Positions 1-64,000 of a DNA stretch of 64,000 bases are shown here, in pieces. This stretch comes from Bdellovibrio svalbardensis. Lineage in GTDB: Bacteria > Bdellovibrionota > Bdellovibrionia > Bdellovibrionales > Bdellovibrionaceae. Made by a program: the position numbers and the translations under genes. The stretch lies in contig NZ_JANRMI010000006.1 of the NCBI RefSeq assembly GCF_029531655.1, positions 1 to 64,000 on the forward strand, written 5' to 3'. The notes below the pieces were generated by a model. The model did no database searches, was not told where the DNA came from, and saw only the letters and a program-made list of their open reading frames with translations. The first letter of the stretch is position 1. Each line of letters starts with the position of its first letter.

Positions 1-19
1 ATAACAGTTGGTATAAGAG

Positions 20-60
20 ATTAAGAGGCTGTTCTTTTGAGAGAAGAAAAATGGTGAAGG
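20..60. repeat. Partial copy of the tRNA-Arg 3' flank
   Basis: The 13-mer TAAGAGGCTGTTC and, 16 bases on, AAAATGGTGA recur in the same order and almost the same spacing at about 3298-3331, where they flank and enter the 3' end of tRNA-Arg. After that the similarity becomes loose, though TCGAAC recurs. No tRNA can be folded here because the T-arm spacing is wrong. It is either a decayed tRNA end or a shared sequence downstream of tRNA genes. Confidence 0.4.
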
Positions 61-88
61 CCGCGCCAATCTAGTCGAACCAAGCGTA

Positions 89-328
89 TTGAGTGTTTCT
101 AAGACTTATACGACGATTTGGAAGAAGGAAGCAATCGACCTTGCCGAGCTGGCGCAAAAAAGGTGGGTCGAGAAATGGACCATCGAAAAGATCGCTGCCC
201 ATATGGGTTGGGGGCGCACTGCTGTGGTTCGGTATTTGGGGAGGCTTAAGGCAAACCCCGATCTTATTTTGGATGGCCGGGTGCGGTCGCATGTGAAGTC
301 ACGGAAGTATCGAGTGATGGGTTCTTGA
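89..328 (+). CDS. Small helix-turn-helix protein
   Basis: A 79-residue basic protein whose middle (about residues 30-55, with IAAHMGWGRTAVVRYL) looks like a helix-turn-helix of the recombinase or transcription-factor kind, so DNA binding is inferred. The only usable start is a TTG at 89 with no good ribosome site. The frame is open upstream to base 41 without an ATG. It could be a short regulator or the leftover DNA-binding end of a resolvase-type recombinase, which would fit its place beside a tRNA-flank fragment. No catalytic domain is present. Function is unproven. Confidence 0.45.
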   Translation: MSVSKTYTTIWKKEAIDLAELAQKRWVEKWTIEKIAAHMGWGRTAVVRYLGRLKANPDLILDGRVRSHVKSRKYRVMGS

Positions 329-372
329 TGTTTGACTAAAAGGCGTTGATTTATAGTTAGATGAAGAAAGAT

Positions 373-445
373 CCCTGTCCTGCGAATTTGGTTATCGCGG
401 GAACAGGGGAACTATTTTGATGCCGAGATGCTGTGTGATCTCGGC
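373..445. other. Two adjacent hairpins in an intergenic gap
   Basis: Bases 373-408 form an imperfect stem (CCCTGT... pairing with ...ACAGGG). Bases 422-445 form a perfect 8-bp stem, GCCGAGAT with ATCTCGGC around an 8-nt loop. They lie between the HTH gene and the converging acetyltransferase gene. Neither has a clear T-run, so they are poor intrinsic terminators on sequence alone. They may still end transcription from both sides. Confidence 0.35.
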
Positions 446-471
446 TGCAGAAGGATTAGAAACTAGTGATT

Positions 472-915
472 TTAAGCAGACAAAAGACTCATTAAAAAAT
501 GTGTTTCGGTTTCACCATCAATTTCAAAGCCCAAGGATTCATATAAACATTTTGCCCGAGTATTAACCTTGAAGACCCCAAGCTTTATCGCAACACCCTT
601 AGCACCATATTTTGCAATAAGATCCTTGATGATTGAGGATCCTAGTTTACGGCCTTGAAACTCTGGAAGGATCAAAATATTAACAATAAAAAGAGTGCCA
701 TTTTCCTCATTAAGTTGCAGATAGCCGACTGATTGATTAAAAGCTCGAAGAACTTGAATCTGTCCTGATTCAAAATCTTCCTTAAAAAAACCATCCTGCC
801 TTGTCTCTTCCCAACCCCATATTTTTTCGACATGCGGTCTTAAAGTAATGTGATGTACATTCCTCAGAAATTCATAGTCAGTGAAGTTTGGATTAACGAT
901 TTCATATAAAGGCAT
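472..915 (-). CDS. GNAT family N-acetyltransferase
   Basis: A 147-residue single-domain protein of the GCN5-related fold, which moves an acetyl group from acetyl-CoA to an amine. The acetyl-CoA-binding motif A is visible as LPEFQGRKLGSSII at about residues 83-96. The late motif NTRAKCLYESLGFEI, typical of the last helix and strand, is at about 118-132. Length fits the family. The substrate cannot be told from sequence. It stands alone on the minus strand. Confidence 0.85.
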   Translation of the reverse strand: MPLYEIVNPNFTDYEFLRNVHHITLRPHVEKIWGWEETRQDGFFKEDFESGQIQVLRAFNQSVGYLQLNEENGTLFIVNILILPEFQGRKLGSSIIKDLIAKYGAKGVAIKLGVFKVNTRAKCLYESLGFEIDGETETHFLMSLLSA

Positions 916-1014
916 AATTTATATTTATCCATAAGACGGAGGGTGGTCATCAAAGAAATGAATCCCGGCAGGGCATCATTATCGCGAAGCTTGTAATGTT
1001 GGACGCTGGAACGT

Positions 1015-1058
1015 GGGGACGGGATTTGGAATTTGGTATAAGAGTTAGTACTGTCCCC
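1015..1058. repeat. REP-like hairpin with GGGGAC/GTCCCC ends
   Basis: A 44-nt stretch begins with GGGGAC and ends with its complement GTCCCC, with an AT-rich interior. Its interior TTGGTATAAGAG also occurs at 8-19. GGGGAC-ended hairpins of this type are known as extragenic repeats mobilised by REP-associated tyrosine transposases in other bacteria. No such transposase is in this window. The rest of 916-1150 holds no supported gene. Confidence 0.35.
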
Positions 1059-1150
1059 GCCGCGATGGTCATGAAGACGGGCTTTCTGGGGTGTGTCCTA
1101 GGGGTCGGTTGTTTGGGGTGGTTCCAGTCTCCCAAGATGGGGATGGAAAT

Positions 1151-1176
1151 AAAGCCCGTTCAAATGAACGAGCTTT
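1151..1176 (-). terminator. Intrinsic terminator of the exported-protein gene
   Basis: Read on the minus strand, an 11-bp stem (AAAGCTCGTTC with GAACGGGCTTT, one G-T wobble) closes a 4-nt loop and is followed by TATTT-type sequence. It lies 31 bases after the stop of the gene ending at 1208. Confidence 0.6.
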
Positions 1177-1207
1177 ATTGAGCAGTTAACACCCAGAGAC
1201 TAGTGTT

Positions 1208-2221
1208 TTAATTCAGTTTAATAAAAAAGTAACAATTGGCAATCACTTGCCCGGCCTTATAAGATCCTTGGTCTTTTGTTGCTTGCCCTTGAAGCATTAT
1301 ATAGTTTTGAAACTTGCGAATGCGAAGTAATAAACTCGAATCATTGGTTGCAGTCCAAGCTCCCATGCGTTTCGTTGCGATCATGTTATTTTGTTGGAGT
1401 TGCGTGTACCATCCACTATCTCTATGCAAGCCGGAAAGATCAAGGCCGTCAAATAACTCCGGGTTAACCAGTCCGCTCACTGACGTACTGTTTATAGTAT
1501 GAAAGACTCCAACATTGAAGTGATTGGGCTGCTCAAAAATAGGTCCCTCAACATTGAGCGGAAAAGAAGTGGCTCCAAAAAGGCTCCCTACAGGAGTATC
1601 TGGTTTATCAGAAGTATAGCACCGACCTGAAAACCACCCTTGCACTTCTTTAGCCGATGGAATTGAGCCCTTTGCGAAGTTAGAGTTCAGAAGGTCAAAT
1701 TTGCTTGCAGCTGAATTGGAAGCGGGGCGAATGGATAGTTTTTTAACGATAGTATCTTCCAGATATTCAGAGATTTGATTGGAGATTTCGTAATTTGAAA
1801 CTTCAGCAGAATTCTTTTCAAAACCAGCAAGCCCCGCATATTCGTGATGAACCAAAACATATTGATCCGCTTCTGATGTATTCATAAATCTATTAATATT
1901 GCAGCTGATGACAGCAACGCCATCAGAAGTCACATAGTTCTTGCAAGTCTTCTCAGCCGCTCCTACAAATACTTTATCTTCTGTACAACTAATTTTCCCG
2001 TATTTCATTTGGGTCAACATGTCTGAATTGTATTTATCGAGAGAAAGTTCTTTGCGCAAAATAAGATTTTTTGAGCCGCCGCTCAGAACCCATGAGTTGA
2101 TATCATCGCGAACAGTGTAAAAGCGATTCTCACATATATCACCACCGTTGCCAACAATACGTGGGCCTGCAAAGCTCTGACTACTGATCGCCAGTAACAG
2201 AATGAAAATAAGTTGTTTCAC
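1208..2221 (-). CDS. Exported protein with HHEYAGLAG motif, partner of TIGR02147
   Basis: A 337-residue protein with an N-terminal signal peptide (KQLIFILLLAISSQSFA, cut before GPRIV). The start chosen is GTG at 2221, one base after the TIGR02147 stop and preceded by GGGAG. A longer frame exists, but it would read back into the upstream gene and bury the signal peptide. The middle carries VHHEYAGLAGFE followed by a stretch ending in SNQISEYLED. The same kind of HEYxGL(x)G...S(x)I motif is seen in exported proteins of Bdellovibrio relatives; its function is unknown. It resembles part of a zinc HExxH site but lacks the second His, so I do not call it a protease. Confidence 0.75.
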   Translation of the reverse strand: MKQLIFILLLAISSQSFAGPRIVGNGGDICENRFYTVRDDINSWVLSGGSKNLILRKELSLDKYNSDMLTQMKYGKISCTEDKVFVGAAEKTCKNYVTSDGVAVISCNINRFMNTSEADQYVLVHHEYAGLAGFEKNSAEVSNYEISNQISEYLEDTIVKKLSIRPASNSAASKFDLLNSNFAKGSIPSAKEVQGWFSGRCYTSDKPDTPVGSLFGATSFPLNVEGPIFEQPNHFNVGVFHTINSTSVSGLVNPELFDGLDLSGLHRDSGWYTQLQQNNMIATKRMGAWTATNDSSLLLRIRKFQNYIMLQGQATKDQGSYKAGQVIANCYFFIKLN

Positions 2222-2222
2222 G

Positions 2223-3038
2223 TTAATCTCCCTTTTTATCCAGTCTGAAAAACTGAATTGATAATTGATAAATTGAATTTTTATTATTGCTATCCTGAGG
2301 GTAAAACTGTCTGGCAAAGTCTTGCTGAAATTTGCGCAGAACTTTTTGGGCTTCCTCCGCGCGATCAGCCTCAAAGGCCAAGGTCATATTCAAGAAATCA
2401 CGCTGCTGCACGGGTTGCTCTTGCAGCGCTTTGCTTGCGACAGTCATAACTTGGCGGTGGTAATTTTTAATTGCTTCTGAAGGCACATCAAAAAGCGTCG
2501 AAGACTCTGCATGAGTGGCGATATATGCGCCGTCTTCAAGATGTAAATGTCCCTTATCAACAAGAAGCTTAAGCGCGCTACTTACTAGCCGCAGAGGCAA
2601 TTGCAACTTCTTGGCAAACCACTCTTCGGTATGTTGGCACTCAGGAAGTTCCGTGAGTTCCAAAAGTGCAAGATAGTACCACTCCGAAAGGGGTTGGAAG
2701 TCATCATTACTCATGCGTTGTAACGAGCTCTTTCCTGCTTTGAACTTTTTAAGCTCTTCGCGAGCTGCGGCTCTATCTTTATCGCTGCGAGCATGCGCTG
2801 CCCGCACGCTGAGCTGAAACAATTTACTTTCAACGGAAGAAAGTCCCATGTCATAGCAAAGGCTCTGGGCCTTTTCGATCGACATGCCCTTCTTGCCATT
2901 TAATACCTCGGACAGCCATGAAGACGTGATCGAAAGATCGCGAGCAAAAGACCTCAAAGAATAGTGGGGATTCTTTTTGATCCTTCGTCCCAGCTCGGAA
3001 TTCAGATAGTTGATGTGATAACTTTGCTTTGTTTCCAT
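2223..3038 (-). CDS. TIGR02147 family regulator
   Basis: A 271-residue protein of the TIGR02147 family, found mainly in Bdellovibrio and Fibrobacter. The N-terminus (about residues 15-70) is a Cro/C1-like helix-turn-helix with the recognisable RSFARDLSITSSWLSEVLNGKKGMS. The rest is the family's conserved alpha-helical region, including a winged-helix-like part near residues 125-170. It is a presumed transcription factor. Its stop is one base from the GTG of the exported protein downstream, so the two are translationally coupled and probably work together. Confidence 0.85.
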   Translation of the reverse strand: METKQSYHINYLNSELGRRIKKNPHYSLRSFARDLSITSSWLSEVLNGKKGMSIEKAQSLCYDMGLSSVESKLFQLSVRAAHARSDKDRAAAREELKKFKAGKSSLQRMSNDDFQPLSEWYYLALLELTELPECQHTEEWFAKKLQLPLRLVSSALKLLVDKGHLHLEDGAYIATHAESSTLFDVPSEAIKNYHRQVMTVASKALQEQPVQQRDFLNMTLAFEADRAEEAQKVLRKFQQDFARQFYPQDSNNKNSIYQLSIQFFRLDKKGD

Positions 3039-3326
3039 GCACGTGGATCTATCCCAGGGATTTTCTCAAAGCAAGAGGCATGGCGATCATTGTGCTCGCT
3101 GAACTAGGTAGGGCGAGCATACTCCAAATAGAGTAGAGATAAGCTGACTACGATCATTGAGATCATATACGGGCTTTAAAAGAGTCAGGGTTCCGGAATT
3201 TTGTAAGGTTGGGAGAGACCTTGGAAAGCTGGCAAGAACTAGCAGAATGCAACGCAACACCGGCGCCGCAAGTAACAAGAATTAGTTTCGAAAAATAAGA
3301 GGCTGTTCGCTCGGGGGGGAATAAAA

Positions 3327-3403
3327 TGGTGATCGCGGCACGACTCGAACGTGCGACCTATTGCTTAGAAGGCAATTGCTCTATCCAGCTGAGCTACGCG
3401 ACC
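3327..3403 (-). tRNA. tRNA-Arg (anticodon UCU)
   Basis: A 77-nt cloverleaf with a 7-bp acceptor stem (GGTCGCG with CGCGATC), a D-arm GCTC/GAGC, an anticodon stem ATTGC/GCAAT with loop CTTCTAA giving anticodon TCT, and a T-arm CGTGC/GCACG around TTCGAGT. CCA is encoded at the 3' end. It reads AGA and AGG arginine codons. Confidence 0.97.
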
Positions 3404-3413
3404 ACTGCGGAAT

Positions 3414-3442
3414 AATATCGCTGAAGGGGCACAAACTAGCAA
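3414..3442 (-). promoter_or_regulatory. Likely sigma-70 promoter of tRNA-Arg
   Basis: Upstream of the tRNA on the minus strand lies TTGCTA, a 17-base spacer, then GATATT. Each matches the consensus hexamer at four of six positions. The -10 element ends ten bases before the first tRNA base, the expected distance. Confidence 0.5.
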
Positions 3443-3526
3443 ATCTATTCCTAAAATCCAAGACCGCGGCCGTACTTTTTAAATATTAATGCAATGTGTT
3501 GATTGAGCTCTGGAGGGGGAGGCGCT

Positions 3527-3952
3527 ATGCTTTCAGTTCGTTCCAAAGGAGCAGCCATGAAGAAAGCCCGCAAAACACTCGCATTAATCGCTCATGACGG
3601 CAAAAAAGCCGAAATGATTGCCTTCATCAAAGACAACTTAGAGTTCTTCAAGGGCTTCGATCTGGTGGCAACGGCAACGACCGGGAAACATGTGCAGATG
3701 ACCGGTCTGAAGGTGAAGCGCTATCTTTCTGGCCCGATCGGTGGCGACGCTCAGATCGCAGCTCTGGTGGCGACAGGGAAATGCCAAGCGGTGATCTTTA
3801 TGCGCGATCCATTGGGGATGCATCCTCATGATCCTGATATCTCGTCCTTGCTAAGAATTTGTGATGTGCATGATGTGCCGCTCGCGACCAATCCATCCAC
3901 GGCACAATTGATTGTGAAAGGCCTTGCGAAGAATCTTTTGCAGAAGCTTTAA
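3527..3952 (+). CDS. mgsA: Methylglyoxal synthase
   Basis: Converts dihydroxyacetone phosphate to methylglyoxal and phosphate, a bypass of lower glycolysis that relieves sugar-phosphate stress. The family core is clear: LALIAHDGKK, TTGKH, the phosphate-binding SGPIGGD, the RDPLGMHPHDPD block with the catalytic Asp, and ATNPSTA. Two ATG starts have good ribosome sites: 3527 (after GGAGGGGGAGG, 141 residues, used here) and 3557 (after AAAGGAG, 131 residues). The E. coli enzyme has 152 residues. The stop overlaps that of the converging gene. Confidence 0.93.
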   Translation: MLSVRSKGAAMKKARKTLALIAHDGKKAEMIAFIKDNLEFFKGFDLVATATTGKHVQMTGLKVKRYLSGPIGGDAQIAALVATGKCQAVIFMRDPLGMHPHDPDISSLLRICDVHDVPLATNPSTAQLIVKGLAKNLLQKL

Positions 3953-4236
3953 GGGGAGTGTTCGAAAACTTTCACGGATCGTTCCTGCAAATGCGGCACG
4001 ATCTTTTGAATCACGAGTTCCTGAAAATGCCGGGTCATGCGATGAGCCTCCACAGCTTCGGCATTCTTGTATTCTTCATAGATTAAAATATTTTGCGGAT
4101 GATGAGGGTCTTGGTAATAGTCATAGGTCAAGCAGCCAGGTTCAGCGCGTGAGGCCTTTTGCAAATCATTAAGAAACGTGAGAGTCGATGTTAAGGATTC
4201 CGCCTGCACAGTCCATCTTGCGACAATGACCACCAT
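3949..4236 (-). CDS. Antibiotic biosynthesis monooxygenase (ABM) domain protein
   Basis: A 95-residue one-domain protein of the dimeric alpha/beta ABM fold (YgiN-like). Visible family features are MVVIVARWTV at the start, SRAEPGCLTYDYYQDPHHP near the middle and FIYEEY-type strand ILIYEEYKNAEAVEAH. Such proteins act as small quinol monooxygenases or haem-degrading enzymes; the substrate is not predictable here. The start at 4236 is chosen because GGGAG lies 5 bases before it; a longer frame would overlap the YihY gene. It begins 14 bases after the YihY stop, so the two are one operon. Confidence 0.85.
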   Translation of the reverse strand: MVVIVARWTVQAESLTSTLTFLNDLQKASRAEPGCLTYDYYQDPHHPQNILIYEEYKNAEAVEAHRMTRHFQELVIQKIVPHLQERSVKVFEHSP

Positions 4237-4249
4237 AGAGACTCCCGTC

Positions 4250-5065
4250 TTAAGCGATATGACGTTTTTGAATTCCCGCGCATAAAGCAACGCCTGCAAG
4301 AATCACATACCAAAGCACCAACAGCCACAACAACAAGATCGGCAAAGCTGCAAAAGATCCATAGATCTTATTGTAGTTGAACACTTCAACGGTGAGGTAA
4401 GCAAAACCTTTGTGAACTGCATAAATACTGACTGAGGCGATGAGCGCACTGATCAGAGCTGCTTTGGTGTGAACTTTCAAGTCGGGGACCAGTTTGTAAA
4501 TCAAAAACAAAGAGCCGACTAAAACCAAACTGTTGGAAACTCCAACCGGCAGAATTCTGCGCGCGAATTGAAATTGCTCTAAAGAAATAAAACCGACGTA
4601 GATGGCCAGGGCGACGGGGATCAAAAGAATCAAAACCCATTGATAGATCAAACGCTTGTAGAACGGGCGGGTGCGGGGGTGTGCCCACACACGATTGATG
4701 CCCACTTCCATGTCATGCATCAGCTTTAAGGAGGCAATGAAAAGAAAGATGGCTCCGGTGGTCCCTAGTTTTCCCGCATTGATGTTTTTGATAAAAATAC
4801 GAATGAATTTTGTGACATCGCTGCCAGCTGCCTCACGCAAATAGATCAGCAGGAAACCTTCGACTTTTGGATAGAGGGCTTCAAGGCCACCAATGGACTG
4901 GAAAGTCGCAAGTACGACGGCTAAGAAGGGGACCATGCCCAAGATCGTAGAAAAAGACAAAGACGCCGCGACAAGTTGCAATTCACCATCGCGCATTTGT
5001 TGGGCGGTGTTTTTAAGCACCTGCCAGAGTTTGGATCCTAAATCTTTTCTAAAAAGGGCATTCAT
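4250..5065 (-). CDS. YihY/BrkB family inner-membrane protein
   Basis: A 271-residue integral membrane protein of the YihY (UPF0761, formerly RNase BN-like) family. About six hydrophobic helices are visible, the first around residues 33-60 (AASLSFSTILGMVPFLAVVLA), which is the family's best-conserved stretch. The C-terminal YNKIYGSFAALPILLLWLL block is also typical. Its biochemical role is not known; the older nuclease annotation came from a different E. coli gene. It is followed by the ABM gene. Confidence 0.9.
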   Translation of the reverse strand: MNALFRKDLGSKLWQVLKNTAQQMRDGELQLVAASLSFSTILGMVPFLAVVLATFQSIGGLEALYPKVEGFLLIYLREAAGSDVTKFIRIFIKNINAGKLGTTGAIFLFIASLKLMHDMEVGINRVWAHPRTRPFYKRLIYQWVLILLIPVALAIYVGFISLEQFQFARRILPVGVSNSLVLVGSLFLIYKLVPDLKVHTKAALISALIASVSIYAVHKGFAYLTVEVFNYNKIYGSFAALPILLLWLLVLWYVILAGVALCAGIQKRHIA

Positions 5066-5094
5066 GCTTCGAAACTAGCATGAATGCTTCAAGG

Positions 5095-5991
5095 TTACAG
5101 CCAGAATCTCTTTTGAACGGCGAAATCATGACCGCTTCTTTCGATCAAAGCAGCGTCGCAGTAAGGATCATGCTCGAAGAAGAGGTACCAGTGCCCATCA
5201 GCTGCCTGGCCAAGATACTTCTGTTTTTCTTCCATCAAAACCACCGGCTGCAAGTCGTAACCCATCAGCCAAGGGATTTTCACGTGAGTCGAAGTTGGAA
5301 CGACGTCACCACAGTAAAGCAAAGTCGTCGTACCATCGGAAACTTTGATCATCATCTGCTGATTCGTATGACCATCCGAGGTGAAGGCAGAAAGTCCTGG
5401 CAGGAAGTTCTCCTGATTGCCTTCCAGCAAATTCAAAACGCCGGCGTCCAGCAAAGGTTGGAAGTTCGCAGGATAATAGCTTGCCCGCTCCCGTAAATTA
5501 GGATGGCTGGCCGTTTCCAGATTTCCTTTTTGTGCCCAATACTTGGCATTTGGGAAAGTCGGCACCAACTTGCCGTCGCGCTCTGTGGTTCCACCGCCGG
5601 CATGGTCAAAGTGGAAGTGAGTCAACACCACATGATGGATATCTTCGGGGTTTAAGCCGTGCGCTTTTAAAGACTTCAGAAGGGATGGGCCGTTGTCGTC
5701 GATGTTGTACATCTCTTTAAATTTCGGCCCTAGTTTTTCGCCGTACTTGGCGACAAAGTCACCGCCGTTGCCGGTGTCGATGAGGATGTTGTTGCCTGGT
5801 GATTTAAGAAGCAAAGCGCGGGCTTCCATCTTGATGCGGTTTTTTTCGTCGGCGGGATTTGATTTTTCCCACAAAATTTTTGGGACCGTACCAAACATCG
5901 CACCGCCGTCCAGACCAAATATTCCCGTGGGAATCGGGCAGAGTTCGTAGGTGCCAATGTTGAGATGTTTGCTTTCATTATTGGATGTCAT
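5095..5991 (-). CDS. Metallo-beta-lactamase-fold hydrolase
   Basis: A 298-residue hydrolase of the MBL superfamily. The zinc motif is H125-F-H127-F-D129-H130 within VLTHFHFDHAGG; further ligands appear as SDGHTNQQ and LLYCGDVVPT, and the late His in FFEHDP. The general shape resembles N-acyl-homoserine lactonase and glyoxalase-II-like enzymes, but the substrate is not fixed by these motifs. No signal peptide, so cytoplasmic. A strong GGAGGAG lies before the ATG at 5991. Confidence 0.88.
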   Translation of the reverse strand: MTSNNESKHLNIGTYELCPIPTGIFGLDGGAMFGTVPKILWEKSNPADEKNRIKMEARALLLKSPGNNILIDTGNGGDFVAKYGEKLGPKFKEMYNIDDNGPSLLKSLKAHGLNPEDIHHVVLTHFHFDHAGGGTTERDGKLVPTFPNAKYWAQKGNLETASHPNLRERASYYPANFQPLLDAGVLNLLEGNQENFLPGLSAFTSDGHTNQQMMIKVSDGTTTLLYCGDVVPTSTHVKIPWLMGYDLQPVVLMEEKQKYLGQAADGHWYLFFEHDPYCDAALIERSGHDFAVQKRFWL

Positions 5992-6019
5992 TGCGAGTCT
6001 CCTCCGAGGCAGCGTTCGT

Positions 6020-6802
6020 TTATTCCACTTTTTCTAGAGTCGTAGGCTCTGTTTTTTCTGGAGCCGCAGTCTCTTCTGTAACAGGGAAGGCATCTGGATT
6101 GATAGTTAGAACCCAGCTCTTATAGGCAGTATAAACCTGTTGAATCGGAGCCGGGGGATGTACCGGACCAACGTGCAATACGAGTTTGCCCGGTTTGGCA
6201 AAAAACTGCCCCTTCGGCCAAAGATCCAAATTGCCTTCAAGATATGTGAACAAAATCGGTGTTTGAGTTTTCTCTGAGAAAATAGAGATCCCGCGTTTGA
6301 ACTCTTGAACTTTGCCCGTCTGCGAACGAGTGCCCTCAGGGAAAATGATCAACCACATGCGGGGCTGTTCTGTCAGAAGCTTCAAGATCAAGTTCACGGC
6401 CTCACCCTTGCGATCTTTACGATCGATCGGAATGGCGCCCAAGCAATGCTGAGAGAAGAATGTGAACAATGGATTTGAGAAGAAATAATCCTTGGCTGCC
6501 GCGATATAAACGCTCAACCAATAGCGACGTGGAATCGCTGCTGCAATTGAAGTCGCATCCAAATGGCTCGCGTGATTGCTGATAATGATCAACTTCGGTT
6601 GTGTCTTGTAAAGCTCCTTGAAGGGAGTCCCTTTGACTTGCAGGCGGATATAATATTTGAAAGCGATGTTTTTAAGAAAGATCGACCATAAAAAACGCAT
6701 GCATACGCTGAACAAATCGATATGACGAGTGAACAGCGGCAAATGTTTCAGATAAGTCGGCAGTTTGGTCCACTGCTCGTTTTCGTAATCCCAATCTCTC
6801 AT
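6020..6802 (-). CDS. 1-acyl-glycerol-3-phosphate acyltransferase (PlsC family)
   Basis: A 260-residue PlsC-type acyltransferase that would acylate lysophosphatidic acid in membrane lipid synthesis. The HX4D catalytic motif is H77-ASHL-D82 (SNHASHLDATS), and the glycerol-phosphate-binding motif is FPEGTRSQTG near residue 155. A hydrophobic N-terminal segment around 30-50 should bind the membrane. It overlaps the upstream CdsA-like gene by 4 bases (ATGA-type junction), so it is co-translated with the enzyme that would use its product, phosphatidic acid. Confidence 0.9.
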   Translation of the reverse strand: MRDWDYENEQWTKLPTYLKHLPLFTRHIDLFSVCMRFLWSIFLKNIAFKYYIRLQVKGTPFKELYKTQPKLIIISNHASHLDATSIAAAIPRRYWLSVYIAAAKDYFFSNPLFTFFSQHCLGAIPIDRKDRKGEAVNLILKLLTEQPRMWLIIFPEGTRSQTGKVQEFKRGISIFSEKTQTPILFTYLEGNLDLWPKGQFFAKPGKLVLHVGPVHPPAPIQQVYTAYKSWVLTINPDAFPVTEETAAPEKTEPTTLEKVE

Positions 6803-7734
6803 AGAATCGCCGTCATCAAGTAATAATAAATTGGAGCGACAAAGATCAAGCGGTCAATGCGATGTAAGAAGTCGCCACGGCCGATGATGAAAGGTCCCAC
6901 AGTTTTCATACCGGCATCTCGGCGCACGACAGTCATCACGAGATCGCCAACGAAGCCACCAAGACTTGCGACAAGTCCCGCAGACAACCAGTATTTCTCG
7001 GAAGCATCTGGCAACAAGAAGCGCATACAGCCCGCAAGGAACAACGTCAGAGCAATTGAAAAGGCGGTACTGCCCACGGAACGACGGGGATTGATGCCTG
7101 GGAATAATTTCCAGCCACCGATATAACGTCCCACGGCCAAGTTGGTGTTGTCACAGAACTCTGTCAAAATGATCAAGTACATCACTTGGAACACGCCGTT
7201 TGGGAATTTCAAGATCAAACCCAAGTGCATGAAGGACCAGCCCAAAAAGATAAAGGCCAGCAAGGTCAAAGACATATACTGGATCATGCGCTTATAGGAG
7301 TTTCTAACCAGCGGCACCAGACAGCTAAAGCCCAAGACGATCATTGGCATCGCATTGTAAATATCCAAACGATTGAAGTAACAAGCGGCGGTGAGACCGA
7401 TGATGCCCAAATAACAAATCATCACGAAGTTGCTACGATGGAACATCCCCATGATTTGGAAGAAGACTTTTGCGCCGAAGATCGCGATACAAGCCAGCAT
7501 CACCAACGGCCAAGGCTCTGGAAGGCCCATGATCACAAACATCAAAGGTGCGGCAAATAGCCAGCTTTTTATGCTCGCCCAGGATTGCACGAAGTAATAG
7601 TTCTTGTTTCTAAAGAAGAATGTGATCGCACCTGAAACGAAGATGATGGAAAGAACAATAAAAACTGTTTGACGGTAAATATGACTGTCCCAAGCGGTGG
7701 GCATTTGCAAAGAGATCGGGAAGTTAAAATTCAT
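6799..7734 (-). CDS. CdsA-like phosphatidate cytidylyltransferase
   Basis: A 311-residue polytopic membrane protein. The C-terminal GGFVGDLVMTVVRRDAGMK and GRGDFLHRIDRLIF match the CDP-diglyceride synthetase signature, including the final H-x-x-DR block. The middle Lys/Arg-Asp pair is RRDAG. It would make CDP-diacylglycerol from phosphatidate and CTP. Between a PlsC gene and a sigma-54 activator, it forms a phospholipid operon. Its start overlaps the end of the activator gene. Confidence 0.85.
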   Translation of the reverse strand: MNFNFPISLQMPTAWDSHIYRQTVFIVLSIIFVSGAITFFFRNKNYYFVQSWASIKSWLFAAPLMFVIMGLPEPWPLVMLACIAIFGAKVFFQIMGMFHRSNFVMICYLGIIGLTAACYFNRLDIYNAMPMIVLGFSCLVPLVRNSYKRMIQYMSLTLLAFIFLGWSFMHLGLILKFPNGVFQVMYLIILTEFCDNTNLAVGRYIGGWKLFPGINPRRSVGSTAFSIALTLFLAGCMRFLLPDASEKYWLSAGLVASLGGFVGDLVMTVVRRDAGMKTVGPFIIGRGDFLHRIDRLIFVAPIYYYLMTAIL

Positions 7735-9095
7735 GGAGTTTCCTCTTGGATCTTGTACTGAGCCAGTTTTTTATAAAGATTGGATCGTGAGATTTGCAGA
7801 AGGCTGGCTGTTGCTTCTGCATCTTTGGTTTGTTGATAGGCGGTGCGAATCACATGTGCCTCGAACTCATCGACCAAGAGATTCAATCCTTTATTGAAAT
7901 CAATAACAGTATACGAAGGAGCCGTGTTGGAGCCTGCCGCTGGTTTGAGCCACGCTGTTACATCCTCCTCGCGAATAAACGGAAGGGGAGAAGTCAGGCT
8001 GAGCTGTTCACACACGCGTTTGAGTTCGCGCACGTTGCCGGGCCAATTGTATTTCTTGAGGGCGGCAAGACCGTCTTCGGTAAAGCTTTTGTTGCGACGA
8101 GGGCGTTCTGCCGCCAAGAAATGTTGACCAAGCTCCGCAATGTCTTCAAGGCGCTCACGCAAAGGTGGCAGCTCAATACGCTGTGAAGTCAGACGATACA
8201 ATAGGTCTTCGCGGAACTCTCCGGCCGCGACCATTTTATCAAGAGGCTTGTTGCTGGCTACGATCACGCGAGTTTTGACGAAGATGCTCTCTTTCGCTCC
8301 GACTCGACGAACCTCGCCGGTTTCCAGGAAGCGCAGAAGCTTTGCTTGTTGAACCAATGGCAAAGCTTCGATCTCATCCAAGAAAAGATCTCCGCCGTTT
8401 GCAGCTTCAGTCAGACCGACTTTATTTTGATCAGCTCCGGTGAAAGCCCCTTTGACGTGGCCGAACATTTCTGACTCGAACAAGTTGTCGGGGATGCTCG
8501 CGACATTGACAGCGATAAAAGGACGTTCGCCTTCCTGCTCATGCAGCAAACGGGCGGCGACTTCTTTGCCGCAACCTGTTTCCCCTTCAATCAAGACAGA
8601 ATTGCTTTCTCCGCGCAGTTCGGCGATGCGTTTTTTAATTTTATGCGAAGCCGCTGAAGAGCCGACCCAGCGAATGCTATGGCGGTCCGCGTGGGGATCG
8701 ACGTTGCGCAAATCCCAAAGGGCTTCCATTTTTTCCAAAATCAAAAGAACTTCTTCGGGCATCAATGGCTTTGCCAGGAACTTTTGTGCCCCGGCCTTTA
8801 GGCAAGTTTCCATCAAGGTTCTGTTCAGGTCCCCGGACATTGCCACGACATCCAACTGCGGATTGTGTTTCAAAAGTTTGGCGATGACCTCAGGGCCCGC
8901 CGCTTTGGTGGTGCCAGGCTCAAGATGCATGTCTACAAAGGCCGCATGATAGAAGCGCTCATACTGAATGGCCTCTAAAGTGTGCGCAGAAAAAAGCTTC
9001 CAGTGGGAAGGTACGCTCATCTTCAGGGCCTGATGAATCAAAGGATCATCATCGACGATAAGTAGAGAGAAAGCTCGAGTGTTGCTCATAGGCAT
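7731..9095 (-). CDS. Sigma-54-dependent response regulator (NtrC family)
   Basis: A 454-residue activator with three domains. Residues 10-125 are a receiver with acidic pocket D15-D17 and phospho-acceptor D55, and Lys in LAKPL. Residues 145-370 are an AAA+ domain with Walker A GETGCGKE, the sigma-54-contacting GAFTGA loop, Walker B LFLDEIEAL and the R-finger region. Residues 405-450 are a Fis-type DNA-binding helix-turn-helix. It would activate sigma-54 promoters when phosphorylated; its kinase is not adjacent. It leads an operon with cdsA- and plsC-like genes, which suggests but does not prove control of envelope lipids. Confidence 0.94.
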   Translation of the reverse strand: MPMSNTRAFSLLIVDDDPLIHQALKMSVPSHWKLFSAHTLEAIQYERFYHAAFVDMHLEPGTTKAAGPEVIAKLLKHNPQLDVVAMSGDLNRTLMETCLKAGAQKFLAKPLMPEEVLLILEKMEALWDLRNVDPHADRHSIRWVGSSAASHKIKKRIAELRGESNSVLIEGETGCGKEVAARLLHEQEGERPFIAVNVASIPDNLFESEMFGHVKGAFTGADQNKVGLTEAANGGDLFLDEIEALPLVQQAKLLRFLETGEVRRVGAKESIFVKTRVIVASNKPLDKMVAAGEFREDLLYRLTSQRIELPPLRERLEDIAELGQHFLAAERPRRNKSFTEDGLAALKKYNWPGNVRELKRVCEQLSLTSPLPFIREEDVTAWLKPAAGSNTAPSYTVIDFNKGLNLLVDEFEAHVIRTAYQQTKDAEATASLLQISRSNLYKKLAQYKIQEETP

Positions 9096-9195
9096 CAGAA
9101 TGGCTCGACCAGAGGCCTTTGACTACTCTTAGTGCGCATCGTCAGTAGTGACGTGGGCAGAAAATTAAGAGTAAACTTGTCAGAATGGAGGCCCA

Positions 9196-10401
9196 ATGAG
9201 CGCACCTAGAATTCTTCTCGTAGAAAATATCCATGAAGTCGCAAAAGAAAAGCTGTTAGATGAGGGCTTTAAAGTTGACTTGATCGCTCATGCTCCTTCT
9301 GAAGAAGAACTTTTAAAGCTATTGCCTAATTACGATGTCTTGGGAATTCGCTCCAAAACTGAGATCACAAAAAAAGTTCTAGAGAATAACAAACATCTTT
9401 TGACCATTGGCTGTTTTTGCATCGGCACAAACCAAGTGGATTTGAAAGTGGCGCGCGAAGAAGGTGTGCCGGTCTTCAATGCTCCTCACTCTAACACGCG
9501 TTCTGTGGCAGAGCTTGTTATCGCGGAAATGATTGCCTTGTCCCGTCAGTTGGGCGATCGCAATACCAAAGCTCATGTCGGGGAGTGGGTGAAGTCGGCA
9601 GCAGGCTCCAAGGAAGTCCGCGGAAAAACCTTGGGTATCGTCGGTTATGGCCATATCGGCAGCCAAGTAAGTATTTTGGCCGAGTCCATGGGATTGAAAG
9701 TAGTGTTCTTTGACGTGTTAAAAAAATTGCCACTTGGAAATGCGGTGGCGATGTCGACCCTGGAAGAACTTTTGAAAGTTTCTGATTTTGTAACTCTGCA
9801 TGTTCCAGAAACTCCGGAAACCAAAGATATGATGGGGGCGAAGCAGTTCGCTCAAATGAAGAAAGACAGTTATTTGATCAATGCCAGTCGGGGCACAGTG
9901 GTGGTCATTGAGGACTTGGTGGCGGCTCTTAAGTCGAAACATATCGCAGGCTGTGCCATCGACGTTTTCCCAGAGGAACCAGCTTCGAATAAGGAAAAGT
10001 TTCAATCTCCGCTCCAAGGTGTCTCAAACGTCATCTTAACGCCGCATATCGGGGGAAGCACGGAAGAGGCACAATACGCGATTGGTATGGAAGTGGCTGA
10101 AAGCTTCCGTCGCTATTTAAAAATTGGTTCTTCATCAGGCGCAGTAAACTTCCCCAATGTTGACCTTCCGGTCAAACATGGAACATCCCGTTTGCTGAAT
10201 GTGCATAAAAATCAACCTGGTGTTCTGGGAGAGATCAATAGCATTATTTCACGTGCCGGAGCCAATATCGAAGGTCAATTCTTGTCGACAGATGAGCGTA
10301 TCGGTTACCTCGTGATGGACGTCCATTCCTCTCATGCGCAGAGCCTGGCAGAGGAGATTGAGAAGCTTCCGCGTTCTATTCGCACAAGAGTTGTCTACTA
10401 A
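9196..10401 (+). CDS. serA: D-3-phosphoglycerate dehydrogenase
   Basis: First step of serine synthesis: 3-phosphoglycerate to 3-phosphohydroxypyruvate with NAD. A 401-residue protein, close to E. coli SerA (410) in order: catalytic halves at 1-100 and 285-320, the NAD domain with GIVGYGHIGSQV near 150, the active-site Arg in INASRGTVV, Glu in DVFPEEP and His in LTPHIGGSTEEAQ. Residues 328-401 are an ACT regulatory domain (NVHKNQPGVLGEINSI), the serine-feedback site in E. coli. GGAGG lies just before the ATG. It is divergent from the activator gene. Confidence 0.95.
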   Translation: MSAPRILLVENIHEVAKEKLLDEGFKVDLIAHAPSEEELLKLLPNYDVLGIRSKTEITKKVLENNKHLLTIGCFCIGTNQVDLKVAREEGVPVFNAPHSNTRSVAELVIAEMIALSRQLGDRNTKAHVGEWVKSAAGSKEVRGKTLGIVGYGHIGSQVSILAESMGLKVVFFDVLKKLPLGNAVAMSTLEELLKVSDFVTLHVPETPETKDMMGAKQFAQMKKDSYLINASRGTVVVIEDLVAALKSKHIAGCAIDVFPEEPASNKEKFQSPLQGVSNVILTPHIGGSTEEAQYAIGMEVAESFRRYLKIGSSSGAVNFPNVDLPVKHGTSRLLNVHKNQPGVLGEINSIISRAGANIEGQFLSTDERIGYLVMDVHSSHAQSLAEEIEKLPRSIRTRVVY

Positions 10402-10444
10402 GTTGACATTTATTAACAATCGAAAATTGAAGGTAGATTATTTT

Positions 10445-10470
10445 CAGGGTCATTGTGACCCTGTTCCTTC
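10445..10470 (+). terminator. Hairpin terminator after serA
   Basis: A perfect 8-bp stem CAGGGTCA/TGACCCTG with a 3-nt loop, followed by TTCCTTCT. The T-run is interrupted, so efficiency is uncertain. It lies between serA and the small exported protein gene. Confidence 0.5.
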
Positions 10471-10508
10471 TATGTTAAATCCTCTTTGATTAAAAATCCG
10501 GAGGACTC

Positions 10509-10757
10509 ATGAAATCACTTATCGCCGCTTTAGTTCTAGTTGCCAGCCCTGCATTCGCTGCTTATTCAAGCAGCCCTAATGAACCAGAACTTCAATATCT
10601 TTCCTGGTGTGAAAACAACACTGTGATGGGTGCAGATGCACAAGGCAATGTCCATGTTCGTTACACTTGCAACGAACAACAAACTTGCCAAACTATGTCC
10701 CGCTACCAAATTGGTCGTGTGATCGTTATCGGTACTTGCGTAGACAACAGCAAATAG
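10509..10757 (+). CDS. Small exported cysteine-containing protein
   Basis: An 82-residue protein with a clear signal peptide (MKSLIAALVLVASPAFA, cut before AYSSS), leaving about 65 residues. The mature part has four cysteines (in WCENN, YTCNEQ, QTCQT and GTCVD), likely two disulfides in the periplasm or outside the cell. The ribosome site GGAGG is 5 bases from the ATG, and its own terminator follows. I do not recognise a family. Confidence 0.8.
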   Translation: MKSLIAALVLVASPAFAAYSSSPNEPELQYLSWCENNTVMGADAQGNVHVRYTCNEQQTCQTMSRYQIGRVIVIGTCVDNSK

Positions 10758-10784
10758 TTTTTAACGAAGTTTAATTATTGATAG

Positions 10785-10813
10785 ACCCACAGTTTGAAAC
10801 TGTGGGTTTTTTT
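10785..10813 (+). terminator. Strong intrinsic terminator
   Basis: A 10-bp GC-rich stem, ACCCACAGTTT pairing with AAACTGTGGGT around GA, ending in seven T. It closes the gene for the small exported protein. Confidence 0.9.
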
Positions 10814-10980
10814 ATGCCTAATCCCAAAGTTATGTCCTTTAGCAAGCCATCTTGAGCTATCTTAAATGGCCTGAGAGTTGACACTTCTAAAATCAAATCT
10901 TGTTGTACCCGCCAAAAAAATAAACAGTTGAATGGAGCATCTTGAATTCAAGTTGCTTTGACTTGTGAGGCGAGGGAGCA

Positions 10981-11925
10981 ATGAGCGTAAGAAGAATCCA
11001 ATTTTTTCTGCTGCTTTTATTCTTTGTCTCAGCCTCGTCTGAAGCAGCTCCCTTTAGACTGCGAGATGTCGATCCGGCAAAGTTTGTGAATTCAATATTG
11101 GCATTGATGTCTTATTCTGCCATTCCGGATTTGGCCTCGAGTTCTCTTGCAATCAATAATGCCCAAAGTGGAAATCCCGCAATCTCAATGACTCAATTCG
11201 GTGGTGGTTTTACGGTCAGCAAAGAGTCTCGAATATATCTTGAGGGGGCGGCTGCATATAGTCGCTATGATCCCGTATTTGTCGCCACCGATGGAACGGA
11301 TGCTCGAAATGTTCCTGTCAAGTGGACCTCAGGAACTTTGCAGGGGGGAGTCGGCTATGATTTTCCGATTGCCAAAGATTGGGTGATTCGTCCTATCTTC
11401 AATTTTTCAGTGGGGGCCATCTTCAGTGATCTCAAGGCGGCGGGCACTTTCATATCCACAGCCACAGGCGAAGAATTGGATTTTTTTGATGGGGGTTCCT
11501 TGACCGTGGGGGGGCTTGGTGGGTCCATGATGCTGGCCTATGAGTTTTCTGAACCCGGAAATAACGATATTGATTTCCAACTTCGCTATTCCTATATCCA
11601 TTTGCAAAGTGCCGGCGGCAGTAAATCTGTCAGTGGGTATTCCGATTCCAGCACTGTAAATCTTTACTATCGCTGGCGGGCCCCCATTGATGAATGGAAA
11701 GTTCTTAACAAACCGTTTCGATATGTTCTTGAAGGCTCAATATCTCATTACTTAGGGGACCAGGCCGGGGTGCTGGGTTTTGACTATCTTTCCTCAGCGG
11801 GACTGGGAGTCGAGCTTGATTCCAGCGCTTATAAAGTTTGGATTACGCGCACGAGATTGGTCGGGCGCTACATGTTTGGAGAAAATGTTCGCGGTTACTC
11901 TGTCGGGCTTGCTTGCTCGTTCTAA
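10981..11925 (+). CDS. Predicted outer-membrane beta-barrel protein
   Basis: A 314-residue protein with a signal peptide (FFLLLLFFVSASSEA). The rest is rich in alternating polar/aromatic strands (for example FRYVLEGSISHYLGD, VWITRTRLVGRYMF) and ends in Phe, the usual last residue for outer-membrane insertion by Bam. There is a conserved-looking segment SLAINNAQSGNPAISMTQFGGG near residues 60-80. No passenger domain is present, so it may be a solitary autotransporter-like barrel or a porin. The exact family is not certain. Confidence 0.75.
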   Translation: MSVRRIQFFLLLLFFVSASSEAAPFRLRDVDPAKFVNSILALMSYSAIPDLASSSLAINNAQSGNPAISMTQFGGGFTVSKESRIYLEGAAAYSRYDPVFVATDGTDARNVPVKWTSGTLQGGVGYDFPIAKDWVIRPIFNFSVGAIFSDLKAAGTFISTATGEELDFFDGGSLTVGGLGGSMMLAYEFSEPGNNDIDFQLRYSYIHLQSAGGSKSVSGYSDSSTVNLYYRWRAPIDEWKVLNKPFRYVLEGSISHYLGDQAGVLGFDYLSSAGLGVELDSSAYKVWITRTRLVGRYMFGENVRGYSVGLACSF

Positions 11926-11940
11926 GGTCAAGCCCGTTTG
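11904..11940. terminator. Possible bidirectional terminator at a convergent junction
   Basis: CGGGCTTG (11904) pairs with CAAGCCCG (ending 11936) across a 17-base loop, followed by TTTGG. It overlaps the stop of the barrel gene and precedes the end of the converging oxidoreductase gene. The loop is long and the T-run short. Confidence 0.35.
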
Positions 11941-11941
11941 G

Positions 11942-13324
11942 CTAAATTACTTTACCAGGATTCATGATGTTGTCGGGATCGAAAACTTTTTTGATTCCCT
12001 TCATGATTTCAATTTCAGCTTCCGAGCGAGTGTAGTTCAAGAAAGATTTTTTCGTCAGACCCACACCGTGTTCCGCCGAGATTGAACCTTTGTATTTCTT
12101 TACAGTCTCAAAAACCATCACATCGACTTTGCGGCATTCTTTGACGAACTCTTCTTTCGACATACCGTCAGGGCGAAGAATGTTGATGTGCAGATTGCCA
12201 TCACCGATATGTCCGAACCAAACCACTTCCCAGGTTGGATAAGCTTGCGACAAAACTTTATCAAGGTCGTCCATGAATGGTGGAACCTTCGAGATTGTCA
12301 CCGCGATGTCGTTCTTGTACGGGGAGTACTTTGCCAAAGATTCAGAAATGTCTTCGCGGTATCTCCAGAATGTTGTCGCTTGCACGTCGGACTGACTGAT
12401 CACGCCGTCCAAGACCCAACCTTCTTCCAAGCATTTTTCAAACACACCCAAAGCATGTTCTTCATCCTGATCGTTGCGAGTTTCAACTTCCGCCAGAACA
12501 TAGAAAGGAGCTTGTGTTTCCAGAGGAGCCGGCAATCCCGTGTTCTCTAAAACTCTTTTCAAAGCTTTATCAGAGAACATTTCAAAAGCGACCAAGGATG
12601 TTTTAGTTTTAAACTCCGCAAAGATTTTCATGACAGCATCAAGACCGCTGACGGCCATAACGAGGACCTTCATCGGAGGAGGGTTCGGTGCGAGCTTTAT
12701 CGTGGCTTCGGTGATGAAGCCCAGGGTTCCTTCTGCACCAATAAATAAATGGCGAAGATCATAACCTGTGGCGTTTTTCACAAGAGCATTGTTGAGCTCC
12801 AGAACATCACCTGCGCCAGTGACAACTGTCAAAGCCGCCACCCAGTCACGAGTCAGGCCATAGCGAACAACCTTGATCCCACCGGCATTGGTGGAAATGT
12901 TTCCGCCCATCTGCGATGAGCCCACGGCTGCAAAGTCGACGGGATAGAAGAGTTGTTTGGAATGTGCGAATTCTTGCAGAGCCTCTGTCACCACGCCGGG
13001 TTCGATGATCACAGTTTGATCGACAGGGCTGAAGTCTTTGATCTTGTTCATTTGGTCAAAGGAAACCACGACTTCGCCTTGAGTGGCTACGGCAGCGCCG
13101 GAAAGGCCCGTGCGGCCTCCTGATGGAATCAATGCGATTTTATTTTTTCGTGCCCATTTAACCAGGTCGACAACGTTTTCAGTGGTGTGAGGAAAGACGA
13201 TGGCAGAGGCTTTGATATCGAAATAAGTCGTCCAGTCTTTGCCCCAGTATTTCAGGCTCTCTTCGTCGGTTTTGATTTGTTCTTTTTTAAGAAAACTCTC
13301 AAGTTCGAGAAGGGCTGGAGACAT
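11942..13324 (-). CDS. FAD-binding oxidoreductase (GlcD/D-lactate dehydrogenase type)
   Basis: A 460-residue flavoprotein of the PCMH/VAO class. The N-terminal FAD-binding domain (about 35-215) shows IPSGGRTGLSGAAV, the PVDFAAVGSSQMGGNISTNAGG pair of FAD contacts and TGYDLRHLFIGAEGTLG. The C-terminal FAD-oxidase domain (240-460) has the metal/active-site WFGHIGDGNLHINI and the SAEHGVGLTKK block. These enzymes oxidise D-2-hydroxy acids such as D-lactate, glycolate or D-2-hydroxyglutarate; which one is not decidable. No separate Fe-S subunit gene adjoins it. Confidence 0.92.
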   Translation of the reverse strand: MSPALLELESFLKKEQIKTDEESLKYWGKDWTTYFDIKASAIVFPHTTENVVDLVKWARKNKIALIPSGGRTGLSGAAVATQGEVVVSFDQMNKIKDFSPVDQTVIIEPGVVTEALQEFAHSKQLFYPVDFAAVGSSQMGGNISTNAGGIKVVRYGLTRDWVAALTVVTGAGDVLELNNALVKNATGYDLRHLFIGAEGTLGFITEATIKLAPNPPPMKVLVMAVSGLDAVMKIFAEFKTKTSLVAFEMFSDKALKRVLENTGLPAPLETQAPFYVLAEVETRNDQDEEHALGVFEKCLEEGWVLDGVISQSDVQATTFWRYREDISESLAKYSPYKNDIAVTISKVPPFMDDLDKVLSQAYPTWEVVWFGHIGDGNLHINILRPDGMSKEEFVKECRKVDVMVFETVKKYKGSISAEHGVGLTKKSFLNYTRSEAEIEIMKGIKKVFDPDNIMNPGKVI

Positions 13325-13371
13325 AAAACATCCTTATTCTGTTTTCCAAGGTCCTCAAATTATACGGAGCC

Positions 13372-13584
13372 TTAGAGTTCTTCGTCCCGATGGGGCCGAT
13401 AGTAATCTTTCAGAGTTCTGATTCTAAAGAAAGCATAGACAGGACACAAGCCCCAAGCTGCGGTAATAATACCGTAAATACCAATGTACGCCCAAAAAGG
13501 TCCCCCTGCGACGGCGTAGGCGGTAAGACCTACCCCGAATATAAAGCGCAGAATGCGGTCCCAGAGGGCGACATTGCATCTCAT
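13372..13584 (-). CDS. DUF2892 (YgaP-like) small membrane protein
   Basis: A 70-residue protein with two membrane helices (about 12-30 and 34-50). It begins MRCNVALWDRILRFIFGVGL, the family's characteristic start, and contains the WGLCPVYAFFRI block. In YgaP this module anchors a rhodanese domain and is linked to sulfide/thiol chemistry; here it stands alone. It lies 10 bases after Grx4, so it probably shares the Grx4-BolA transcript. Confidence 0.85.
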   Translation of the reverse strand: MRCNVALWDRILRFIFGVGLTAYAVAGGPFWAYIGIYGIITAAWGLCPVYAFFRIRTLKDYYRPHRDEEL

Positions 13585-13594
13585 GAGTTAGTAC

Positions 13595-13927
13595 CTACTT
13601 CGACGAAGTCGAAGTGTGGGCAGTCAACATCTCTTGAAGTTCGCCGGATTGGTACATTTCCATCATGATGTCGCTGCCACCAACAAGTTGTTTGTTGATG
13701 TAAAGCTGTGGAATTGTCGGCCAGTTGCCGTACTCTTTGATGCCGTTGCGGATTTCTTCATCTTCAAGAACGTTGATGTCATGGAACTGAACGCCCATGT
13801 CTTGAAGAATCGCACAAGCACGTGCAGAGAAACCACACATTGGGAACTGTTGAGTTCCTTTCATGAAAAGAACGATTTTGTTTTGGCTCAAAATGCCGTC
13901 GATTTTTTGATGGATAGGTGAAGACAT
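13595..13927 (-). CDS. grxD: Monothiol glutaredoxin Grx4
   Basis: A 110-residue CGFS-type glutaredoxin, which holds a [2Fe-2S] cluster with glutathione and passes it on. Visible features are KIVLFMKGT, the active site MCGFSARA, the NWPTIPQLYI cis-Pro block and GGSDIMMEM glutathione-binding end. The partner BolA gene is immediately upstream. Its last six or so codons (encoding the HTSTSSK tail) lie inside a 19-bp palindromic repeat, so the repeat has inserted into, or replaced, the natural end. Confidence 0.95.
   Translation of the reverse strand: MSSPIHQKIDGILSQNKIVLFMKGTQQFPMCGFSARACAILQDMGVQFHDINVLEDEEIRNGIKEYGNWPTIPQLYINKQLVGGSDIMMEMYQSGELQEMLTAHTSTSSK
13597..13615. repeat. 19-bp palindromic repeat, copy 1
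   Basis: ACTTCGACGAAGTCGAAGT, a perfect inverted repeat with the family pattern ACTNCGNCGAAGNCGNAGT. It overlaps the 3' end of the glutaredoxin coding sequence. Confidence 0.7.
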
Positions 13928-13951
13928 AAGTTTTTTCCTTACAGGTCTGCA

Positions 13952-13970
13952 CTCCGACTTCGTCGGAGTA
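13952..13970. repeat. 19-bp palindromic repeat, copy 2
   Basis: ACTCCGACTTCGTCGGAGT, the same family read on the other strand (ACTCCGACGAAGTCGGAGT). It sits between the BolA stop and the glutaredoxin start, so the transcript would carry a hairpin at that junction. Confidence 0.7.
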
Positions 13971-13972
13971 AT

Positions 13973-14200
13973 TTATTTAATTTTAGTCTTAATTGAGAGA
14001 GCGTGAACTTCCCCGGTCTTTAATTCTGGACCAAAGCAGCCCATCACGTGTTGGTGCTGTTGAATGCGAGTCAATCCCGCAAACTTGGCGCTTTCCACGT
14101 AGACTTCCCAATGGTCTTGAGTCCCGGTTAAATCGAAAACTTCGATTTTGGAATCTGGATAATTTTGCTCTAGTCGTTCTTTCATTTGCTCTGGTGTCAT
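13973..14200 (-). CDS. BolA family protein
   Basis: A 75-residue BolA/IbaG-type protein. BolA proteins bind CGFS glutaredoxins and help hold or deliver their [2Fe-2S] clusters; some also bind DNA. The conserved end is recognisable in LTRIQQHQHVMGCFGPELKTGEVHALSIKTK, here with His in the QHQ position and Cys at MGCF. It is directly upstream of grxD on the same strand, a gene pair that supports the assignment of both. Confidence 0.92.
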   Translation of the reverse strand: MTPEQMKERLEQNYPDSKIEVFDLTGTQDHWEVYVESAKFAGLTRIQQHQHVMGCFGPELKTGEVHALSIKTKIK

Positions 14201-14246
14201 AGGACGGAAAGTAACAGAGTGAGAGGGGGAAGTCCAGTCTGCGACT

Positions 14247-14265
14247 ACTCCGGCGAAGCCGGAGT
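14247..14265. repeat. 19-bp palindromic repeat, copy 3
   Basis: ACTCCGGCGAAGCCGGAGT, upstream of bolA and between it and the divergent LTA-synthase gene. It is identical to the copy at 36899, including flanking bases (CTA before is shared in part, GTA after). Confidence 0.75.
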
Positions 14266-14309
14266 GTAAGCCAGTTGATTAATGCAGCTTGTCAGCGTAG
14301 GATGACCTC

Positions 14310-16235
14310 ATGTTTGGGCCATCACAGCGTGTACTTAAGATTTTCGCTCTCGTTTTTGTCGTTATCTTCTTCTATTTTCTCGCCAGAGTAGAGTTTTTAG
14401 CTTGGAACTGGAATATGTTCCGCACCAAGCCTTTTGCCGACCTTTTGTGGTCGCTGTTTGTGGGGCTTCGTTTTGATATCTCGGCCGCGCTTTCAGTGGC
14501 CGCTCCGGTCCTTTTATTGTCCTTTTTTCCTTGGCCAAAGAACTGGGAAAAGCTTTGGCAGAACACCACTTGGGTGATCTTCTGCATCACTCAGATACCT
14601 TTTCTGATTCTGAACTTGGTAGACACGGAGTTTATTAATTTCGTGGGTCGCCGGTTTACCTACGACACTTTGTTCATTATGGGAGAAGCCCAAGGCAAGA
14701 TGATGGGCTTCGTCGGCACTTATTGGCCGCTGTTTTTAGTTAACACCCTGATCGTCATTTTGTTCGCTTGGGTCGCTTGGAAAGTCCTAAAAAGACCAAT
14801 CAAGGTAGTTTGGCACTCAGATCTTTCTCAATCTCTGAAGCATTGGGCTTTCCATGTGTTTGTTTGTTTCGTTGCCTTGGTTGTCTCAGTCGTTGGGATT
14901 CGTGGCGGTTTACAAGGAAAGCCGATCAGCTTTGTGAATGCGAATGTGTTCACAGCTCCGGTGCTTAATAATCTTGTTTTGAATTCGACCTTCACCTTCG
15001 TAAAAAGCTACGGAGCTGAGGAGATCAAACACGAAAAGTATTTCTCTGATAAAGAGGAAATGTTGAAGCATTTGAATGGCTCTTACAGTGGTTCTTTACT
15101 TGAGGGGAAGCGTCCGAAGAGTCCCCAAAATATTGTGATCATCATCTTGGAAAGTTTCGGCAGTGAGTATGTCGGCCCCCATAACGGGAAGAGCTATACA
15201 CCGTTTATGGACTCTTTGATGGCAAAATCCCTGGTGTTTAATAATGCCTATGCTGATGGTCGTCGTTCGATTGAAGGCGTAGCGGCGGTCATGGCGGGAA
15301 TCCCTGCTTTGATGAGTGAACCCTTCATTTCTTCGCACTTTACAGCGAACTACTTCCTGGGGCTGGGAACTTTGCTGGCTCCCAAAAAATACTCTTCTGC
15401 ATTTTTTCACGGCGGCCACAACGGCACCATGTACTTTGATTCCTTCATGCAGAGTGCCGGGGTGGACAAGTACTACGGTTCGCAAGAATACGGCAACAAT
15501 GCGGATGATGATGGCATTTGGGGCATCTGGGATGAGCCCTTCTTACAGTATATGCTGAAGGAAATGGACAAAATGCCTCGTCCGTTTATGAGCTCTGTCT
15601 TCACCTTGAGTTCGCATCATCCGTTCAAGGTCCCAGCCCAGTATGAAGGACAATTCCCAGAGGGGCCGATTGAAATTTTGAAGACCGTTTCCTACACCGA
15701 TATGGCTTTGCAGAAGTTTTTTGCAGAGGCGGAAAAGAAACCTTGGTTCAAAGACACTTTGTTTGTCGTGACTGCAGACCACACTTCAAAACATTTCCGT
15801 CCGGAGTATGAGAACGAAATCGGGGACTATCGCATCCCGCTTTTCCTCTATCATCCTTCTTTTAAATTTCCGGCAGTCGACAAAGACATGGTCGTGCAAC
15901 AAATCGATATATTGCCGACCTTGCTTGATTTCCTGCACCTGCGTAACAAAGAAGAGAACTTCCTTGGAAGCTCGATGTTTGTTCCCGGCGACAAAGACGC
16001 CGTGGCCTTCATCGATGGCCGCTATTTACTTTTCGCCAAAGACTATCGCATCCGCTGGTCCCCAGGTCATGGTGAGCCGGAAATGTTCGCCATGAGTGAT
16101 CTCACCGGTGAACACCCGTTAACGGAGCCCACAGCCCGCAAAGCAGAACTCACCCAAAGACTCAAAGCCACCATTCAATATTTTAATGAAGGCATGTGGG
16201 ATAATAAACTCTATTACCCCGCAAAACGCCGGTAG
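14310..16235 (+). CDS. LTA-synthase-like sulfatase-fold membrane enzyme
   Basis: A 641-residue inner-membrane enzyme. Residues 1-200 hold about five membrane helices; residues about 265-590 are an alkaline-phosphatase/sulfatase-type catalytic domain on the periplasmic side. Metal and catalytic elements visible are IIILESFGSEYVG, a nucleophile region YADGRRSIEGVAAVMAG (Ser or Thr position), FFHGGHNGTMYFD, SSHHPF and VVTADHTSKH. Family members move phosphoglycerol or phosphoethanolamine from lipids to glycans. Gram-negatives lack lipoteichoic acid, so the acceptor here is probably another envelope glycan. That is inference. Confidence 0.88.
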   Translation: MFGPSQRVLKIFALVFVVIFFYFLARVEFLAWNWNMFRTKPFADLLWSLFVGLRFDISAALSVAAPVLLLSFFPWPKNWEKLWQNTTWVIFCITQIPFLILNLVDTEFINFVGRRFTYDTLFIMGEAQGKMMGFVGTYWPLFLVNTLIVILFAWVAWKVLKRPIKVVWHSDLSQSLKHWAFHVFVCFVALVVSVVGIRGGLQGKPISFVNANVFTAPVLNNLVLNSTFTFVKSYGAEEIKHEKYFSDKEEMLKHLNGSYSGSLLEGKRPKSPQNIVIIILESFGSEYVGPHNGKSYTPFMDSLMAKSLVFNNAYADGRRSIEGVAAVMAGIPALMSEPFISSHFTANYFLGLGTLLAPKKYSSAFFHGGHNGTMYFDSFMQSAGVDKYYGSQEYGNNADDDGIWGIWDEPFLQYMLKEMDKMPRPFMSSVFTLSSHHPFKVPAQYEGQFPEGPIEILKTVSYTDMALQKFFAEAEKKPWFKDTLFVVTADHTSKHFRPEYENEIGDYRIPLFLYHPSFKFPAVDKDMVVQQIDILPTLLDFLHLRNKEENFLGSSMFVPGDKDAVAFIDGRYLLFAKDYRIRWSPGHGEPEMFAMSDLTGEHPLTEPTARKAELTQRLKATIQYFNEGMWDNKLYYPAKRR

Positions 16236-16267
16236 GTACGCCGATCCCACCGACGGTAGGTACGCCG
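16230..16267. repeat. 14-bp direct repeat at a gene end
   Basis: CGGTAGGTACGCCG occurs at 16230-16243 and again at 16254-16267. The first copy overlaps the stop codon of the LTA-synthase-like gene and the second runs into the terminator stem. This looks like a small duplication of a terminator-associated repeat. Confidence 0.6.
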
Positions 16268-16276
16268 TACCTTTTT
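16259..16276 (+). terminator. Terminator of the LTA-synthase-like gene
   Basis: GGTACGCCGTACC is a short perfect palindrome followed by five T. Its left arm is part of the second direct repeat unit. Confidence 0.65.
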
Positions 16277-16289
16277 GAGGCTCGCGGCG

Positions 16290-17540
16290 TTATGGAAGGT
16301 CTTCGCAGAATGGGATTTGCAGGTCGTGGCCGTCGTAAGTGAAGGGAACTTTTTCGGTCATTGCTAACTTGGACGGCGAGAAGATCAGGGCCGGATTGAT
16401 TTTTTTTGAGATGAGTTTGGCCTGAGGGCGACCGCTGTCATCCAGGTTCAACTCCAAGGCCCATTCGAGAAGTTCCAGTTTATAGGTCACAATTTCTGAT
16501 TTCAGTTTGCCAGCTTTATTGCGAAGCTTGGCTTTTTTGAAATTCACGCATTCGGGTTTATAAGAGATCTCAGTGACTTTGGCTTGCAGTCCATCAAAGG
16601 CATGATCTTTCTGATCGACACTCCAGCGCAGTACAAATCTACTTTGTTCATGTAAAGTCTGCAGTTGTGTTGCGACGTCTTTGTTAAAGGCTTTCATCAA
16701 AGGATCAATGGATTTACTGATCAGTTCTGCAGACGCCTCTTTGACTTCCTCGGGGGTGATCGTGTGACGGCAATCTGGTGATATGTCTGCCGCCATGGCA
16801 AGTCCCGCTATATTCAGGCAGGCAAAATTAGATCCATAACCAACTTGCGAAAAGGGCGCCTTTTTGAGGTTCACGTCCGTCGCTGAACCCATGGAATTCA
16901 AGAGGCCTTTGACTTCAAGATCTGCAGAAAAGAGCGGGGATCCTGAGTTGCCTTTCACCACCGAGCAGGGCACGAGGCTGATCACGGGACTTTTATTGTT
17001 AAGAAATAGCGGATTGGCCAAAGACTTCTGAATCGTTGTGCAAGTGGACTTCCGCAAAAGTCCGGAGCCATCACTTTGAGGATCAATCTTAAAGAGAGTG
17101 ATTTGTTCCCCGTCGCTAAAGCCGCTGGTACTGATGGGGACCTTCATGCGTGAGGTTTTCTTTTCAAGTCGTAAGAAAGCATAATCAGGAGTGAGGGGCG
17201 AGTCTTTAAGTGGCGGAGAAAGCCATTTCACCTTCGCACATTCAATGTCTTCTGCAGCGAGAGACTTGGTCGCAGGAAATGAAATCATAATGCGTCCCTT
17301 GCAAGAGACTTCTTCTTTGCGAAGATCTTCAGGGATGCAGTGCAGGTTGGTCGCGATAAGGTCTTCTTGAACCAGAACACCAGTACAAACGCTCTTGCCA
17401 TCAGACGCGACACCAACGATGGATTCAGGGCAACTCTCAAGGCTTTCGCATTGCACTTTATACGCGGGGAGGGCCCGCGCATCAAAGTGTATCGCAATGA
17501 GAAAAAGAAAAGCCGAGAGTTTTTTCATTGCTAAACTCAT
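16290..17540 (-). CDS. Exported trypsin/V8-like serine protease
   Basis: A 416-residue protein with a signal peptide (KKLSAFLFLIAIHFDARA). The chymotrypsin-fold triad is visible: His67 in LIATNLHC, Asp in TPDYAFLRL near 120, and Ser in VKGNSGSPLF near 210. Cysteines bracket the catalytic His as in trypsin-like enzymes. Residues about 255-416 form a C-terminal region I do not recognise, without membrane segments. An in-frame ATG at 17528 is an alternative start. Such exported proteases are plausible prey-digesting enzymes, but that is inference. Confidence 0.87.
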   Translation of the reverse strand: MSLAMKKLSAFLFLIAIHFDARALPAYKVQCESLESCPESIVGVASDGKSVCTGVLVQEDLIATNLHCIPEDLRKEEVSCKGRIMISFPATKSLAAEDIECAKVKWLSPPLKDSPLTPDYAFLRLEKKTSRMKVPISTSGFSDGEQITLFKIDPQSDGSGLLRKSTCTTIQKSLANPLFLNNKSPVISLVPCSVVKGNSGSPLFSADLEVKGLLNSMGSATDVNLKKAPFSQVGYGSNFACLNIAGLAMAADISPDCRHTITPEEVKEASAELISKSIDPLMKAFNKDVATQLQTLHEQSRFVLRWSVDQKDHAFDGLQAKVTEISYKPECVNFKKAKLRNKAGKLKSEIVTYKLELLEWALELNLDDSGRPQAKLISKKINPALIFSPSKLAMTEKVPFTYDGHDLQIPFCEDLP

Positions 17541-17561
17541 CGGCCTAAAAATGTTCTGACT

Positions 17562-18248
17562 TTATCCGGCTTTTCGGAAGTAGAGCTCTCTCTGAAGATC
17601 GGTGAGGGCATTGATGATCTTATCTTCGCAGGGAGCCGCCAAGTGATTGAATTCAACACCCAAAGTGAGGTGACTGATACCACGTCCACGGATATTTTTT
17701 ATCACACCTTGAATAACGATTGGTTCGCGGTCACCGAGGAAGATCTCTGCACGGACCAGGTCCTCGAGCTGCAAATGCGCTTGCTCTTGAGAAATCTCTA
17801 CCGCGCAGCCCTCAGTGCTGAGGTCCAACATGCGGCATTGATGAGAACAAATATTGTGATTCAAATAGTTGATTGTAAAAGTCGCAGAATAATTGGGAGG
17901 CATATTGTAGCGGAAGTTCTTGCGACGTTGCAGATGATATAGATGTGTCACCGGCAAGACGATATAGTTCTCATTCACCACGGGTTTGGTTTCAAACAGG
18001 TACTTTTCTTCACCAATCTGGAAGCTTGCCGCAAAGATCGAGTTGTCTTGCGGGGTCATCGCCGTTTCTTCCGGAGGATGGCATTTCAAATGAAACTGAG
18101 AATTCAGGCTGAGCACCTTCATCGTCAGACATCTTTCGAATTTATCCTTAAGAGTCACAGTCGTCTGAGCAGAAAGGAGCTTTTGCAAAAGCATTTGCTT
18201 CTCGTGCTCAGATCCAATGGCCTTAAAGATCACTAATGGTTCGCTCAT
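17562..18248 (-). CDS. PilZ domain protein
   Basis: A 228-residue protein with a C-terminal PilZ domain (about 115-220), the cyclic-di-GMP receptor fold. The ligand motif is visible as RRKNFRYNMP and, 30-odd residues on, DLSTEGCAVEI ((D/N)xSxxG). The N-terminal half resembles the YcgR-type split barrel in layout but I cannot confirm it. The ATG directly abuts the stop of the cyclic-nucleotide-binding gene upstream, so the two are coupled. Confidence 0.88.
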   Translation of the reverse strand: MSEPLVIFKAIGSEHEKQMLLQKLLSAQTTVTLKDKFERCLTMKVLSLNSQFHLKCHPPEETAMTPQDNSIFAASFQIGEEKYLFETKPVVNENYIVLPVTHLYHLQRRKNFRYNMPPNYSATFTINYLNHNICSHQCRMLDLSTEGCAVEISQEQAHLQLEDLVRAEIFLGDREPIVIQGVIKNIRGRGISHLTLGVEFNHLAAPCEDKIINALTDLQRELYFRKAG

Positions 18249-19391
18249 TTAAGCCGCCGCTACGATCTTATGACCGCATTCGCTACAGAATTTAACTCCA
18301 GCTTGAAGTTCGGCACTGCACGCAGGACAAGATGGGCCGCTGGATCGTTTCTTTGGTTTTTCTTCTTTTTCGTCCATATCGACGAAGCCTTTTTCATTCC
18401 ATTTTTCAATTTCGCGAAGCATTTTCCAGCTTTGCAAAATAGAGCGGAATTCTTTGATTTCAAACTGTAAAAGAACACCGGTGCCGCTGTTCTTTCTTTT
18501 CATGAACACACCCTTGCCTTCAAGACGGGCGAAGTGGTCATTGTTCAAGTTAATGCCAAGTTCATTTTTGCAGTGTTCACCAAATTTGGCGAAGTCGACA
18601 CTGACGATACCGAAGCGATCCGCCTCTTGGCCATCAGCCAATTTTAGCAAAGCATCCAACATTGTCTGACATAGTTCATCCACCTTAAGAAGCTCCATGC
18701 GGCCGCCCTTAAAGTAGTAGTATTGATAGAATTCAAAAAAGCTTTCCAACAAGCCCAGATCCAGGAAATGAACTCTTTGAATCTCATCGGGTCCCTCTGG
18801 ATTGTCCGGAGCTTTGCCCATTTCATAGAAAGCCAATTTCAATTTCACAAGAATATTGATCACTTGTTCAACGCGCTTAGGCCCCTCGGCAAAGATTCTT
18901 TGCGAGTATTGTTTCATCATTCCCCATTCGACAACGACACGACCCGGAGTGGATCTGTCGCCCTTATGGTTGGCGGTATGGAAGACGGCGCCGAAGGCTT
19001 TGGCGACCTGATCTTCCGGACATGGTGAAGAGTCTTTTTCAAGTTTGGAAGAGCGAACATCATTCATGGCCAGACGCAGACGATCTGCCAACGACTTGAT
19101 GATGACTTTCAACATTTGCGGAGCGCCTTCGTAGTGAGACTTCAAAGCCTCCACGGGGATCTCGAGCACTTTCGTTTCTGTTGTCGCAATGGCGGCGGTC
19201 GGGTGGGTGCTTGCGCCCAGGATGACCTGGTCACCAAGAATGTGCGAAGAGCCCAATTGGAAAAGGTCGATATTCTTTTTTCCGCGAATCAAGCATTGGC
19301 TGGCGCCACCTGACTGAATCAGGTAAACAGCCGTAATTTTGTCGCCATCCTTGTAGATCACTTCGCCTTTTTTAAAGGTTTTTACAGACAT
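18249..19391 (-). CDS. Cyclic-nucleotide-binding protein with C-terminal zinc ribbon
   Basis: A 380-residue protein. Residues 1-110 are a CRP-type cNMP-binding beta-barrel (FKKGEVIYKDGD, LGSSHILGDQVILG). Residues 130-325 are a helical region without an obvious known domain; a winged-helix output is possible but not evident. Residues 350-375 are a zinc ribbon with CPAC and CSECG. The ribbon suggests binding to nucleic acid or a protein partner. It lacks the canonical CRP phosphate-binding RxE/S motif, so the ligand is uncertain. It is followed without a gap by a PilZ gene, linking two nucleotide-signalling domains in one operon. Confidence 0.85.
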   Translation of the reverse strand: MSVKTFKKGEVIYKDGDKITAVYLIQSGGASQCLIRGKKNIDLFQLGSSHILGDQVILGASTHPTAAIATTETKVLEIPVEALKSHYEGAPQMLKVIIKSLADRLRLAMNDVRSSKLEKDSSPCPEDQVAKAFGAVFHTANHKGDRSTPGRVVVEWGMMKQYSQRIFAEGPKRVEQVINILVKLKLAFYEMGKAPDNPEGPDEIQRVHFLDLGLLESFFEFYQYYYFKGGRMELLKVDELCQTMLDALLKLADGQEADRFGIVSVDFAKFGEHCKNELGINLNNDHFARLEGKGVFMKRKNSGTGVLLQFEIKEFRSILQSWKMLREIEKWNEKGFVDMDEKEEKPKKRSSGPSCPACSAELQAGVKFCSECGHKIVAAA

Positions 19392-19534
19392 CTCGCACCC
19401 CTGCCTTCAAAATTCCAAATTTATTCTCGGATCCTATCGGTAAAAAGGGCCCTCAAGTGAAGGCTTTGGCTCTGGTACTAAGGTCCAGAAATCTGCCTAG
19501 AATTTTGTCTCCAGATGGGCTATAACGGTTGCAG

Positions 19535-19906
19535 ATGGATTATTTTTTTGCCGCGGCCTCAGCCGAACATCAAAAGAAAGAAAAGGCCAAAGCTCGCGAG
19601 CTGCGCCTGAGCCAGTGGTGGAAGCAGGAACTTGGAAAAGGGCTTTGCTATCACTGCGGGAATCGTTTTAAGCCTGCCGAGCTGACCATGGACCATCTGA
19701 TTCCTATCGCCCGGGGCGGGAAGTCCAACAAAAACAACTGCGTCCCTTCGTGCAAGGACTGCAATTCTAAAAAGGGTTATAAAACTCGCGCGGAAATGGC
19801 GATGGAAGAGTTGAAAGCCTCTTCTGAAAAGTCTGAGCCTGTCGCCGAAGGTGTCGGCGACTCGAATAATTCCACTGAAAATGCTGGCGAGTCAGAAGAA
19901 AACTAG
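19535..19906 (+). CDS. HNH endonuclease family protein
   Basis: A 123-residue protein with a single HNH nuclease domain: CYHCG, LTMDHLIPIARGGKSNKNNC and CKDCNSKKG give two CxxC zinc pairs and the DH...N catalytic core. The N-terminal 30 residues are charged helix (HQKKEKAKARELR); the tail after 90 is acidic and low-complexity. ATG at 19535 is used; a TTG two codons earlier is possible and neither has a good ribosome site. Stand-alone HNH proteins of this size are common in bacterial chromosomes, with repair or defence roles rarely shown. Confidence 0.83.
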   Translation: MDYFFAAASAEHQKKEKAKARELRLSQWWKQELGKGLCYHCGNRFKPAELTMDHLIPIARGGKSNKNNCVPSCKDCNSKKGYKTRAEMAMEELKASSEKSEPVAEGVGDSNNSTENAGESEEN

Positions 19907-19917
19907 AACCCTAGTTC

Positions 19918-21339
19918 TTACTTTAAATCCTTCACGCAGCGGAAACCCACATTGTTCATATTTAAATTCCAAGAAGCAGGTGCCTGCACTTCATTGACTG
20001 TGATGTCGCCAATGTTTGCAGCAAAAATTCCGGTTGTGCCTTTCTTGTGAATGCAAAGGGCTCCACCACGAATGACCTTCCCAGTGCTGCCACCAAAAAG
20101 ATTGCCGAGATAAACATCTTTCTTCAGAACTTCAGTCATGCCTGTAAAATCAAAGAGCTGTTTTGAACCGGGCTTAATATCCCAATTGTTGTTGTGATAA
20201 TCACGCCCATAGTTACTGGAAAGATCGGGTGTGTAAGACGATCCATAGATCGTATCGCTGACCCATTCCCAGGCATTTCCACCGAAGTCCCAAATCACTT
20301 TGCCACTGGCAAGAGTGAAAGTGCGGCGTTCATTATCCTTGGCTTTTCCAGTGCTGTCATAAGGGTCGTTGACATTGGTAACGGCCACGGGCTCTGACCA
20401 GCCAGAGTAGTATCCGGTGTATAGAGTGCCTGATAGTTTTTTGCCTTCTGTCCAATTGCTGTCTTGATTATAAATTTCAAGGGCCGTGGCGTTCCACTCG
20501 GTATTTGTTGGAAGACGATATCCCGCACCCAAAGCCGCGCAAGAATCTTTTGCAGTGGCTTTGTTCGCAATCCAAGGTTTGCCGCTTGGAGCAGACGTGG
20601 CTTTACCATCGTTTCCTTTTTTCATTTCAAATTTTGCAATACAGAAGCTCGCAGTTCCCAAAGATTTGTTAGCGGCAACAATCTCGTAGTTTTCAGGACA
20701 AGTCGTGACAGGTGGAACAGGAGTGGGTACCGGTGCCGGAGTAGGTGACGGACTTGGCGCAGGAGTTGGGCTTGGCGATGGAGACGGCGTCGGCGTCGGT
20801 GAAGGCTCTGGTGATGGAGACGGCGTCGGTGAAGGCACAGGCGCAGGAGGAGGCTGCGGCGCTGGAGTCGGACTCGGAGTTGGCGTCGGAGTAGGCGCAG
20901 GCGCAGGCTGAGGAGCTGGCGTTGGTGACGGAACAGGGGATGGCTCTGGTGACGGTGCTGGAGTCGGAGAAGGTTGTGGCGCAGGCGCAGGAGTTGGGCT
21001 TGGCGTTGGTGACGGAACAGGAGACGGCTCTGGTGCCGGTGCTGGAGTCGGAGAAGGTTGTGGCACAGGCGCAGGTGTCGGAGAAGGTGTAGGAGAAGGA
21101 TTCGGCGCCGGATTTGGAACCGGAGTAGGCTCTGGAGAAGGCGATGGACTTGGAGCCGGAGATGGATCCGGTGAAGGAGTTGGTTCCGGTTTAGGGTTCG
21201 GCGAAGGTGCTGGTGTCGGGGCAGGTTGCTCCGCGCTAGTGTTGTCATTTACAGGAGTATTATCTTCTTTTGCGCCCGAGCAAGAGCTGAGTATCAACAA
21301 GGCAGAAGAACAAAGTATGACAAGACGCAAATTAATCAT
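19918..21339 (-). CDS. Proline-rich stalk lipoprotein with FGE/SUMF1-fold domain
   Basis: A 473-residue lipoprotein: signal peptide with lipobox LSSC, lipid Cys at residue 20. Residues about 40-218 are a run of Pro-Thr/Ser/Ala-Pro units (PTPSP, PAPAP types), a rigid extended stalk. Residues about 225-473 are a formylglycine-generating-enzyme-like domain of C-type-lectin fold, with [28 protein letters not shown] and the end [10 protein letters not shown]. In exported proteins this fold usually binds or decorates rather than making formylglycine. It is predicted to project from the outer membrane. The regular Pro codons also open long meaningless frames on both strands. Confidence 0.88.
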
Positions 21340-21340
21340 G

Positions 21341-21370
21341 CGAGTAATTCCTACGTTAGTAATTTACTCG
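21341..21370 (-). promoter_or_regulatory. Hairpin overlapping the ribosome site of the stalk lipoprotein
   Basis: CGAGTAA (21341-21347) and TTACTCG (21364-21370) form a 7-bp stem directly upstream of the ATG at 21339. On the mRNA, the likely ribosome site AGGA falls in the loop beside the 3' arm. The hairpin could limit or regulate translation. On the plus strand it is followed by TTTTATTTT and could also act as a terminator. Confidence 0.35.
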
Positions 21371-21463
21371 TTTTATTTTGACAGTATTTTTATTCAATTG
21401 AGATTTTTATTCGCATAGACGCCATAATCGGACCCAAGCCCTGTCGCTCAACTCGACCTTAGC

Positions 21464-22093
21464 CTAAAGGTGACTGGTTTCCACCGCCATGATCGCAGCA
21501 AATTCAGACCCACGGTACAAAGGAATAAGCCACAAAATTTGTGTCTTTATAACTAAGCGTTCTAATGTTTCCTTCTCGCGAATGATATGCTCAGGCATCT
21601 GCACACGTTGAATGGTTTTTTCTGAAGTGCCCAGGAATTCAGAAACAATTTTCTGAATGGTGGATTCATCCTCTGCGGATCGCTCATAAAGATTCCACCA
21701 CTTGCGGCAATAGATATCCTCCAGGGTATAACTGGAAACTTCAAAGTATTTGAAGCTGCGAAAGATCTGCGTGTGATTCAGATTATAAATCTCAACCAGG
21801 TGATGATTTTCAATTACGTCCAAATGGTCAGGGTTCGCCTGAAGTCCCAGTTGCAGCAATGCTTGCTCGGTCAACTCACGGGTGCTCTGCAAAGACTGTC
21901 CTCGAAGCTTCATGGTCTCGCAAAGCTTGCGATACGAGTTCATGTCGTTCAAAACTACTTTTTGGGTTTCTTTCGGGAGAGTCGCAAAGAACGAGAGGCG
22001 GGGATTTGAAAAAGGTCGAATGAGAACGCCCTCATCAAGAAACAAGTTGCAGATTTGCTGGGCAAGAGTTTTAAACTGCTCATTCATGTCCAT
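21464..22093 (-). CDS. Hypothetical cytoplasmic protein
   Basis: A 209-residue protein with no signal peptide or membrane segment. Composition is ordinary with many Leu, Glu and Gln. The middle (DHLDVIENHHLVEIYNLNHTQIFRSFKYFEVSSYTLEDI) could be a PAS-like or heterogeneous sensory fold, but I see no diagnostic motif. A second ATG two codons in (22087) has a better spaced AGGG. Not recognised. Confidence 0.65.
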   Translation of the reverse strand: MDMNEQFKTLAQQICNLFLDEGVLIRPFSNPRLSFFATLPKETQKVVLNDMNSYRKLCETMKLRGQSLQSTRELTEQALLQLGLQANPDHLDVIENHHLVEIYNLNHTQIFRSFKYFEVSSYTLEDIYCRKWWNLYERSAEDESTIQKIVSEFLGTSEKTIQRVQMPEHIIREKETLERLVIKTQILWLIPLYRGSEFAAIMAVETSHL

Positions 22094-22158
22094 ACCCTAA
22101 TGCGATTGAATACAAAATGATAGAGTCGTGGAGAAATTTTCTGGGTACAGAGCGTTGG

Positions 22159-25100
22159 CTATTTCTTTCCGCAGAATGAAGCTTCAGGATCTTTTTTGCA
22201 AAGATATTCCTTCATGGCAGCGTTCTCTTCTTTCACGGAGGCCAATTCACGTTCCACTTTTAATTGATGAGCAAAGAAAACAGTTTTCAATTCGCGAAGA
22301 GCTTCAATCACTGGCGCGATCAAATTTGCATAGGCGACGGATTTAATACCCTGGCTGTTTGTTTTCACCGCTTCAGGAAAGACCTTTTCAACATCCTGGG
22401 CGATCAAACCCAGTTGGCGACTGCGATCAGAGCTGACGTCAGGCTTCCAATCATAATTTAGCCCATGCAATTGCAGAACTTTATCCAATGGATTTTGGAT
22501 GCTCTGAAGATTTTCTTTCAAGCGGATATCAGAACTTTGTGTGAGAGTTCCACTTAAAGTTGCATTGCCGTCGGCTTTCACTACAAAGCGTGTTGTGCTG
22601 CCAGAGCGAGCCGCGAATAAACTTGTGGCTGCATCCGTTGCGGCAGAATAAATCAGCATTCCGTTGCTTAAGGAAGCAGTGCCAGCATTTGTAAGTTGGA
22701 AAGCATAGCCAGGAGCATTGGTGCCCCAGTTGAGCGCAGTGCCTGAAATACCGGTGCCTCCGGGAACTGCGATAGTTCCTCCGTCGCCAACATTGAGGGG
22801 GGAATTTGCAACAACACCATTTGCATTGATAAACAAGGGACGAAAGCAGGCAGCATTAGGACAAAGCTCCATAGTAAAGCCATTGGGAGATATCGAATCA
22901 TTTGAAGCCAGCTGATACATGCTCCAAGTATAGTTGTTGGTTTTATTCATTAAAGAAACTGAATGGCTCACATCGGTAGTTACCTGGGCGCCAATACTTC
23001 CCAGGGCCTCAATCGGGAAGGTCGGATTTTGCACGCCAACACCAAGTCTGCCACCGGCATCAATACGCATTTTTTCATTTCCGCCGACACCAAATACCAG
23101 AGGTCGAGTGACTCCGCCTCCAGTGACCTGCATGATCCGGCCATAGCTGCCAGGAAGATAATCGATCAGAACTCCCTCATTGTTGGTGTACCAACCATTT
23201 GAGGCTGCACTGGCTTTCATGCCACCCGCGATCGACAAATTTGCATCAGGGCTGGCAGTGCCAATTCCCACGGCCCCCGTTGAGGTGATGCGCATTTTTT
23301 CATTCAGCGTATTATCTTGAGTTGTCGAGAAGGTCAGTGCTGCATCCACATCTGTCGTTAAGTTTGTTTGATCCACTTCATAGACTGAAGAGATTTGACC
23401 TGTTCTATTCATGGTGCCATTCGTAGACGATTCCAGAATATAAGTCATCGCTCCGCCATATCCCGTGACCGGAGAGGTGCTGTCGGTGCGAACCCGGACA
23501 ACTTCCAAAGCGGGTTCGATTCCAGCAGTATTGCTTCTGTTTTCTGCGGTAATGCCGCCAACTCCGGTGGCGGCACTGGAACTCGATAACCCCTTTTGAG
23601 AGTGAAAGAGCCCTGTCGAATACGTGGGGCTATTGATATCCAGACCGCTGCCGACGCTCGCGTTCGATGTAATAGCCAGTCTTTGTGCCATTGGTTGGAA
23701 AGTGAAGGCGGAATAGTCATACCAAGTGGAGGCGCCATTGCTCCAATAGCCACCTTTGAGTTCTGGATAACCAGCGGAATTGACTCCGAAAGTGGAACGA
23801 TAGACGGTGCTTGCCCCCGTGGCTCCCGTTTGGAAAGCAATTAGAGAATCGCCATTGGCATTAGTCGGGCGACTGGTGAGAGTTAGAATCGGACCAGTAA
23901 AAGCAGCAGAGTTGCGAGTGAACGAGGAGTTGAGGGCGCCCTCACCAATTTGAACCATATTGTTTGAATTGGTAAAATAAGGAGCGGCATTGTTAACATT
24001 CCAAATTCCGACAGTTGCCGCATCCAACTTTGCGGCGGTGATAGTGCCGTCTGAAATTTGCGATCCACTGATGGCGATATTAGTACAAATGAATCCCCCA
24101 GCAGGGGACACGAAGGTCCAAACCTGTGCAGCGGTACAGCTAGGCATTTGCGAATAAAGAACTTTTCCGTCTAAGGCACCTTGCAAACCGGTGATCTCAC
24201 TAATTGCAATCGCAGCATTGATCCAGTTGGTGCCATTGAATTTTAAATAGTCTTTGTCAGCAGGAGAGCTTAACAACAACGGACTGCCACTGATTTTTGC
24301 GACTGAAGGATTGGGGTAGGTACCACTAAGATCCCCACCGGCAGCGCCACTGGGGCTCGCTCCAGATATTAAAGTTGCAGGATCCACAGCTTGCCATTCA
24401 TTGGCCCCAGCATTCCACTTTAGGACTTTGCCATCGGCCAGGCCGGCCATATTAAGCGCCTTGCCTTTAATTTTATCTACGCTTGTCGCTGATTGTGTGC
24501 CACTGACATCGCCAGATAAAGAGCCACTGAAGCCTGCGGCATTGCCAGCGATATTGCCGCTAATTTTTGCCCCAGGAATAGTGCCTGATATCTGGGAAGA
24601 TGTAATCGAAATATCATAGCAATCAAATGCATTCGCGGGAGTCACGAACACCAACGACTGTCCCGCCGTACAACTTGTCGGGAACATCGTCGCATTGATT
24701 TTGTTATTCAGCTGAGTGGTTAAACTGGTGATGTCAGAAATGGCGAGAGTAGTAGGAACATAGTTTGACCCATCAAATTTCAAGACTTGATTGCTAGTGG
24801 GAGCAGTCGCATCCACCGGAGTATTTTGAATTCGCAAGGCATTGCCAAAGCGAGCATCATTCCCTGCGGCAACTGTTCCCGCACCGGAACCCACAGAAAT
24901 TCCAATCGTCGGAATTGTGGCCGTTCCACCCTTGGTCAAAGGAGCTGTGACATTCACATCACTAAGCATGCCCGCGCCACCAGCATCATTTTGACAGGCA
25001 AAAGAAGTTCCATCGAAGGTCAGATATTGCCCCGGTGAACAAGTACTCACGGCACTCTTTAAAACAAAATCTGTAGGGAGACGTCCCGCCAGAGTGGATG

Positions 25101-25578
25101 CGTTGAAAGCATTAAAGGCATAAGGCACTGAGCGGATTTCAGAATTTGGAGTGATCGCTTTCCAGCCAGAACCATCATGGAACTGCACCCTCAAGATTCG
25201 AATATCATCAAACTGTGGAGTAAAAATACTGCCACCGTCGCAAGTCAGATTTTGCGAGTTGCTAAAAGCCTGGGATAAAGTGAATGCCGTCGCTGGGTAT
25301 TGTCTGGAGCCGCTGCCAATTGGAACGTCAAAAACACCGCCGCTCCCAACCATGTTGATGCCATTGACCTGTTCGCGATAGATCACACAAAGTCCGTTGG
25401 GGGATGTGACTTCAAAAAGAAAACTGACGCTGGCGTTCTCTAACCCGCTGCCATCTGTTTTAACGATGCGACCCTGATAGGTGAGGGTATTTAAACTGTT
25501 TGCAGCGGCAAATCCAAAATTGGATAGACCAAGGGAAATTCCAAGTAAGAAAAGAACACCAAGTACGTTCAAACGCAT
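22159..25578 (-). CDS. Mosaic-adhesive-trimer-type fibre protein with S74 chaperone
   Basis: A 1,139-residue exported protein. From ATG 25578: signal peptide (LGVLFLLGISLGLSNFGFAA), a conserved head (LTYQGRIVKTDGSG, FDVPIGSG, RVQFHDGSGWKAI) and a long middle of short Gly/Asn/Thr-rich repeats such as GAAGGDLSGTYPNPSVAKI. The end (about 1010-1139) is an intramolecular chaperone of the S74 endosialidase type: SSDIRLKENLQSI, QLGLIAQDVEKVFPEAV, then a coiled coil. S74 domains trimerise tail-fibre-like stalks and then cut at the Ser-Asp junction. This is the domain order of the MAT fibres that B. bacteriovorus uses to bind prey. A GTG at 25695 would add 39 residues but hide the signal peptide. Confidence 0.85.
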   Translation of the reverse strand: MRLNVLGVLFLLGISLGLSNFGFAAANSLNTLTYQGRIVKTDGSGLENASVSFLFEVTSPNGLCVIYREQVNGINMVGSGGVFDVPIGSGSRQYPATAFTLSQAFSNSQNLTCDGGSIFTPQFDDIRILRVQFHDGSGWKAITPNSEIRSVPYAFNAFNASTLAGRLPTDFVLKSAVSTCSPGQYLTFDGTSFACQNDAGGAGMLSDVNVTAPLTKGGTATIPTIGISVGSGAGTVAAGNDARFGNALRIQNTPVDATAPTSNQVLKFDGSNYVPTTLAISDITSLTTQLNNKINATMFPTSCTAGQSLVFVTPANAFDCYDISITSSQISGTIPGAKISGNIAGNAAGFSGSLSGDVSGTQSATSVDKIKGKALNMAGLADGKVLKWNAGANEWQAVDPATLISGASPSGAAGGDLSGTYPNPSVAKISGSPLLLSSPADKDYLKFNGTNWINAAIAISEITGLQGALDGKVLYSQMPSCTAAQVWTFVSPAGGFICTNIAISGSQISDGTITAAKLDAATVGIWNVNNAAPYFTNSNNMVQIGEGALNSSFTRNSAAFTGPILTLTSRPTNANGDSLIAFQTGATGASTVYRSTFGVNSAGYPELKGGYWSNGASTWYDYSAFTFQPMAQRLAITSNASVGSGLDINSPTYSTGLFHSQKGLSSSSAATGVGGITAENRSNTAGIEPALEVVRVRTDSTSPVTGYGGAMTYILESSTNGTMNRTGQISSVYEVDQTNLTTDVDAALTFSTTQDNTLNEKMRITSTGAVGIGTASPDANLSIAGGMKASAASNGWYTNNEGVLIDYLPGSYGRIMQVTGGGVTRPLVFGVGGNEKMRIDAGGRLGVGVQNPTFPIEALGSIGAQVTTDVSHSVSLMNKTNNYTWSMYQLASNDSISPNGFTMELCPNAACFRPLFINANGVVANSPLNVGDGGTIAVPGGTGISGTALNWGTNAPGYAFQLTNAGTASLSNGMLIYSAATDAATSLFAARSGSTTRFVVKADGNATLSGTLTQSSDIRLKENLQSIQNPLDKVLQLHGLNYDWKPDVSSDRSRQLGLIAQDVEKVFPEAVKTNSQGIKSVAYANLIAPVIEALRELKTVFFAHQLKVERELASVKEENAAMKEYLCKKDPEASFCGKK

Positions 25579-25976
25579 ACAAGACGTATCGGAATGTGGT
25601 TGCCGAAGGTGCAGGGTGGGAACCTTAAGGCGAAGGAAACTCAAAAAAAGAGGGCTATAAACATCAAATTGAAGGGTGAATTTATAGGAAATCACGAACC
25701 TTGCCTCGAATTAAGACCCAAAAAAGCGTAAAAAATGGGGCTTAAAGGGGGTAAAAAAGGCGGGTTTTTAGTTGTTCCAGAGCCTTTTTTGGCGCGGCTT
25801 TGAGAGGAGAAAAGGTCTTTTAAAGACAGCTTTTGGTGCAAACCAAAAAAACTCATATTCAATTTTACGCCAAGCAGCGTTGGGCCTTTGGTCTTGATTT
25901 GACTCCCCACGTTGGAGTTAAGCTATCAAAGTCATTCATTAAAATTCGTTAACATCGTGTGAAGGATTAAGCGACT
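25579..25976. other. Intergenic region between divergent fibre and topoisomerase VI genes
   Basis: About 400 bases without a supportable gene. It must hold divergent promoters. TTGACT at 25899 is a possible -35 box, but no well-spaced -10 follows. Runs of A and T (for example GGGTTTTT, GCCTTTTTTGG) are present. I see no clear operator or repeat. Confidence 0.4.
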
Positions 25977-27752
25977 GTGAGCAAAATTACTAAGAGTAGC
26001 ACAGCGGAATATTTTGCTAAGAACTTACAACAAGTAGGTTTCTCATCTCCTTTGAAGGCCGTTTTGACGACCTTGAAAGAGGCTGTAGATAATTCGCTAG
26101 ATGCATGTGAATCTGCGGCGATTCTACCTGATCTTCTAATTGAAGTTACTAAGGTTGGAACAGGTTCAACCAAAAATACTGATTTAATTCGCATTGTTGT
26201 CGAAGATAATGGTCCTGGTATTGAAGCAGATGATCTTGCCAAAGTTTACGGTGAATATCTGGCTTCTTCCAAGTTCGGCCGCGGGCAATGTTCTCGTGGT
26301 CAACAAGGTATCGGTATCTCTGCTGCAACAACTTGGGCGCAAATGACGAACGCGCGCGGTGTGAATGTTACTTCTAAAACTAAGAAAATGCGCAAAGCGA
26401 TGTCTGCTCAGGTCGATGTCGATATCAAATCAAATACAGGTATTCTGAAAAACAAAGAAACAATCGATTGGGATCGCGAACACGGGACGCGTGTTGAGTT
26501 CCTTTTGGATGGTCGTATTCAGCTGAACGGTGACGGCGGTATTTTGACTTATATCGAAGGAACTGTATTGGTGAATCCACACCTGACAGTGACTTATAAG
26601 TTGATGGAAAATGATTTCGTCACCGTGAACCGCGTAACGACAGAAGTTCCGGAAGTCCCAGAAGCGACTTTGCCGCATCCTCATACTTTCAAACTAGGTG
26701 AGTTCATTACGCACTCGACTTTATTTGGAAAAACGACGCTTTCAAAATTCTTGAAAACGGGTTTTTCTCGTATCAGCGATCAATCCATCAAGGATTTCAC
26801 CAAGAACGGCCTTCCAAAAAATTTGTTGGAAAGACCTGTTTCATCTTTGAGTGATGAAGACTTCAAAAAAGCATTCATGGCTGTTCAAGCTACAACCTTG
26901 ATGGCTCCTTCAACGAAATCAGTTTTGACTGTCGGGGAAGAATCACTGGCAAAATCAATTTACCGTCTGGGTGAAGTGGATTTCTTCGCGGTGGTAACTC
27001 GTAAGCCAACTATTTGCGACTTCAAACCTGTGGTTGTGGAAGTGGCATTGGCTCGTTTCAAAGACCGCAATCAGCAAGGTGATACACCGGTGCAATTGTT
27101 GCGTTTCGCGAATCGCGTTCCGCTTCAATTTGACAAATCTGGTTGTGCGATCACTTGGGCGATTGAGTCTGTAAACTGGAAATCTTACGGTCTTCAACAG
27201 CCGAAAGACAGTTTGCCTCTTGGACCTTATATCTTCGCGGTTTCTATTGTGTCTCCGTTCATCAAGTTTAAGAATGCTTCGAAAGAAACTATCGATGCTT
27301 CTGAAGAGTTGGTGGCAGAGATTCGTCTGGCTTTGATCCAAGCGGGTCAAAAACTTTCTCGTCACATCAAAAAAGAAGTGAAGGAAGCAGATCTTGAACG
27401 AAAATTGGCACATATCGAACAGTTCGGTCCAATCCTTGTAGAAGGTTTGGCGCGTTTGGTGAATGCCAATGAGGCTCGTAAAAACAGAGCGACTGAAGGT
27501 TTGAAAAAACTTTTGGGCCGTGATTCTGAAGATGCGATCGCGGATCTTGAAGCGGCTGAATCCAAATTGTTGGAGCAGAAGAAACGCGACAAGAAAAAAG
27601 GGATTGAGCATGATGACATTGAGGAAGATGTGATCCGTGCCTCTGACCTGGTTGACGAAGAAGAGTCGGAAGCTCCTCAGGGCACGACGAAAAAAGCGAC
27701 AACCAAAAAAGCAACAACGACTACTAAGAAAACCACTGGGAAAAAACGCTAA
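25977..27752 (+). CDS. top6B: DNA topoisomerase VI subunit B
   Basis: The ATPase/transducer subunit of a type IIB topoisomerase, 591 residues. The GHKL ATP site is complete: VKEAVDNSLDACE-type KEAVDNSLDACES near 40, VEDNGPGI near 80 and SRGQQGIGISAA near 105. The transducer carries the family's WKxY motif as NWKSYGL near 400. All are in the archaeal order. The last 20 residues are a Lys/Thr tail (TTKKATTKK...), perhaps a DNA-binding tether. The ATG of top6A overlaps its stop. GTG is the start; the ribosome site GAAGGA is 8 bases upstream. Confidence 0.95.
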   Translation: MSKITKSSTAEYFAKNLQQVGFSSPLKAVLTTLKEAVDNSLDACESAAILPDLLIEVTKVGTGSTKNTDLIRIVVEDNGPGIEADDLAKVYGEYLASSKFGRGQCSRGQQGIGISAATTWAQMTNARGVNVTSKTKKMRKAMSAQVDVDIKSNTGILKNKETIDWDREHGTRVEFLLDGRIQLNGDGGILTYIEGTVLVNPHLTVTYKLMENDFVTVNRVTTEVPEVPEATLPHPHTFKLGEFITHSTLFGKTTLSKFLKTGFSRISDQSIKDFTKNGLPKNLLERPVSSLSDEDFKKAFMAVQATTLMAPSTKSVLTVGEESLAKSIYRLGEVDFFAVVTRKPTICDFKPVVVEVALARFKDRNQQGDTPVQLLRFANRVPLQFDKSGCAITWAIESVNWKSYGLQQPKDSLPLGPYIFAVSIVSPFIKFKNASKETIDASEELVAEIRLALIQAGQKLSRHIKKEVKEADLERKLAHIEQFGPILVEGLARLVNANEARKNRATEGLKKLLGRDSEDAIADLEAAESKLLEQKKRDKKKGIEHDDIEEDVIRASDLVDEEESEAPQGTTKKATTKKATTTTKKTTGKKR

Positions 27753-28915
27753 TGGCTAGATTACTCAGCATTCGTGAATTGAAAATTGATATCCCTAAAG
27801 AGGCGCGCATCTTGGCTGACAAGATGTTGAAGGACCTTGAGAATTCAAAACGCCCAGTTTTGGAAGCTATCAAAACTTCTTTGGACAACTCTTTGTACAA
27901 CTCCAAGGTCGGTTATCTGACTCCTGGAGATAAAATGGTTCGCACTGAACTGAATGTCTCTTCAGTACAAAAACTGGCTCGTGTGGTTTTTGTATTGGAA
28001 ATTCTTTTGCGTAACATGGAAATCGGTTCTGTGAATACGAAAAGGGAGTTGTATTATATCTGTAAGGGTCTGATCAAAGGGAACTCTCGTTTGAAACCTT
28101 TGGACTTCGAAGACCAACCGGAATCAGATGCGATCATCGATTTTATCGGTGATATGTTGGAAGTTTACCGCGAGGAATTGAACTGTTTTGCCAATGAACG
28201 TGGTGGACAAACATATTCTCAGCAATTGATCGTGACTGAAACAATGCCGGATGGTGACAAAGCGACTGTTGATTTGTCGACTTTGGGTACAGCGGCCTTC
28301 CAGCCGAAAAACAGACCTCAAGCATTGAAACTGAAAGCAAAAAAGAAAATCGATTTCTGCTTGATCGTGGAATCTGAAGGTACAGCGAATACATTGGTGA
28401 GCATGGGTTTCACTAAGCGTAACAACTGTATCTTGATGGGTGCCGGGGGCGTGCCTTCAAACGGTGTGCGCGGTTGGTGTAAGCTGATTCAGCATGAGTT
28501 GGACATTCCATTGTATTTCTTCGGAGATCTGGATGCGTACACGATGCAAAATATCTTCCGTACATTGAAAGCGGGATCTGCAGCTTCGTTGGTACGTAAT
28601 GCTGACTTCTCAGCTCCGGAAGTAAAATTCTTGGGCGTTCTTCCTGAAGACGTGAAACGCTATGATCTTCCTCACTACAAAGTGAAGGAATCTGATCCGG
28701 CAGAAGCTCGTGCTTTGAAGAAAGCTAAAGATGCTTTGGAAAACGATCCGTTCTTCTTGGACAGAAAAAACAAAAACTTGGCGGACATCCTTCGCTGGTT
28801 GATCAAAGAAAAAGTACGTTGCGAGCAGCAATCATTCTTCTCTGTTGATCCGAACGATCCGATCAAGACTGAAAAACTTATTCTTGAGAAGATCAAACGC
28901 GGTTCTTACGTTTAA
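27752..28915 (+). CDS. top6A: DNA topoisomerase VI subunit A
   Basis: The DNA-cleaving subunit, 387 residues, related to Spo11. The winged-helix CAP domain has the catalytic Tyr in TKRELYYICKG near residue 95. The Toprim domain shows the catalytic Glu in LIVESEG near 210 and the metal-binding acidic pair in FFGDLDAYTMQNIFRTLKAGS near 255. Archaeal enzymes have DGDPYG-type sequence there, so the motif is diverged but keeps the D-x-D. It would relax and decatenate duplex DNA with subunit B. A strong terminator follows. Confidence 0.95.
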   Translation: MARLLSIRELKIDIPKEARILADKMLKDLENSKRPVLEAIKTSLDNSLYNSKVGYLTPGDKMVRTELNVSSVQKLARVVFVLEILLRNMEIGSVNTKRELYYICKGLIKGNSRLKPLDFEDQPESDAIIDFIGDMLEVYREELNCFANERGGQTYSQQLIVTETMPDGDKATVDLSTLGTAAFQPKNRPQALKLKAKKKIDFCLIVESEGTANTLVSMGFTKRNNCILMGAGGVPSNGVRGWCKLIQHELDIPLYFFGDLDAYTMQNIFRTLKAGSAASLVRNADFSAPEVKFLGVLPEDVKRYDLPHYKVKESDPAEARALKKAKDALENDPFFLDRKNKNLADILRWLIKEKVRCEQQSFFSVDPNDPIKTEKLILEKIKRGSYV

Positions 28916-28940
28916 TAAGATTTTGCGAATAGATGAAAAC

Positions 28941-28971
28941 AAAAAAACCTGCCTAATCAGCAGGTTTTTTT
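28941..28971. terminator. Bidirectional terminator
   Basis: AAAAAAACCTGC and GCAGGTTTTTTT flank a 7-base loop, with T-runs on both strands. It serves top6A from one side and the converging receiver/cNMP gene from the other. Confidence 0.9.
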
Positions 28972-29000
28972 GTTTTTAAACCAGTGGCTTTGCCGCAGCA

Positions 29001-29759
29001 TCAATCTTCGCTGGGACCGCGCTCTTCATTGGATTTTTTTAATCGTTTCGAAAGAGTTTTCATCAAAGCTTTAGACCAAGCTGGTTTTGAAAACAAAACC
29101 ACATCTAAATTTCCGATAGGCATTTCAATAAGCTCACATGGGGTCAGGCAAGAGACCGTGGCAGAACGGGCTTCGCCATTGATGTAGGCCATTTCTCCTA
29201 CGAATTCTCCGGGTTGGATCAGACCCAGTTCAATTTCTTTTTCGCCGTCATTTTTGTAAGCGCGAAGACTGCCGGTCTTGACTAGATAGACATAATCACC
29301 CTTGGCTCCCTCACGAAGCAAAATATCGCCGGTGTTTAAAAAACGAAGGCGGTAAGAAGTGGAAGTCCCTGCGAAAACCCAATCGAGTGCTTTTAAGAAA
29401 CAATTCTTTACGAGATGTTGATCTTCGAGTGATGTCAAATACTGAACTTGCCCGGTGACAACCTCGTCGACAAAGTGATCAGTCTCAGGAACCGGGGAAA
29501 GGAAAATCACTGACAAGCGCTCTTTGCGGCGAAGCAAGGAGCCAGCTAAGTCAAAAGCATTCATTTTAGCTATGCCCGGATCAATGATCAAAACATGGGG
29601 GAACACGTTTTCAGCCTTAAACAAGGCTTCGATTCCATCTGCAGCGGTGAAGATCGTGACATTTTGCACGTTGCCCTTAATGGACGAATCCAAAAAGTGG
29701 ATGAGCTTTTCATTGGCGGAGGCGATTAGAAATATTCTTTTTTGGTCTGGATCTGTCAT
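29001..29759 (-). CDS. Degenerate receiver fused to a cyclic-nucleotide-binding domain
   Basis: A 252-residue protein. Residues 5-125 have the CheY fold with a probable phospho-acceptor in HVLIIDPGIAKMNAFDL, but the usual N-terminal acidic pair is replaced (IFLIASANEK) and the conserved Lys is not obvious, so phosphorylation may be lost. Residues 135-240 are a cNMP-binding barrel: FLNTGDILLREGAKGDYVYLVKTGS, PGEFVGEMAYINGEARSATVSC, the last being the phosphate-binding cassette with a good GE...RSAT match. A cAMP- or cGMP-type ligand is likely. No output domain follows. Confidence 0.85.
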   Translation of the reverse strand: MTDPDQKRIFLIASANEKLIHFLDSSIKGNVQNVTIFTAADGIEALFKAENVFPHVLIIDPGIAKMNAFDLAGSLLRRKERLSVIFLSPVPETDHFVDEVVTGQVQYLTSLEDQHLVKNCFLKALDWVFAGTSTSYRLRFLNTGDILLREGAKGDYVYLVKTGSLRAYKNDGEKEIELGLIQPGEFVGEMAYINGEARSATVSCLTPCELIEMPIGNLDVVLFSKPAWSKALMKTLSKRLKKSNEERGPSED

Positions 29760-29903
29760 ATAATTTTAACATCTTAGCGGAATCGCAAAATAAGAACCAA
29801 AGTATTCAGCGTGAAGGTCTAGCGAACATTTGTTAAATGGCGAAACAGTAATGGTGAGTATCGAAGCCACAGATATGGTTTTCTCGCCTTAGGTCCTATG
29901 GCT

Positions 29904-30557
29904 TCAAGCTTGAACCTTCATCTGCAACATTTTTGCGAGAGGTCCGATCTGCATTTCAGAGTCTTCATTGGCCGCGCTGATCAGCAGATCCACTCTTGGA
30001 AAATAGCGCAACGTAATGGGAGCATCCAGGGTTTCGCAGTTCTTTGCTGGGGAGGTGACAGAATGGCGGCGACACATCACCGGGCGATGTTCGTAGATAC
30101 TGCAGGCGCCCTCTGAATTCAAGAAGACACATTTGCTTTCAAGATTTCTGATCCCTTGTTTCCACTGACCATCTTGAAGAGAACGTTCACTTTGTTTTTG
30201 CAAACGACCTCTGTCAATAACATGCCCTTCGGTCACAAGGGTTGCCAAAATCTCGGCCTCATAGCTGGTGATTTCAACTTCCATGTGACAACAAGCAGAG
30301 CAGCCCTTTTTGCAGCTGATCTCAATCTCAGCTCCTTGTGCGATTTCCTGCTCGACGAGTTCATGCAGCTTGCGAGCGCGGGCCGGTCCCGGCGGAACCG
30401 CAGCAAAATCCTCGCTGGCACGCGTGAGTTCCTCACTGAGAGATTCCAGAAAAGCAGCGAAAGTTTCGGGAGCCAGTTTCTCTTCATATTCATGAATGAA
30501 CTTTTTTAGAGAGCGAGTGATCTTGGGGTGTTTTTGAAAAAAGGAATCCCGTTGCAT
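29904..30557 (-). CDS. YkgJ family cysteine-cluster protein
   Basis: A 217-residue protein of the YkgJ/CxxCxxCC family, likely binding zinc or an Fe-S cluster. The cluster is SCKKGCSACCHMEVEIT near residue 85 followed by CVFLN, ACSIYEHRPVMCRRH near 145-170. A helical N-terminal segment (about 1-70) precedes it. No signal peptide. Function unknown for the family. Confidence 0.85.
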   Translation of the reverse strand: MQRDSFFQKHPKITRSLKKFIHEYEEKLAPETFAAFLESLSEELTRASEDFAAVPPGPARARKLHELVEQEIAQGAEIEISCKKGCSACCHMEVEITSYEAEILATLVTEGHVIDRGRLQKQSERSLQDGQWKQGIRNLESKCVFLNSEGACSIYEHRPVMCRRHSVTSPAKNCETLDAPITLRYFPRVDLLISAANEDSEMQIGPLAKMLQMKVQA

Positions 30558-30613
30558 TCCGGTACGGTAACATGCTTTGAAGAATTTCGCGAAATTCGGT
30601 GAATCAAACCAGA

Positions 30614-33600
30614 CTATTTAGTGGATAGATTCTTTTCAATGCGTTCCAAGCGGGCTTTGATCTCAGACAGTTCCTTCTCTTTGGCCAGATTGGCTTGCTT
30701 TAGCTTTTCATTCTCGGTTTCGAGTTTTTGAAGACGATCATCATGACTTAGCAACCAAGCGCGAACTTCGTGAAGTGCATTGATAATAGGTGCCACTAAG
30801 TTTTGATAGGCGACTGATTTATAGCCTTGCTTATTTGTCAGAACAGCTTGAGGGAAGACCTTCTCAACATCTTGGGCGATTAAACCAATTTGTTGATTCG
30901 GGTCTTTTTGAGGGTCAATCCAGTTGTAAGTCACGCCATCTAATTGCGTGATTGAATCCAGTGCATTGGCAATGGAGCGGACATTTTTCTTATAACGTGC
31001 ATCTGAAGCCTGTGTCAGTGTTCCTGTGATACTCATATTTCCCGACGTGAACAGAGTCATCAAGCAGACCCCGTTACCAAAGCACATCGCATTGGGCCCG
31101 AGGGGAGCGCCAGTGGAAGAAGAATACCAATACCAGGTTTGTCCTCCTGCTGCTGCATTCTGATTTACAATAGTCGTATAGCCGCTGGCATTGTTGGAGT
31201 TTACATGGAGAGTTCCACTGAATGCTGAAGTACCTATCCCGACGCTGCCACCGTTAGGGTTCAAACTGAGACCATAGATGTTTGCCTGATTGCTGGAGTT
31301 AGTGGCCTGCATCCATTGGGTCCCATTGCTCAACATACCATGATCCAGGGTGGCTCCTCCCGAGTTTCCAAGTCTCGCAACCAAGCCGGTACTTGGAGTG
31401 GTTCCAGATGTTGCAGGGCCAGCGCCAGTGATGGTAGGGTTCAAATGTAAGGCGGCTTGAGGCGAGATAGTACCGATACCGACATTGCCGGCGTCAGTAA
31501 TTGCCATGGCTGAACCTACTGCGCCGCCAACTCCGGTATGATCACGCCAAATATTCAGAAATCTTCCATTGACGGCTGTCTCTTGGAGAACCATCCAGCG
31601 ATTTGTTTGCCCCGCGCCCATATTTAAACCGCTTTGATTGGCATCAGCACCGTAGGTGTTGATAATCGAATCTGTTGTGCTTGTGACATGCAGTTTTTGA
31701 GTTGGATTTGTCGTTCCGATTCCGACGTTTCCCGCGCTGTTGGTAATTGCCCCATCTAAGCCAAAATAATTGGGACTCAGAACCGTTATATTTCCCGTTT
31801 GCATCGCTTCTGAAATGACGCCGATAGAGTAAGTAGAACCGTGATTGTGATAGATTTGAACGTTGGTTCCACTAATTTGCAGGAGTGGATGATTCGAGGT
31901 GTTTCCATTAGAACTCACCAACTTGCTTGCCCAAGTTCCTGGAGCGGTTTGATAAACAATATAAGAAGAACCTGTCGAGGTTGCCGTATTCTGTGTTGCT
32001 AGTTTGAACCTATAAGCATACCCATCAACCAGTGTCGTACTACCAGTGGGAAGATTGATTGTAACATTGGTAGCCGTCGGTACGCTGTATGAGATAGGTC
32101 TTGAAAGGCTGCCAGCATTGGCAATGACACCATTAACATCCAGAGCGGTAGTCGGAGTGGTGGCAATCCCAACATTTCCCCCGAAATAATTGTTTTTACT
32201 GTTTGCTTGAAAATAACTCCAAGTATTGGTTGTCGTGGCTCCTGTGGCGCCCGACGCAAGATAGACATCATATGAGTTTGTGATGGTGCCTTTCTCGAAG
32301 TCGGGATTTATGTACAAACCAACAGCATTGGTGGTGGTCGGTGTTGCGGTTGCGTCGGATCCGTAGTGACCGTATTGGATGGATAGACCTCGAAGGTTAA
32401 CCAAGGTTCCATTGTCCCCCGTCGTGCCGACGTTTCTTAAGTTTTGAATGAGTGCGCCTTCTGATGTGCCAGTGTCTGTTTTGCCGCTGTCGATTTTATA
32501 ATTGAGCAAAGAATACAGACCTCGTGAATAGAAACTTCCATCAGCGGTGTTGGCAGATTTTGTAAGGAATTTTATTCCAGTCAGATCGCGTGTTGCAGGC
32601 GCACTGGAATTATTTGTGTTCGTACTTGAAATATCTAAAATATTTGTGGGAGTCGCTGTTCCAATTCCCACATTCCCGCCGGCCTGAACAGTCATGCGAG
32701 TTAAATTATTCGTTTTAATGTTCAAATCAAAATTATCATTGTTGCCGATATTCGAAGCGCCGCCAAAGCTGTTGCCGCCATTTACAAATCCTGAATAGAT
32801 CGCGCCGACATTGTAGCAACCATAATTGCCTGATCCATCAAAGCTCAATATCTGATTCAAAGCACAGGTCACGGCTTGTTGAACAGTTCCTGTGCCATTG
32901 GTGCCAATCAAACGATTTGCGGCAAGGGCAGAGGCGCCGGTACCGCCATTGGCAATCGGTAAAATTCCTGTAACGGCTGCGGCTTGACTGATATCAATCG
33001 CTCCAAAGGACGGGGCACCACCACCGGATGGAACTCTTAGAGGTTGATAGGCGGCTCCTGCTGAAGTTGCCGTAGGTGATCCACCAGCACCGCCACCCAG
33101 CAAAACTCCATTTGCAGTCAAGGCCGCTGAAGAGGCCATGGTCGTCGCTGAATTAAAATAGGGAATGCCGCCGCTGGTTCCTGCAGTTAAACCAGTACCA
33201 CCTTTGGCAACAGTGACTGTGTTCAATGAAGGATTTGGATAAGTGCCAGAAAGGTCACCGCCGGCAGCTCCTGTTGGAGGTGCCCCCGTAGTCGCAATCG
33301 TCACGCTGTTTGCCGCGTGAGTTACACTCACTCCTGAACCGGCTGTGATGGTTTTAAATTCCGCAGCGGTTCCGGCATTGTTCATTCCCAAAATCTGATT
33401 CGAAGTCCCGGCTGCGCTTAAACCTGTTCCTCCCTTGGTCAGAGGAATGGTTGGGAGAATGGATGTTGCAACAGTTCCGCTTGCTAAATTTGAAGCGTTT
33501 AAATTGATCAAGGCCGAGCCGTCAATTGCAGGAAGCTTTGCCGCTCCATCCAATTTTACGATTTGATTTGCACCAGTTCCAGAATTCAAAGTTAAGACGG

Positions 33601-35278
33601 GTGTAGAGGTCGATGTTGCAACACCGATATCTGCATTCGCGGAGGTCACGCTTGTCACTGTGCCGCCTGCTCCTGAGGCATTGCCAACGACAGTCCATGC
33701 AGATCCCGAATCGGAATAGATTTTTTGAGTGTCAGTTGCGATGTAAATACGTCCTGCAGTACCAAAGCTTGGTTTCGCAGCTTCAAGACCTGTTTGAATA
33801 CTTGGAGTTCCGCCAGCATTGGCAATCAATGCATCCGTAATTCCATAGCCACTTAGCGTGGTGGGCTTGCCAGAGGTGATTTGCGACCAAGGCAAACCAG
33901 GAATATCTCCAACAACCAAGGAGTTTGAACCCGACGTGACACGACCTTTGAAATCTGTTGTGACTTTATAGTAAGTACCAGCAGTTCCCGTGGAAGCGAG
34001 AGTCAAAACAGTCGAGCCTGCCGAGGATGTGACATCGCCTGTAAACGCCGGCATTTGTGCTGCGGGAACAGTTCCAGAGATATCACTCGTCGTTAATGAA
34101 TGGCCTACGAAAGCAGAGCCATTAAACTGAAGAACCTGTCCGTTTGTAGGTGCCGTGGAAAAATCAACTGTGACACCTTTGATTTTGTTAACACTGACGG
34201 CACCGATAGAACCGCTAACGTCACCAGCCACACCAAGGTTGATCGCCTGGCAGGCGAAGGCTCCAGAGACCGAATTCCAATACATGGTTTGACTGGTGCT
34301 GCAGCTGGCAGAGCTGACATAGGAATTGAACGCTGTTTGCGTCAGATAGGTGCCAAGCTGTGTATTAAGGCCTGTGATATCAGCCATAGCAATGGCACTG
34401 CCACTCCAGTTGGTGCCGTTGTATTTAAAAAAGTGGCCACTTGTTGGCGGTGCAGAACTCACGTCGACAGATTGAATTTTTGCGACGACAGGGTTGGGAT
34501 AATTGCCGGAAAGATCACCCCCAGCAGCAGCGCCGGACTGTAAGGCATTCACCAGGCGAGTGTCGTTCCCTGCGGCGACTGTGTTCGCTGTGGTTCCCAC
34601 ATTCAAAGTCAAAACAGGTGCTGAAGTTCCATTGGCAATGGTGACATAAGAATTTGCAGAGGTGACATTGGTCACTGTTCCGCCGCTGGCTCCTGCAACC
34701 GCAGAACAGGACAGAGTTGCTCCATCCCAACTTAAGAAAGTTCCTGCCGTACATGTGGGAATTCCAGTCTTCAAAACAAAATCAGATGCCGTATTCGTTC
34801 CCAGCTTCTGTGCGGAAAGTGAATACCCGGCAAAAGGCACGGTGCGAATCACAGAATCAGGGCTGATGGATTTCCAACCAACACCGTCATGAAACTGCAC
34901 ACGCAGTTTGCGAATGTCATTTGCAGAGGCCAAATAAGGGGAACCGCCGTAACAAGCAAATGTTCCGCTATTGTTAAAAGCATCGAGAATCGAAAATGTG
35001 CCAGACGTTGGATAGGTCACGGTGCCATTCCCGATGGTGACATCAAAAACACCGCCAGAGTTCACCATGTTGTAGCCATTGACCTGCTCTTGATAAATCA
35101 CGCAAGCGCCGGAAGGATCTGTTACTTGAAAGATGAAGGAAACGTTATTGTATTCAAGGGGTGTGTTGTCTGCTTTTAGTATGCGACCTTGATATGTTAA
35201 AGACGACGGCGCGGCAATGGCCGAAGACATAAATAAACCAATCAGGTACGTACAGGTAAGTTTCAAGCCGCTAAGCAT
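30614..35278 (-). CDS. Large mosaic-adhesive-trimer-type fibre protein with S74 chaperone
   Basis: A 1,554-residue paralogue of the fibre gene at 22159. From ATG 35278: signal peptide (SGLKLTCTYLIGLFMSSAIAA), the same head (SLTYQGRILKADNTP, CVIYQEQVNGYNMVNSGG, RVQFHDGVGWKSI), then many repeated fibre segments (GDLSGNYPNPVVAKI, TVTSVTSAN, GGNVGIGTATP) including a NHGSTYSIGVISE receptor-type insertion. It ends in the S74 chaperone: ASDARYKKNVRSI, QIGLIAQDVEKVFPQAV and a coiled coil to the end. Homotrimer and self-cleavage at Ser-Asp are expected from the family. An ATG at 35392 would add 38 residues without a signal peptide. Confidence 0.86.
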   Translation of the reverse strand: MLSGLKLTCTYLIGLFMSSAIAAPSSLTYQGRILKADNTPLEYNNVSFIFQVTDPSGACVIYQEQVNGYNMVNSGGVFDVTIGNGTVTYPTSGTFSILDAFNNSGTFACYGGSPYLASANDIRKLRVQFHDGVGWKSISPDSVIRTVPFAGYSLSAQKLGTNTASDFVLKTGIPTCTAGTFLSWDGATLSCSAVAGASGGTVTNVTSANSYVTIANGTSAPVLTLNVGTTANTVAAGNDTRLVNALQSGAAAGGDLSGNYPNPVVAKIQSVDVSSAPPTSGHFFKYNGTNWSGSAIAMADITGLNTQLGTYLTQTAFNSYVSSASCSTSQTMYWNSVSGAFACQAINLGVAGDVSGSIGAVSVNKIKGVTVDFSTAPTNGQVLQFNGSAFVGHSLTTSDISGTVPAAQMPAFTGDVTSSAGSTVLTLASTGTAGTYYKVTTDFKGRVTSGSNSLVVGDIPGLPWSQITSGKPTTLSGYGITDALIANAGGTPSIQTGLEAAKPSFGTAGRIYIATDTQKIYSDSGSAWTVVGNASGAGGTVTSVTSANADIGVATSTSTPVLTLNSGTGANQIVKLDGAAKLPAIDGSALINLNASNLASGTVATSILPTIPLTKGGTGLSAAGTSNQILGMNNAGTAAEFKTITAGSGVSVTHAANSVTIATTGAPPTGAAGGDLSGTYPNPSLNTVTVAKGGTGLTAGTSGGIPYFNSATTMASSAALTANGVLLGGGAGGSPTATSAGAAYQPLRVPSGGGAPSFGAIDISQAAAVTGILPIANGGTGASALAANRLIGTNGTGTVQQAVTCALNQILSFDGSGNYGCYNVGAIYSGFVNGGNSFGGASNIGNNDNFDLNIKTNNLTRMTVQAGGNVGIGTATPTNILDISSTNTNNSSAPATRDLTGIKFLTKSANTADGSFYSRGLYSLLNYKIDSGKTDTGTSEGALIQNLRNVGTTGDNGTLVNLRGLSIQYGHYGSDATATPTTTNAVGLYINPDFEKGTITNSYDVYLASGATGATTTNTWSYFQANSKNNYFGGNVGIATTPTTALDVNGVIANAGSLSRPISYSVPTATNVTINLPTGSTTLVDGYAYRFKLATQNTATSTGSSYIVYQTAPGTWASKLVSSNGNTSNHPLLQISGTNVQIYHNHGSTYSIGVISEAMQTGNITVLSPNYFGLDGAITNSAGNVGIGTTNPTQKLHVTSTTDSIINTYGADANQSGLNMGAGQTNRWMVLQETAVNGRFLNIWRDHTGVGGAVGSAMAITDAGNVGIGTISPQAALHLNPTITGAGPATSGTTPSTGLVARLGNSGGATLDHGMLSNGTQWMQATNSSNQANIYGLSLNPNGGSVGIGTSAFSGTLHVNSNNASGYTTIVNQNAAAGGQTWYWYSSSTGAPLGPNAMCFGNGVCLMTLFTSGNMSITGTLTQASDARYKKNVRSIANALDSITQLDGVTYNWIDPQKDPNQQIGLIAQDVEKVFPQAVLTNKQGYKSVAYQNLVAPIINALHEVRAWLLSHDDRLQKLETENEKLKQANLAKEKELSEIKARLERIEKNLSTK

Positions 35279-35496
35279 ACTGTAACTATCGGCTTTCTTG
35301 ATGGACTCCTTTATAAAAAGACGAGGGAAACTGTTTTTGGAACATGTCGAAACAGCAGTCTGTCTCTCTTTGATTCTAATATCTGAGTTCATTATATATT
35401 ATGAACCTTGGTAAGCGGCACTGGACGAGTATGTCTTTCTTTATGATGTATTGTCCTCCGGGAGGTCCTCGAGTTTTATAAAAACAAGGGGGTTGC

Positions 35497-36861
35497 ATGC
35501 GTAATATTCTGATCCTGATTTTTGCGGGGCTCTTGAGTTGCCAAAGTTCTGAGAAAAAAATCCTGACCAATGGCAAGGCGGAGCCTGGAACCAATACCTC
35601 GTTGGCGCGAGCGGGCTTGTCTGAAAAAGAGGTTATAGATTCGTATATATATCTGATGGCTCGCTACTTCGTGATTCGTCAAGAACGGTTGGATACTGCA
35701 GAGAAAAACCTTGGCTATAACAAAATCAAATACACACCGTTGGGAAAAACAGATTCTTCTAATCCCAACCTGGACGTGGCTTATTTGGAAGCATGGGTGG
35801 CTGTTGATGATAAAACCTGCCAAGTTTTGGAAGTGCCCAAAATCACCAATCGTTATTATACCGTGCAAGTGATGGATGAGTGGGCGGGGGTTATCACCAA
35901 TATAAACGAACGAAATTATCCGCAACATCCCAATGGAGCTTTTGCGTTTTGCTTGAAGAACGGGCCCGAAACTCCGAAAGGGTCTTTGCGCGTTGATTTG
36001 CCGTCGTATAAGGCAAAAATCTTAGCGCGCATTGAACGCAAAGGTAGCGACGGCGAAGCGGTGCGTTTGCTAAAAGCGTTTAAGCTGGTGCGTAACGACG
36101 AAACTGAAATCGAGCCTCCACAAAAAATACCGATGTTTACGAATGAGGATCTCATTCGCGGAGAGGCGTTCGAGTATCCTATGGTCGAGACGGTACTGCG
36201 AAGCGCACCCGATGGTATGAAACTCAAAGATGACTTGCAAAACCGAGTTCGTGCGGTCGCAAAGTATGCAGCGCAAAGTGATGCGAATAAAAAGCAGATC
36301 GAGGATCTTATTCAGGAAAAGGCCTTGCCGCAGTTGAATCGGTACCTCGGCAGCATGGGAGAGCGCAAAAACAGTTGGATAACGACAGCTCCGTACAGGG
36401 ATGGATTTGGTGAAGATTATTGGTTTCGAACGGCGACGACCTATGTAGGCATTTGGTGGAATCAATCGAAAGAGGTCGTGGTCTTCATTAGCAAGAAGGA
36501 CATGAATGACCGAGAGTTACTTGGTGATAATACGTATTTGATGCATTTTGAAAAAGACCAACTCCCGGCCAAAGAAGTGAACGCCTTTTGGTCGTTGACT
36601 GTAAATCCTGTGACTCGTTCCAATATTAGCAATTTGTCGAAATTGACTTACGGACGGGATGGCTCCTTAACCTTGGCCATAGGCGCTAAGCCTCGAAGCA
36701 ATATCCCTTTGACGAACTGGATCCCGGCCGCACCAGGCAAAACTTTTTCGATGATACTGCGAATGTATTCACCCAAAGATTCGGTACTTTCTAGCCAGTG
36801 GACAGCGCCGCCAGTGATTCAAATTGAAGGTTTGGATCTTCAGAAAACAAGTCAGAGATAG
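35497..36861 (+). CDS. DUF1254/DUF1214 lipoprotein
   Basis: A 454-residue lipoprotein: hydrophobic start with lipobox GLLSC, lipid Cys near 15. An N-terminal DUF1254 domain (about 40-170; YFVIRQERL, NPNLDVAYLEAWVAVDDKTCQVLEVPKITNRYYTVQVMDEWAGV in parts) and a C-terminal DUF1214 domain (about 340-445; AFWSLTVNPVTRSNI, NWIPAAPGKTFSMILRMYSPK) are recognisable. The pair is found widely in bacteria and some algae; the function is unproven. AAGGGGG precedes the ATG. It is divergent from the large fibre gene and converges on the glycosyltransferase gene. Confidence 0.85.
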   Translation: MRNILILIFAGLLSCQSSEKKILTNGKAEPGTNTSLARAGLSEKEVIDSYIYLMARYFVIRQERLDTAEKNLGYNKIKYTPLGKTDSSNPNLDVAYLEAWVAVDDKTCQVLEVPKITNRYYTVQVMDEWAGVITNINERNYPQHPNGAFAFCLKNGPETPKGSLRVDLPSYKAKILARIERKGSDGEAVRLLKAFKLVRNDETEIEPPQKIPMFTNEDLIRGEAFEYPMVETVLRSAPDGMKLKDDLQNRVRAVAKYAAQSDANKKQIEDLIQEKALPQLNRYLGSMGERKNSWITTAPYRDGFGEDYWFRTATTYVGIWWNQSKEVVVFISKKDMNDRELLGDNTYLMHFEKDQLPAKEVNAFWSLTVNPVTRSNISNLSKLTYGRDGSLTLAIGAKPRSNIPLTNWIPAAPGKTFSMILRMYSPKDSVLSSQWTAPPVIQIEGLDLQKTSQR

Positions 36862-36898
36862 ACGGTGGCTGCAGCCATTGACCTGCAGCCAGGGCGCT

Positions 36899-36917
36899 AC
36901 TCCGGCGAAGCCGGAGT
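36899..36917. repeat. 19-bp palindromic repeat, copy 4
   Basis: ACTCCGGCGAAGCCGGAGT, identical to the copy at 14247, placed between two converging genes. Confidence 0.75.
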
Positions 36918-36926
36918 GTAGACAAG

Positions 36927-38546
36927 CTAGTGACGAGCTGACGGCGGAACCTCGCCAGGGCTGTAGATGATGCCTTGGAAGTTCTTGCACAGATAAACGT
37001 TGAATGTTCTGGCGTGAACCCCATGGCGATATGTTTTCAGTTCCTCTTTCGAGCAGGATGCAAAGGTCGCATATTTCAGCGGATCATGGTCGTACTTTTC
37101 AGTGGTCACCACAATGGCATCTTGGCCTTCGAGATTCTTCATTTCTTCCACCGGTTGCATCACGGTGTAATTGCTCATGGTGGAATTCAGCATATAAATC
37201 TTTTGCTTCGTTCCCCAAGTTGTTTGCGCTGTGGTTTCATAACGAAGAGCTGAAAGGAAGGGTTTGTGACCGGTCTCTGCGTGGATCTCGCGTTGACGGC
37301 GATTGACGAAATCGCCCAATTCTTCCCAGCCGGAAAACTCATTGCTAAAGTCATAAGTTGTTTTCCATTCCGCGTTCGGTGCAAAGAAATGGAAGGCTTT
37401 CGGAACCCAAGGATAAACAAAGGGCGCATAAGACAAGAACGCCAGTGGAATGAAAAATCCTAAAATGCCCCGGGTGTAGACCTTGCTACGTGCTTTGACA
37501 ATGCGGCGGTTGCCCCATTGCAATCCTTGCGACCAGATATAACCCGCGCCCATTAACAATAAAGTACAAGCAGCACCGCTCCAGTGTGGCTTGTAATCCG
37601 CGAATAGAGGCTGCGGATAGAACATCGCCAAGGAAGGAAGGGTGAGGCAAAGAAGAAAGCGCCAGCGCGCTTCTGTGCGTTTTATGATGGAAGTAATGAA
37701 GGTCAAGACCAACATCGCATACAAGAACGGCGTGTAGAACAACAACTGCGCGCCGAAGAATCCAAACCAGCGACCGATATTGATTCCACCGCCATCAGCA
37801 TGGCGATCATGGAATTGATATCGGAAACCCGGCCAGTCATGCATGACATTCCAGGTAAAAATAGGAGTGCACATCACGGTCGCAATAAGGAATCCCACCC
37901 AGGGCCATGGGGTTAACAAATCCTTGCGACGAGATGGCGTTGCCAAAAGATAAAGCCCAAATCCAGGTGCAATCAAAGCAATGATGAATTTGGAATTCAA
38001 TCCCAAGCCCATCAACACACCCAACCACAACCAAGTCTTCTTGGTGCTCCATCGTGCAGAGTCCTCACGCACGCCTTGCCAGAAAACGTAAGCCGCAGCG
38101 ACGAAGCATAAAATAAAAGGAGGTTCCGGTGAGGCTACATAGCCGCCAAAGCCCCAGAACGGTGACCAGAAGATCACAAAGCCGACAAAGATCGCAGCCC
38201 ACTCATCAAAAAGATCTTTGGTGAGTTTGTAAAGCAGCACAATGGTTCCGGTCATGCACAGAAAGCTGGGCAAGCGCACGCCTAAATAAGTATCACCAAG
38301 AATTTTTGTCGAGATGGCTTCCAGCCATGCGATCATCGCCGGATGATCGAAATAAGAAAGTTGCAGGCTCTTCGCCCAAGACCAGTGGTATGCCTCGTCA
38401 TCGATCAAGCCAATGCTCACACTGAAAAAGAGACGGAAGACCAGCGTAAAAACAAATATAATAGCGACTTTTTGAGATAGAGATCTCTGTTTCCAGTACT
38501 CAGCCAACACGGATGTAAACTCCCTCGAGAAAATAAGCCGTTGCAT
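36927..38546 (-). CDS. ArnT/PMT-type glycosyltransferase
   Basis: A 539-residue GT-C membrane glycosyltransferase (GT39/GT83 class) that would move a sugar from a polyprenyl-phosphate donor to a lipid or protein outside the membrane. The first loop has the acidic motif DDEAYHWSWAKSL, followed by FDHPAMIAWL; about eleven membrane helices follow. The donor and acceptor are not predictable; lipid A and exported proteins are both possible. Start ATG 38546 is preferred to 38651 because the extra N-terminus is unlike the family. Confidence 0.83.
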   Translation of the reverse strand: MQRLIFSREFTSVLAEYWKQRSLSQKVAIIFVFTLVFRLFFSVSIGLIDDEAYHWSWAKSLQLSYFDHPAMIAWLEAISTKILGDTYLGVRLPSFLCMTGTIVLLYKLTKDLFDEWAAIFVGFVIFWSPFWGFGGYVASPEPPFILCFVAAAYVFWQGVREDSARWSTKKTWLWLGVLMGLGLNSKFIIALIAPGFGLYLLATPSRRKDLLTPWPWVGFLIATVMCTPIFTWNVMHDWPGFRYQFHDRHADGGGINIGRWFGFFGAQLLFYTPFLYAMLVLTFITSIIKRTEARWRFLLCLTLPSLAMFYPQPLFADYKPHWSGAACTLLLMGAGYIWSQGLQWGNRRIVKARSKVYTRGILGFFIPLAFLSYAPFVYPWVPKAFHFFAPNAEWKTTYDFSNEFSGWEELGDFVNRRQREIHAETGHKPFLSALRYETTAQTTWGTKQKIYMLNSTMSNYTVMQPVEEMKNLEGQDAIVVTTEKYDHDPLKYATFASCSKEELKTYRHGVHARTFNVYLCKNFQGIIYSPGEVPPSARH

Positions 38547-38707
38547 GTCAAAAGTTAGTGGTAAACCGTTGAGTTCCGACTGGCAATCAATCCGCGGGAT
38601 GACGGTGCGTGTAATTTGGGGTTGACCTGGCCCTTCACTCGGACACAACATTGGACGTTCGCGGGGAGCATGAACGACCCCGATTTTAGATGGGAACGGA
38701 AGTGGAA

Positions 38708-40129
38708 ATGGAACAATTTAGAGTTGAACATGATCTTTTGGGCGAAATGAAAGTTCCGGCAGCAGCTTATTATGGAATTCATACTCTGCGAGCGGTGCAG
38801 AACTTTCAGATTTCCGGGAATACGATCGGTGAAGACACTCTGTTTGTTCGGGGACTTGCCTTGGTGAAAAAAGCCTGTGCTTTGGCCAATGGTGAGCTGG
38901 GGACGATTCCCAAAGATGTGGCAAAATCCATTGTCGAAGCGTGTGATGAAATTTTAAAAAATCCCAAAGCATGGGCCGCACAGTTTCCGTCTGACGTTTT
39001 CCAAGGAGGCGCAGGAACCTCTGTGAACATGAATGCCAATGAGGTGATTGCCAACATCGCTTTGGAAAAACGTGGTTTGACCAAAGGGGATTACAAAGTC
39101 ATTCATCCCAATGATCATGTGAACAAATGCCAATCAACGAATGACGCTTATCCTACGGCTTTTCGTGTGGCCTTGTATGAGCACTTGAATGAAGTGGTAA
39201 AGGCCACGGAAGTTTTGAGTGCGGCGTTTGAGAAAAAAGGTCAGGAATTTAATAAAGTTTTAAAAATGGGCCGAACTCAATTGCAAGATGCCGTGCCGAT
39301 GTCTTTAGGGCAGGAGTTCAATGCATTTGCGACATTGTTGAAAGAGGACGGACGTCTGCTTAAGACAGTGCAAAAATTGATTCTTGAAGTGAATCTGGGG
39401 GCGACGGCGATTGGCACCGGGGTGAATGCACCGGAAGGTTATGCCGCCTTGGCAGTCAAAAAATTGGCTGAAGTGACCGGGTATGATTTTGTTATTTCCG
39501 AAGATTTGATTGAGGCGACCAGTGACTGTGGTGCTTATATTATTATTTCCGGAGCCCTCAAGCGCACCGCTGTGAAACTTTCTAAAATTTGCAACGATTT
39601 GCGTTTGTTGAGTTCCGGCCCTCGCGCAGGATTGAAAGAGATCAACCTTCCAGAGTTGCAGGCAGGATCTTCAATCATGCCTGCAAAAGTAAATCCGGTG
39701 ATTCCTGAAGTCGTGAACCAAGTTTCATTCAAGGTGATCGGGAATGATTTGGCAGTGACTTTGGCGGCAGAAGCGGGGCAGTTGCAACTGAATGTGATGG
39801 AGCCTGTTATTGCCTCCAGCCTTTTTGAATCAGTGAAGCTTCTCACGCATGCTTGTTATACTCTCAAAGACAAATGCGTCGATGGCATCACTGCAAATGT
39901 CGATCGTTGCAGAGAATATGTTATGAATTCTATTGGCATCGTGACTTATCTGGATCCTATTATTGGTCACGCTGAAGGTGATTTGATTGGCAAGATCTGC
40001 GCGCAGACAGGAAGAAATGTTGCCGAAGTCGCTCTTGAAAGAGGCGTCGTCACTCAGGCCCAGTTGGATGAGATTTTCTCTGTCGAGAATCTGCTCAATC
40101 CAAAATATCTGGGAAAGCGTCACTCTTAA
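38708..40129 (+). CDS. aspA: Aspartate ammonia-lyase
   Basis: Reversibly turns aspartate into fumarate and ammonia, feeding amino acids into the TCA cycle, which suits an organism living on prey protein. 473 residues from ATG 38708 (E. coli 478); this start aligns [22 protein letters not shown] with the E. coli N-terminus, while ATG 38690 would add six residues. The signature [11 protein letters not shown] is intact with the preceding GSxxMPxKxN loop. Other matches are [15 protein letters not shown] and [17 protein letters not shown]. Its stop overlaps that of the converging gene. Confidence 0.94.
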
Positions 40130-41004
40130 CGGGGCGAAGAAGTTGCGGCAATTCCGATGACCTCAACCGTGCTCGGTGGTTTTAAGTTGCGGAACCATTT
40201 GCGATAGATGGCCGCATACTGACCATTTTTTTTCAAAGTCTCCAGCGACTTCTTCCAGGTGCGAACGACTTCGGGACTGGTTCCAGGTGAAAAGCCCAGA
40301 TAGAGATCGTAGTTCTCGACGTCCGAAACAACTTTGAAGTCGGCCGAATCCATTTTGAGTTTTCGCAGGATATCGTGGATGGTAAGACTGTCATCACAAA
40401 TTAAATCCACCCGGCCTGAGGCAAGAAGGCGGACTGCAGTCTCGGTGTCTTTGACGTCGATAATATTCTTATACTTCATTCCTTTGGCCGCCGTTTCAAA
40501 AGCGGTGCCTCTGGTTGCGGCGACGACGGCTTTCTCTTTCATTGCCTGATCATGTTCAAATTTATTTTTTGGATTGGCCAATGAAAAAATGGAGATGTTG
40601 CCGCGGGCGACTGGGCCTAACATCGTGAACAGCTTTTCCCTTTCAGGAGTGCGAATCACCGTGAAGAGCAGAGTGTTGGGAACATCCAGAAGAAACTTGT
40701 AACCTCGAGCCCAAGGGACGACTTCGATCGGAGCTTCTTTTGCAGCAACAGCTCGAACGCCAGTGGCATTGGCGTTGTTAGCGTCTTTGGCGCTGGTCGA
40801 TTGCTGACCAATGTTGCGCTGAATGGTTTGCACCAGCTCTACGGCCATGCCTTGGGCCTTGCCGTTTTCCTCGTAAGAAACGGGAGGCCAATTTTCAGTG
40901 AGGATTCTCAATGCTGAAGTTGTCGATGATGCCGACTGTGTTGCCCAAGTGCAGGGAGTGAAGGCAAGTGCTACAAATAAAAGAAACTGCCGTCGTAAGT
41001 TCAT
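40126..41004 (-). CDS. Periplasmic solute-binding protein (SBP family 3)
   Basis: A 292-residue exported protein with a signal peptide ([16 protein letters not shown]). The family 3 (amino-acid-type) fold is visible: [30 protein letters not shown], the cut-down [12 protein letters not shown], and late [40 protein letters not shown] in parts. No permease or ATPase gene adjoins it, so it could be an orphan sensor-type binding protein. An Ala/Asn-rich insertion ([11 protein letters not shown]) lies near residue 75. Confidence 0.87.
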
Positions 41005-41137
41005 GTATTAATCGTAACACAAGTTTGCTTTCAGTCAGATTAATTATCAGACATGGGGACATTACAAACGGTCAGAATGTTCACAATTCAGGTTCGCAAT
41101 TTTCTCAGATTAAGAGGGCCGTCCTAGCCCCCTTTAA

Positions 41138-41857
41138 TTAGTTTTTATATGAAAGGTATTGCTCGTAAAGAACAACTCCTGACCAGGGTAGATATGAGGC
41201 AGTGACCTTGGCAAGGTAGTCTTTAAAGTTGTACTCAATCGACACGGAATTCATTGCAGTTGCAAATGTTTTGACATCATTTGCTCCGATCATTTTTGTC
41301 GGAACGCCTAAAGAGCTTCGCAAGCCTTGTGAGATGTCGTTGATGAGTTCAACGCCCTGAAGAGCCGAAAGTTTTCTATGCAGCAGATTGACGGATATAA
41401 GCTTGCCCTGCGAATTAAATCCAAGATCCATTTCATCAATGACAGTCGTTGAGTTTAAGGTCGAGTTCAGGCCTAAAACCTTGCTGGGAATTTTATGACA
41501 TCGCAAGAAGGCATAACCTTTGACTCCGTGAACGCAGCTAAGGCCTTTTGATTGAAGCCAATTTGCCGCCTCACGAATTGTCGTGCTATCCAAGTTGAGT
41601 CCTATGGCAGGGCGATGAGGGGCATTGATGTCGCCTTTAAGATGAGTGATGGCTTGAGTGCGAAAGCGTTCCATTTGTGAGGAAGAAAGATTATCAACTC
41701 GACTTTTGTAGCCCAATTCCAGAGCAAGTTCGCGAATCACGGGAATATGTTGGCCGATCTCAGTATTTAAAATACCAAAAAAACCAAAGAGCAGCACAAG
41801 CCCTGAAAGAGTTAGTAAAATTCCGCGGGTCATTTTTTCTTTGAGGAGTGTTTTCAT
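41138..41857 (-). CDS. Membrane-anchored hypothetical protein
   Basis: A 239-residue protein with an N-terminal membrane anchor or signal (RGILLTLSGLVLLFGFFGIL, 11-30) and a mainly periplasmic body. It has two Cys in LSCVHGVKGYAFLRCHK near 105-120. I recognise no family. Its ATG lies two bases after the stop of the globin-like gene, with GGAGAG as ribosome site inside that gene, so the two are translationally coupled and may act together. Confidence 0.7.
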   Translation of the reverse strand: MKTLLKEKMTRGILLTLSGLVLLFGFFGILNTEIGQHIPVIRELALELGYKSRVDNLSSSQMERFRTQAITHLKGDINAPHRPAIGLNLDSTTIREAANWLQSKGLSCVHGVKGYAFLRCHKIPSKVLGLNSTLNSTTVIDEMDLGFNSQGKLISVNLLHRKLSALQGVELINDISQGLRSSLGVPTKMIGANDVKTFATAMNSVSIEYNFKDYLAKVTASYLPWSGVVLYEQYLSYKN

Positions 41858-41858
41858 T

Positions 41859-42422
41859 TCATCTCTCCACTACATCATTGCGAAGGCCTGCAAGGGCACG
41901 GGCAATCGTGTCGACATCTTGAGCTTCCACGCCGTTTTGCTTTAGAACATCGGCCAGAATAACTATGAAGCGGTCGAAGGCTTCCACCGAGATATTTAAT
42001 CCCGTTTGAAGCATCTGCATTTCAGAGCAGGCGTAACCCTCCTCGGGAGCGGAGCGAAAATGGGATGTGCTTGGATAAGAGTAAGGGCCGCCCAATAAAG
42101 CGCTGAATTGTTGGTCCAAACAGCTCAGAAGCTTGTCGGGGGTATGGCTTAGCGGACCGAGACCTAACAAATAGGGTGCCATGATTGGGTCGACAGTCAG
42201 AGCTGCACTGGTATCATCGACGATGCGCTTGACAGTGGGATAGCCGCCGTACTTCTCGTAAAGAGTCTGGCTTTGCGAAATAGGGGAAAGCGGCAGAGAT
42301 TGAAGCTCTATGGTTTCAGGAAAAGAATGAAAAGGATTTTCCGTCAGCGCAAAAGTGAAAGCGGAGATGGCCAGGGCGGCGCCTACCAAGAAGGCTGAAA
42401 AAAAGAGTCTTCTAAGCAGCAT
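41859..42422 (-). CDS. Exported truncated-haemoglobin-like protein lacking the proximal His
   Basis: A 187-residue protein. Start ATG 42420-42422 has a perfect AAGGAGG seven bases upstream; a longer frame lacks one. An N-terminal signal peptide or anchor (about 3-25) is followed by a group I truncated-globin-like domain (about 50-187): TLYEKYGGYPTVKRIVDD, PIMAPYLLGL, QQFSALLGGPYSYPS, MLQTGLNISVEAFDRFIVIL. In the family the proximal haem ligand is His in (M/R)xxHxxLgI; here the aligned residue is Gln (MQMLQTGLNI). The distal region also lacks the usual Tyr pattern. It may bind haem differently or not at all. Confidence 0.78.
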   Translation of the reverse strand: MLLRRLFFSAFLVGAALAISAFTFALTENPFHSFPETIELQSLPLSPISQSQTLYEKYGGYPTVKRIVDDTSAALTVDPIMAPYLLGLGPLSHTPDKLLSCLDQQFSALLGGPYSYPSTSHFRSAPEEGYACSEMQMLQTGLNISVEAFDRFIVILADVLKQNGVEAQDVDTIARALAGLRNDVVER

Positions 42423-42523
42423 AAAATCCTCCTTGATTCGCATGCCTTAAAGTTACTCGCGGCGAAATCAGAAGAGGATATGTCTTTTCTTGTTATTGGT
42501 GAAACACAGGACGGGACAGGAAA

Positions 42524-43009
42524 TTAGTTTCTTTTCTTACGAGACTGATGACGATGCTCTTCGTGCCAAGCTTTCCTCTCGGCAAGAGATTGGTCTTTTG
42601 TCATCTCGACCTTTGGAAGATTCTGGACAGTAGCTCGCAAAGTCGCATGCAGAGGCAAAAGCGCGACTCCAGACAACAAAAGTTCTTTGTAAGAGTTCGT
42701 GAAATCAGAGGTGTTTTTAGCGTGATCAATAAGAAGTCTGTCGATCTCTGCACGAGCCGTTGCCGCATGTTGTTCGGTAATGAAATCCAACTCAGTCATG
42801 ATGTCGACATCGGCCATCAAAGAAGTCAGCTCACGCAGCCAAGCATATCTTTCAGCATTCATCAAAGTTTGAAACCATTCGGTCGGAGCCGATTGATATC
42901 CATTTTCGCGGTCAAACTCTTCTTTCAAGGAATTGAGAACTTCCTTTTGAAGATTCCAAAGAGCATGGCGAACTTGAAGGGCATGTGATTTGTGATCTGC
43001 TTTTGTCAT
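42524..43009 (-). CDS. Hypothetical helical protein
   Basis: A 161-residue protein, mostly helical by composition, rich in Glu, Leu, His and Arg, with a basic tail (RHQSRKKRN). No signal peptide. I see no recognised domain. The conserved-looking stretch AEWFQTLM-like PTEWFQTLMNAERYAWLRELTSLMADVD may be its core. It lies between an exported globin-like gene and an old yellow enzyme, with no overlap that shows a link. Confidence 0.6.
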   Translation of the reverse strand: MTKADHKSHALQVRHALWNLQKEVLNSLKEEFDRENGYQSAPTEWFQTLMNAERYAWLRELTSLMADVDIMTELDFITEQHAATARAEIDRLLIDHAKNTSDFTNSYKELLLSGVALLPLHATLRATVQNLPKVEMTKDQSLAERKAWHEEHRHQSRKKRN

Positions 43010-43055
43010 GAGCCTATTTTATCCCAAATTAATATTCGAAAACAGCTTAAAATTG

Positions 43056-44120
43056 CTATTTAGCTCTCTCATATTGGAGCGGCCAGGCGATATCCACGCC
43101 CAATTTTTTTGCCGCGTGTAAAGGCCAGTAAGGGTCGCGTAGAAGTTCTCGGGCCAAAAAGATGAGGTCAGCCTTTCCAGACTTAAGAATTTCTTCTGCG
43201 GAAAGAGGGTCGGTAATTAAACCCACCGCACCGGTCGGAATTCCGGCAGATTGTTTAATGGCCTCAGCAAAAGGCACTTGATAGTGAGGGCCGACAGCAA
43301 TTTTTTGGTGGGGAACATTGCCACCGGAGGAACAATCCACCAGATCAACTCCGCGTTTTTTGAGTTCTTTGGCGAACTCAATGCTTTGCGGAAGATCCCA
43401 GCCTCCCTCCGCCCAATCGGTTGCGGAAATGCGAACAAGCAGAGGCAACTCCATCGGGAGGATTTTACGAACTTCCTCGACGAGTTTTAAAGGCAGGCGC
43501 ATGCGATTTTCCAAGGACCCTCCGTATTCATCCTGACGATGATTGGAAAGGGGCGACAAGAATTCATGCATCAAATATCCGTGGGCCATATGCAGTTCGA
43601 TCACTTGAAAACCGGCGTTGAGTGCCCGTTGAGTGGAGGCGCAGAAGTCTTCGATCAGTTGCAGAATATCGTCGCTGTTCATTTCTTTGGGTAGGAGGCT
43701 TTGCTCGGAATAGGGGATCGCACTGGGAGCTTGAACCTGCCAGCCTCCTTCTTGAGCAGAAAGTGCGCGGCTGCCTTTCCACGAGACCGAATGAGAGGCC
43801 TTTCTTCCGGCATGAGCCAGTTGGATCCCCGCAACTGAGCCTTGTTCTTTCATGAAAGATACGATGGGTTTGAAGGCTTCCATCTGTTGATCGTTCCAAA
43901 GTCCGAGGCAGCCAGGGCTGATGCGCCCTTCAGGGGAAACTCCCGTTGCTTCAACCACGATCAGGCCCGCACCACCGACGGCACGGCTGCCCAAATGAAC
44001 CATATGCCAGGAGTTCGGCACGCCATTTTCTGCTGAATACATGCACATGGGTGAAACGGCGATGCGATTTTTAAAGGTGATGTCGCGAAGTTTGAGAGGA
44101 GAGAAGAGCTGGGCGTTCAT
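43056..44120 (-). CDS. Old yellow enzyme (YqjM/NamA type)
   Basis: A 354-residue FMN enzyme that reduces alpha,beta-unsaturated carbonyls with NAD(P)H. The class marker Cys in SPMCMYS near residue 25 (as in YqjM) is present, with GIQLAHAGRKA, the catalytic IELHMAHGYLMHEFLSPLSN His pair, and the phosphate-binding GAVGLITDP, DLIFLARELLRDPYWP end. All are in the expected order and the length fits. GAGGAC-type ribosome site. It is divergent from the small exported protein gene. Confidence 0.93.
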   Translation of the reverse strand: MNAQLFSPLKLRDITFKNRIAVSPMCMYSAENGVPNSWHMVHLGSRAVGGAGLIVVEATGVSPEGRISPGCLGLWNDQQMEAFKPIVSFMKEQGSVAGIQLAHAGRKASHSVSWKGSRALSAQEGGWQVQAPSAIPYSEQSLLPKEMNSDDILQLIEDFCASTQRALNAGFQVIELHMAHGYLMHEFLSPLSNHRQDEYGGSLENRMRLPLKLVEEVRKILPMELPLLVRISATDWAEGGWDLPQSIEFAKELKKRGVDLVDCSSGGNVPHQKIAVGPHYQVPFAEAIKQSAGIPTGAVGLITDPLSAEEILKSGKADLIFLARELLRDPYWPLHAAKKLGVDIAWPLQYERAK

Positions 44121-44209
44121 GAGGACCTCTTTGTTTTTTCTATTTATAATCCACTTGGCTAACAGGCTAAAGGTAAAGCTTGGCCGCGTTGCCGAAAAAT
44201 TTTAGGACC

Positions 44210-44237
44210 TTGCTAGGTGCCAAGCTTGTGCTACCAT
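44210..44237 (+). promoter_or_regulatory. Possible sigma-70 promoter for the small Lys-rich protein
   Basis: TTGCTA, a 16-base spacer and TACCAT, each four of six to the consensus hexamers, and the -35 box is the same as in front of tRNA-Arg. An inverted repeat ACAAATTT/AAATTTGT follows at 44249-44272 in the 5' untranslated region. Confidence 0.4.
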
Positions 44238-44304
44238 GTCGGTTCTTAACAAATTTGAATATCAAAATTTGTATCTCAATTTTTATCTCACTGGAGGAGA
44301 AAAA

Positions 44305-44550
44305 ATGAAATTTTCTAAGAATGTTCTATCTTTGATGGCAGTTGCAGCCTTGGTAGCAACTTTGACTATGCCTTTCGCAGCTGAAGCGAAATCTAAAAAG
44401 CATGGTAAAAAGGCTTCTCACTCTCAAGGCCATAAAAAGTCTAAAAAGAAAGCTAAAAAATCAGCAGATTCAACACCTGTAGCGGCAGCATCAGAAGCGC
44501 CAATTGCGCCATCTGTACCAGCTTCAGCTCCTAGCGAAGCAGCTCACTAG
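44305..44550 (+). CDS. Small exported Lys/Ala/Pro-rich protein
   Basis: An 81-residue protein with a signal peptide (VLSLMAVAALVATLTMPFAAEA). The mature part is first very basic (KSKKHGKKASHSQ, KKSKKKAKKSA) and then Ala/Pro/Ser-rich. The ribosome site GGAGGAG is perfect and a strong terminator follows, so it is probably well expressed. The basic part could coat polyanions such as peptidoglycan-linked or prey surface polymers. No family recognised. An earlier in-frame start at 44236 lacks a ribosome site. Confidence 0.8.
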   Translation: MKFSKNVLSLMAVAALVATLTMPFAAEAKSKKHGKKASHSQGHKKSKKKAKKSADSTPVAAASEAPIAPSVPASAPSEAAH

Positions 44551-44572
44551 TCATATCTCTGAATTTTATTCG

Positions 44573-44609
44573 AAAGCCCCAAAGTTACTTTTACTTTGGG
44601 GCTTTTTTT
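44573..44609 (+). terminator. Strong intrinsic terminator
   Basis: AAAGCCCCAAAGT and ACTTTGGGGCTTT form a 13-bp stem around a 7-base loop, ending in a T-run to 44609. It closes the small Lys-rich protein gene, 20 bases before the next gene's ATG. Confidence 0.92.
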
Positions 44610-44629
44610 ATCTAGATACTAGTTATCCC

Positions 44630-45385
44630 ATGAAAAACCCTTGGATCCGGCTTGGCCGCTTTATTTTTACCGCCTTCTTTGTCTTCTTTTTAGGCAGTGT
44701 CGGATCCGTTCTGTTTTATCGTTTTGCCCCGGTGATGGTGACTCCCTTAATGGTCCTTCGCTCCGTGCAGTCCTTGTGGGGGCCCGAACTGGTGGGGATT
44801 CATAAAGACTGGGTGCCTTTGGCTGAGATTGCACCCTCAATGCAAAAGGCTGTTTTGAAGGCCGAAGATGCACGTTTCTTTGAGCACAATGGTTTTGACT
44901 ATGAAGCCATTGAAAAAGCCATGAAGTACAACAAGACCCATAAAAAAATAAAAGGGGCGAGTACGATTTCGCAGCAAACGGCGAAGAATGTTTTCCTGTG
45001 GCCGAATCGAGATTGGATCCGCAAGGGGATGGAAGCCTATTTTACCGTCCTGATTGAGTTCATCTGGCCTAAAGAGCGCATCATGGAGGTCTATCTCAAC
45101 GTCATCGAAATGGGCCCCGGCGTTTACGGAGTCGAAGCGGCATCGCAGAGATACTTTAAGAGAAGTGCTAAAAACATCACTGCGGCTCAAGCCTCATTAA
45201 TTGCCGCAGTTCTGCCGAACCCACGTAAATTCAGAATTGATCGTCCTTCAAGTTACGTCGTAAAGCGCCAATACCGTATTCTCTACCGGGTCAGTCCACC
45301 GCTGCCGGCAATGGCAACCAAAGACGACAAGGCTTCTTTGCTGGATTTCTTCGACCTTAAATTCGACAACGACGACGAAGAGTAA
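44630..45385 (+). CDS. mtgA: Monofunctional biosynthetic peptidoglycan transglycosylase
   Basis: A 251-residue GT51 enzyme that polymerises lipid II into glycan strands, anchored by one N-terminal membrane helix (about 9-30). The catalytic block is complete: KAEDARFFEHNGFDYEA with the donor-site Glu, GASTISQQTAKNVFLWPNR, RKGMEAYFTVLIEFIWPKERIMEVYLNVIEMG in parts, GVYGVEAASQRYF. No transpeptidase domain follows. Start ATG 44630 is chosen because earlier frames run through the terminator. No strong ribosome site is visible. Confidence 0.92.
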   Translation: MKNPWIRLGRFIFTAFFVFFLGSVGSVLFYRFAPVMVTPLMVLRSVQSLWGPELVGIHKDWVPLAEIAPSMQKAVLKAEDARFFEHNGFDYEAIEKAMKYNKTHKKIKGASTISQQTAKNVFLWPNRDWIRKGMEAYFTVLIEFIWPKERIMEVYLNVIEMGPGVYGVEAASQRYFKRSAKNITAAQASLIAAVLPNPRKFRIDRPSSYVVKRQYRILYRVSPPLPAMATKDDKASLLDFFDLKFDNDDEE

Positions 45386-45485
45386 AGGTACGGACACACT
45401 TTTGGTGTCGCAGATGCGTTAAAGAAAGAGTAAAAATGCGGACTTACTTAGTTGGGGACACTTAAGATATGCAGATGGGCTAAAT

Positions 45486-45522
45486 AAAAAAGGCTTCAAT
45501 CCGTTGGGATGAAGCCTTTTTT
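45486..45522. terminator. Bidirectional terminator
   Basis: AAAAAAGGCTTCA and TGAAGCCTTTTTT form a 13-bp stem around an 11-base loop with T-runs on both strands. It lies between the ends of mtgA and the converging dioxygenase-like gene. The preceding 100 bases (45386-45485) hold no gene. Confidence 0.9.
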
Positions 45523-45547
45523 AGTTTTAGAGAACTGTGTAATCAGA

Positions 45548-46321
45548 TTAAGCCTTTTTGGCTTTTGCTTTCGCAGTGACATCAATCATGATTTTTTCAA
45601 CATCAGCCAAGTCAGCTTCAGTGATTTCATAAACTTGTTTGTCACCAATTCTTTCAATGATCGCATTAAACAATTCAGTTGAAAGGAATGAACGAACATT
45701 TCCTGATTGGTACTCACGCTCTTTTTCAGCATAAAGACCCAAGAATGTTTCATCGCGGAACCAAGTTTGCTTATTGGCTTTTTGAATGTGCGCCAATTCG
45801 TCATCGCTTGGGTCACGTTGCAAGAATTCAAAGAAGAAACCAGATGGTTTTCCACCCGGCAAGAACCACTCACCAGAGAAAACTTGAATCAAATTCTCGT
45901 GATCGTCTTTCAAAATCGGAGTCACGAACTGAACACCGCGCTCAAGGCAGTGCTCATAGAAGCCAATCAAGTCTGGAGTGCGCAATGCCAAATGCTGAAC
46001 ATGCGCCACGTTCTCATGGCCATCAAGCATTTGACGAACATGAGAAGGCTCATTAGCTGGCTCAGAAGGTTGAACGATCGCAAAGATCGTCGGAAGTGGA
46101 TCTTTCTCTTTCGGTTCCCAAGATCCCACCTTCGTAGCGTAAGTCATAGAAACGTCTTTTTCACCGTTTTTGCCTTTACGCTTTTTTTCATAAAGAAGAT
46201 CATCAGGAGTCGTACCAAAAATAATACGGAAAACCGCATAAGTCAGAATGTAAAGTTTTGGGTGAAACAACATCGTCGTATGATCGATGGTGAAATTCAT
46301 AAATGGCTTCTTAGTCATCAT
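45548..46321 (-). CDS. VOC-fold dioxygenase resembling the HPPD catalytic domain
   Basis: A 257-residue protein of the vicinal-oxygen-chelate superfamily. It aligns in outline with only the C-terminal catalytic barrel of 4-hydroxyphenylpyruvate dioxygenase, with a possible Fe triad His (FTIDHTTML), His (AHVQHLALRT) and Glu (GFFFEFLQR). HPPD has about 350 residues with an additional N-terminal barrel that is missing here. An insert (EKKRKGKNGEKD) and a long helical tail (180-257) are extra. It could be a diverged HPPD-like or glyoxalase-like enzyme. A GGAGGAAT-type ribosome site precedes the ATG. Confidence 0.75.
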   Translation of the reverse strand: MMTKKPFMNFTIDHTTMLFHPKLYILTYAVFRIIFGTTPDDLLYEKKRKGKNGEKDVSMTYATKVGSWEPKEKDPLPTIFAIVQPSEPANEPSHVRQMLDGHENVAHVQHLALRTPDLIGFYEHCLERGVQFVTPILKDDHENLIQVFSGEWFLPGGKPSGFFFEFLQRDPSDDELAHIQKANKQTWFRDETFLGLYAEKEREYQSGNVRSFLSTELFNAIIERIGDKQVYEITEADLADVEKIMIDVTAKAKAKKA

Positions 46322-46458
46322 TCCTCCAAGAATGAACCGATATTAGAAACCAAACTCCCACAGGTCAACTCAACAGCTCCCATAATTCCTCCTTGCTTGC
46401 CAACTAATGCGCCGCGGAGAGCCTAAAGTACTCGGTGGAGTCCCTCTTTAATGCGGGG

Positions 46459-46600
46459 ATTTGGTGAATAACTAAATCTTTGCCGGTGCTTCGTTCGGCA
46501 CGGCATCCTGCCTCGTCGCCGCCGGGCTGCGCCCGGTTCGCGCATCCTGCGCCGGCGAAGGCCTCTCTGCGACCAGCAAAGATTTAGTTATTCACCAAAT
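46459..46600 (+). repeat. Structured covarying element, copy 1
   Basis: Arms 46459-46483 and 46576-46600 are a perfect 25-bp inverted repeat around a 92-nt GC-rich core. The core holds an inner helix CTTCG/CGAAG, then GGCA(TCC)TGCC, CCGGGC(TGC)GCCCGG and GCGCA(TCC)TGCGC. The flanks GCGGGG before and TTTGCGT after are shared with copy 2. Copy 2 differs in the arms and hairpins but keeps every pairing (see findings). It could be a structured RNA or a cruciform-forming DNA element; no promoter was identified. Confidence 0.85.
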
Positions 46601-46755
46601 TTGCGTTGAAGGGGGCTTTTTGAGTTTTCTAGGGCTGGGGTGGAAAAAATTGGAAGGGAAGGCGTCGGATTAGGCAGCCTAAATCGCGGCGTATTTTTTT
46701 GCGCCCAATCCTTAGGTCATTTTCTTTCTTTGAACGAGGGGCGGCTCATTACGAA

Positions 46756-46900
46756 ATTTGCCGTGTAAGGAAATCCTTGATGGTCGTAGAGAGGCCTTCG
46801 CCGGCGCCACGATGGCGCGAACCGAGCGAAGCTCGGCGGCGATTGAGCCCGGATGGCGTGCCGACCGAAGCACCAGCAAGGATTTCCTTACACGGCAAAT
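46756..46900 (-). repeat. Structured covarying element, copy 2 (inverted)
   Basis: Arms 46756-46779 and 46877-46900 are a perfect 24-bp inverted repeat. Read on the minus strand the core aligns with copy 1 almost throughout, including GGTGCTTCG, TTCGCGC and CGCCGGCGAAGGCCTCTCT. Its hairpins are GCC(ATCCG)GGC, CCGAGC(TTC)GCTCGG and GCGCCA(TCG)TGGCGC. It lies 155 bases from copy 1 in the opposite orientation. Confidence 0.85.
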
Positions 46901-46930
46901 CCCCGCAATGACCCGTTCCCCACACGAGCG

Positions 46931-46970
46931 AAGAAAAAAAGACTGGGAGTGTCCACGTATGGGCACTCCC
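46931..46970 (-). terminator. Minus-strand intrinsic terminator
   Basis: Read on the minus strand, GGGAGTG and CACTCCC pair, with CCA/TGG inside a one-base mismatch, followed by a seven-T run. It probably ends transcripts from csbD, 120 bases upstream, before they reach the repeat elements. Confidence 0.75.
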
Positions 46971-47090
46971 AATTTGAATCAGGCGTTTTTAGGGCCGATT
47001 CGGAGATAATTTTTTGACTGTTTATTGGCATCTCGGGTTTTTACTTTCGTAATTACATTCAATCGCCTTTAACTTCATCAAATAACTATC

Positions 47091-47384
47091 TCAATGTTGA
47101 GCATCAGGTTTTCTAGGTTTGGGTTGATTCACATCGCTAGCATAACTAGTTTTGTTAATTTTCTCCTCGCTAGAAGTATCGCTGGCGCTCAATTTATTTT
47201 TAAATTCATTAAATTTTTTGGTCGCTTCCTCTTTTGACAATCCATAAGCCTTTTGAATTTGGCCTTCAAGTTTAGTCATATCACCTTTAAGGGAATCAAT
47301 TTCATCGTCGGTGAGTTTTCCCCAGGCTGTTTTAATTTTGCCTTTGAGAATCTTCCAGTCACCGCCTACGGTATCCTTGTTCAT
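47091..47384 (-). CDS. CsbD family stress protein
   Basis: A 97-residue protein of the CsbD (UPF0337) family, small hydrophilic stress-induced proteins of unknown action. The family repeat is visible: KDTVGGDWKILKGKIKTAWGKLTDDEID, then LEGQIQKAYGLSKEEATKKF. The tail from 70 is polar and disordered. AAGGAGG lies before the ATG. Confidence 0.9.
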   Translation of the reverse strand: MNKDTVGGDWKILKGKIKTAWGKLTDDEIDSLKGDMTKLEGQIQKAYGLSKEEATKKFNEFKNKLSASDTSSEEKINKTSYASDVNQPKPRKPDAQH

Positions 47385-47593
47385 AAGATCCTCCTTGTTA
47401 ACTCAATTGCACACCCGTTTTCGAAAATTTGAAATAGCAATGCGTGAACTTGTTAAAAAGCGCGGACCTCCATCAACATTTCTTGTCGACATGAAACATT
47501 TGGGGAGTAATGGCTGGTTACAACTGTTAGACACGGATTGTCTTTGGACGCATTAGATTTGCTACCTGACATATTTCTGAGTAGCGTTTGCTC

Positions 47594-49282
47594 ATGTCTA
47601 GTGGATTTAAAACGATTTCAGTCATTTTATTTGTTCTTGGTTCTTCAGTCTCCGCGACTGCGGACATTGTTGATTGGAGCCCTTCCGCACGGATTCCCGA
47701 ACAGGGTCGCGCCAATATTTTGAATCTCGATCAGGGTCAGCTTGAGCAGTACCGTGACGCGGGATTGATTCACGCGCAGATTTATCCGGTGACCGTGACT
47801 GGCGTTTTGCCGCCCTTGCAACCGGTGCGAAATTTTATTGAAGATCGTTCGTGGAATCCGCTGAAAGAGCTTCTTAATAAAGTTATTCGTAATATCACAG
47901 GCTTTACAAGTTTTGATGGCTTCCTCAGTCGCCTGGGTTTGCACAAGTATCCCAAGGCCACTGATGCAGGTGTTTATGCGGTTCCTTATCCTGAAGGAAG
48001 TCGCCCTGATTATCGCATGGGATTTGGAGTTATTGAACGGGGTGGGGCCCAGGGTTTCACGTTCTCCTGCGCGGCTTGCCACTCCTCAGAGCTGTTTGGA
48101 AAAACCGTATTGGGTCTTACCAATCGATTTCCGCGAGCGAATGAATTTTTTGTGAAAGCAAAAAAGATCACGGGTTATTATAACTCTTGGTTCTTCCAGC
48201 ACTGGACGGGAGCTTCGCAAAGTGAAGCGGCTTTGATGGATGAAGCCGTTCGAAACCTAGGACGAGTGGAAGTAAAGAATCCAATCATGGTGGGACTTGA
48301 TACCTCATTGGCTCAGGTCGCTCTTTCATTGAATCGCCGTCAACAAGACGCCTATGCAACTCCTTCACCAGCTCTCGAACGCAATCCTCGTAAAGATCCT
48401 TTCTTGGATGACTATCCTGCGGACTCAAAGCCTGCGGTCTGGTGGAATCTGAAATATAAAAACCGCTGGCTTTCAGATGGCAGCGTGATTTCGGGAAATC
48501 CTATTTTCACAAATATTATCTGGAATGAAGTGGGCCGAGGTGCAGATCTGCGCGTTTTGGAAAATTGGCTTAGTCAGAACCAGCAAGTTGTTGATGAACT
48601 GACCGCAGCTGTATTTTCAGCGGAAGCTCCACGCATCACGGATTTCTTTCCGGCAGAGCGCATTGATGTGGGGCGTGCTAAAATTGGCGAACAGATTTTC
48701 AATAACACCTGTGCTCAATGTCACGGAGTTTATGAAAAGGCATGGAGTCTTCCAGGTTCAGAGACTTGGCCGAAAGAGATGCAGCTTCGCACCACAAAGG
48801 TGATTCCGCGCAGAGACACTCCTGTTGAGGAGGTCGGCACCGATCCCTATCGCCGTCTGGGGATGAAGTCACTAGAGCAGCTCAATAATCTGTCGATTTC
48901 CAGAAAAAATGGAATCGTTATCCAAGCACAGCCTGGTTATGTGCCGCCACCGTTGGTGGGTATTTGGGCTCGATGGCCTTATATGCACAACAACTCCATT
49001 CCAAGTCTTTGTGCCGTGTTGACGCCTGCGAAACAGCGTCCACAGGTTTATTATGCCGGCGAGGCGCGAGATAAAGAAAAAGATTTTGATTTTGAATGCA
49101 ATGGATATCCTCTGGGTCCCAAGACACCTGCAGCTTGGAAAGAGGATGACTTTCTTTATGTCACCACTCGCCGCGGGATGAGCAATGCGGGCCACGACGA
49201 GGGGATCTTTCTGGAGCAGGGGCGTGAGATCCTGTCGGTTCAAGACAAGAAGGACTTAATTCAATATTTGCAAACTCTGTAG
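47594..49282 (+). CDS. Exported di-haem c-type cytochrome
   Basis: A 562-residue exported protein with a signal peptide (KTISVILFVLGSSVSATA). Two CxxCH haem sites are visible: CAACH near residue 155 and CAQCH near 375. The later region has IWARWPYMHNNSIPSL and RGMSNAGHDEG, which look like the active-site side of RoxA/di-haem-peroxidase-type cytochromes. It is probably periplasmic and either a redox partner or an oxygenase. No ribosome site is clear; ATG 47594 puts the signal peptide at the start. Confidence 0.85.
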   Translation: MSSGFKTISVILFVLGSSVSATADIVDWSPSARIPEQGRANILNLDQGQLEQYRDAGLIHAQIYPVTVTGVLPPLQPVRNFIEDRSWNPLKELLNKVIRNITGFTSFDGFLSRLGLHKYPKATDAGVYAVPYPEGSRPDYRMGFGVIERGGAQGFTFSCAACHSSELFGKTVLGLTNRFPRANEFFVKAKKITGYYNSWFFQHWTGASQSEAALMDEAVRNLGRVEVKNPIMVGLDTSLAQVALSLNRRQQDAYATPSPALERNPRKDPFLDDYPADSKPAVWWNLKYKNRWLSDGSVISGNPIFTNIIWNEVGRGADLRVLENWLSQNQQVVDELTAAVFSAEAPRITDFFPAERIDVGRAKIGEQIFNNTCAQCHGVYEKAWSLPGSETWPKEMQLRTTKVIPRRDTPVEEVGTDPYRRLGMKSLEQLNNLSISRKNGIVIQAQPGYVPPPLVGIWARWPYMHNNSIPSLCAVLTPAKQRPQVYYAGEARDKEKDFDFECNGYPLGPKTPAAWKEDDFLYVTTRRGMSNAGHDEGIFLEQGREILSVQDKKDLIQYLQTL

Positions 49283-49292
49283 AACCAAGCTG

Positions 49293-50126
49293 CTAGCTGC
49301 GAGTCGCTATTCTATGCAGTTGCGCGATTTTCTCTGAGAGATTTTCTTTCAGAGAAGATTTTTGCTCTGGGGTGAGAGTACTTAAAACCTGCGCCACTAA
49401 TTTCTGCATGTCTTTTTGATATTTGGCCAAGGCTTCGCGATATTCCGGAAGATCATAGGATTCGGGATTGCTGTAGTAGTTTTTCACGAAAGCCTTCATT
49501 TGCTCCGTTGAGCTTGTTTCCCGTAGGAACTTTTGGAAAACGAATTCCTTATTCTTTACTTTGAGATCCGCGGGGAAGGGCGAAGTGTTCAGGCTTTCCT
49601 CGAGCATATTTTTTTGTTCTTTGTTAAGTGAGCCTATGAACATTTCGAACCAGTCGATATATTTGTCGCGGTATTCAGACTTAAACTTGGCCTTATCTTG
49701 GAATTTCTCAAGATCTTCCATATTTTTTTTGTGGAAGGCCTTGGTGAAATAGGTGATTTGCTCTGGGTTGGTGGTCGCAATGAAATCGACGGCAGTGTCT
49801 GAAAACTTGGAATTGATCTGCTCGATGTCTTTCAGGAACAGGGCAAAATAGAAAGACACTCGGTCTTCACTGAGGGGGCCGTCGTTGACTTCTTTTTGAA
49901 TACCCTTAAGGCGCTCAATCCAGGTGGGCAGGACTTCAGTGCGGATGGCCTGCAGATCCTTGTTGATGTCATTCTTGAGTTCTTTACTTTGTTTTGAAGA
50001 GATATCGAAGTAGTCATCAACCTTGGAGGCAATATAGGTGTCGGCCCAGCGGAAGGCGATGTCGAGACGGCTGCAGCCTGTTAAGAATACGAAACTCAGA
50101 CACAAGCACAAAAGGACTCTGTTCAT
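49293..50126 (-). CDS. DUF6279 lipoprotein
   Basis: A 277-residue lipoprotein with lipobox FLTGC, Cys18. The mature protein is largely helical and charged: RWADTYIASKVDDYFDIS near the start and a terminal SLTPEQKSSLKENLSEKI-type segment match the DUF6279 family. A paralogue lies at 62478. Family function unknown; it is predicted to face the periplasm. Converges on the di-haem cytochrome gene with 10 bases between stops. Confidence 0.85.
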   Translation of the reverse strand: MNRVLLCLCLSFVFLTGCSRLDIAFRWADTYIASKVDDYFDISSKQSKELKNDINKDLQAIRTEVLPTWIERLKGIQKEVNDGPLSEDRVSFYFALFLKDIEQINSKFSDTAVDFIATTNPEQITYFTKAFHKKNMEDLEKFQDKAKFKSEYRDKYIDWFEMFIGSLNKEQKNMLEESLNTSPFPADLKVKNKEFVFQKFLRETSSTEQMKAFVKNYYSNPESYDLPEYREALAKYQKDMQKLVAQVLSTLTPEQKSSLKENLSEKIAQLHRIATRS

Positions 50127-50309
50127 TTCAACTTCCTTGTTGCGAGTTCTTCTAAGATGTCAGCACTCAATGATGGTGGACTCGAATTAAAAATCTCAGG
50201 CCTTAGGATAGCAGACATTGCGTGAAGCAGATGTCCGGTTCCAAAGGGAGATCAGCTCTTCAAGTCGAAAGTCGATGAAGAGCTGACCAGAGATCATATT
50301 TATTTTGAG

Positions 50310-50843
50310 CTAGCTATGAAACTGGCGCGTGGCCTCATAAAGGAACCAGGATCGCTTTTCACTTTCATCTATCCAAACTTCAATCAGTGCGGCACTGGCA
50401 ATATCGCGATGCTCTTGACATACCTCGTGAGCGGTTCTTAGAGCCGCCGTTAAAGTCCTGTTGTCATCGCAAAGCTCTGACAGCATATCTTGAGGTGTCA
50501 CAAACTCCGCGTCATTATCTGGAATTCTTTGTAAGCGGGCGATATGACCAATAGAGCGCAAGGTGGTTCCACCAACCTTGCGGACTCGTTCTGCCAAAGC
50601 ATCGGTCATGGCGAAGATCTGCTCCGCTTGTTCGTCCAGCAGAAGGTGCAGATCCCTGAAATGCGTTCCACTCATATGCCAGTGGAAGTTTTTTGTTTTC
50701 AGATATATTGAGTAGACGTCCGCCAAGACTAAGTTCAACGCAGCGGAAATATCTTTTGTGGCTTTTTCTCCCAAGTCAGTGGGAGTGCGTAGGGGAGCCA
50801 TACGAGCATTGCGAGCATTCTGTTGTTGCTGTTGTCGATCCAT
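50310..50843 (-). CDS. dps: Dps family DNA-protecting ferritin
   Basis: A 177-residue Dps protein: a twelve-subunit shell that oxidises and stores iron with peroxide and coats DNA. The ferroxidase site is visible: KNFHWHMSGTHFRDLHLLLDEQAEQIF with the two His, Asp and Glu. The N-terminus is Gln/Asn/Arg-rich (DRQQQQQNARNARMAP) as in DNA-binding Dps tails. Start ATG 50843 is set by GGAGG eight bases upstream. The 16-bp inverted repeat lies in its upstream region. Confidence 0.92.
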   Translation of the reverse strand: MDRQQQQQNARNARMAPLRTPTDLGEKATKDISAALNLVLADVYSIYLKTKNFHWHMSGTHFRDLHLLLDEQAEQIFAMTDALAERVRKVGGTTLRSIGHIARLQRIPDNDAEFVTPQDMLSELCDDNRTLTAALRTAHEVCQEHRDIASAALIEVWIDESEKRSWFLYEATRQFHS

Positions 50844-50889
50844 AGAAACCTCCATCAGTCATGATACTCACTTCGCGCACGAATGAATG

Positions 50890-50930
50890 TTGTTTTAAAG
50901 CAGGGACACAGGGGCCCTGCTTTAAAACAA
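50890..50930. repeat. Perfect 16-bp inverted repeat
   Basis: TTGTTTTAAAGCAGGG (50890-50905) and CCCTGCTTTAAAACAA (50915-50930) flank a 9-base loop. It follows the stop of the small conserved gene and precedes dps. It may be a terminator of unusual type or an operator; the flanking AAAA/TTTT ends make both possible. Confidence 0.55.
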
Positions 50931-50939
50931 AATGTTACA

Positions 50940-51113
50940 TTATTTTTCTTTGCGCACGCCTTTGAAGGGTTTGTCGTCGGCTTTAACATTTATAAATTGC
51001 CCGGTACGAGAATCACGCTCAACCCACCGCTCGGTGTGAGAGTTGAAGACCTGACTGCGATTGCGAACAGCGCCATCTCTGTGATTGTCGCCTTTTTTCC
51101 CAACGGTTGCCAT
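50940..51113 (-). CDS. Small conserved protein (KGDNHRDGAVRNRSQV type)
   Basis: A 57-residue protein too short for most ORF screens. It starts ATG 51113 with AGGAGG upstream. Sequence features GKKGDNHRDGAVRNRSQVFN, RWVERDSRTGQFIN and a conserved end KPFKGVRKEK. I recognise this as a small conserved bacterial protein (with consensus parts DGAVRxRSQV and PFKGVRKEK), often in gene neighbourhoods of unknown role. It follows the 162-residue gene by 9 bases, so the two are an operon. Confidence 0.75.
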   Translation of the reverse strand: MATVGKKGDNHRDGAVRNRSQVFNSHTERWVERDSRTGQFINVKADDKPFKGVRKEK

Positions 51114-51122
51114 AGTGACCTC

Positions 51123-51611
51123 CTAAAATCCTTTCAGTCGTTTTCTTGCTTTGCGTTTTTTACTGAGCCGTCCTTGATGCAAATTGTGACTCGCCAAAAA
51201 CTCATCGGTTTTGGCGGCGACCTCTTCGATTCCTCCTGGAGTGTCGCGGAATGAAGCTCCTAATTCTCCTCGCGGAGAGTCTTCTTCAGACTGACTTTGT
51301 AAGCCACGAAGGGAACTGTCCATCGCACTGGCAGCCATATCCATTTGTTCTTTGACGTCGACTTCGCCGCGCATAAAATCTGGTGGGAGGTCTTCGAGAG
51401 TATCCAAGGAGGTGTCCGTCATATTGAAGCGTTTCACTGTATCTTTGATGGTCGTATGCCCCGTTTGATCTTTGTCGATCAAAATTTCGTTTTCATCGAC
51501 ACGATTTTCGCTGGCTTCGCCCATTTTCTTTTGTGTAAACGGCGGAACTGCGGGTGAAAATTCTCTTTCACCTTCGGGACTTCTTAGAATGAGGATCTTT
51601 GACAAGATCAT
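51123..51611 (-). CDS. Hypothetical acidic protein
   Basis: A 162-residue protein, acidic in the middle and basic at the end (LSKKRKARKRLKGF). No signal peptide or membrane segment; predicted partly disordered. A few conserved-looking segments (NRVDENEILIDKDQTGHTTIKD, FMRGEVDVKEQ) do not match a family I know. GAGGAG precedes the ATG. It heads the operon with the 57-residue gene. Confidence 0.62.
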   Translation of the reverse strand: MILSKILILRSPEGEREFSPAVPPFTQKKMGEASENRVDENEILIDKDQTGHTTIKDTVKRFNMTDTSLDTLEDLPPDFMRGEVDVKEQMDMAASAMDSSLRGLQSQSEEDSPRGELGASFRDTPGGIEEVAAKTDEFLASHNLHQGRLSKKRKARKRLKGF

Positions 51612-51740
51612 AAACTCCTCCTCATGGCATTATTATAGGAGGGTGTCCTGCAGTAGAAAGGCTTAAGAATCTGTTTTCCAGCATAAAAAAAGGACCGTTG
51701 TTTCCAACAGTCCTTTTAAAATCAGTATTTTTTTAAATAT

Positions 51741-54700
51741 CTATTCCGCTGTGAAATCCAAAGCCTTGAAGTATGCTTCAGAAGATGAAGACGTATCGTT
51801 CGAGTCATGTTGAATCGTAATAGCAACGATATCGAAATCAGCCACATTCTTGTTTGGGAAAGCACGTTTTAAGTCTTGCGCCAAATTGCGTTGGTACAGT
51901 TGTGCTTTGCCAAGTTGGTCCTGGCTGTTAAGCAACAATTGTTTCGCTTCTGGCAAAGTCGCAACGACCACGTTCTTATTAGAGTACCAGTTTTCAAAGA
52001 TATCACCCGCATTGCGGACTTCGCCTGGAACTGATCCACCGAAGTAGTAGCCGAACAAGAAGACTTTGTCATTTTTTGCATCGACTGTCGTTCTGTCACC
52101 ATTGGCGCGGCCATCGCGAATCGTAAACCAAACTTGGAAAGCCGAATCGTCTTTACCAGTTTTTCCTTTGACCGGATCTGCGCCGACCACGTCTTTAGTG
52201 ACAGCCAACTTCAAAGACATTTTCGAGAACTCGAGCGGAGAGAAGCGGTAAGCCAATGTCGTCATACGAATTGAATTATTCGCACTTTTCATCAAAGCCC
52301 AGTCTTTTTCACCGTTAAAGTCTGCAGTGATATAACCGAAATCTTTGTTGTCGTCCAAACCACCTGGAGAACGGGATTCATAGTTGAACTGGTGATCCAT
52401 GCGGAAGTGCACCATGTTCTTATGAGCGTAATCGATGCGGATCCCTTCTGGCATGTTTTGACGAGTTGCCGGAGTCACTTTTGTGCCCGCCATCGTGTCA
52501 CCCAGCTTAGAGACGTCGATCACATTGTAAGGATCATAACGAAGTCCCGATTGCGGAAGTTTTGTTTTTACATCATAGCTGTCAGCAGGATCGTTGATCT
52601 TAGGAAGTACTTGGCGATTCAATTCCCAAGTATTGCTGTAAGGTACGAACTCAACCAGATGGTCTTGTTCCAATCCGATTTGTTCAACAATGCCTGGCGA
52701 CTTCAAACGGAAGTACTGTCTGTCTTTGATGTAGTGAGTGTTCGCCGCACCCAAGATGACTTGCGTATTCCAGTTCAAGTTGTTTTTGTCGTCATTGATA
52801 TTCAATTCAGACACACTGCTGATAAGGCCTTTCATAAAGGCTTTTTGATTGAAGCGTGAAGACAGGATTCCCGCCAAGTGATCGGCATGGATCGTCCCCA
52901 TATCAACGGCTTTCAATTTCGCCGGGAACTTCGAAGAAGAGACCGTCACAACACCGTCATTGTCCTCATCGAATTGACCGATTAACTTCGTCGCTTTCAT
53001 AAAGATATGAGAATCTTCCGGAGAACTTTCAAAAGTCACAGAGAAGTAACGAGTCAAACCCGTCAAAGCTCTTTCATTTTTTCTCCAGAAAGCGTCCATC
53101 GCCGTTGGTGTGATGGATTTAGCTGCTGTTTTCTCTTTGCAGATCTCAGGGCCTGAAGTTTCAGTCAAAGCTGACACAAGTGCGAACGGCACATCTGTCG
53201 TATTCAAGATGCTAGAGCCATGAAGAGGAGCTGCCACCGCAATCATCCCTTTGACGTATGTTGAGATAAAGCTTGGGCGTTTCAAGAAGGCGTGAAGAGT
53301 ATCCACGGCACCTTTTGAGTAGCTCACGAACAAGTAACGAGGAGCTGCATGGCCACGTTGAGTGCGATCTTTGAAATCTTTGCTCAAATAATCCAAGATA
53401 ATGTCTGCATTCACTTCGGAGCCGCAGGTGCTCTCAACAGGAGGTTGGATCACACGAAGACCCATCTCGTCACTTAAGGCACTCAAACCAAGGCTGAAGA
53501 TCTCTTTGTCGAAGATGGCGTTGTAAATTCCTGGGACGTAAACAATTGTCACATCTTCCAATTTTTGATTGTAGATCTTAGTGAGCGGCGTTGGGTAGAT
53601 GCGGCCCTCAAGATCTGCCTCTTTGATTGCTTCTTTCAAAAGTGTTTGCACATTTGATGGTTGCGCCTTTGAGTTTGTCTTGGTCAATGCCGAGAATGAC
53701 TGAACGGCTTTTTCCTTATTGCTCACCCATTGCTTCGCGAATTGAAGGTCGCGAGTCTCAGGAAGGAATGGTTTTTCCTGGATGACGATGGAGTTCTCAA
53801 GCAAGTAAGGCATTTGATACATTTTCATAACCGCGCGTTTTGCAGGAAGCACGTAGTTTTTGATTTGGTCCATGATGCCGCCACCATTCAAATCCACATG
53901 TTGCATATCGAGGTTGGCAGTTTTTTGATCCTGCAACAAGCCTACTTTTTCTTTCACTTTGTTTACGCGCGGATCATTCATCAATTTTTCTACAGAACCT
54001 GAAGTCAAAACCGCATCCGTCACCGAACCGATATCTTCCGGGGAAATCATCGTTTGGACGTCGAATTTTGAAACGTCGAAGCTCATTGGTGAAAGACTTT
54101 TGCCAGTTGGATCGTTGAACGGATCGAACTTGAAGGCATCCATGAAGCTCTTCATTTCAGAAACCAGGAAGTAAGGACGAGTGTCAGCTACGAATTTAGA
54201 GATATGACGGAAGATGCGTTTTTGGCTCAAGTCTTTAGCATCTGTTTGGATGCCTTGCTTGTAGTTAGCCAACACTTGCGCCAAGGCGTCTTTTCCAGTG
54301 GCTTTATGTTTGCCTACTGATTCTGCAAAAAGCTCTTTCGCCTCAACACCGATGAATGGGAGGATGTCTTTGGAACGAACTTGGCCAGGGACTTTACGTT
54401 TGTTGGAAGCAATCAAACCGTAAGATGAAGCCGCCGTCAAAGAACCGTGAGTGCGGTACATTTTTGCGAATGCGCCCAAAGAGTTTTTGATGAAATTTCC
54501 ATCTTTAATAGTCAAGATGAAGTCCGGGAAGTCGAAGTTTCTTTCTGAAGCAGACTCAACAATGCGGAAGAGAGCATCTGGGTAAGGTGTTCCCTCTGAC
54601 GCTTTAAAGGCTTCTGTTGCGTTCAATGCCTTTGGCGCTGCTTGAGTTGATTGAGCTGCTGTTGGCAAATGAAGGGGATTTCCTTGCGTTGGGAAATAGT

Positions 54701-55739
54701 AGTACAAGCCTTTTGCTTTATTGTATTGAATTTTTGCTTCACCTTGGCCGGTGATGACGGTCATCAAAGTTTCTGATGTGTTGTTTCTGTTCACAGAAAC
54801 CGCCATATCGAACCAAGCTTCCTTGCGGAATTCCTCAATAAGAGGCTTCATGTTTTTGCGATCTTTTAAGTAAACCGGAGCCCAAGAGCCCAAAGCTAAC
54901 AATGGCATAGCCACGTCTTTGTTGTCTTTAAGCTGTTGCACGAAGTTCATGCCGGCACGCTTAACAACGTCTGCGACTTCGACACCATTCAATTCTTGCT
55001 CTTTGCCACCTTCTTGGAAGCGGCCGATATTACCGTGGTCTGAAACCAGGACAACTTCAACGTCTTGTCCTTTTTCTTTGTAGCTTTGGATCAGGCGTTT
55101 TACTTCCGCATCAAGAGTTTTCAAGACAGGATAAAGGCGGTTCAATTGAGTATGCGCCGTGGAGTCTACCGCGCCAACATAGCCTGTGAGGAATTTTTTT
55201 GGTTTTGCGGCGATCAAATCATCAACCACAGTTTTTACTTCAAGCTTTGGTACTTCCTCAGTTGGGAAGTACATCAAAGCCTCAACATAGGGATTGAAGA
55301 AAGCATCGAAGGCACCCATGTAGTATTTAGGGAAAGCCAGGCGGCGATAGTAGTCGCGAGGGTCACCTTGGACAGATTGGCTGGATTCATCGAAATAAGT
55401 GGCCTCTACGGATTTAATACGACCGGCAGCTCCGAAAAGGTCTGCTGTATTTGTGATCGTTGACCAAGACAAGTCCGTCATAGAAGGGAACGGGGCGACG
55501 TGGGCGCCAGCACTGGTGAACTCTTTAAAGAGGCCTTGTCGTTGCGCTTGTTGGAAGGCGAAGTAACTGAAACCATCCACGGCCAATACAATTGTTTGCA
55601 CTTGCTGTGCAGGGGCTGCAGCTTGGGCATTCTTCCAAGGAAGATTGAAAGCCTTTGCAGGTTGAACGGCTCCTAGAGTCAGGGAGCTTGCGATCATACC
55701 GGCAGCTAGCAAACGACTGTAATTAAATGAACGTTTCAT
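51741..55739 (-). CDS. Exported phosphodiesterase/alpha-beta-hydrolase fusion
   Basis: A 1,332-residue exported protein. ATG 55739 has GGAGG nine bases upstream and a signal peptide (LLAAGMIASSLTLGAVQPAKA). Residues about 40-480 are a nucleotide-pyrophosphatase/alkaline-phosphatase-type domain: AVDGFSYFAF, PSMTDLSWSTIT, GAVDSTAHT and VSDHGN give the metal ligands and nucleophile. Residues about 770-1000 look like an alpha/beta-hydrolase with SYSKGAVD as its nucleophile elbow and HGSSILN. The C-terminal 300 residues (with RMDHQFNYESRSP) are unassigned beta-rich sequence. It may degrade prey lipids or nucleotides outside the cell. Confidence 0.8.
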   Translation of the reverse strand: MKRSFNYSRLLAAGMIASSLTLGAVQPAKAFNLPWKNAQAAAPAQQVQTIVLAVDGFSYFAFQQAQRQGLFKEFTSAGAHVAPFPSMTDLSWSTITNTADLFGAAGRIKSVEATYFDESSQSVQGDPRDYYRRLAFPKYYMGAFDAFFNPYVEALMYFPTEEVPKLEVKTVVDDLIAAKPKKFLTGYVGAVDSTAHTQLNRLYPVLKTLDAEVKRLIQSYKEKGQDVEVVLVSDHGNIGRFQEGGKEQELNGVEVADVVKRAGMNFVQQLKDNKDVAMPLLALGSWAPVYLKDRKNMKPLIEEFRKEAWFDMAVSVNRNNTSETLMTVITGQGEAKIQYNKAKGLYYYFPTQGNPLHLPTAAQSTQAAPKALNATEAFKASEGTPYPDALFRIVESASERNFDFPDFILTIKDGNFIKNSLGAFAKMYRTHGSLTAASSYGLIASNKRKVPGQVRSKDILPFIGVEAKELFAESVGKHKATGKDALAQVLANYKQGIQTDAKDLSQKRIFRHISKFVADTRPYFLVSEMKSFMDAFKFDPFNDPTGKSLSPMSFDVSKFDVQTMISPEDIGSVTDAVLTSGSVEKLMNDPRVNKVKEKVGLLQDQKTANLDMQHVDLNGGGIMDQIKNYVLPAKRAVMKMYQMPYLLENSIVIQEKPFLPETRDLQFAKQWVSNKEKAVQSFSALTKTNSKAQPSNVQTLLKEAIKEADLEGRIYPTPLTKIYNQKLEDVTIVYVPGIYNAIFDKEIFSLGLSALSDEMGLRVIQPPVESTCGSEVNADIILDYLSKDFKDRTQRGHAAPRYLFVSYSKGAVDTLHAFLKRPSFISTYVKGMIAVAAPLHGSSILNTTDVPFALVSALTETSGPEICKEKTAAKSITPTAMDAFWRKNERALTGLTRYFSVTFESSPEDSHIFMKATKLIGQFDEDNDGVVTVSSSKFPAKLKAVDMGTIHADHLAGILSSRFNQKAFMKGLISSVSELNINDDKNNLNWNTQVILGAANTHYIKDRQYFRLKSPGIVEQIGLEQDHLVEFVPYSNTWELNRQVLPKINDPADSYDVKTKLPQSGLRYDPYNVIDVSKLGDTMAGTKVTPATRQNMPEGIRIDYAHKNMVHFRMDHQFNYESRSPGGLDDNKDFGYITADFNGEKDWALMKSANNSIRMTTLAYRFSPLEFSKMSLKLAVTKDVVGADPVKGKTGKDDSAFQVWFTIRDGRANGDRTTVDAKNDKVFLFGYYFGGSVPGEVRNAGDIFENWYSNKNVVVATLPEAKQLLLNSQDQLGKAQLYQRNLAQDLKRAFPNKNVADFDIVAITIQHDSNDTSSSSEAYFKALDFTAE

Positions 55740-55964
55740 GTAAACCTCCACGAGATTTAAAACTTGTCTCAACCTGAATAGAGGCAAGGGGGATGCCAAA
55801 GGGACTTGCGCCAATTGTTTTATAAAAGAGATGACGGAGGTGGATGGCATGGCAATTGTTTCACTTCGAGATGAGTGACGTTTATTAGGCGTGGCTGTCT
55901 AGATTTTCGCGGCCCTTGCCATTCCTGGGGCCGTGTTATATTTTGAGCCATACATGGAGTTCAT

Positions 55965-56600
55965 ATGACAATTGCGATCAAACTAGGGATGACAGTGGCG
56001 GCTATTGGATTATGGCTAGTAACGCAAAGACTTCTAGGGCAGCGTCAGATGACTTTCAAAGATCGCATCGGAGATCTGGTTCATGTGTTCACGGAAAAGT
56101 GGAGCTTGTATCTAAATCAGTCTCCACGAGTGGCTGATGCTTTGTTGATTTCAAGTTCTTTGGTTATTGATGCTGTTGGTATCTTTTTGATCGTGCAGAC
56201 GTTGCTAGGAACAAGTGTCAGACCGTTATTAGCCCTTTTGGTGTTGTTCACACTTCGACAAATCAATCAGGCTATTACGGTGTTGCCGACGCCGGAGGGG
56301 ATGATTTGGAGAAATCCAGGAGTGCCTTCTTTGTTTGTGACCTATGGCGTTTCCAATGATTTGTTTTTCTCTGGCCACACGGCTTTGGCGGTTTTGGGGG
56401 CTTTGGAAATTGCGCAACTGGGCGGTGGCCTGTTTCTGGCGTTGGCGATCGCAGTTGTGATATTTGAAGTGGCGACTGTGATTTTACTCAGAGCCCATTG
56501 GACCATGGATGTTTTTGCAGGAGCAATCTCAGCTCTTTGGGTGCACGATATCGTGTCGCGCTTTGCGCCGACTGTCGATGCATGGATCGCGACAATTTAA
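55965..56600 (+). CDS. PAP2-type phosphatase membrane protein
   Basis: A 211-residue membrane protein of the PAP2/phosphatidic-acid-phosphatase superfamily, closer to the PAP2_C (sphingomyelin-synthase-like) layout. The catalytic parts are FFSGHTALAVLGAL (SGH motif) and RAHWTMDVFAG (HxxxD), each at a membrane face. About six helices. Likely substrates are lipid phosphates or undecaprenyl pyrophosphate. Its stop overlaps that of the converging hydrolase gene. Confidence 0.83.
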   Translation: MTIAIKLGMTVAAIGLWLVTQRLLGQRQMTFKDRIGDLVHVFTEKWSLYLNQSPRVADALLISSSLVIDAVGIFLIVQTLLGTSVRPLLALLVLFTLRQINQAITVLPTPEGMIWRNPGVPSLFVTYGVSNDLFFSGHTALAVLGALEIAQLGGGLFLALAIAVVIFEVATVILLRAHWTMDVFAGAISALWVHDIVSRFAPTVDAWIATI

Positions 56601-57349
56601 CGACGAACAAATCTTTCGACTTGCTCCAAGACCCATTGTGGATCTTCCAGGGTCAAATCATGGCCTGCCTCAGGATGACGGACCAGAGGAAGATTCCACA
56701 CCTCCGCAATTTTTTGCGAACATTCAGGATGGACGACCTTATCTTTGCCCGAAGATAGAACCAACACAGGTGCTGGCGGCGTGGGGCGCTGTGGGACTTG
56801 TGCCGCCAAAAAAAGCTGCCATAAAAAATTAATGGGCTTCACCGGATATTCAACTCCGCGAGGGCCCCAATGAGAAGCGACTTGTTCAATACGCTCTTGG
56901 GGAATTCCGGACGTGGTCATACGGATAATCATCTCTTCTCGTCTTGAAATATCTTTCTGCAACGAAGAGTGAAAGATCTGCTTCAGCGAGTAGGGAGTAA
57001 TGCGTTTGTAAACTGGGGAGTTATTCAAACTGCAATTAATCAGAATCACCGCTTCGACTTCATCAGGATGGTGATGAGCCCACTCTAATGAAAGCATCCC
57101 CCCCAAAGAAAATCCCAAAAGAATTTTCTTACCTTCAGCGGGAACTTGTTCGCGTAGAGCATGGATATTTTTTTTCAAGTTCAAGGGCGTGCTGTGCTGA
57201 TGATGGCGGCCATTGCCAAGAATATCTGCCGTGTGGAATTGATCCTGCGGGAAACGGGCTTGCAACTGGGGAAGAAAATCCCACCAGTGAAAAGCTTCGC
57301 TCATTATTCCTCTGACGAGGACCCATTGTTTAGGAACAAGATTAGCCAC
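56597..57349 (-). CDS. Alpha/beta-hydrolase
   Basis: A 250-residue alpha/beta-hydrolase. The nucleophile elbow GFSLGG, acid in SSGKDKVVHP and the late His in PEAGHDLTLEDP make up the triad. The opening WVLVRGIMSEAFHWWDF matches the first strand and oxyanion region. Size and order resemble BioH or generic esterases; substrate unknown. The start is uncertain: GTG 57349 is used; the open frame continues to 57454 and overlaps the divergent kinase's longest frame. Confidence 0.8.
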   Translation of the reverse strand: MANLVPKQWVLVRGIMSEAFHWWDFLPQLQARFPQDQFHTADILGNGRHHQHSTPLNLKKNIHALREQVPAEGKKILLGFSLGGMLSLEWAHHHPDEVEAVILINCSLNNSPVYKRITPYSLKQIFHSSLQKDISRREEMIIRMTTSGIPQERIEQVASHWGPRGVEYPVKPINFLWQLFLAAQVPQRPTPPAPVLVLSSGKDKVVHPECSQKIAEVWNLPLVRHPEAGHDLTLEDPQWVLEQVERFVRR

Positions 57350-57539
57350 CGGTAATGACCCTTTACTAGCCGAAGGTGATGAGAGGACAAAGGTAAAAAT
57401 AATGAATGGACGCCGGCTTGGCAATCCTTCTTTTTTTGTCGTTTTTTTTAACACTTTCGGTTGCTATGCGGTCCTTATTGGTCCTCTGAAATGCGAAATA
57501 CCAGTGGATAAACTAAACCAAAATGCCGATAAGCTGCAT

Positions 57540-60065
57540 ATGGATTCGGCATCTTACCTGAAAACTTTGATCTCCCGTTGGGGGGTGGAATTAAGCCTGG
57601 TCGCCTTGCTGGCACTGGCTTTTTCGTTATTTCAGGATACCAAGCTTTTTGAAACCGCGTCCGCACCAATCACACCATTAAGTGATGAGGCGGCAAAGTC
57701 AGTCAAAGATTTGGTGAAGATTTTCGATAAAGCAAAATTGCATCAACGAAGCTACCTGAAAACGCGGTCGAATGAGGATCTTCAGGTTTACAATCAGCAA
57801 GTGACTCTGGTGAACACCAAAATGGTGGAGCTTACCCAAGGGGTCAAAGAAAATCCTGAGCAACAACTTCCGGTGTATCATTTCAATCAACTGGTTTGGG
57901 GTGAGTTCGATAATTTAAATAAAGAGCTCACGGCAGGTAAGATCAGCCGAAATCCAGCACAAGCTGATAAACTCTACCAAACAGCAGAAGGTCTTTTGAA
58001 GGTGTCTTTGGCACCTAAGACAGCATTTTTAAAATTTGGTGGTGTGAGCCTTTCAAAGGCCGAGTGCGCCGCTTTGGTTGCATTGCTGTTGTTCATTACC
58101 ATGTTTATCAGTCGTCAATGGCATCGCGATGAATTCTTGGAGCAGAAATCCGAATCTTTAACCTTAAAAAATCGCTCGCTCTTTTTAGACACGCTTTTGG
58201 CTAGCATGAGTGAGGCCTTGATAGTGATCGACCAAGACGGCCACTTTACTCAGTATAATGCGGCTGCGCAAAGAATTGTCGGCACCAGAATTAAAGATGT
58301 CTTCAATGATTGGAGCTTGCACGAGCTTGGCTTCTATAACGTCACCACCGGAGTCCCGTTCAGCAAAGAGGAATTGCCGTTTTATAAAGCCTTGTACGGA
58401 GAGACGGTGGACGATCTGGAGATCTTTGTCAAAAATGCTGCACATCCAGAAGGGATGTATATCAGTTTAAGCAGTCGCTGCATTAACGATATCGATGGCA
58501 GTATTCGTGGAGCCCTGGTGGTTTTCCGTGATATCACGCGCCGAAAGCAAATTGAAAAAGAATATCAGAAGGCCCGGGAAGCGGCGGTCGAAGCTTCTTT
58601 GAAAAAGTCTGATTTCCTGGCAGCCATGAGCCATGAGATCCGCACGCCAATGAACGGTGTGATTGGTATGACCACGCTGTTGGCAGACACCTCGCTGAAT
58701 GAAGAACAGAAGGAATACGTCGGAACAGTGAAGAGATCGGCGGAGTCTCTCTTGATGCTCATCAATGACATTCTGGATTATTCGAAAATTGAAGCAGGCA
58801 AGATCTCACTTGACCCTCAGCCTTTTGATTTAAGATTTTTGGTTCGTGATATGACAGAGATCTTTAAGCCCGTCGTTTCAGAAAAAGGTATTCATTTTGA
58901 ATTGACCATGAACGAGCGCTCGGCTTGGAACTTTATCGGGGATCAAGGACGCTTGCGTCAGGTTTTGGTGAATCTGCTAGGCAATGCCGTCAAGTTTACG
59001 TCGGTAGGGACTGTGGAGTTGGCGATCTCACAGTTTAATCAGAAAAATGGAAAGTCTTTATTGCGCTTTGAAGTGAAGGACACAGGGCCAGGTCTTCGCG
59101 AAGAAGATCGCAAGTCTCTCTTTCAAAAATATTTTCAAACCAAAGATGGCATGAAGGTGGGCGGCACTGGCTTGGGCCTTTCCATTTCAAAGCAGTTAGT
59201 GGATCTGATGGGGGGAAGTATTGGCGTGGAAAGTGTCTTCCAGGCGGGTTCGACTTTCTGGTTCACGGTGGAGTTGCCGCAGTGCCAAGCTCAGGATTTG
59301 CCACGCAGTTCGGAAGTGGCATTTGCGAAGTTGTTTAAAGGTCACGTTTTGGTGGCGGAAGATCAACTCGTGAATCAGCGGGTGGCGATCAGTTATTTGC
59401 AGAAGTTGGGCCTAACGGTCGAGATCGCGGCGCAGGGGCGGTTGGCATTGGATAAAGTCCGGACCGGCAACTATGATCTCGTTTTTATGGACTGTCAGAT
59501 GCCGGTCATGAACGGCTTTGAATCGACCCGTGAAATCCGAAAGTTCGAATCAGAAGCGCAGCGAAACAGAACTCCAATTATAGCTTTGACTGCAAATGGC
59601 GTCAGTTCTGAAGAGCATACTTATAAAGAGGCCGGAATGGATGACTATCTGGCCAAACCTTTAGAACTTTCAAGGTTGATTGAGGTCTTGCATCGCTGGC
59701 TGCAGCCAAATGTTGAAGTGATTGATTTGAGCGTTATTGAAAAGTTGCAAAAGTTTGTCGTGAAGGATCAGAACTTGATTGCGGCCCTCATCGAAGATTT
59801 TGAGCTGTCGGCGCCGGGATTGATTCAGACCATGAATGAGGCAGCGAGCACCGGCGAATTACAGGCAGTTTCAGAGGCCGCTCATGCATTGAAGTCCGCT
59901 AGCGCTTCGTTAGGGGCAAAGCCTCTCGCTGAGCTCTGCCAGGAAATTGAAGACTGTAATAACTCACAGAAAGCGAAAGAACTTGTCGCTCAAATTGAAT
60001 TGCACTACACGAGAAGTCTGAATGAACTGAATAAGAGGAAAATGATATGGCAAAAATCCTCATAG
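57540..60065 (+). CDS. Hybrid sensor histidine kinase
   Basis: An 841-residue membrane kinase. Two membrane helices (about 15-32 and 175-195) bracket a 140-residue periplasmic helical sensor. Then a PAS domain (210-330), HisKA with phospho-acceptor DFLAAMSHEIRTPMNG near 350, HATPase_c (EVKDTGPG, GTGLGLSISKQLV), a receiver (LVFMDCQMPVMNGFES, acceptor Asp; Lys in LAKPLE) and a C-terminal HPt (EAAHALKSASASLG). It thus carries a full phosphorelay. Start ATG 57540 fits the helix; 57402 would add 46 residues. It overlaps the response regulator by 19 bases. Confidence 0.93.
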   Translation: MDSASYLKTLISRWGVELSLVALLALAFSLFQDTKLFETASAPITPLSDEAAKSVKDLVKIFDKAKLHQRSYLKTRSNEDLQVYNQQVTLVNTKMVELTQGVKENPEQQLPVYHFNQLVWGEFDNLNKELTAGKISRNPAQADKLYQTAEGLLKVSLAPKTAFLKFGGVSLSKAECAALVALLLFITMFISRQWHRDEFLEQKSESLTLKNRSLFLDTLLASMSEALIVIDQDGHFTQYNAAAQRIVGTRIKDVFNDWSLHELGFYNVTTGVPFSKEELPFYKALYGETVDDLEIFVKNAAHPEGMYISLSSRCINDIDGSIRGALVVFRDITRRKQIEKEYQKAREAAVEASLKKSDFLAAMSHEIRTPMNGVIGMTTLLADTSLNEEQKEYVGTVKRSAESLLMLINDILDYSKIEAGKISLDPQPFDLRFLVRDMTEIFKPVVSEKGIHFELTMNERSAWNFIGDQGRLRQVLVNLLGNAVKFTSVGTVELAISQFNQKNGKSLLRFEVKDTGPGLREEDRKSLFQKYFQTKDGMKVGGTGLGLSISKQLVDLMGGSIGVESVFQAGSTFWFTVELPQCQAQDLPRSSEVAFAKLFKGHVLVAEDQLVNQRVAISYLQKLGLTVEIAAQGRLALDKVRTGNYDLVFMDCQMPVMNGFESTREIRKFESEAQRNRTPIIALTANGVSSEEHTYKEAGMDDYLAKPLELSRLIEVLHRWLQPNVEVIDLSVIEKLQKFVVKDQNLIAALIEDFELSAPGLIQTMNEAASTGELQAVSEAAHALKSASASLGAKPLAELCQEIEDCNNSQKAKELVAQIELHYTRSLNELNKRKMIWQKSS

Positions 60066-60730
60066 TCGACGATCAAAAAAGTGTCTTGATGACCTTAGAG
60101 GCTCTTCTAAGTCCAGAGGGGCATATTGTGGTTGCCGCGACGAATGCGATCGATGCCCTTCATCATTTGGCAACAGAGCCCTTTGATTTGGTTATCACCG
60201 ATGCGATCATGCCGGGAGGCGGGGATGGCTATGCATTGACCCGCACCATTCGTAAGCAGCCCAAGGTCGCAAATCTTCCGGTCATTCTGTTGACCGGAAA
60301 ACGCGAAAAAAGTGACGTTGAAAAGGGCATTGAATCTGGGGTGAATGATTACGTCGTAAAACCTATTGATCCAGAACTACTATTGGCTAAGATTCGCAAT
60401 CTCTTATCGATTGAGTCAGCCAATGCCATGAAGTTTATTGAAGCCCCGGTCAGTTTCAAAGCAGAATGGGAGACGAAGACTGAAGTGGTTTCTGTTTCGG
60501 AGATGGGATTCACTTTACATTCAAATACGCCGATGCCACTGGGGCGAATTGTGCGCTTAAATAGTCCGGTCTTTGCTGACATTGGAATTGAAAAGATGCC
60601 ACTGCGTGTGGATTCGTGCGAAGAACTGGCGGGCCCAGACAGTGGCTTTAAGATTCATGCTCAATTTGTGGGGCTGACCGAAAAGGAATTGACGCCGCTC
60701 CGTCTTTGGATTCGCAAAAAATCAATTTAA
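60047..60730 (+). CDS. Response regulator with PilZ-like output
   Basis: A 227-residue protein. Residues 3-120 are a complete receiver: ILIVDDQKSV, phospho-acceptor in LVITDAIMPGGGDG, Thr in VILLTGKR and Lys in VVKPIDPE. Residues 135-227 are a PilZ-like beta barrel (VVSVSEMGFTLHSNTPMPLGRIVRLNSPVF), but lacking a clean RxxxR motif, so c-di-GMP binding is uncertain. It overlaps the upstream hybrid kinase gene, the likely phosphodonor. GAGGAAAATGAT is its ribosome site. Confidence 0.9.
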   Translation: MAKILIVDDQKSVLMTLEALLSPEGHIVVAATNAIDALHHLATEPFDLVITDAIMPGGGDGYALTRTIRKQPKVANLPVILLTGKREKSDVEKGIESGVNDYVVKPIDPELLLAKIRNLLSIESANAMKFIEAPVSFKAEWETKTEVVSVSEMGFTLHSNTPMPLGRIVRLNSPVFADIGIEKMPLRVDSCEELAGPDSGFKIHAQFVGLTEKELTPLRLWIRKKSI

Positions 60731-60737
60731 ATAAAAA

Positions 60738-60771
60738 AAAGGCACACAACATTCTACAGTTGTGTGCCTTT
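60738..60771. terminator. Bidirectional terminator
   Basis: AAAGGCACACAAC and GTTGTGTGCCTTT form a 13-bp stem. The T-run is eight long on the minus strand and weaker on the plus strand, so it mainly serves the transpeptidase-fusion gene and also the response regulator. Confidence 0.88.
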
Positions 60772-60790
60772 GAATTTAATTAGAACAATC

Positions 60791-62194
60791 TTATTTGCAC
60801 ATTGCTAAGTTTTTGCTGCCGTTAACGATGGAGTTATAAGGTGTTGAATTGGTGCTGCGAAGAACGGACCAGTATCTCGCGCCACCTTTCCAGCCACTGA
60901 CATTTCCAGCAATTCTTTTGTCACGACCAATCCAACGATCGAGGATTCTGATGCCGCAGCTAAGATTTTGCTTTGGATCATGTAAGTCCTTGGTCGTTTT
61001 AAAAGCACAACCGTAGGCGTTGCCACTTTCAATTGAAATTTGCAAAAGTCCACGACTGACCACGCGGTTGCCATTACTGTCGTTGAAGTTTTCAGTGTAA
61101 GTGGTGTTGGTGTTAAAATTACTTTCAAAACGTACCATGGATGAAATCAAGAAGGACCAGTATTGTTTACGTTGAGCCGTCGTAAGTTTGCTGTATTTTG
61201 GACAAAACAAACTTTGATCCGCAGGAACCACATTGAGTAGATTTTGACCAATTCTGTCCAGCTCGCTTTCAACGTGGGCTGTCCATGCGCTGCTTCCAGA
61301 TACTTTCGCTTCCCACAGAGGAACGACTTCACGGGTTGTTGGTTCAGCTGGTGGATTGGGAGTGGGTGTCGGAGTCGGAGTGGTTACCGTGCCCGAGGAC
61401 CAGTCTCGATCGCGAGTGCCTTTGTCCACAACAGCATAGATCAAGCTTCCATTTTTCAAGGCAGCGATCACTTTATCGCGGTAAGCGGGAAGGACAGCCG
61501 GGCAACCCCAGCTACGCCCCTGAATCACACTGGCTTCAGAAACGTATGCAGCAGGATGGATAACGATAGAGCGGGCACGAACATTTGAATTTGTTGATGA
61601 AAGACCATCAAGTTTCAAAGAGAGGCCATGTGAGCCAATGTAAGTTTCACCCGTTCTCATGTAACCCAAAGAGCTTGCGTTGGATCCAGAAGTGTTGCTG
61701 AATTTTTCTGCGTAACCATCATGATTGGCATCCGAGCCTTTACCATGAGCTGTATGAATGGCCCAAACTCCGCCGCTGTTCATATCAACCATATAGAAGC
61801 GCGCTTCTTTAGAGCTTTGTCCATAGTTGATGACTGAAATATAGTTGCGGTTGCTGAATTTGGATTTATTTTGTTCGAAGTAAACTACCGCATCTTCGAG
61901 AGCCTTTGTAGGAACAAGGTGCTTAGGATCGAGATAAGCATATTTAGCAAGAATCGCAGCGCGATCCGACGTAGCAGTGGTTTCAACAGCAATATCATCT
62001 GCAACTTTCTGAGACTCGTCTGCCAAAGGTGTTTCCACGACTTGTTCTTGAGTCGTTTCGTCTGGCAGGACAGTTTCTCCATTTTGGTTAGTGTGTGAGC
62101 CGTTGCCACAAGCGGCTAAGGTTAAAAGTGAAGTGGCTAGGATCGTATTTCTGAAACGTGCGAAGAGTGTATGTCGTTTTACATTAATCGTCAT
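60791..62194 (-). CDS. L,D-transpeptidase/lytic transglycosylase fusion lipoprotein
   Basis: A 467-residue lipoprotein, lipobox LAAC, ATG 62194 set by GGAGGGAATA. Residues about 75-260 are a YkuD_2-type murein L,D-transpeptidase domain: WAIHTAHGKGSD, GSHGLSLKLDGL, RSIVIHPA and the catalytic RSWGCPAV. A short Pro/Thr linker (PTPTPTPNPPA) follows. Residues about 320-467 look like a lysozyme/SLT-fold domain: SMVRFESNFNTNT with the catalytic-type Glu, SRGLLQISIESGNAYGC and NLSCGIRILDRWI. L,D-transpeptidases shape Bdellovibrio and modify the bdelloplast wall, so a wall-remodelling role is likely. Confidence 0.88.
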   Translation of the reverse strand: MTINVKRHTLFARFRNTILATSLLTLAACGNGSHTNQNGETVLPDETTQEQVVETPLADESQKVADDIAVETTATSDRAAILAKYAYLDPKHLVPTKALEDAVVYFEQNKSKFSNRNYISVINYGQSSKEARFYMVDMNSGGVWAIHTAHGKGSDANHDGYAEKFSNTSGSNASSLGYMRTGETYIGSHGLSLKLDGLSSTNSNVRARSIVIHPAAYVSEASVIQGRSWGCPAVLPAYRDKVIAALKNGSLIYAVVDKGTRDRDWSSGTVTTPTPTPTPNPPAEPTTREVVPLWEAKVSGSSAWTAHVESELDRIGQNLLNVVPADQSLFCPKYSKLTTAQRKQYWSFLISSMVRFESNFNTNTTYTENFNDSNGNRVVSRGLLQISIESGNAYGCAFKTTKDLHDPKQNLSCGIRILDRWIGRDKRIAGNVSGWKGGARYWSVLRSTNSTPYNSIVNGSKNLAMCK

Positions 62195-62477
62195 TATTCC
62201 CTCCGGATTGTGCGATAACAAACCGTACCCGGGAAGAATTGCAGAATGGAAAATTACATTGCGGAATTAATAAAAATAAGACCTTGTGCGGAGGTTATAC
62301 GAGAGCGGTTGTGGTTTTGATTCATGTTCGTCAATACGGAAGACTCGGAAACAAACCAAAGTTAATATTTGTTTCCACTGCATTTTCGGAAAACGCCTGA
62401 GCTTGTATTTTCACAGTGGGCATGTATTTTACCTGCAGACCTAGCCGTTCGTGCGCAGGAAATTTTAGGCTTAAGAG

Positions 62478-63314
62478 ATGAATATAAAACTTCTTTTGCT
62501 CTCGACCTTGGGGATCTTTCTGATTTCAGGATGCGGATCACGCAGAACATTTCTGGATGACTTTCTGTATCTCGGGGGCTCATCAATGACCCAGATTGAT
62601 CAGTATTTCGATCTGGATACAAAACAGCATGAGCAGCTGGAGCAAAATATCGATGCGGATTTAGATCGCCTGCGTAAGGCGCGCTTTAAGCAGATCGCAA
62701 AAACTTTGCGGGAGATTGAAAAGAGCAGTCAGAAGTCTGATAACAAGAAAGTGATGTCCGCGGCGTATGCAGACTTGCAGAAGGAGTACCTGGAGGCCAG
62801 TACTTACTTCAAAGGTTCCACCGTAAAATTAATAACCTCGTTGAAAGAACCCCAACTGAAGACCTTTAAGACGAAAGCGGAAAAAGAAATCTCTGAGACA
62901 AAGCTGGCGCCGCCTGAGGTATTAAATGAAGAGCTGATTGGCCGATACAAACGTGGCCTTGAATTTTGGGTGGGTGACTTAACGACGGCACAGCAGCAAA
63001 GCATCGCCCAGTTTACTCGAGAGCATCCATTCCCTTGGAATGAAAAGATAAAGAATAAGGAAGCTATTTTGAATCGTTTTATGGCGGTCCATCAAGATCC
63101 CGTGCAATTGCGCAAGTTCTCAGAGGATTTTGTTTCAGAATATCCGAAGATCAGGATTCCCACCTATGCCACAGCTGTTACTGCTTATGAAAAGGAATTT
63201 CAAAATTTCCTTGATTCATTTTGGATCAGCTTAAGTCCGGAGCAAAAGAACCGACTTCAGGAGTATCTGATTGTTCGCGCCGACAAGTTAGAGCAATTGG
63301 CAAAAAGGCCCTAA
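62478..63314 (+). CDS. DUF6279 lipoprotein (paralogue)
   Basis: A 278-residue lipoprotein, lipobox LISGC, Cys19, paralogous to the protein at 49293 (shared length, SMTQIDQYFDLDTKQ start, and SLSPEQKNRLQEYLIVRADKLEQL end). Helical and periplasmic by prediction; function unknown. The upstream 283-base gap holds no gene. No strong ribosome site. Confidence 0.83.
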   Translation: MNIKLLLLSTLGIFLISGCGSRRTFLDDFLYLGGSSMTQIDQYFDLDTKQHEQLEQNIDADLDRLRKARFKQIAKTLREIEKSSQKSDNKKVMSAAYADLQKEYLEASTYFKGSTVKLITSLKEPQLKTFKTKAEKEISETKLAPPEVLNEELIGRYKRGLEFWVGDLTTAQQQSIAQFTREHPFPWNEKIKNKEAILNRFMAVHQDPVQLRKFSEDFVSEYPKIRIPTYATAVTAYEKEFQNFLDSFWISLSPEQKNRLQEYLIVRADKLEQLAKRP

Positions 63315-63366
63315 AAAACTCTATGAAGTTTAGGCTTTCTCTGTATCATAAGACAGAGGGGGAGAT

Positions 63367-63924
63367 ATGTTGAAAGTTGTGCGGGTCGTTGTCAGCTGTA
63401 TGATCTTTGGTGCTGTCACAGGTTGTACCACGGCAAAGAAATCGACGAGCAAAGAGTCCACAGCTCCAATGCATTCAAGAGATGAAGGGGGACCTTCGAT
63501 TGACTACAATGCTTTGCAAACATATTTGCAACTTGATCGCGATCCTGAAACCTTGGGTTTTACAGAAAAATCATTTAATACCTGTGATGCGGGCTTTGGA
63601 TATTCTCGTTCTCAGAACTGCCATAAGGAATATTTTGTCGTTCTTCATTTTCGTCTTTTATGCCGCGATTCCGAAGGAACAATATCAACCGTCCTGACAG
63701 AGAGCGATGTGACTCCGATTGCGGGGCGTCCCGTGAAATGGCAACTCAAGGGAGTTGCCGGAACGACGATGACCGATGGAAATGGCTATGGACAAATTCG
63801 TACAGTGGCTTCAAGTTCCCAGAATCGCCAGCGTCTTAAACTCACCGTAGGGAATGAATTTCTATATATGCGCTCCAACGAGATCACGAAGGTAATCACT
63901 CCGCGGCCTTGGTGTTCTCAGTAG
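63367..63924 (+). CDS. Hypothetical lipoprotein
   Basis: A 185-residue lipoprotein with lipobox AVTGC and a GGGGGAG ribosome site. The mature protein has four further Cys (TCDAG, NCHKEY, LLCRD and the end WCSQ) and ends in a small beta-type domain with MTDGNGYGQIRT. Not recognised. It follows the DUF6279 gene by 52 bases, probably the same transcript. Confidence 0.75.
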   Translation: MLKVVRVVVSCMIFGAVTGCTTAKKSTSKESTAPMHSRDEGGPSIDYNALQTYLQLDRDPETLGFTEKSFNTCDAGFGYSRSQNCHKEYFVVLHFRLLCRDSEGTISTVLTESDVTPIAGRPVKWQLKGVAGTTMTDGNGYGQIRTVASSSQNRQRLKLTVGNEFLYMRSNEITKVITPRPWCSQ

Positions 63925-64000
63925 GGCGCTCGGTGCGAATCCAATTGCCCAGAGCGGACCAGGCTTGGCGACCTTCAATCTGACTGTGATCGTAAACATC
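63896..64000 (-). CDS. C-terminal end of a gene running out of the window (partial)
   Basis: The minus strand is open from the window edge to a TGA at 63896, giving 34 residues with plausible protein composition (HSQIEGRQAWSALGNWIRTE then a polar tail). It overlaps the end of the converging lipoprotein gene by 29 bases. Too short to name. Confidence 0.45.
   Translation of the reverse strand, partial: DVYDHSQIEGRQAWSALGNWIRTERPTENTKAAE

Follow-up and report, generated by a model that had tools for sequence, protein, structure and literature searches.

Two facing copies of a structured element

The 64-kb window (the whole stretch of Bdellovibrio svalbardensis DNA that we analysed) contains two copies of a structured element, which face each other across a short spacer. 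Copy 2 follows a csbD-like gene, and a gene on the opposite strand starts 130 nt from copy 1. The features are:

46452-46605, plus strand: copy 1, whole match to covariance model R1 (162.7 bits, E = 6.8e-38)
46453-46463, plus strand: outer left motif of copy 1, GCGGGGATTTG, from end alignments; in many copies it includes a zone of G.T pairs (GGGG versus TTTT) that runs in one direction only
46459-46483, plus strand: left (5') arm of copy 1, a perfect inverted repeat of 46576-46600 and the putative master arm (left arms have the local strand composition)
46484-46575, plus strand: conserved core of copy 1, from the consensus fold and pair counts
46497-46499 with 46561-46563, plus strand: P2 of the copy 1 core (GGC/GCC), from the consensus fold
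46502-46512, plus strand: P2a hairpin of the copy 1 core, from the consensus fold
46516-46521 with 46553-46558, plus strand: P3 stem of the copy 1 core, from the consensus fold
46522-46536, plus strand: P3a of the copy 1 core, from the consensus fold
46540-46552, plus strand: P3b of the copy 1 core, from the consensus fold
46576-46600, plus strand: right (3') arm of copy 1, a perfect inverted repeat of 46459-46483 and the putative copied arm (right arms have inverted strand composition)
46596-46604, plus strand: outer right motif of copy 1, CAAATTTGC, from end alignments
46606-46750, no strand: spacer separating copies 1 and 2, without an ORF of at least 80 amino acids
46751-46907, minus strand: copy 2, whole match to covariance model R1, facing copy 1 (170.7 bits, E = 6.2e-40)
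46756-46779, minus strand: right (3') arm of copy 2, a perfect inverted repeat of 46877-46900
46780-46876, minus strand: conserved core of copy 2, from the alignment and consensus fold
46877-46900, minus strand: left (5') arm of copy 2, a perfect inverted repeat of 46756-46779

A preliminary description of this DNA had reported two inverted copies with perfect arms and compensated differences between them, and rereading the sequence bears this out. The arms are perfect inverted repeats exactly at these coordinates. Copy 2 is an inverted relative of copy 1 (complementarity of 81% over the 63 nt of I1 and 83% over the 54 nt of I2). Beyond a common ATTTG, the copies differ at 7 of the next 19 arm positions, and each of the seven differences is compensated in the opposite arm. 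Both copies also have the core hairpins and are flanked by GCGGGG and CAAATTT, as claimed. When folded as single-stranded DNA, the two copies have energy z-scores of -7.6 and -7.8, and none of 200 dinucleotide-preserving shuffles was as stable.

Just before copy 2, at 46940-46980, there is a likely minus-strand terminator of the csbD-like gene (GGGAGTG...CACTCCC and then a T-run). It escaped our terminator scan, probably owing to its long loop.

A dispersed family in Bdellovibrio and beyond

The two structures are not isolated: they belong to a dispersed, non-coding family that is found throughout the genus and patchily across the phylum. An initial DNA search found 11 copies in this genome, and a covariance model, built from the alignment and the consensus fold, raised the count to 15. 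Copies are present in 22 of 24 Bdellovibrio genomes, at about 3-26 per genome. Four relatives that were searched more fully had 26, 24, 10, and 11 matches, a few of which are antisense or fragmentary. Across the phylum, 30 of 369 genomes had matches; among the carriers are members of a distant family, whose genomes have up to 17 copies each, and of another family of the same class. The matches listed come to well over 150 in total. We found no match in Rfam at the gathering score or at a relaxed threshold, and no description among the open-licence papers that we searched. As the preliminary description had supposed, the family appears to be undescribed so far.

The element is about 155 nt long, with a conserved core of about 95 nt that contains four hairpins and with arms of about 25 bp. 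Several parts of the core are retained in most of the distant copies: the P2a hairpin, as CACGGCATCCTGCC or in variant form; AAGGCC, again sometimes as a variant; and hairpins whose loop is CATCC. Their stems reach up to about 38-44 perfect pairs. End alignments identify conserved outer motifs, GGATTTG on the left and CAAATCT on the right. The outer pairs run in one direction (56 G.T and no T.G). This suggests that the outer motif and the G.T zone are a candidate binding site, which the arm-copying model that we favor below would not explain.

We also noticed some peculiarities of individual copies and sites. In the loops of the core hairpins, TCC or TCG enclosed by a base pair occurs again and again, as in CATCCTG, CCATCGTGG, and CCTTCCAGG. 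Many copies, with arms that are otherwise perfect, have a recurring pyrimidine-pyrimidine mismatch (C.T, T.T, or T.C) a few base pairs away from the core. One 222-nt copy (L132, positions 4001-4222, genome G001) has an insert of about 66 nt in its P3b hairpin, and this insert bears hairpins of its own. Outside the phylum, an alphaproteobacterial MAG has a weak match to the model (L236, positions 885-971; 28 bits, E = 5e-5), which may be due to chance or may be a distant relative. Finally, upstream of a glyoxalase-like gene in G022 (L197), an orthologous place is occupied by a long, near-perfect palindrome, AGGTGCCAGGTCCTATTTACGG...CCGTAAATAGGACCTGGCACCT, whose sequence is unrelated to the family.

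Pairing is probably maintained at the DNA level

We examined the pairing in 103 distinct aligned rows, of which a few are the same copies on the other strand. In these rows, 97.1% of cells are paired, as compared to 59.7% in shuffled rows and about 48% after a shift by one column. Both sides have changed in 53 of the 55 pairs; since the copies are related to each other, these counts are not counts of independent events. The covariation that the preliminary description had proposed to test is thus strong. Watson-Crick pairing is about 95% in the arms and 99% in the core. The arms pair even though they are close to unrelated across the family: the identity of arms between different copies is 0.53-0.56, versus 0.47 for shuffled arms, or near random.

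RNA stems tolerate G-U pairs far more than A-C pairs. In the 91 distinct forward matches, to which we limited these counts, we found 24 G.U and 40 A.C in the arms and 5 of each in the core, so that neither strand favors G-U. Distant copies gave 24 G.U and 25 A.C in the arms and 3 of each in the core. As a control, we applied the same alignment and folding programs to RNase P from 20 Bdellovibrio genomes, and found 147 G.U and only 3 A.C, using a fold that was derived from the alignment rather than curated. Because neither strand of the element has the signature of RNA, the pairing is probably maintained at the DNA level. The preliminary description had proposed that selection keeps a multibranched fold. 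The structure and its strong covariation stand, but a fold kept as RNA does not agree with these counts.

The right arm looks like a copy of the left

The two arms of an element differ in strand composition. On the element strand, the G/T fraction is 0.607 in left arms and 0.385 in right arms; in the near flanks it is 0.575 on the left and 0.566 on the right. Since the left arm resembles its surroundings and the right arm is inverted relative to them, it is the right arm that looks copied. The other families are skewed in the same direction, with an excess of G-C over C-G and of T-A over A-T. Some of this asymmetry could reflect selection that tolerates G-U, in combination with template switching, as has been proposed for RNA genes (PMC8794818).

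The likeness between the two sides continues beyond the element: the sequence to its right often mirrors, in decayed form, the sequence to its left. When we compared the 68-nt left flank to the reverse complement of the 68-nt right flank, the score averaged 25.0 for flanks of the same element and 15.3 (standard deviation 3.7) for flanks of mismatched elements, and scores of at least 30 were reached by 25% of the former and 0.3% of the latter. In 11 of 73 copies, the mirror includes the last 15-57 nt of the upstream coding sequence, so in these cases the left side must be the original.

At some sites, relatives lack both the element and its mirror. The site of L094 has neither in G009 (L173), and the site of L132 has neither in G020 or G009 (L166 and L169). 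Absence from a relative could be due to loss instead of a pre-insertion state. Three other sites without an intact copy do look like later losses: L163, with a deletion between TATTTT repeats; L161, where a truncated copy is present; and L159, where traces of the mirror persist and a deletion seems likely. The element-free site of L094 lacks the GGATTTG motif. Thus, at least part of the left arm arrived with the element, which rules out arms that derive wholly from the target.

How the arms and the core change between orthologs

At 18 orthologous sites in two close species, whose coding flanks are about 96% identical, arm identity ranges from 0.41 to 1.0 and roughly tracks that of the adjacent intergenic DNA. 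We therefore reject the idea that the arms are hypermutable, as they diverge about as much as their neighborhood. The arms of orthologs remain complementary throughout, indels included. One pair of orthologs captures an intermediate. The right arm of L096 has changed in a patch, and its left arm is that of the ortholog L126, whose two arms match; the comparison reads as a half-corrected state in a two-step process. Another copy of the element is not a plausible source of the arms, as we found no donor among the copies that we compared, except for a few related pairs of arms. We saw no inversion of the spacer among the aligned orthologs.

The core behaves differently. In several orthologs, the P3 module has been exchanged blockwise between variants, and at most of the distant orthologous sites, the core resembles its ortholog no more than it resembles paralogs. 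Both observations suggest that exchange between copies shapes the core.

A model of repeated arm copying

Our preferred reading, to which we give a probability of roughly 55%, is that the element is a palindrome whose core folds back, whose right arm is repeatedly copied from the left arm, and which spreads rarely, as a non-autonomous repeat at the 3' ends of genes. The conserved, multi-hairpin core would act as the fold-back site. When the strand that reads 5'-left arm-core-3' is single-stranded or being synthesized, the core would fold and the 3' end would snap back, and a polymerase would then copy the left arm into a new right arm by an intrastrand template switch. We think that this copying step is snap-back polymerization. 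Sometimes it would include the left flank, up to the coding end of the upstream gene. Over repeated rounds, the arms would stay complementary while their sequence drifts freely, and the outer parts of the mirror, being refreshed less often, would decay. New sites would be reached by rare transposition.

The preliminary description had set arm-to-arm copying aside. For the arms, it is the explanation that fits best, given the inverted composition of right arms, the mirror that runs into upstream coding ends, and the L096/L126 intermediate. The reason for setting it aside, that copying explains the core hairpins poorly, was sound: these hairpins covary and stay perfect despite their position between the arms, which means that the core must be subject to some other process. 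The core is presumably conserved by exchange between copies or by selection. Template switching has been proposed to keep hairpin arms perfect, with intrastrand switches correcting to the 5' base, and it predicts an excess of the kind that we see in the arms of the element (PMC8794818).

A bolder form of the model, which we offer tentatively and would not bet on, is that this is a self-templating genomic element. The DNA core would make and remake an inverted repeat from whatever sequence lies to its left, including the end of the neighboring gene. Only the core would be inherited as sequence, and the arms would be inherited only as a relation.

Alternative explanations

Instead of arm copying, selection might keep the pairing. 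A protein such as a RAYT-type HUH (Y1) transposase could recognize the folded single-stranded DNA, so that the element would be a REP-like or attC-like substrate with little copying between its arms. This would account for pairing at the DNA level, and the outer motif with its one-directional G.T zone does resemble a binding site. Copies have also moved, as indicated by copy numbers that vary across species, by arms that are common to different copies (L080 and L081; L262 and L268), and by sites that are unoccupied in relatives. Y1 genes are present in most Bdellovibrio genomes, but their presence does not track copy number. G013, G017, and G008 have 12, 6, and 11 copies and no Y1 match, G003 and G004 have Y1 and no copies, and we found no copies in the 12 Y1 loci that we searched. 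We reject RAYT/Y1 as a required partner on these grounds. Also, selection alone leaves the inverted composition of right arms and the mirrored coding sequence outside the element unexplained. Overall, we consider protein recognition without copying to be unlikely. Two other origins can be rejected: a composite transposon ended by two copies, as the spacers of different pairs are dissimilar and most copies are single; and a reverse transcriptase, as RVT_1 is missing from most carriers.

The position of the copies might instead point to a function at the 3' ends of genes, as a two-way transcription terminator or as an mRNA-protecting structure behind genes and between converging ones. As the preliminary description had anticipated, a position between converging genes is common. 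By simple gene calls made for this analysis, converging genes flank 36 of the 73 copies and diverging genes flank 1; of 357 element-free intergenic regions that were called in the same way, 43 are convergent and 92 are divergent. In 32 of the 36 convergent sites, the left end is the one that is nearer to a gene (p = 2e-6), and if the upstream gene points at the element, the median distance from its stop codon to the left end is 27 nt. Among the matches listed, all adjacent pairs of copies are face to face, plus and then minus; there are 16 such pairs in the genus, and some are orthologous between species. However, the T-run that follows the stem of an intrinsic terminator is absent: the end alignments have no conserved T-run behind either end, and a terminator scan of 46300-47400 found no terminator-like site. 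Several copies come after the gene's own terminator, and the G-U test speaks against selection on a transcript. Loss of those insertions that damage genes or promoters would be expected to produce the same bias in position. We regard a 3'-end function as quite improbable.

Least of all do we expect a structured non-coding RNA made from one strand of the element. Such a family is suggested by the changes on both sides of so many pairs, by the multibranched fold, and by opposite-strand loops that are sometimes CAGGATG, which we take to resemble the repeats of Csr-type sRNAs; but this GGA is missing from some loops (many P3b loops are ATCGT), Rfam has no match, and the ratio of G.U to A.C is nothing like that of RNase P from the same genus.

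Implications

Compensatory change in the arms of a stem is usually seen as arguing strongly that selection maintains an RNA fold. In this element the covariation is very strong, and still the asymmetry of the arms and the G-U test point to pairing at the DNA level, which is a warning for the discovery of RNAs by covariation. The family also lends itself to studying how template switching might build and keep palindromes, and it adds an apparently undescribed repeat to the genomes of predatory bacteria, located directly after genes and in many cases between converging ones.

Comparison to known systems

The attC sites of integrons are imperfect palindromes whose structure is kept more than the sequence of their arms. 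Copies of this element, unlike attC sites in cassette arrays, are scattered singly or arranged as converging pairs.

MITEs and other small non-autonomous repeats with terminal inverted repeats are likewise short, non-coding, dispersed, and intergenic. They differ from the element in that its center is conserved and its inverted repeats differ in nearly every copy, with only the short outer motif in common. Element-free sites have no obvious direct duplication, at ends that are defined to less than base precision.

REP, BIME, and REPIN sequences with RAYT are small, dispersed, multi-copy extragenic palindromes as well, and Y1 genes are in most of our genomes. REP/RAYT elements have a palindrome of 20-40 bp, with one end tagged by GTAG or CGTC (PMC3733652). 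In contrast, our element is about 155 nt long and has four hairpins in its core and arms that are not conserved; its end alignments lack either tag and have GGATTTG and CAAATCT instead, and the expected association with Y1 genes is not seen in the genomes or in the Y1 loci.

There is also a likeness to the hotspots of template switching at quasipalindromes and to hairpins maintained by template switching, in which the arms are homogenized by copying one from the other (PMC8794818, PMC8604942). Directional homogenization of the arms within a palindrome is what we see here, indirectly, by comparing sequences. What differs here is that it seems to recur throughout a dispersed family whose core is conserved, at each of the copies, and to reach into the neighboring genes.
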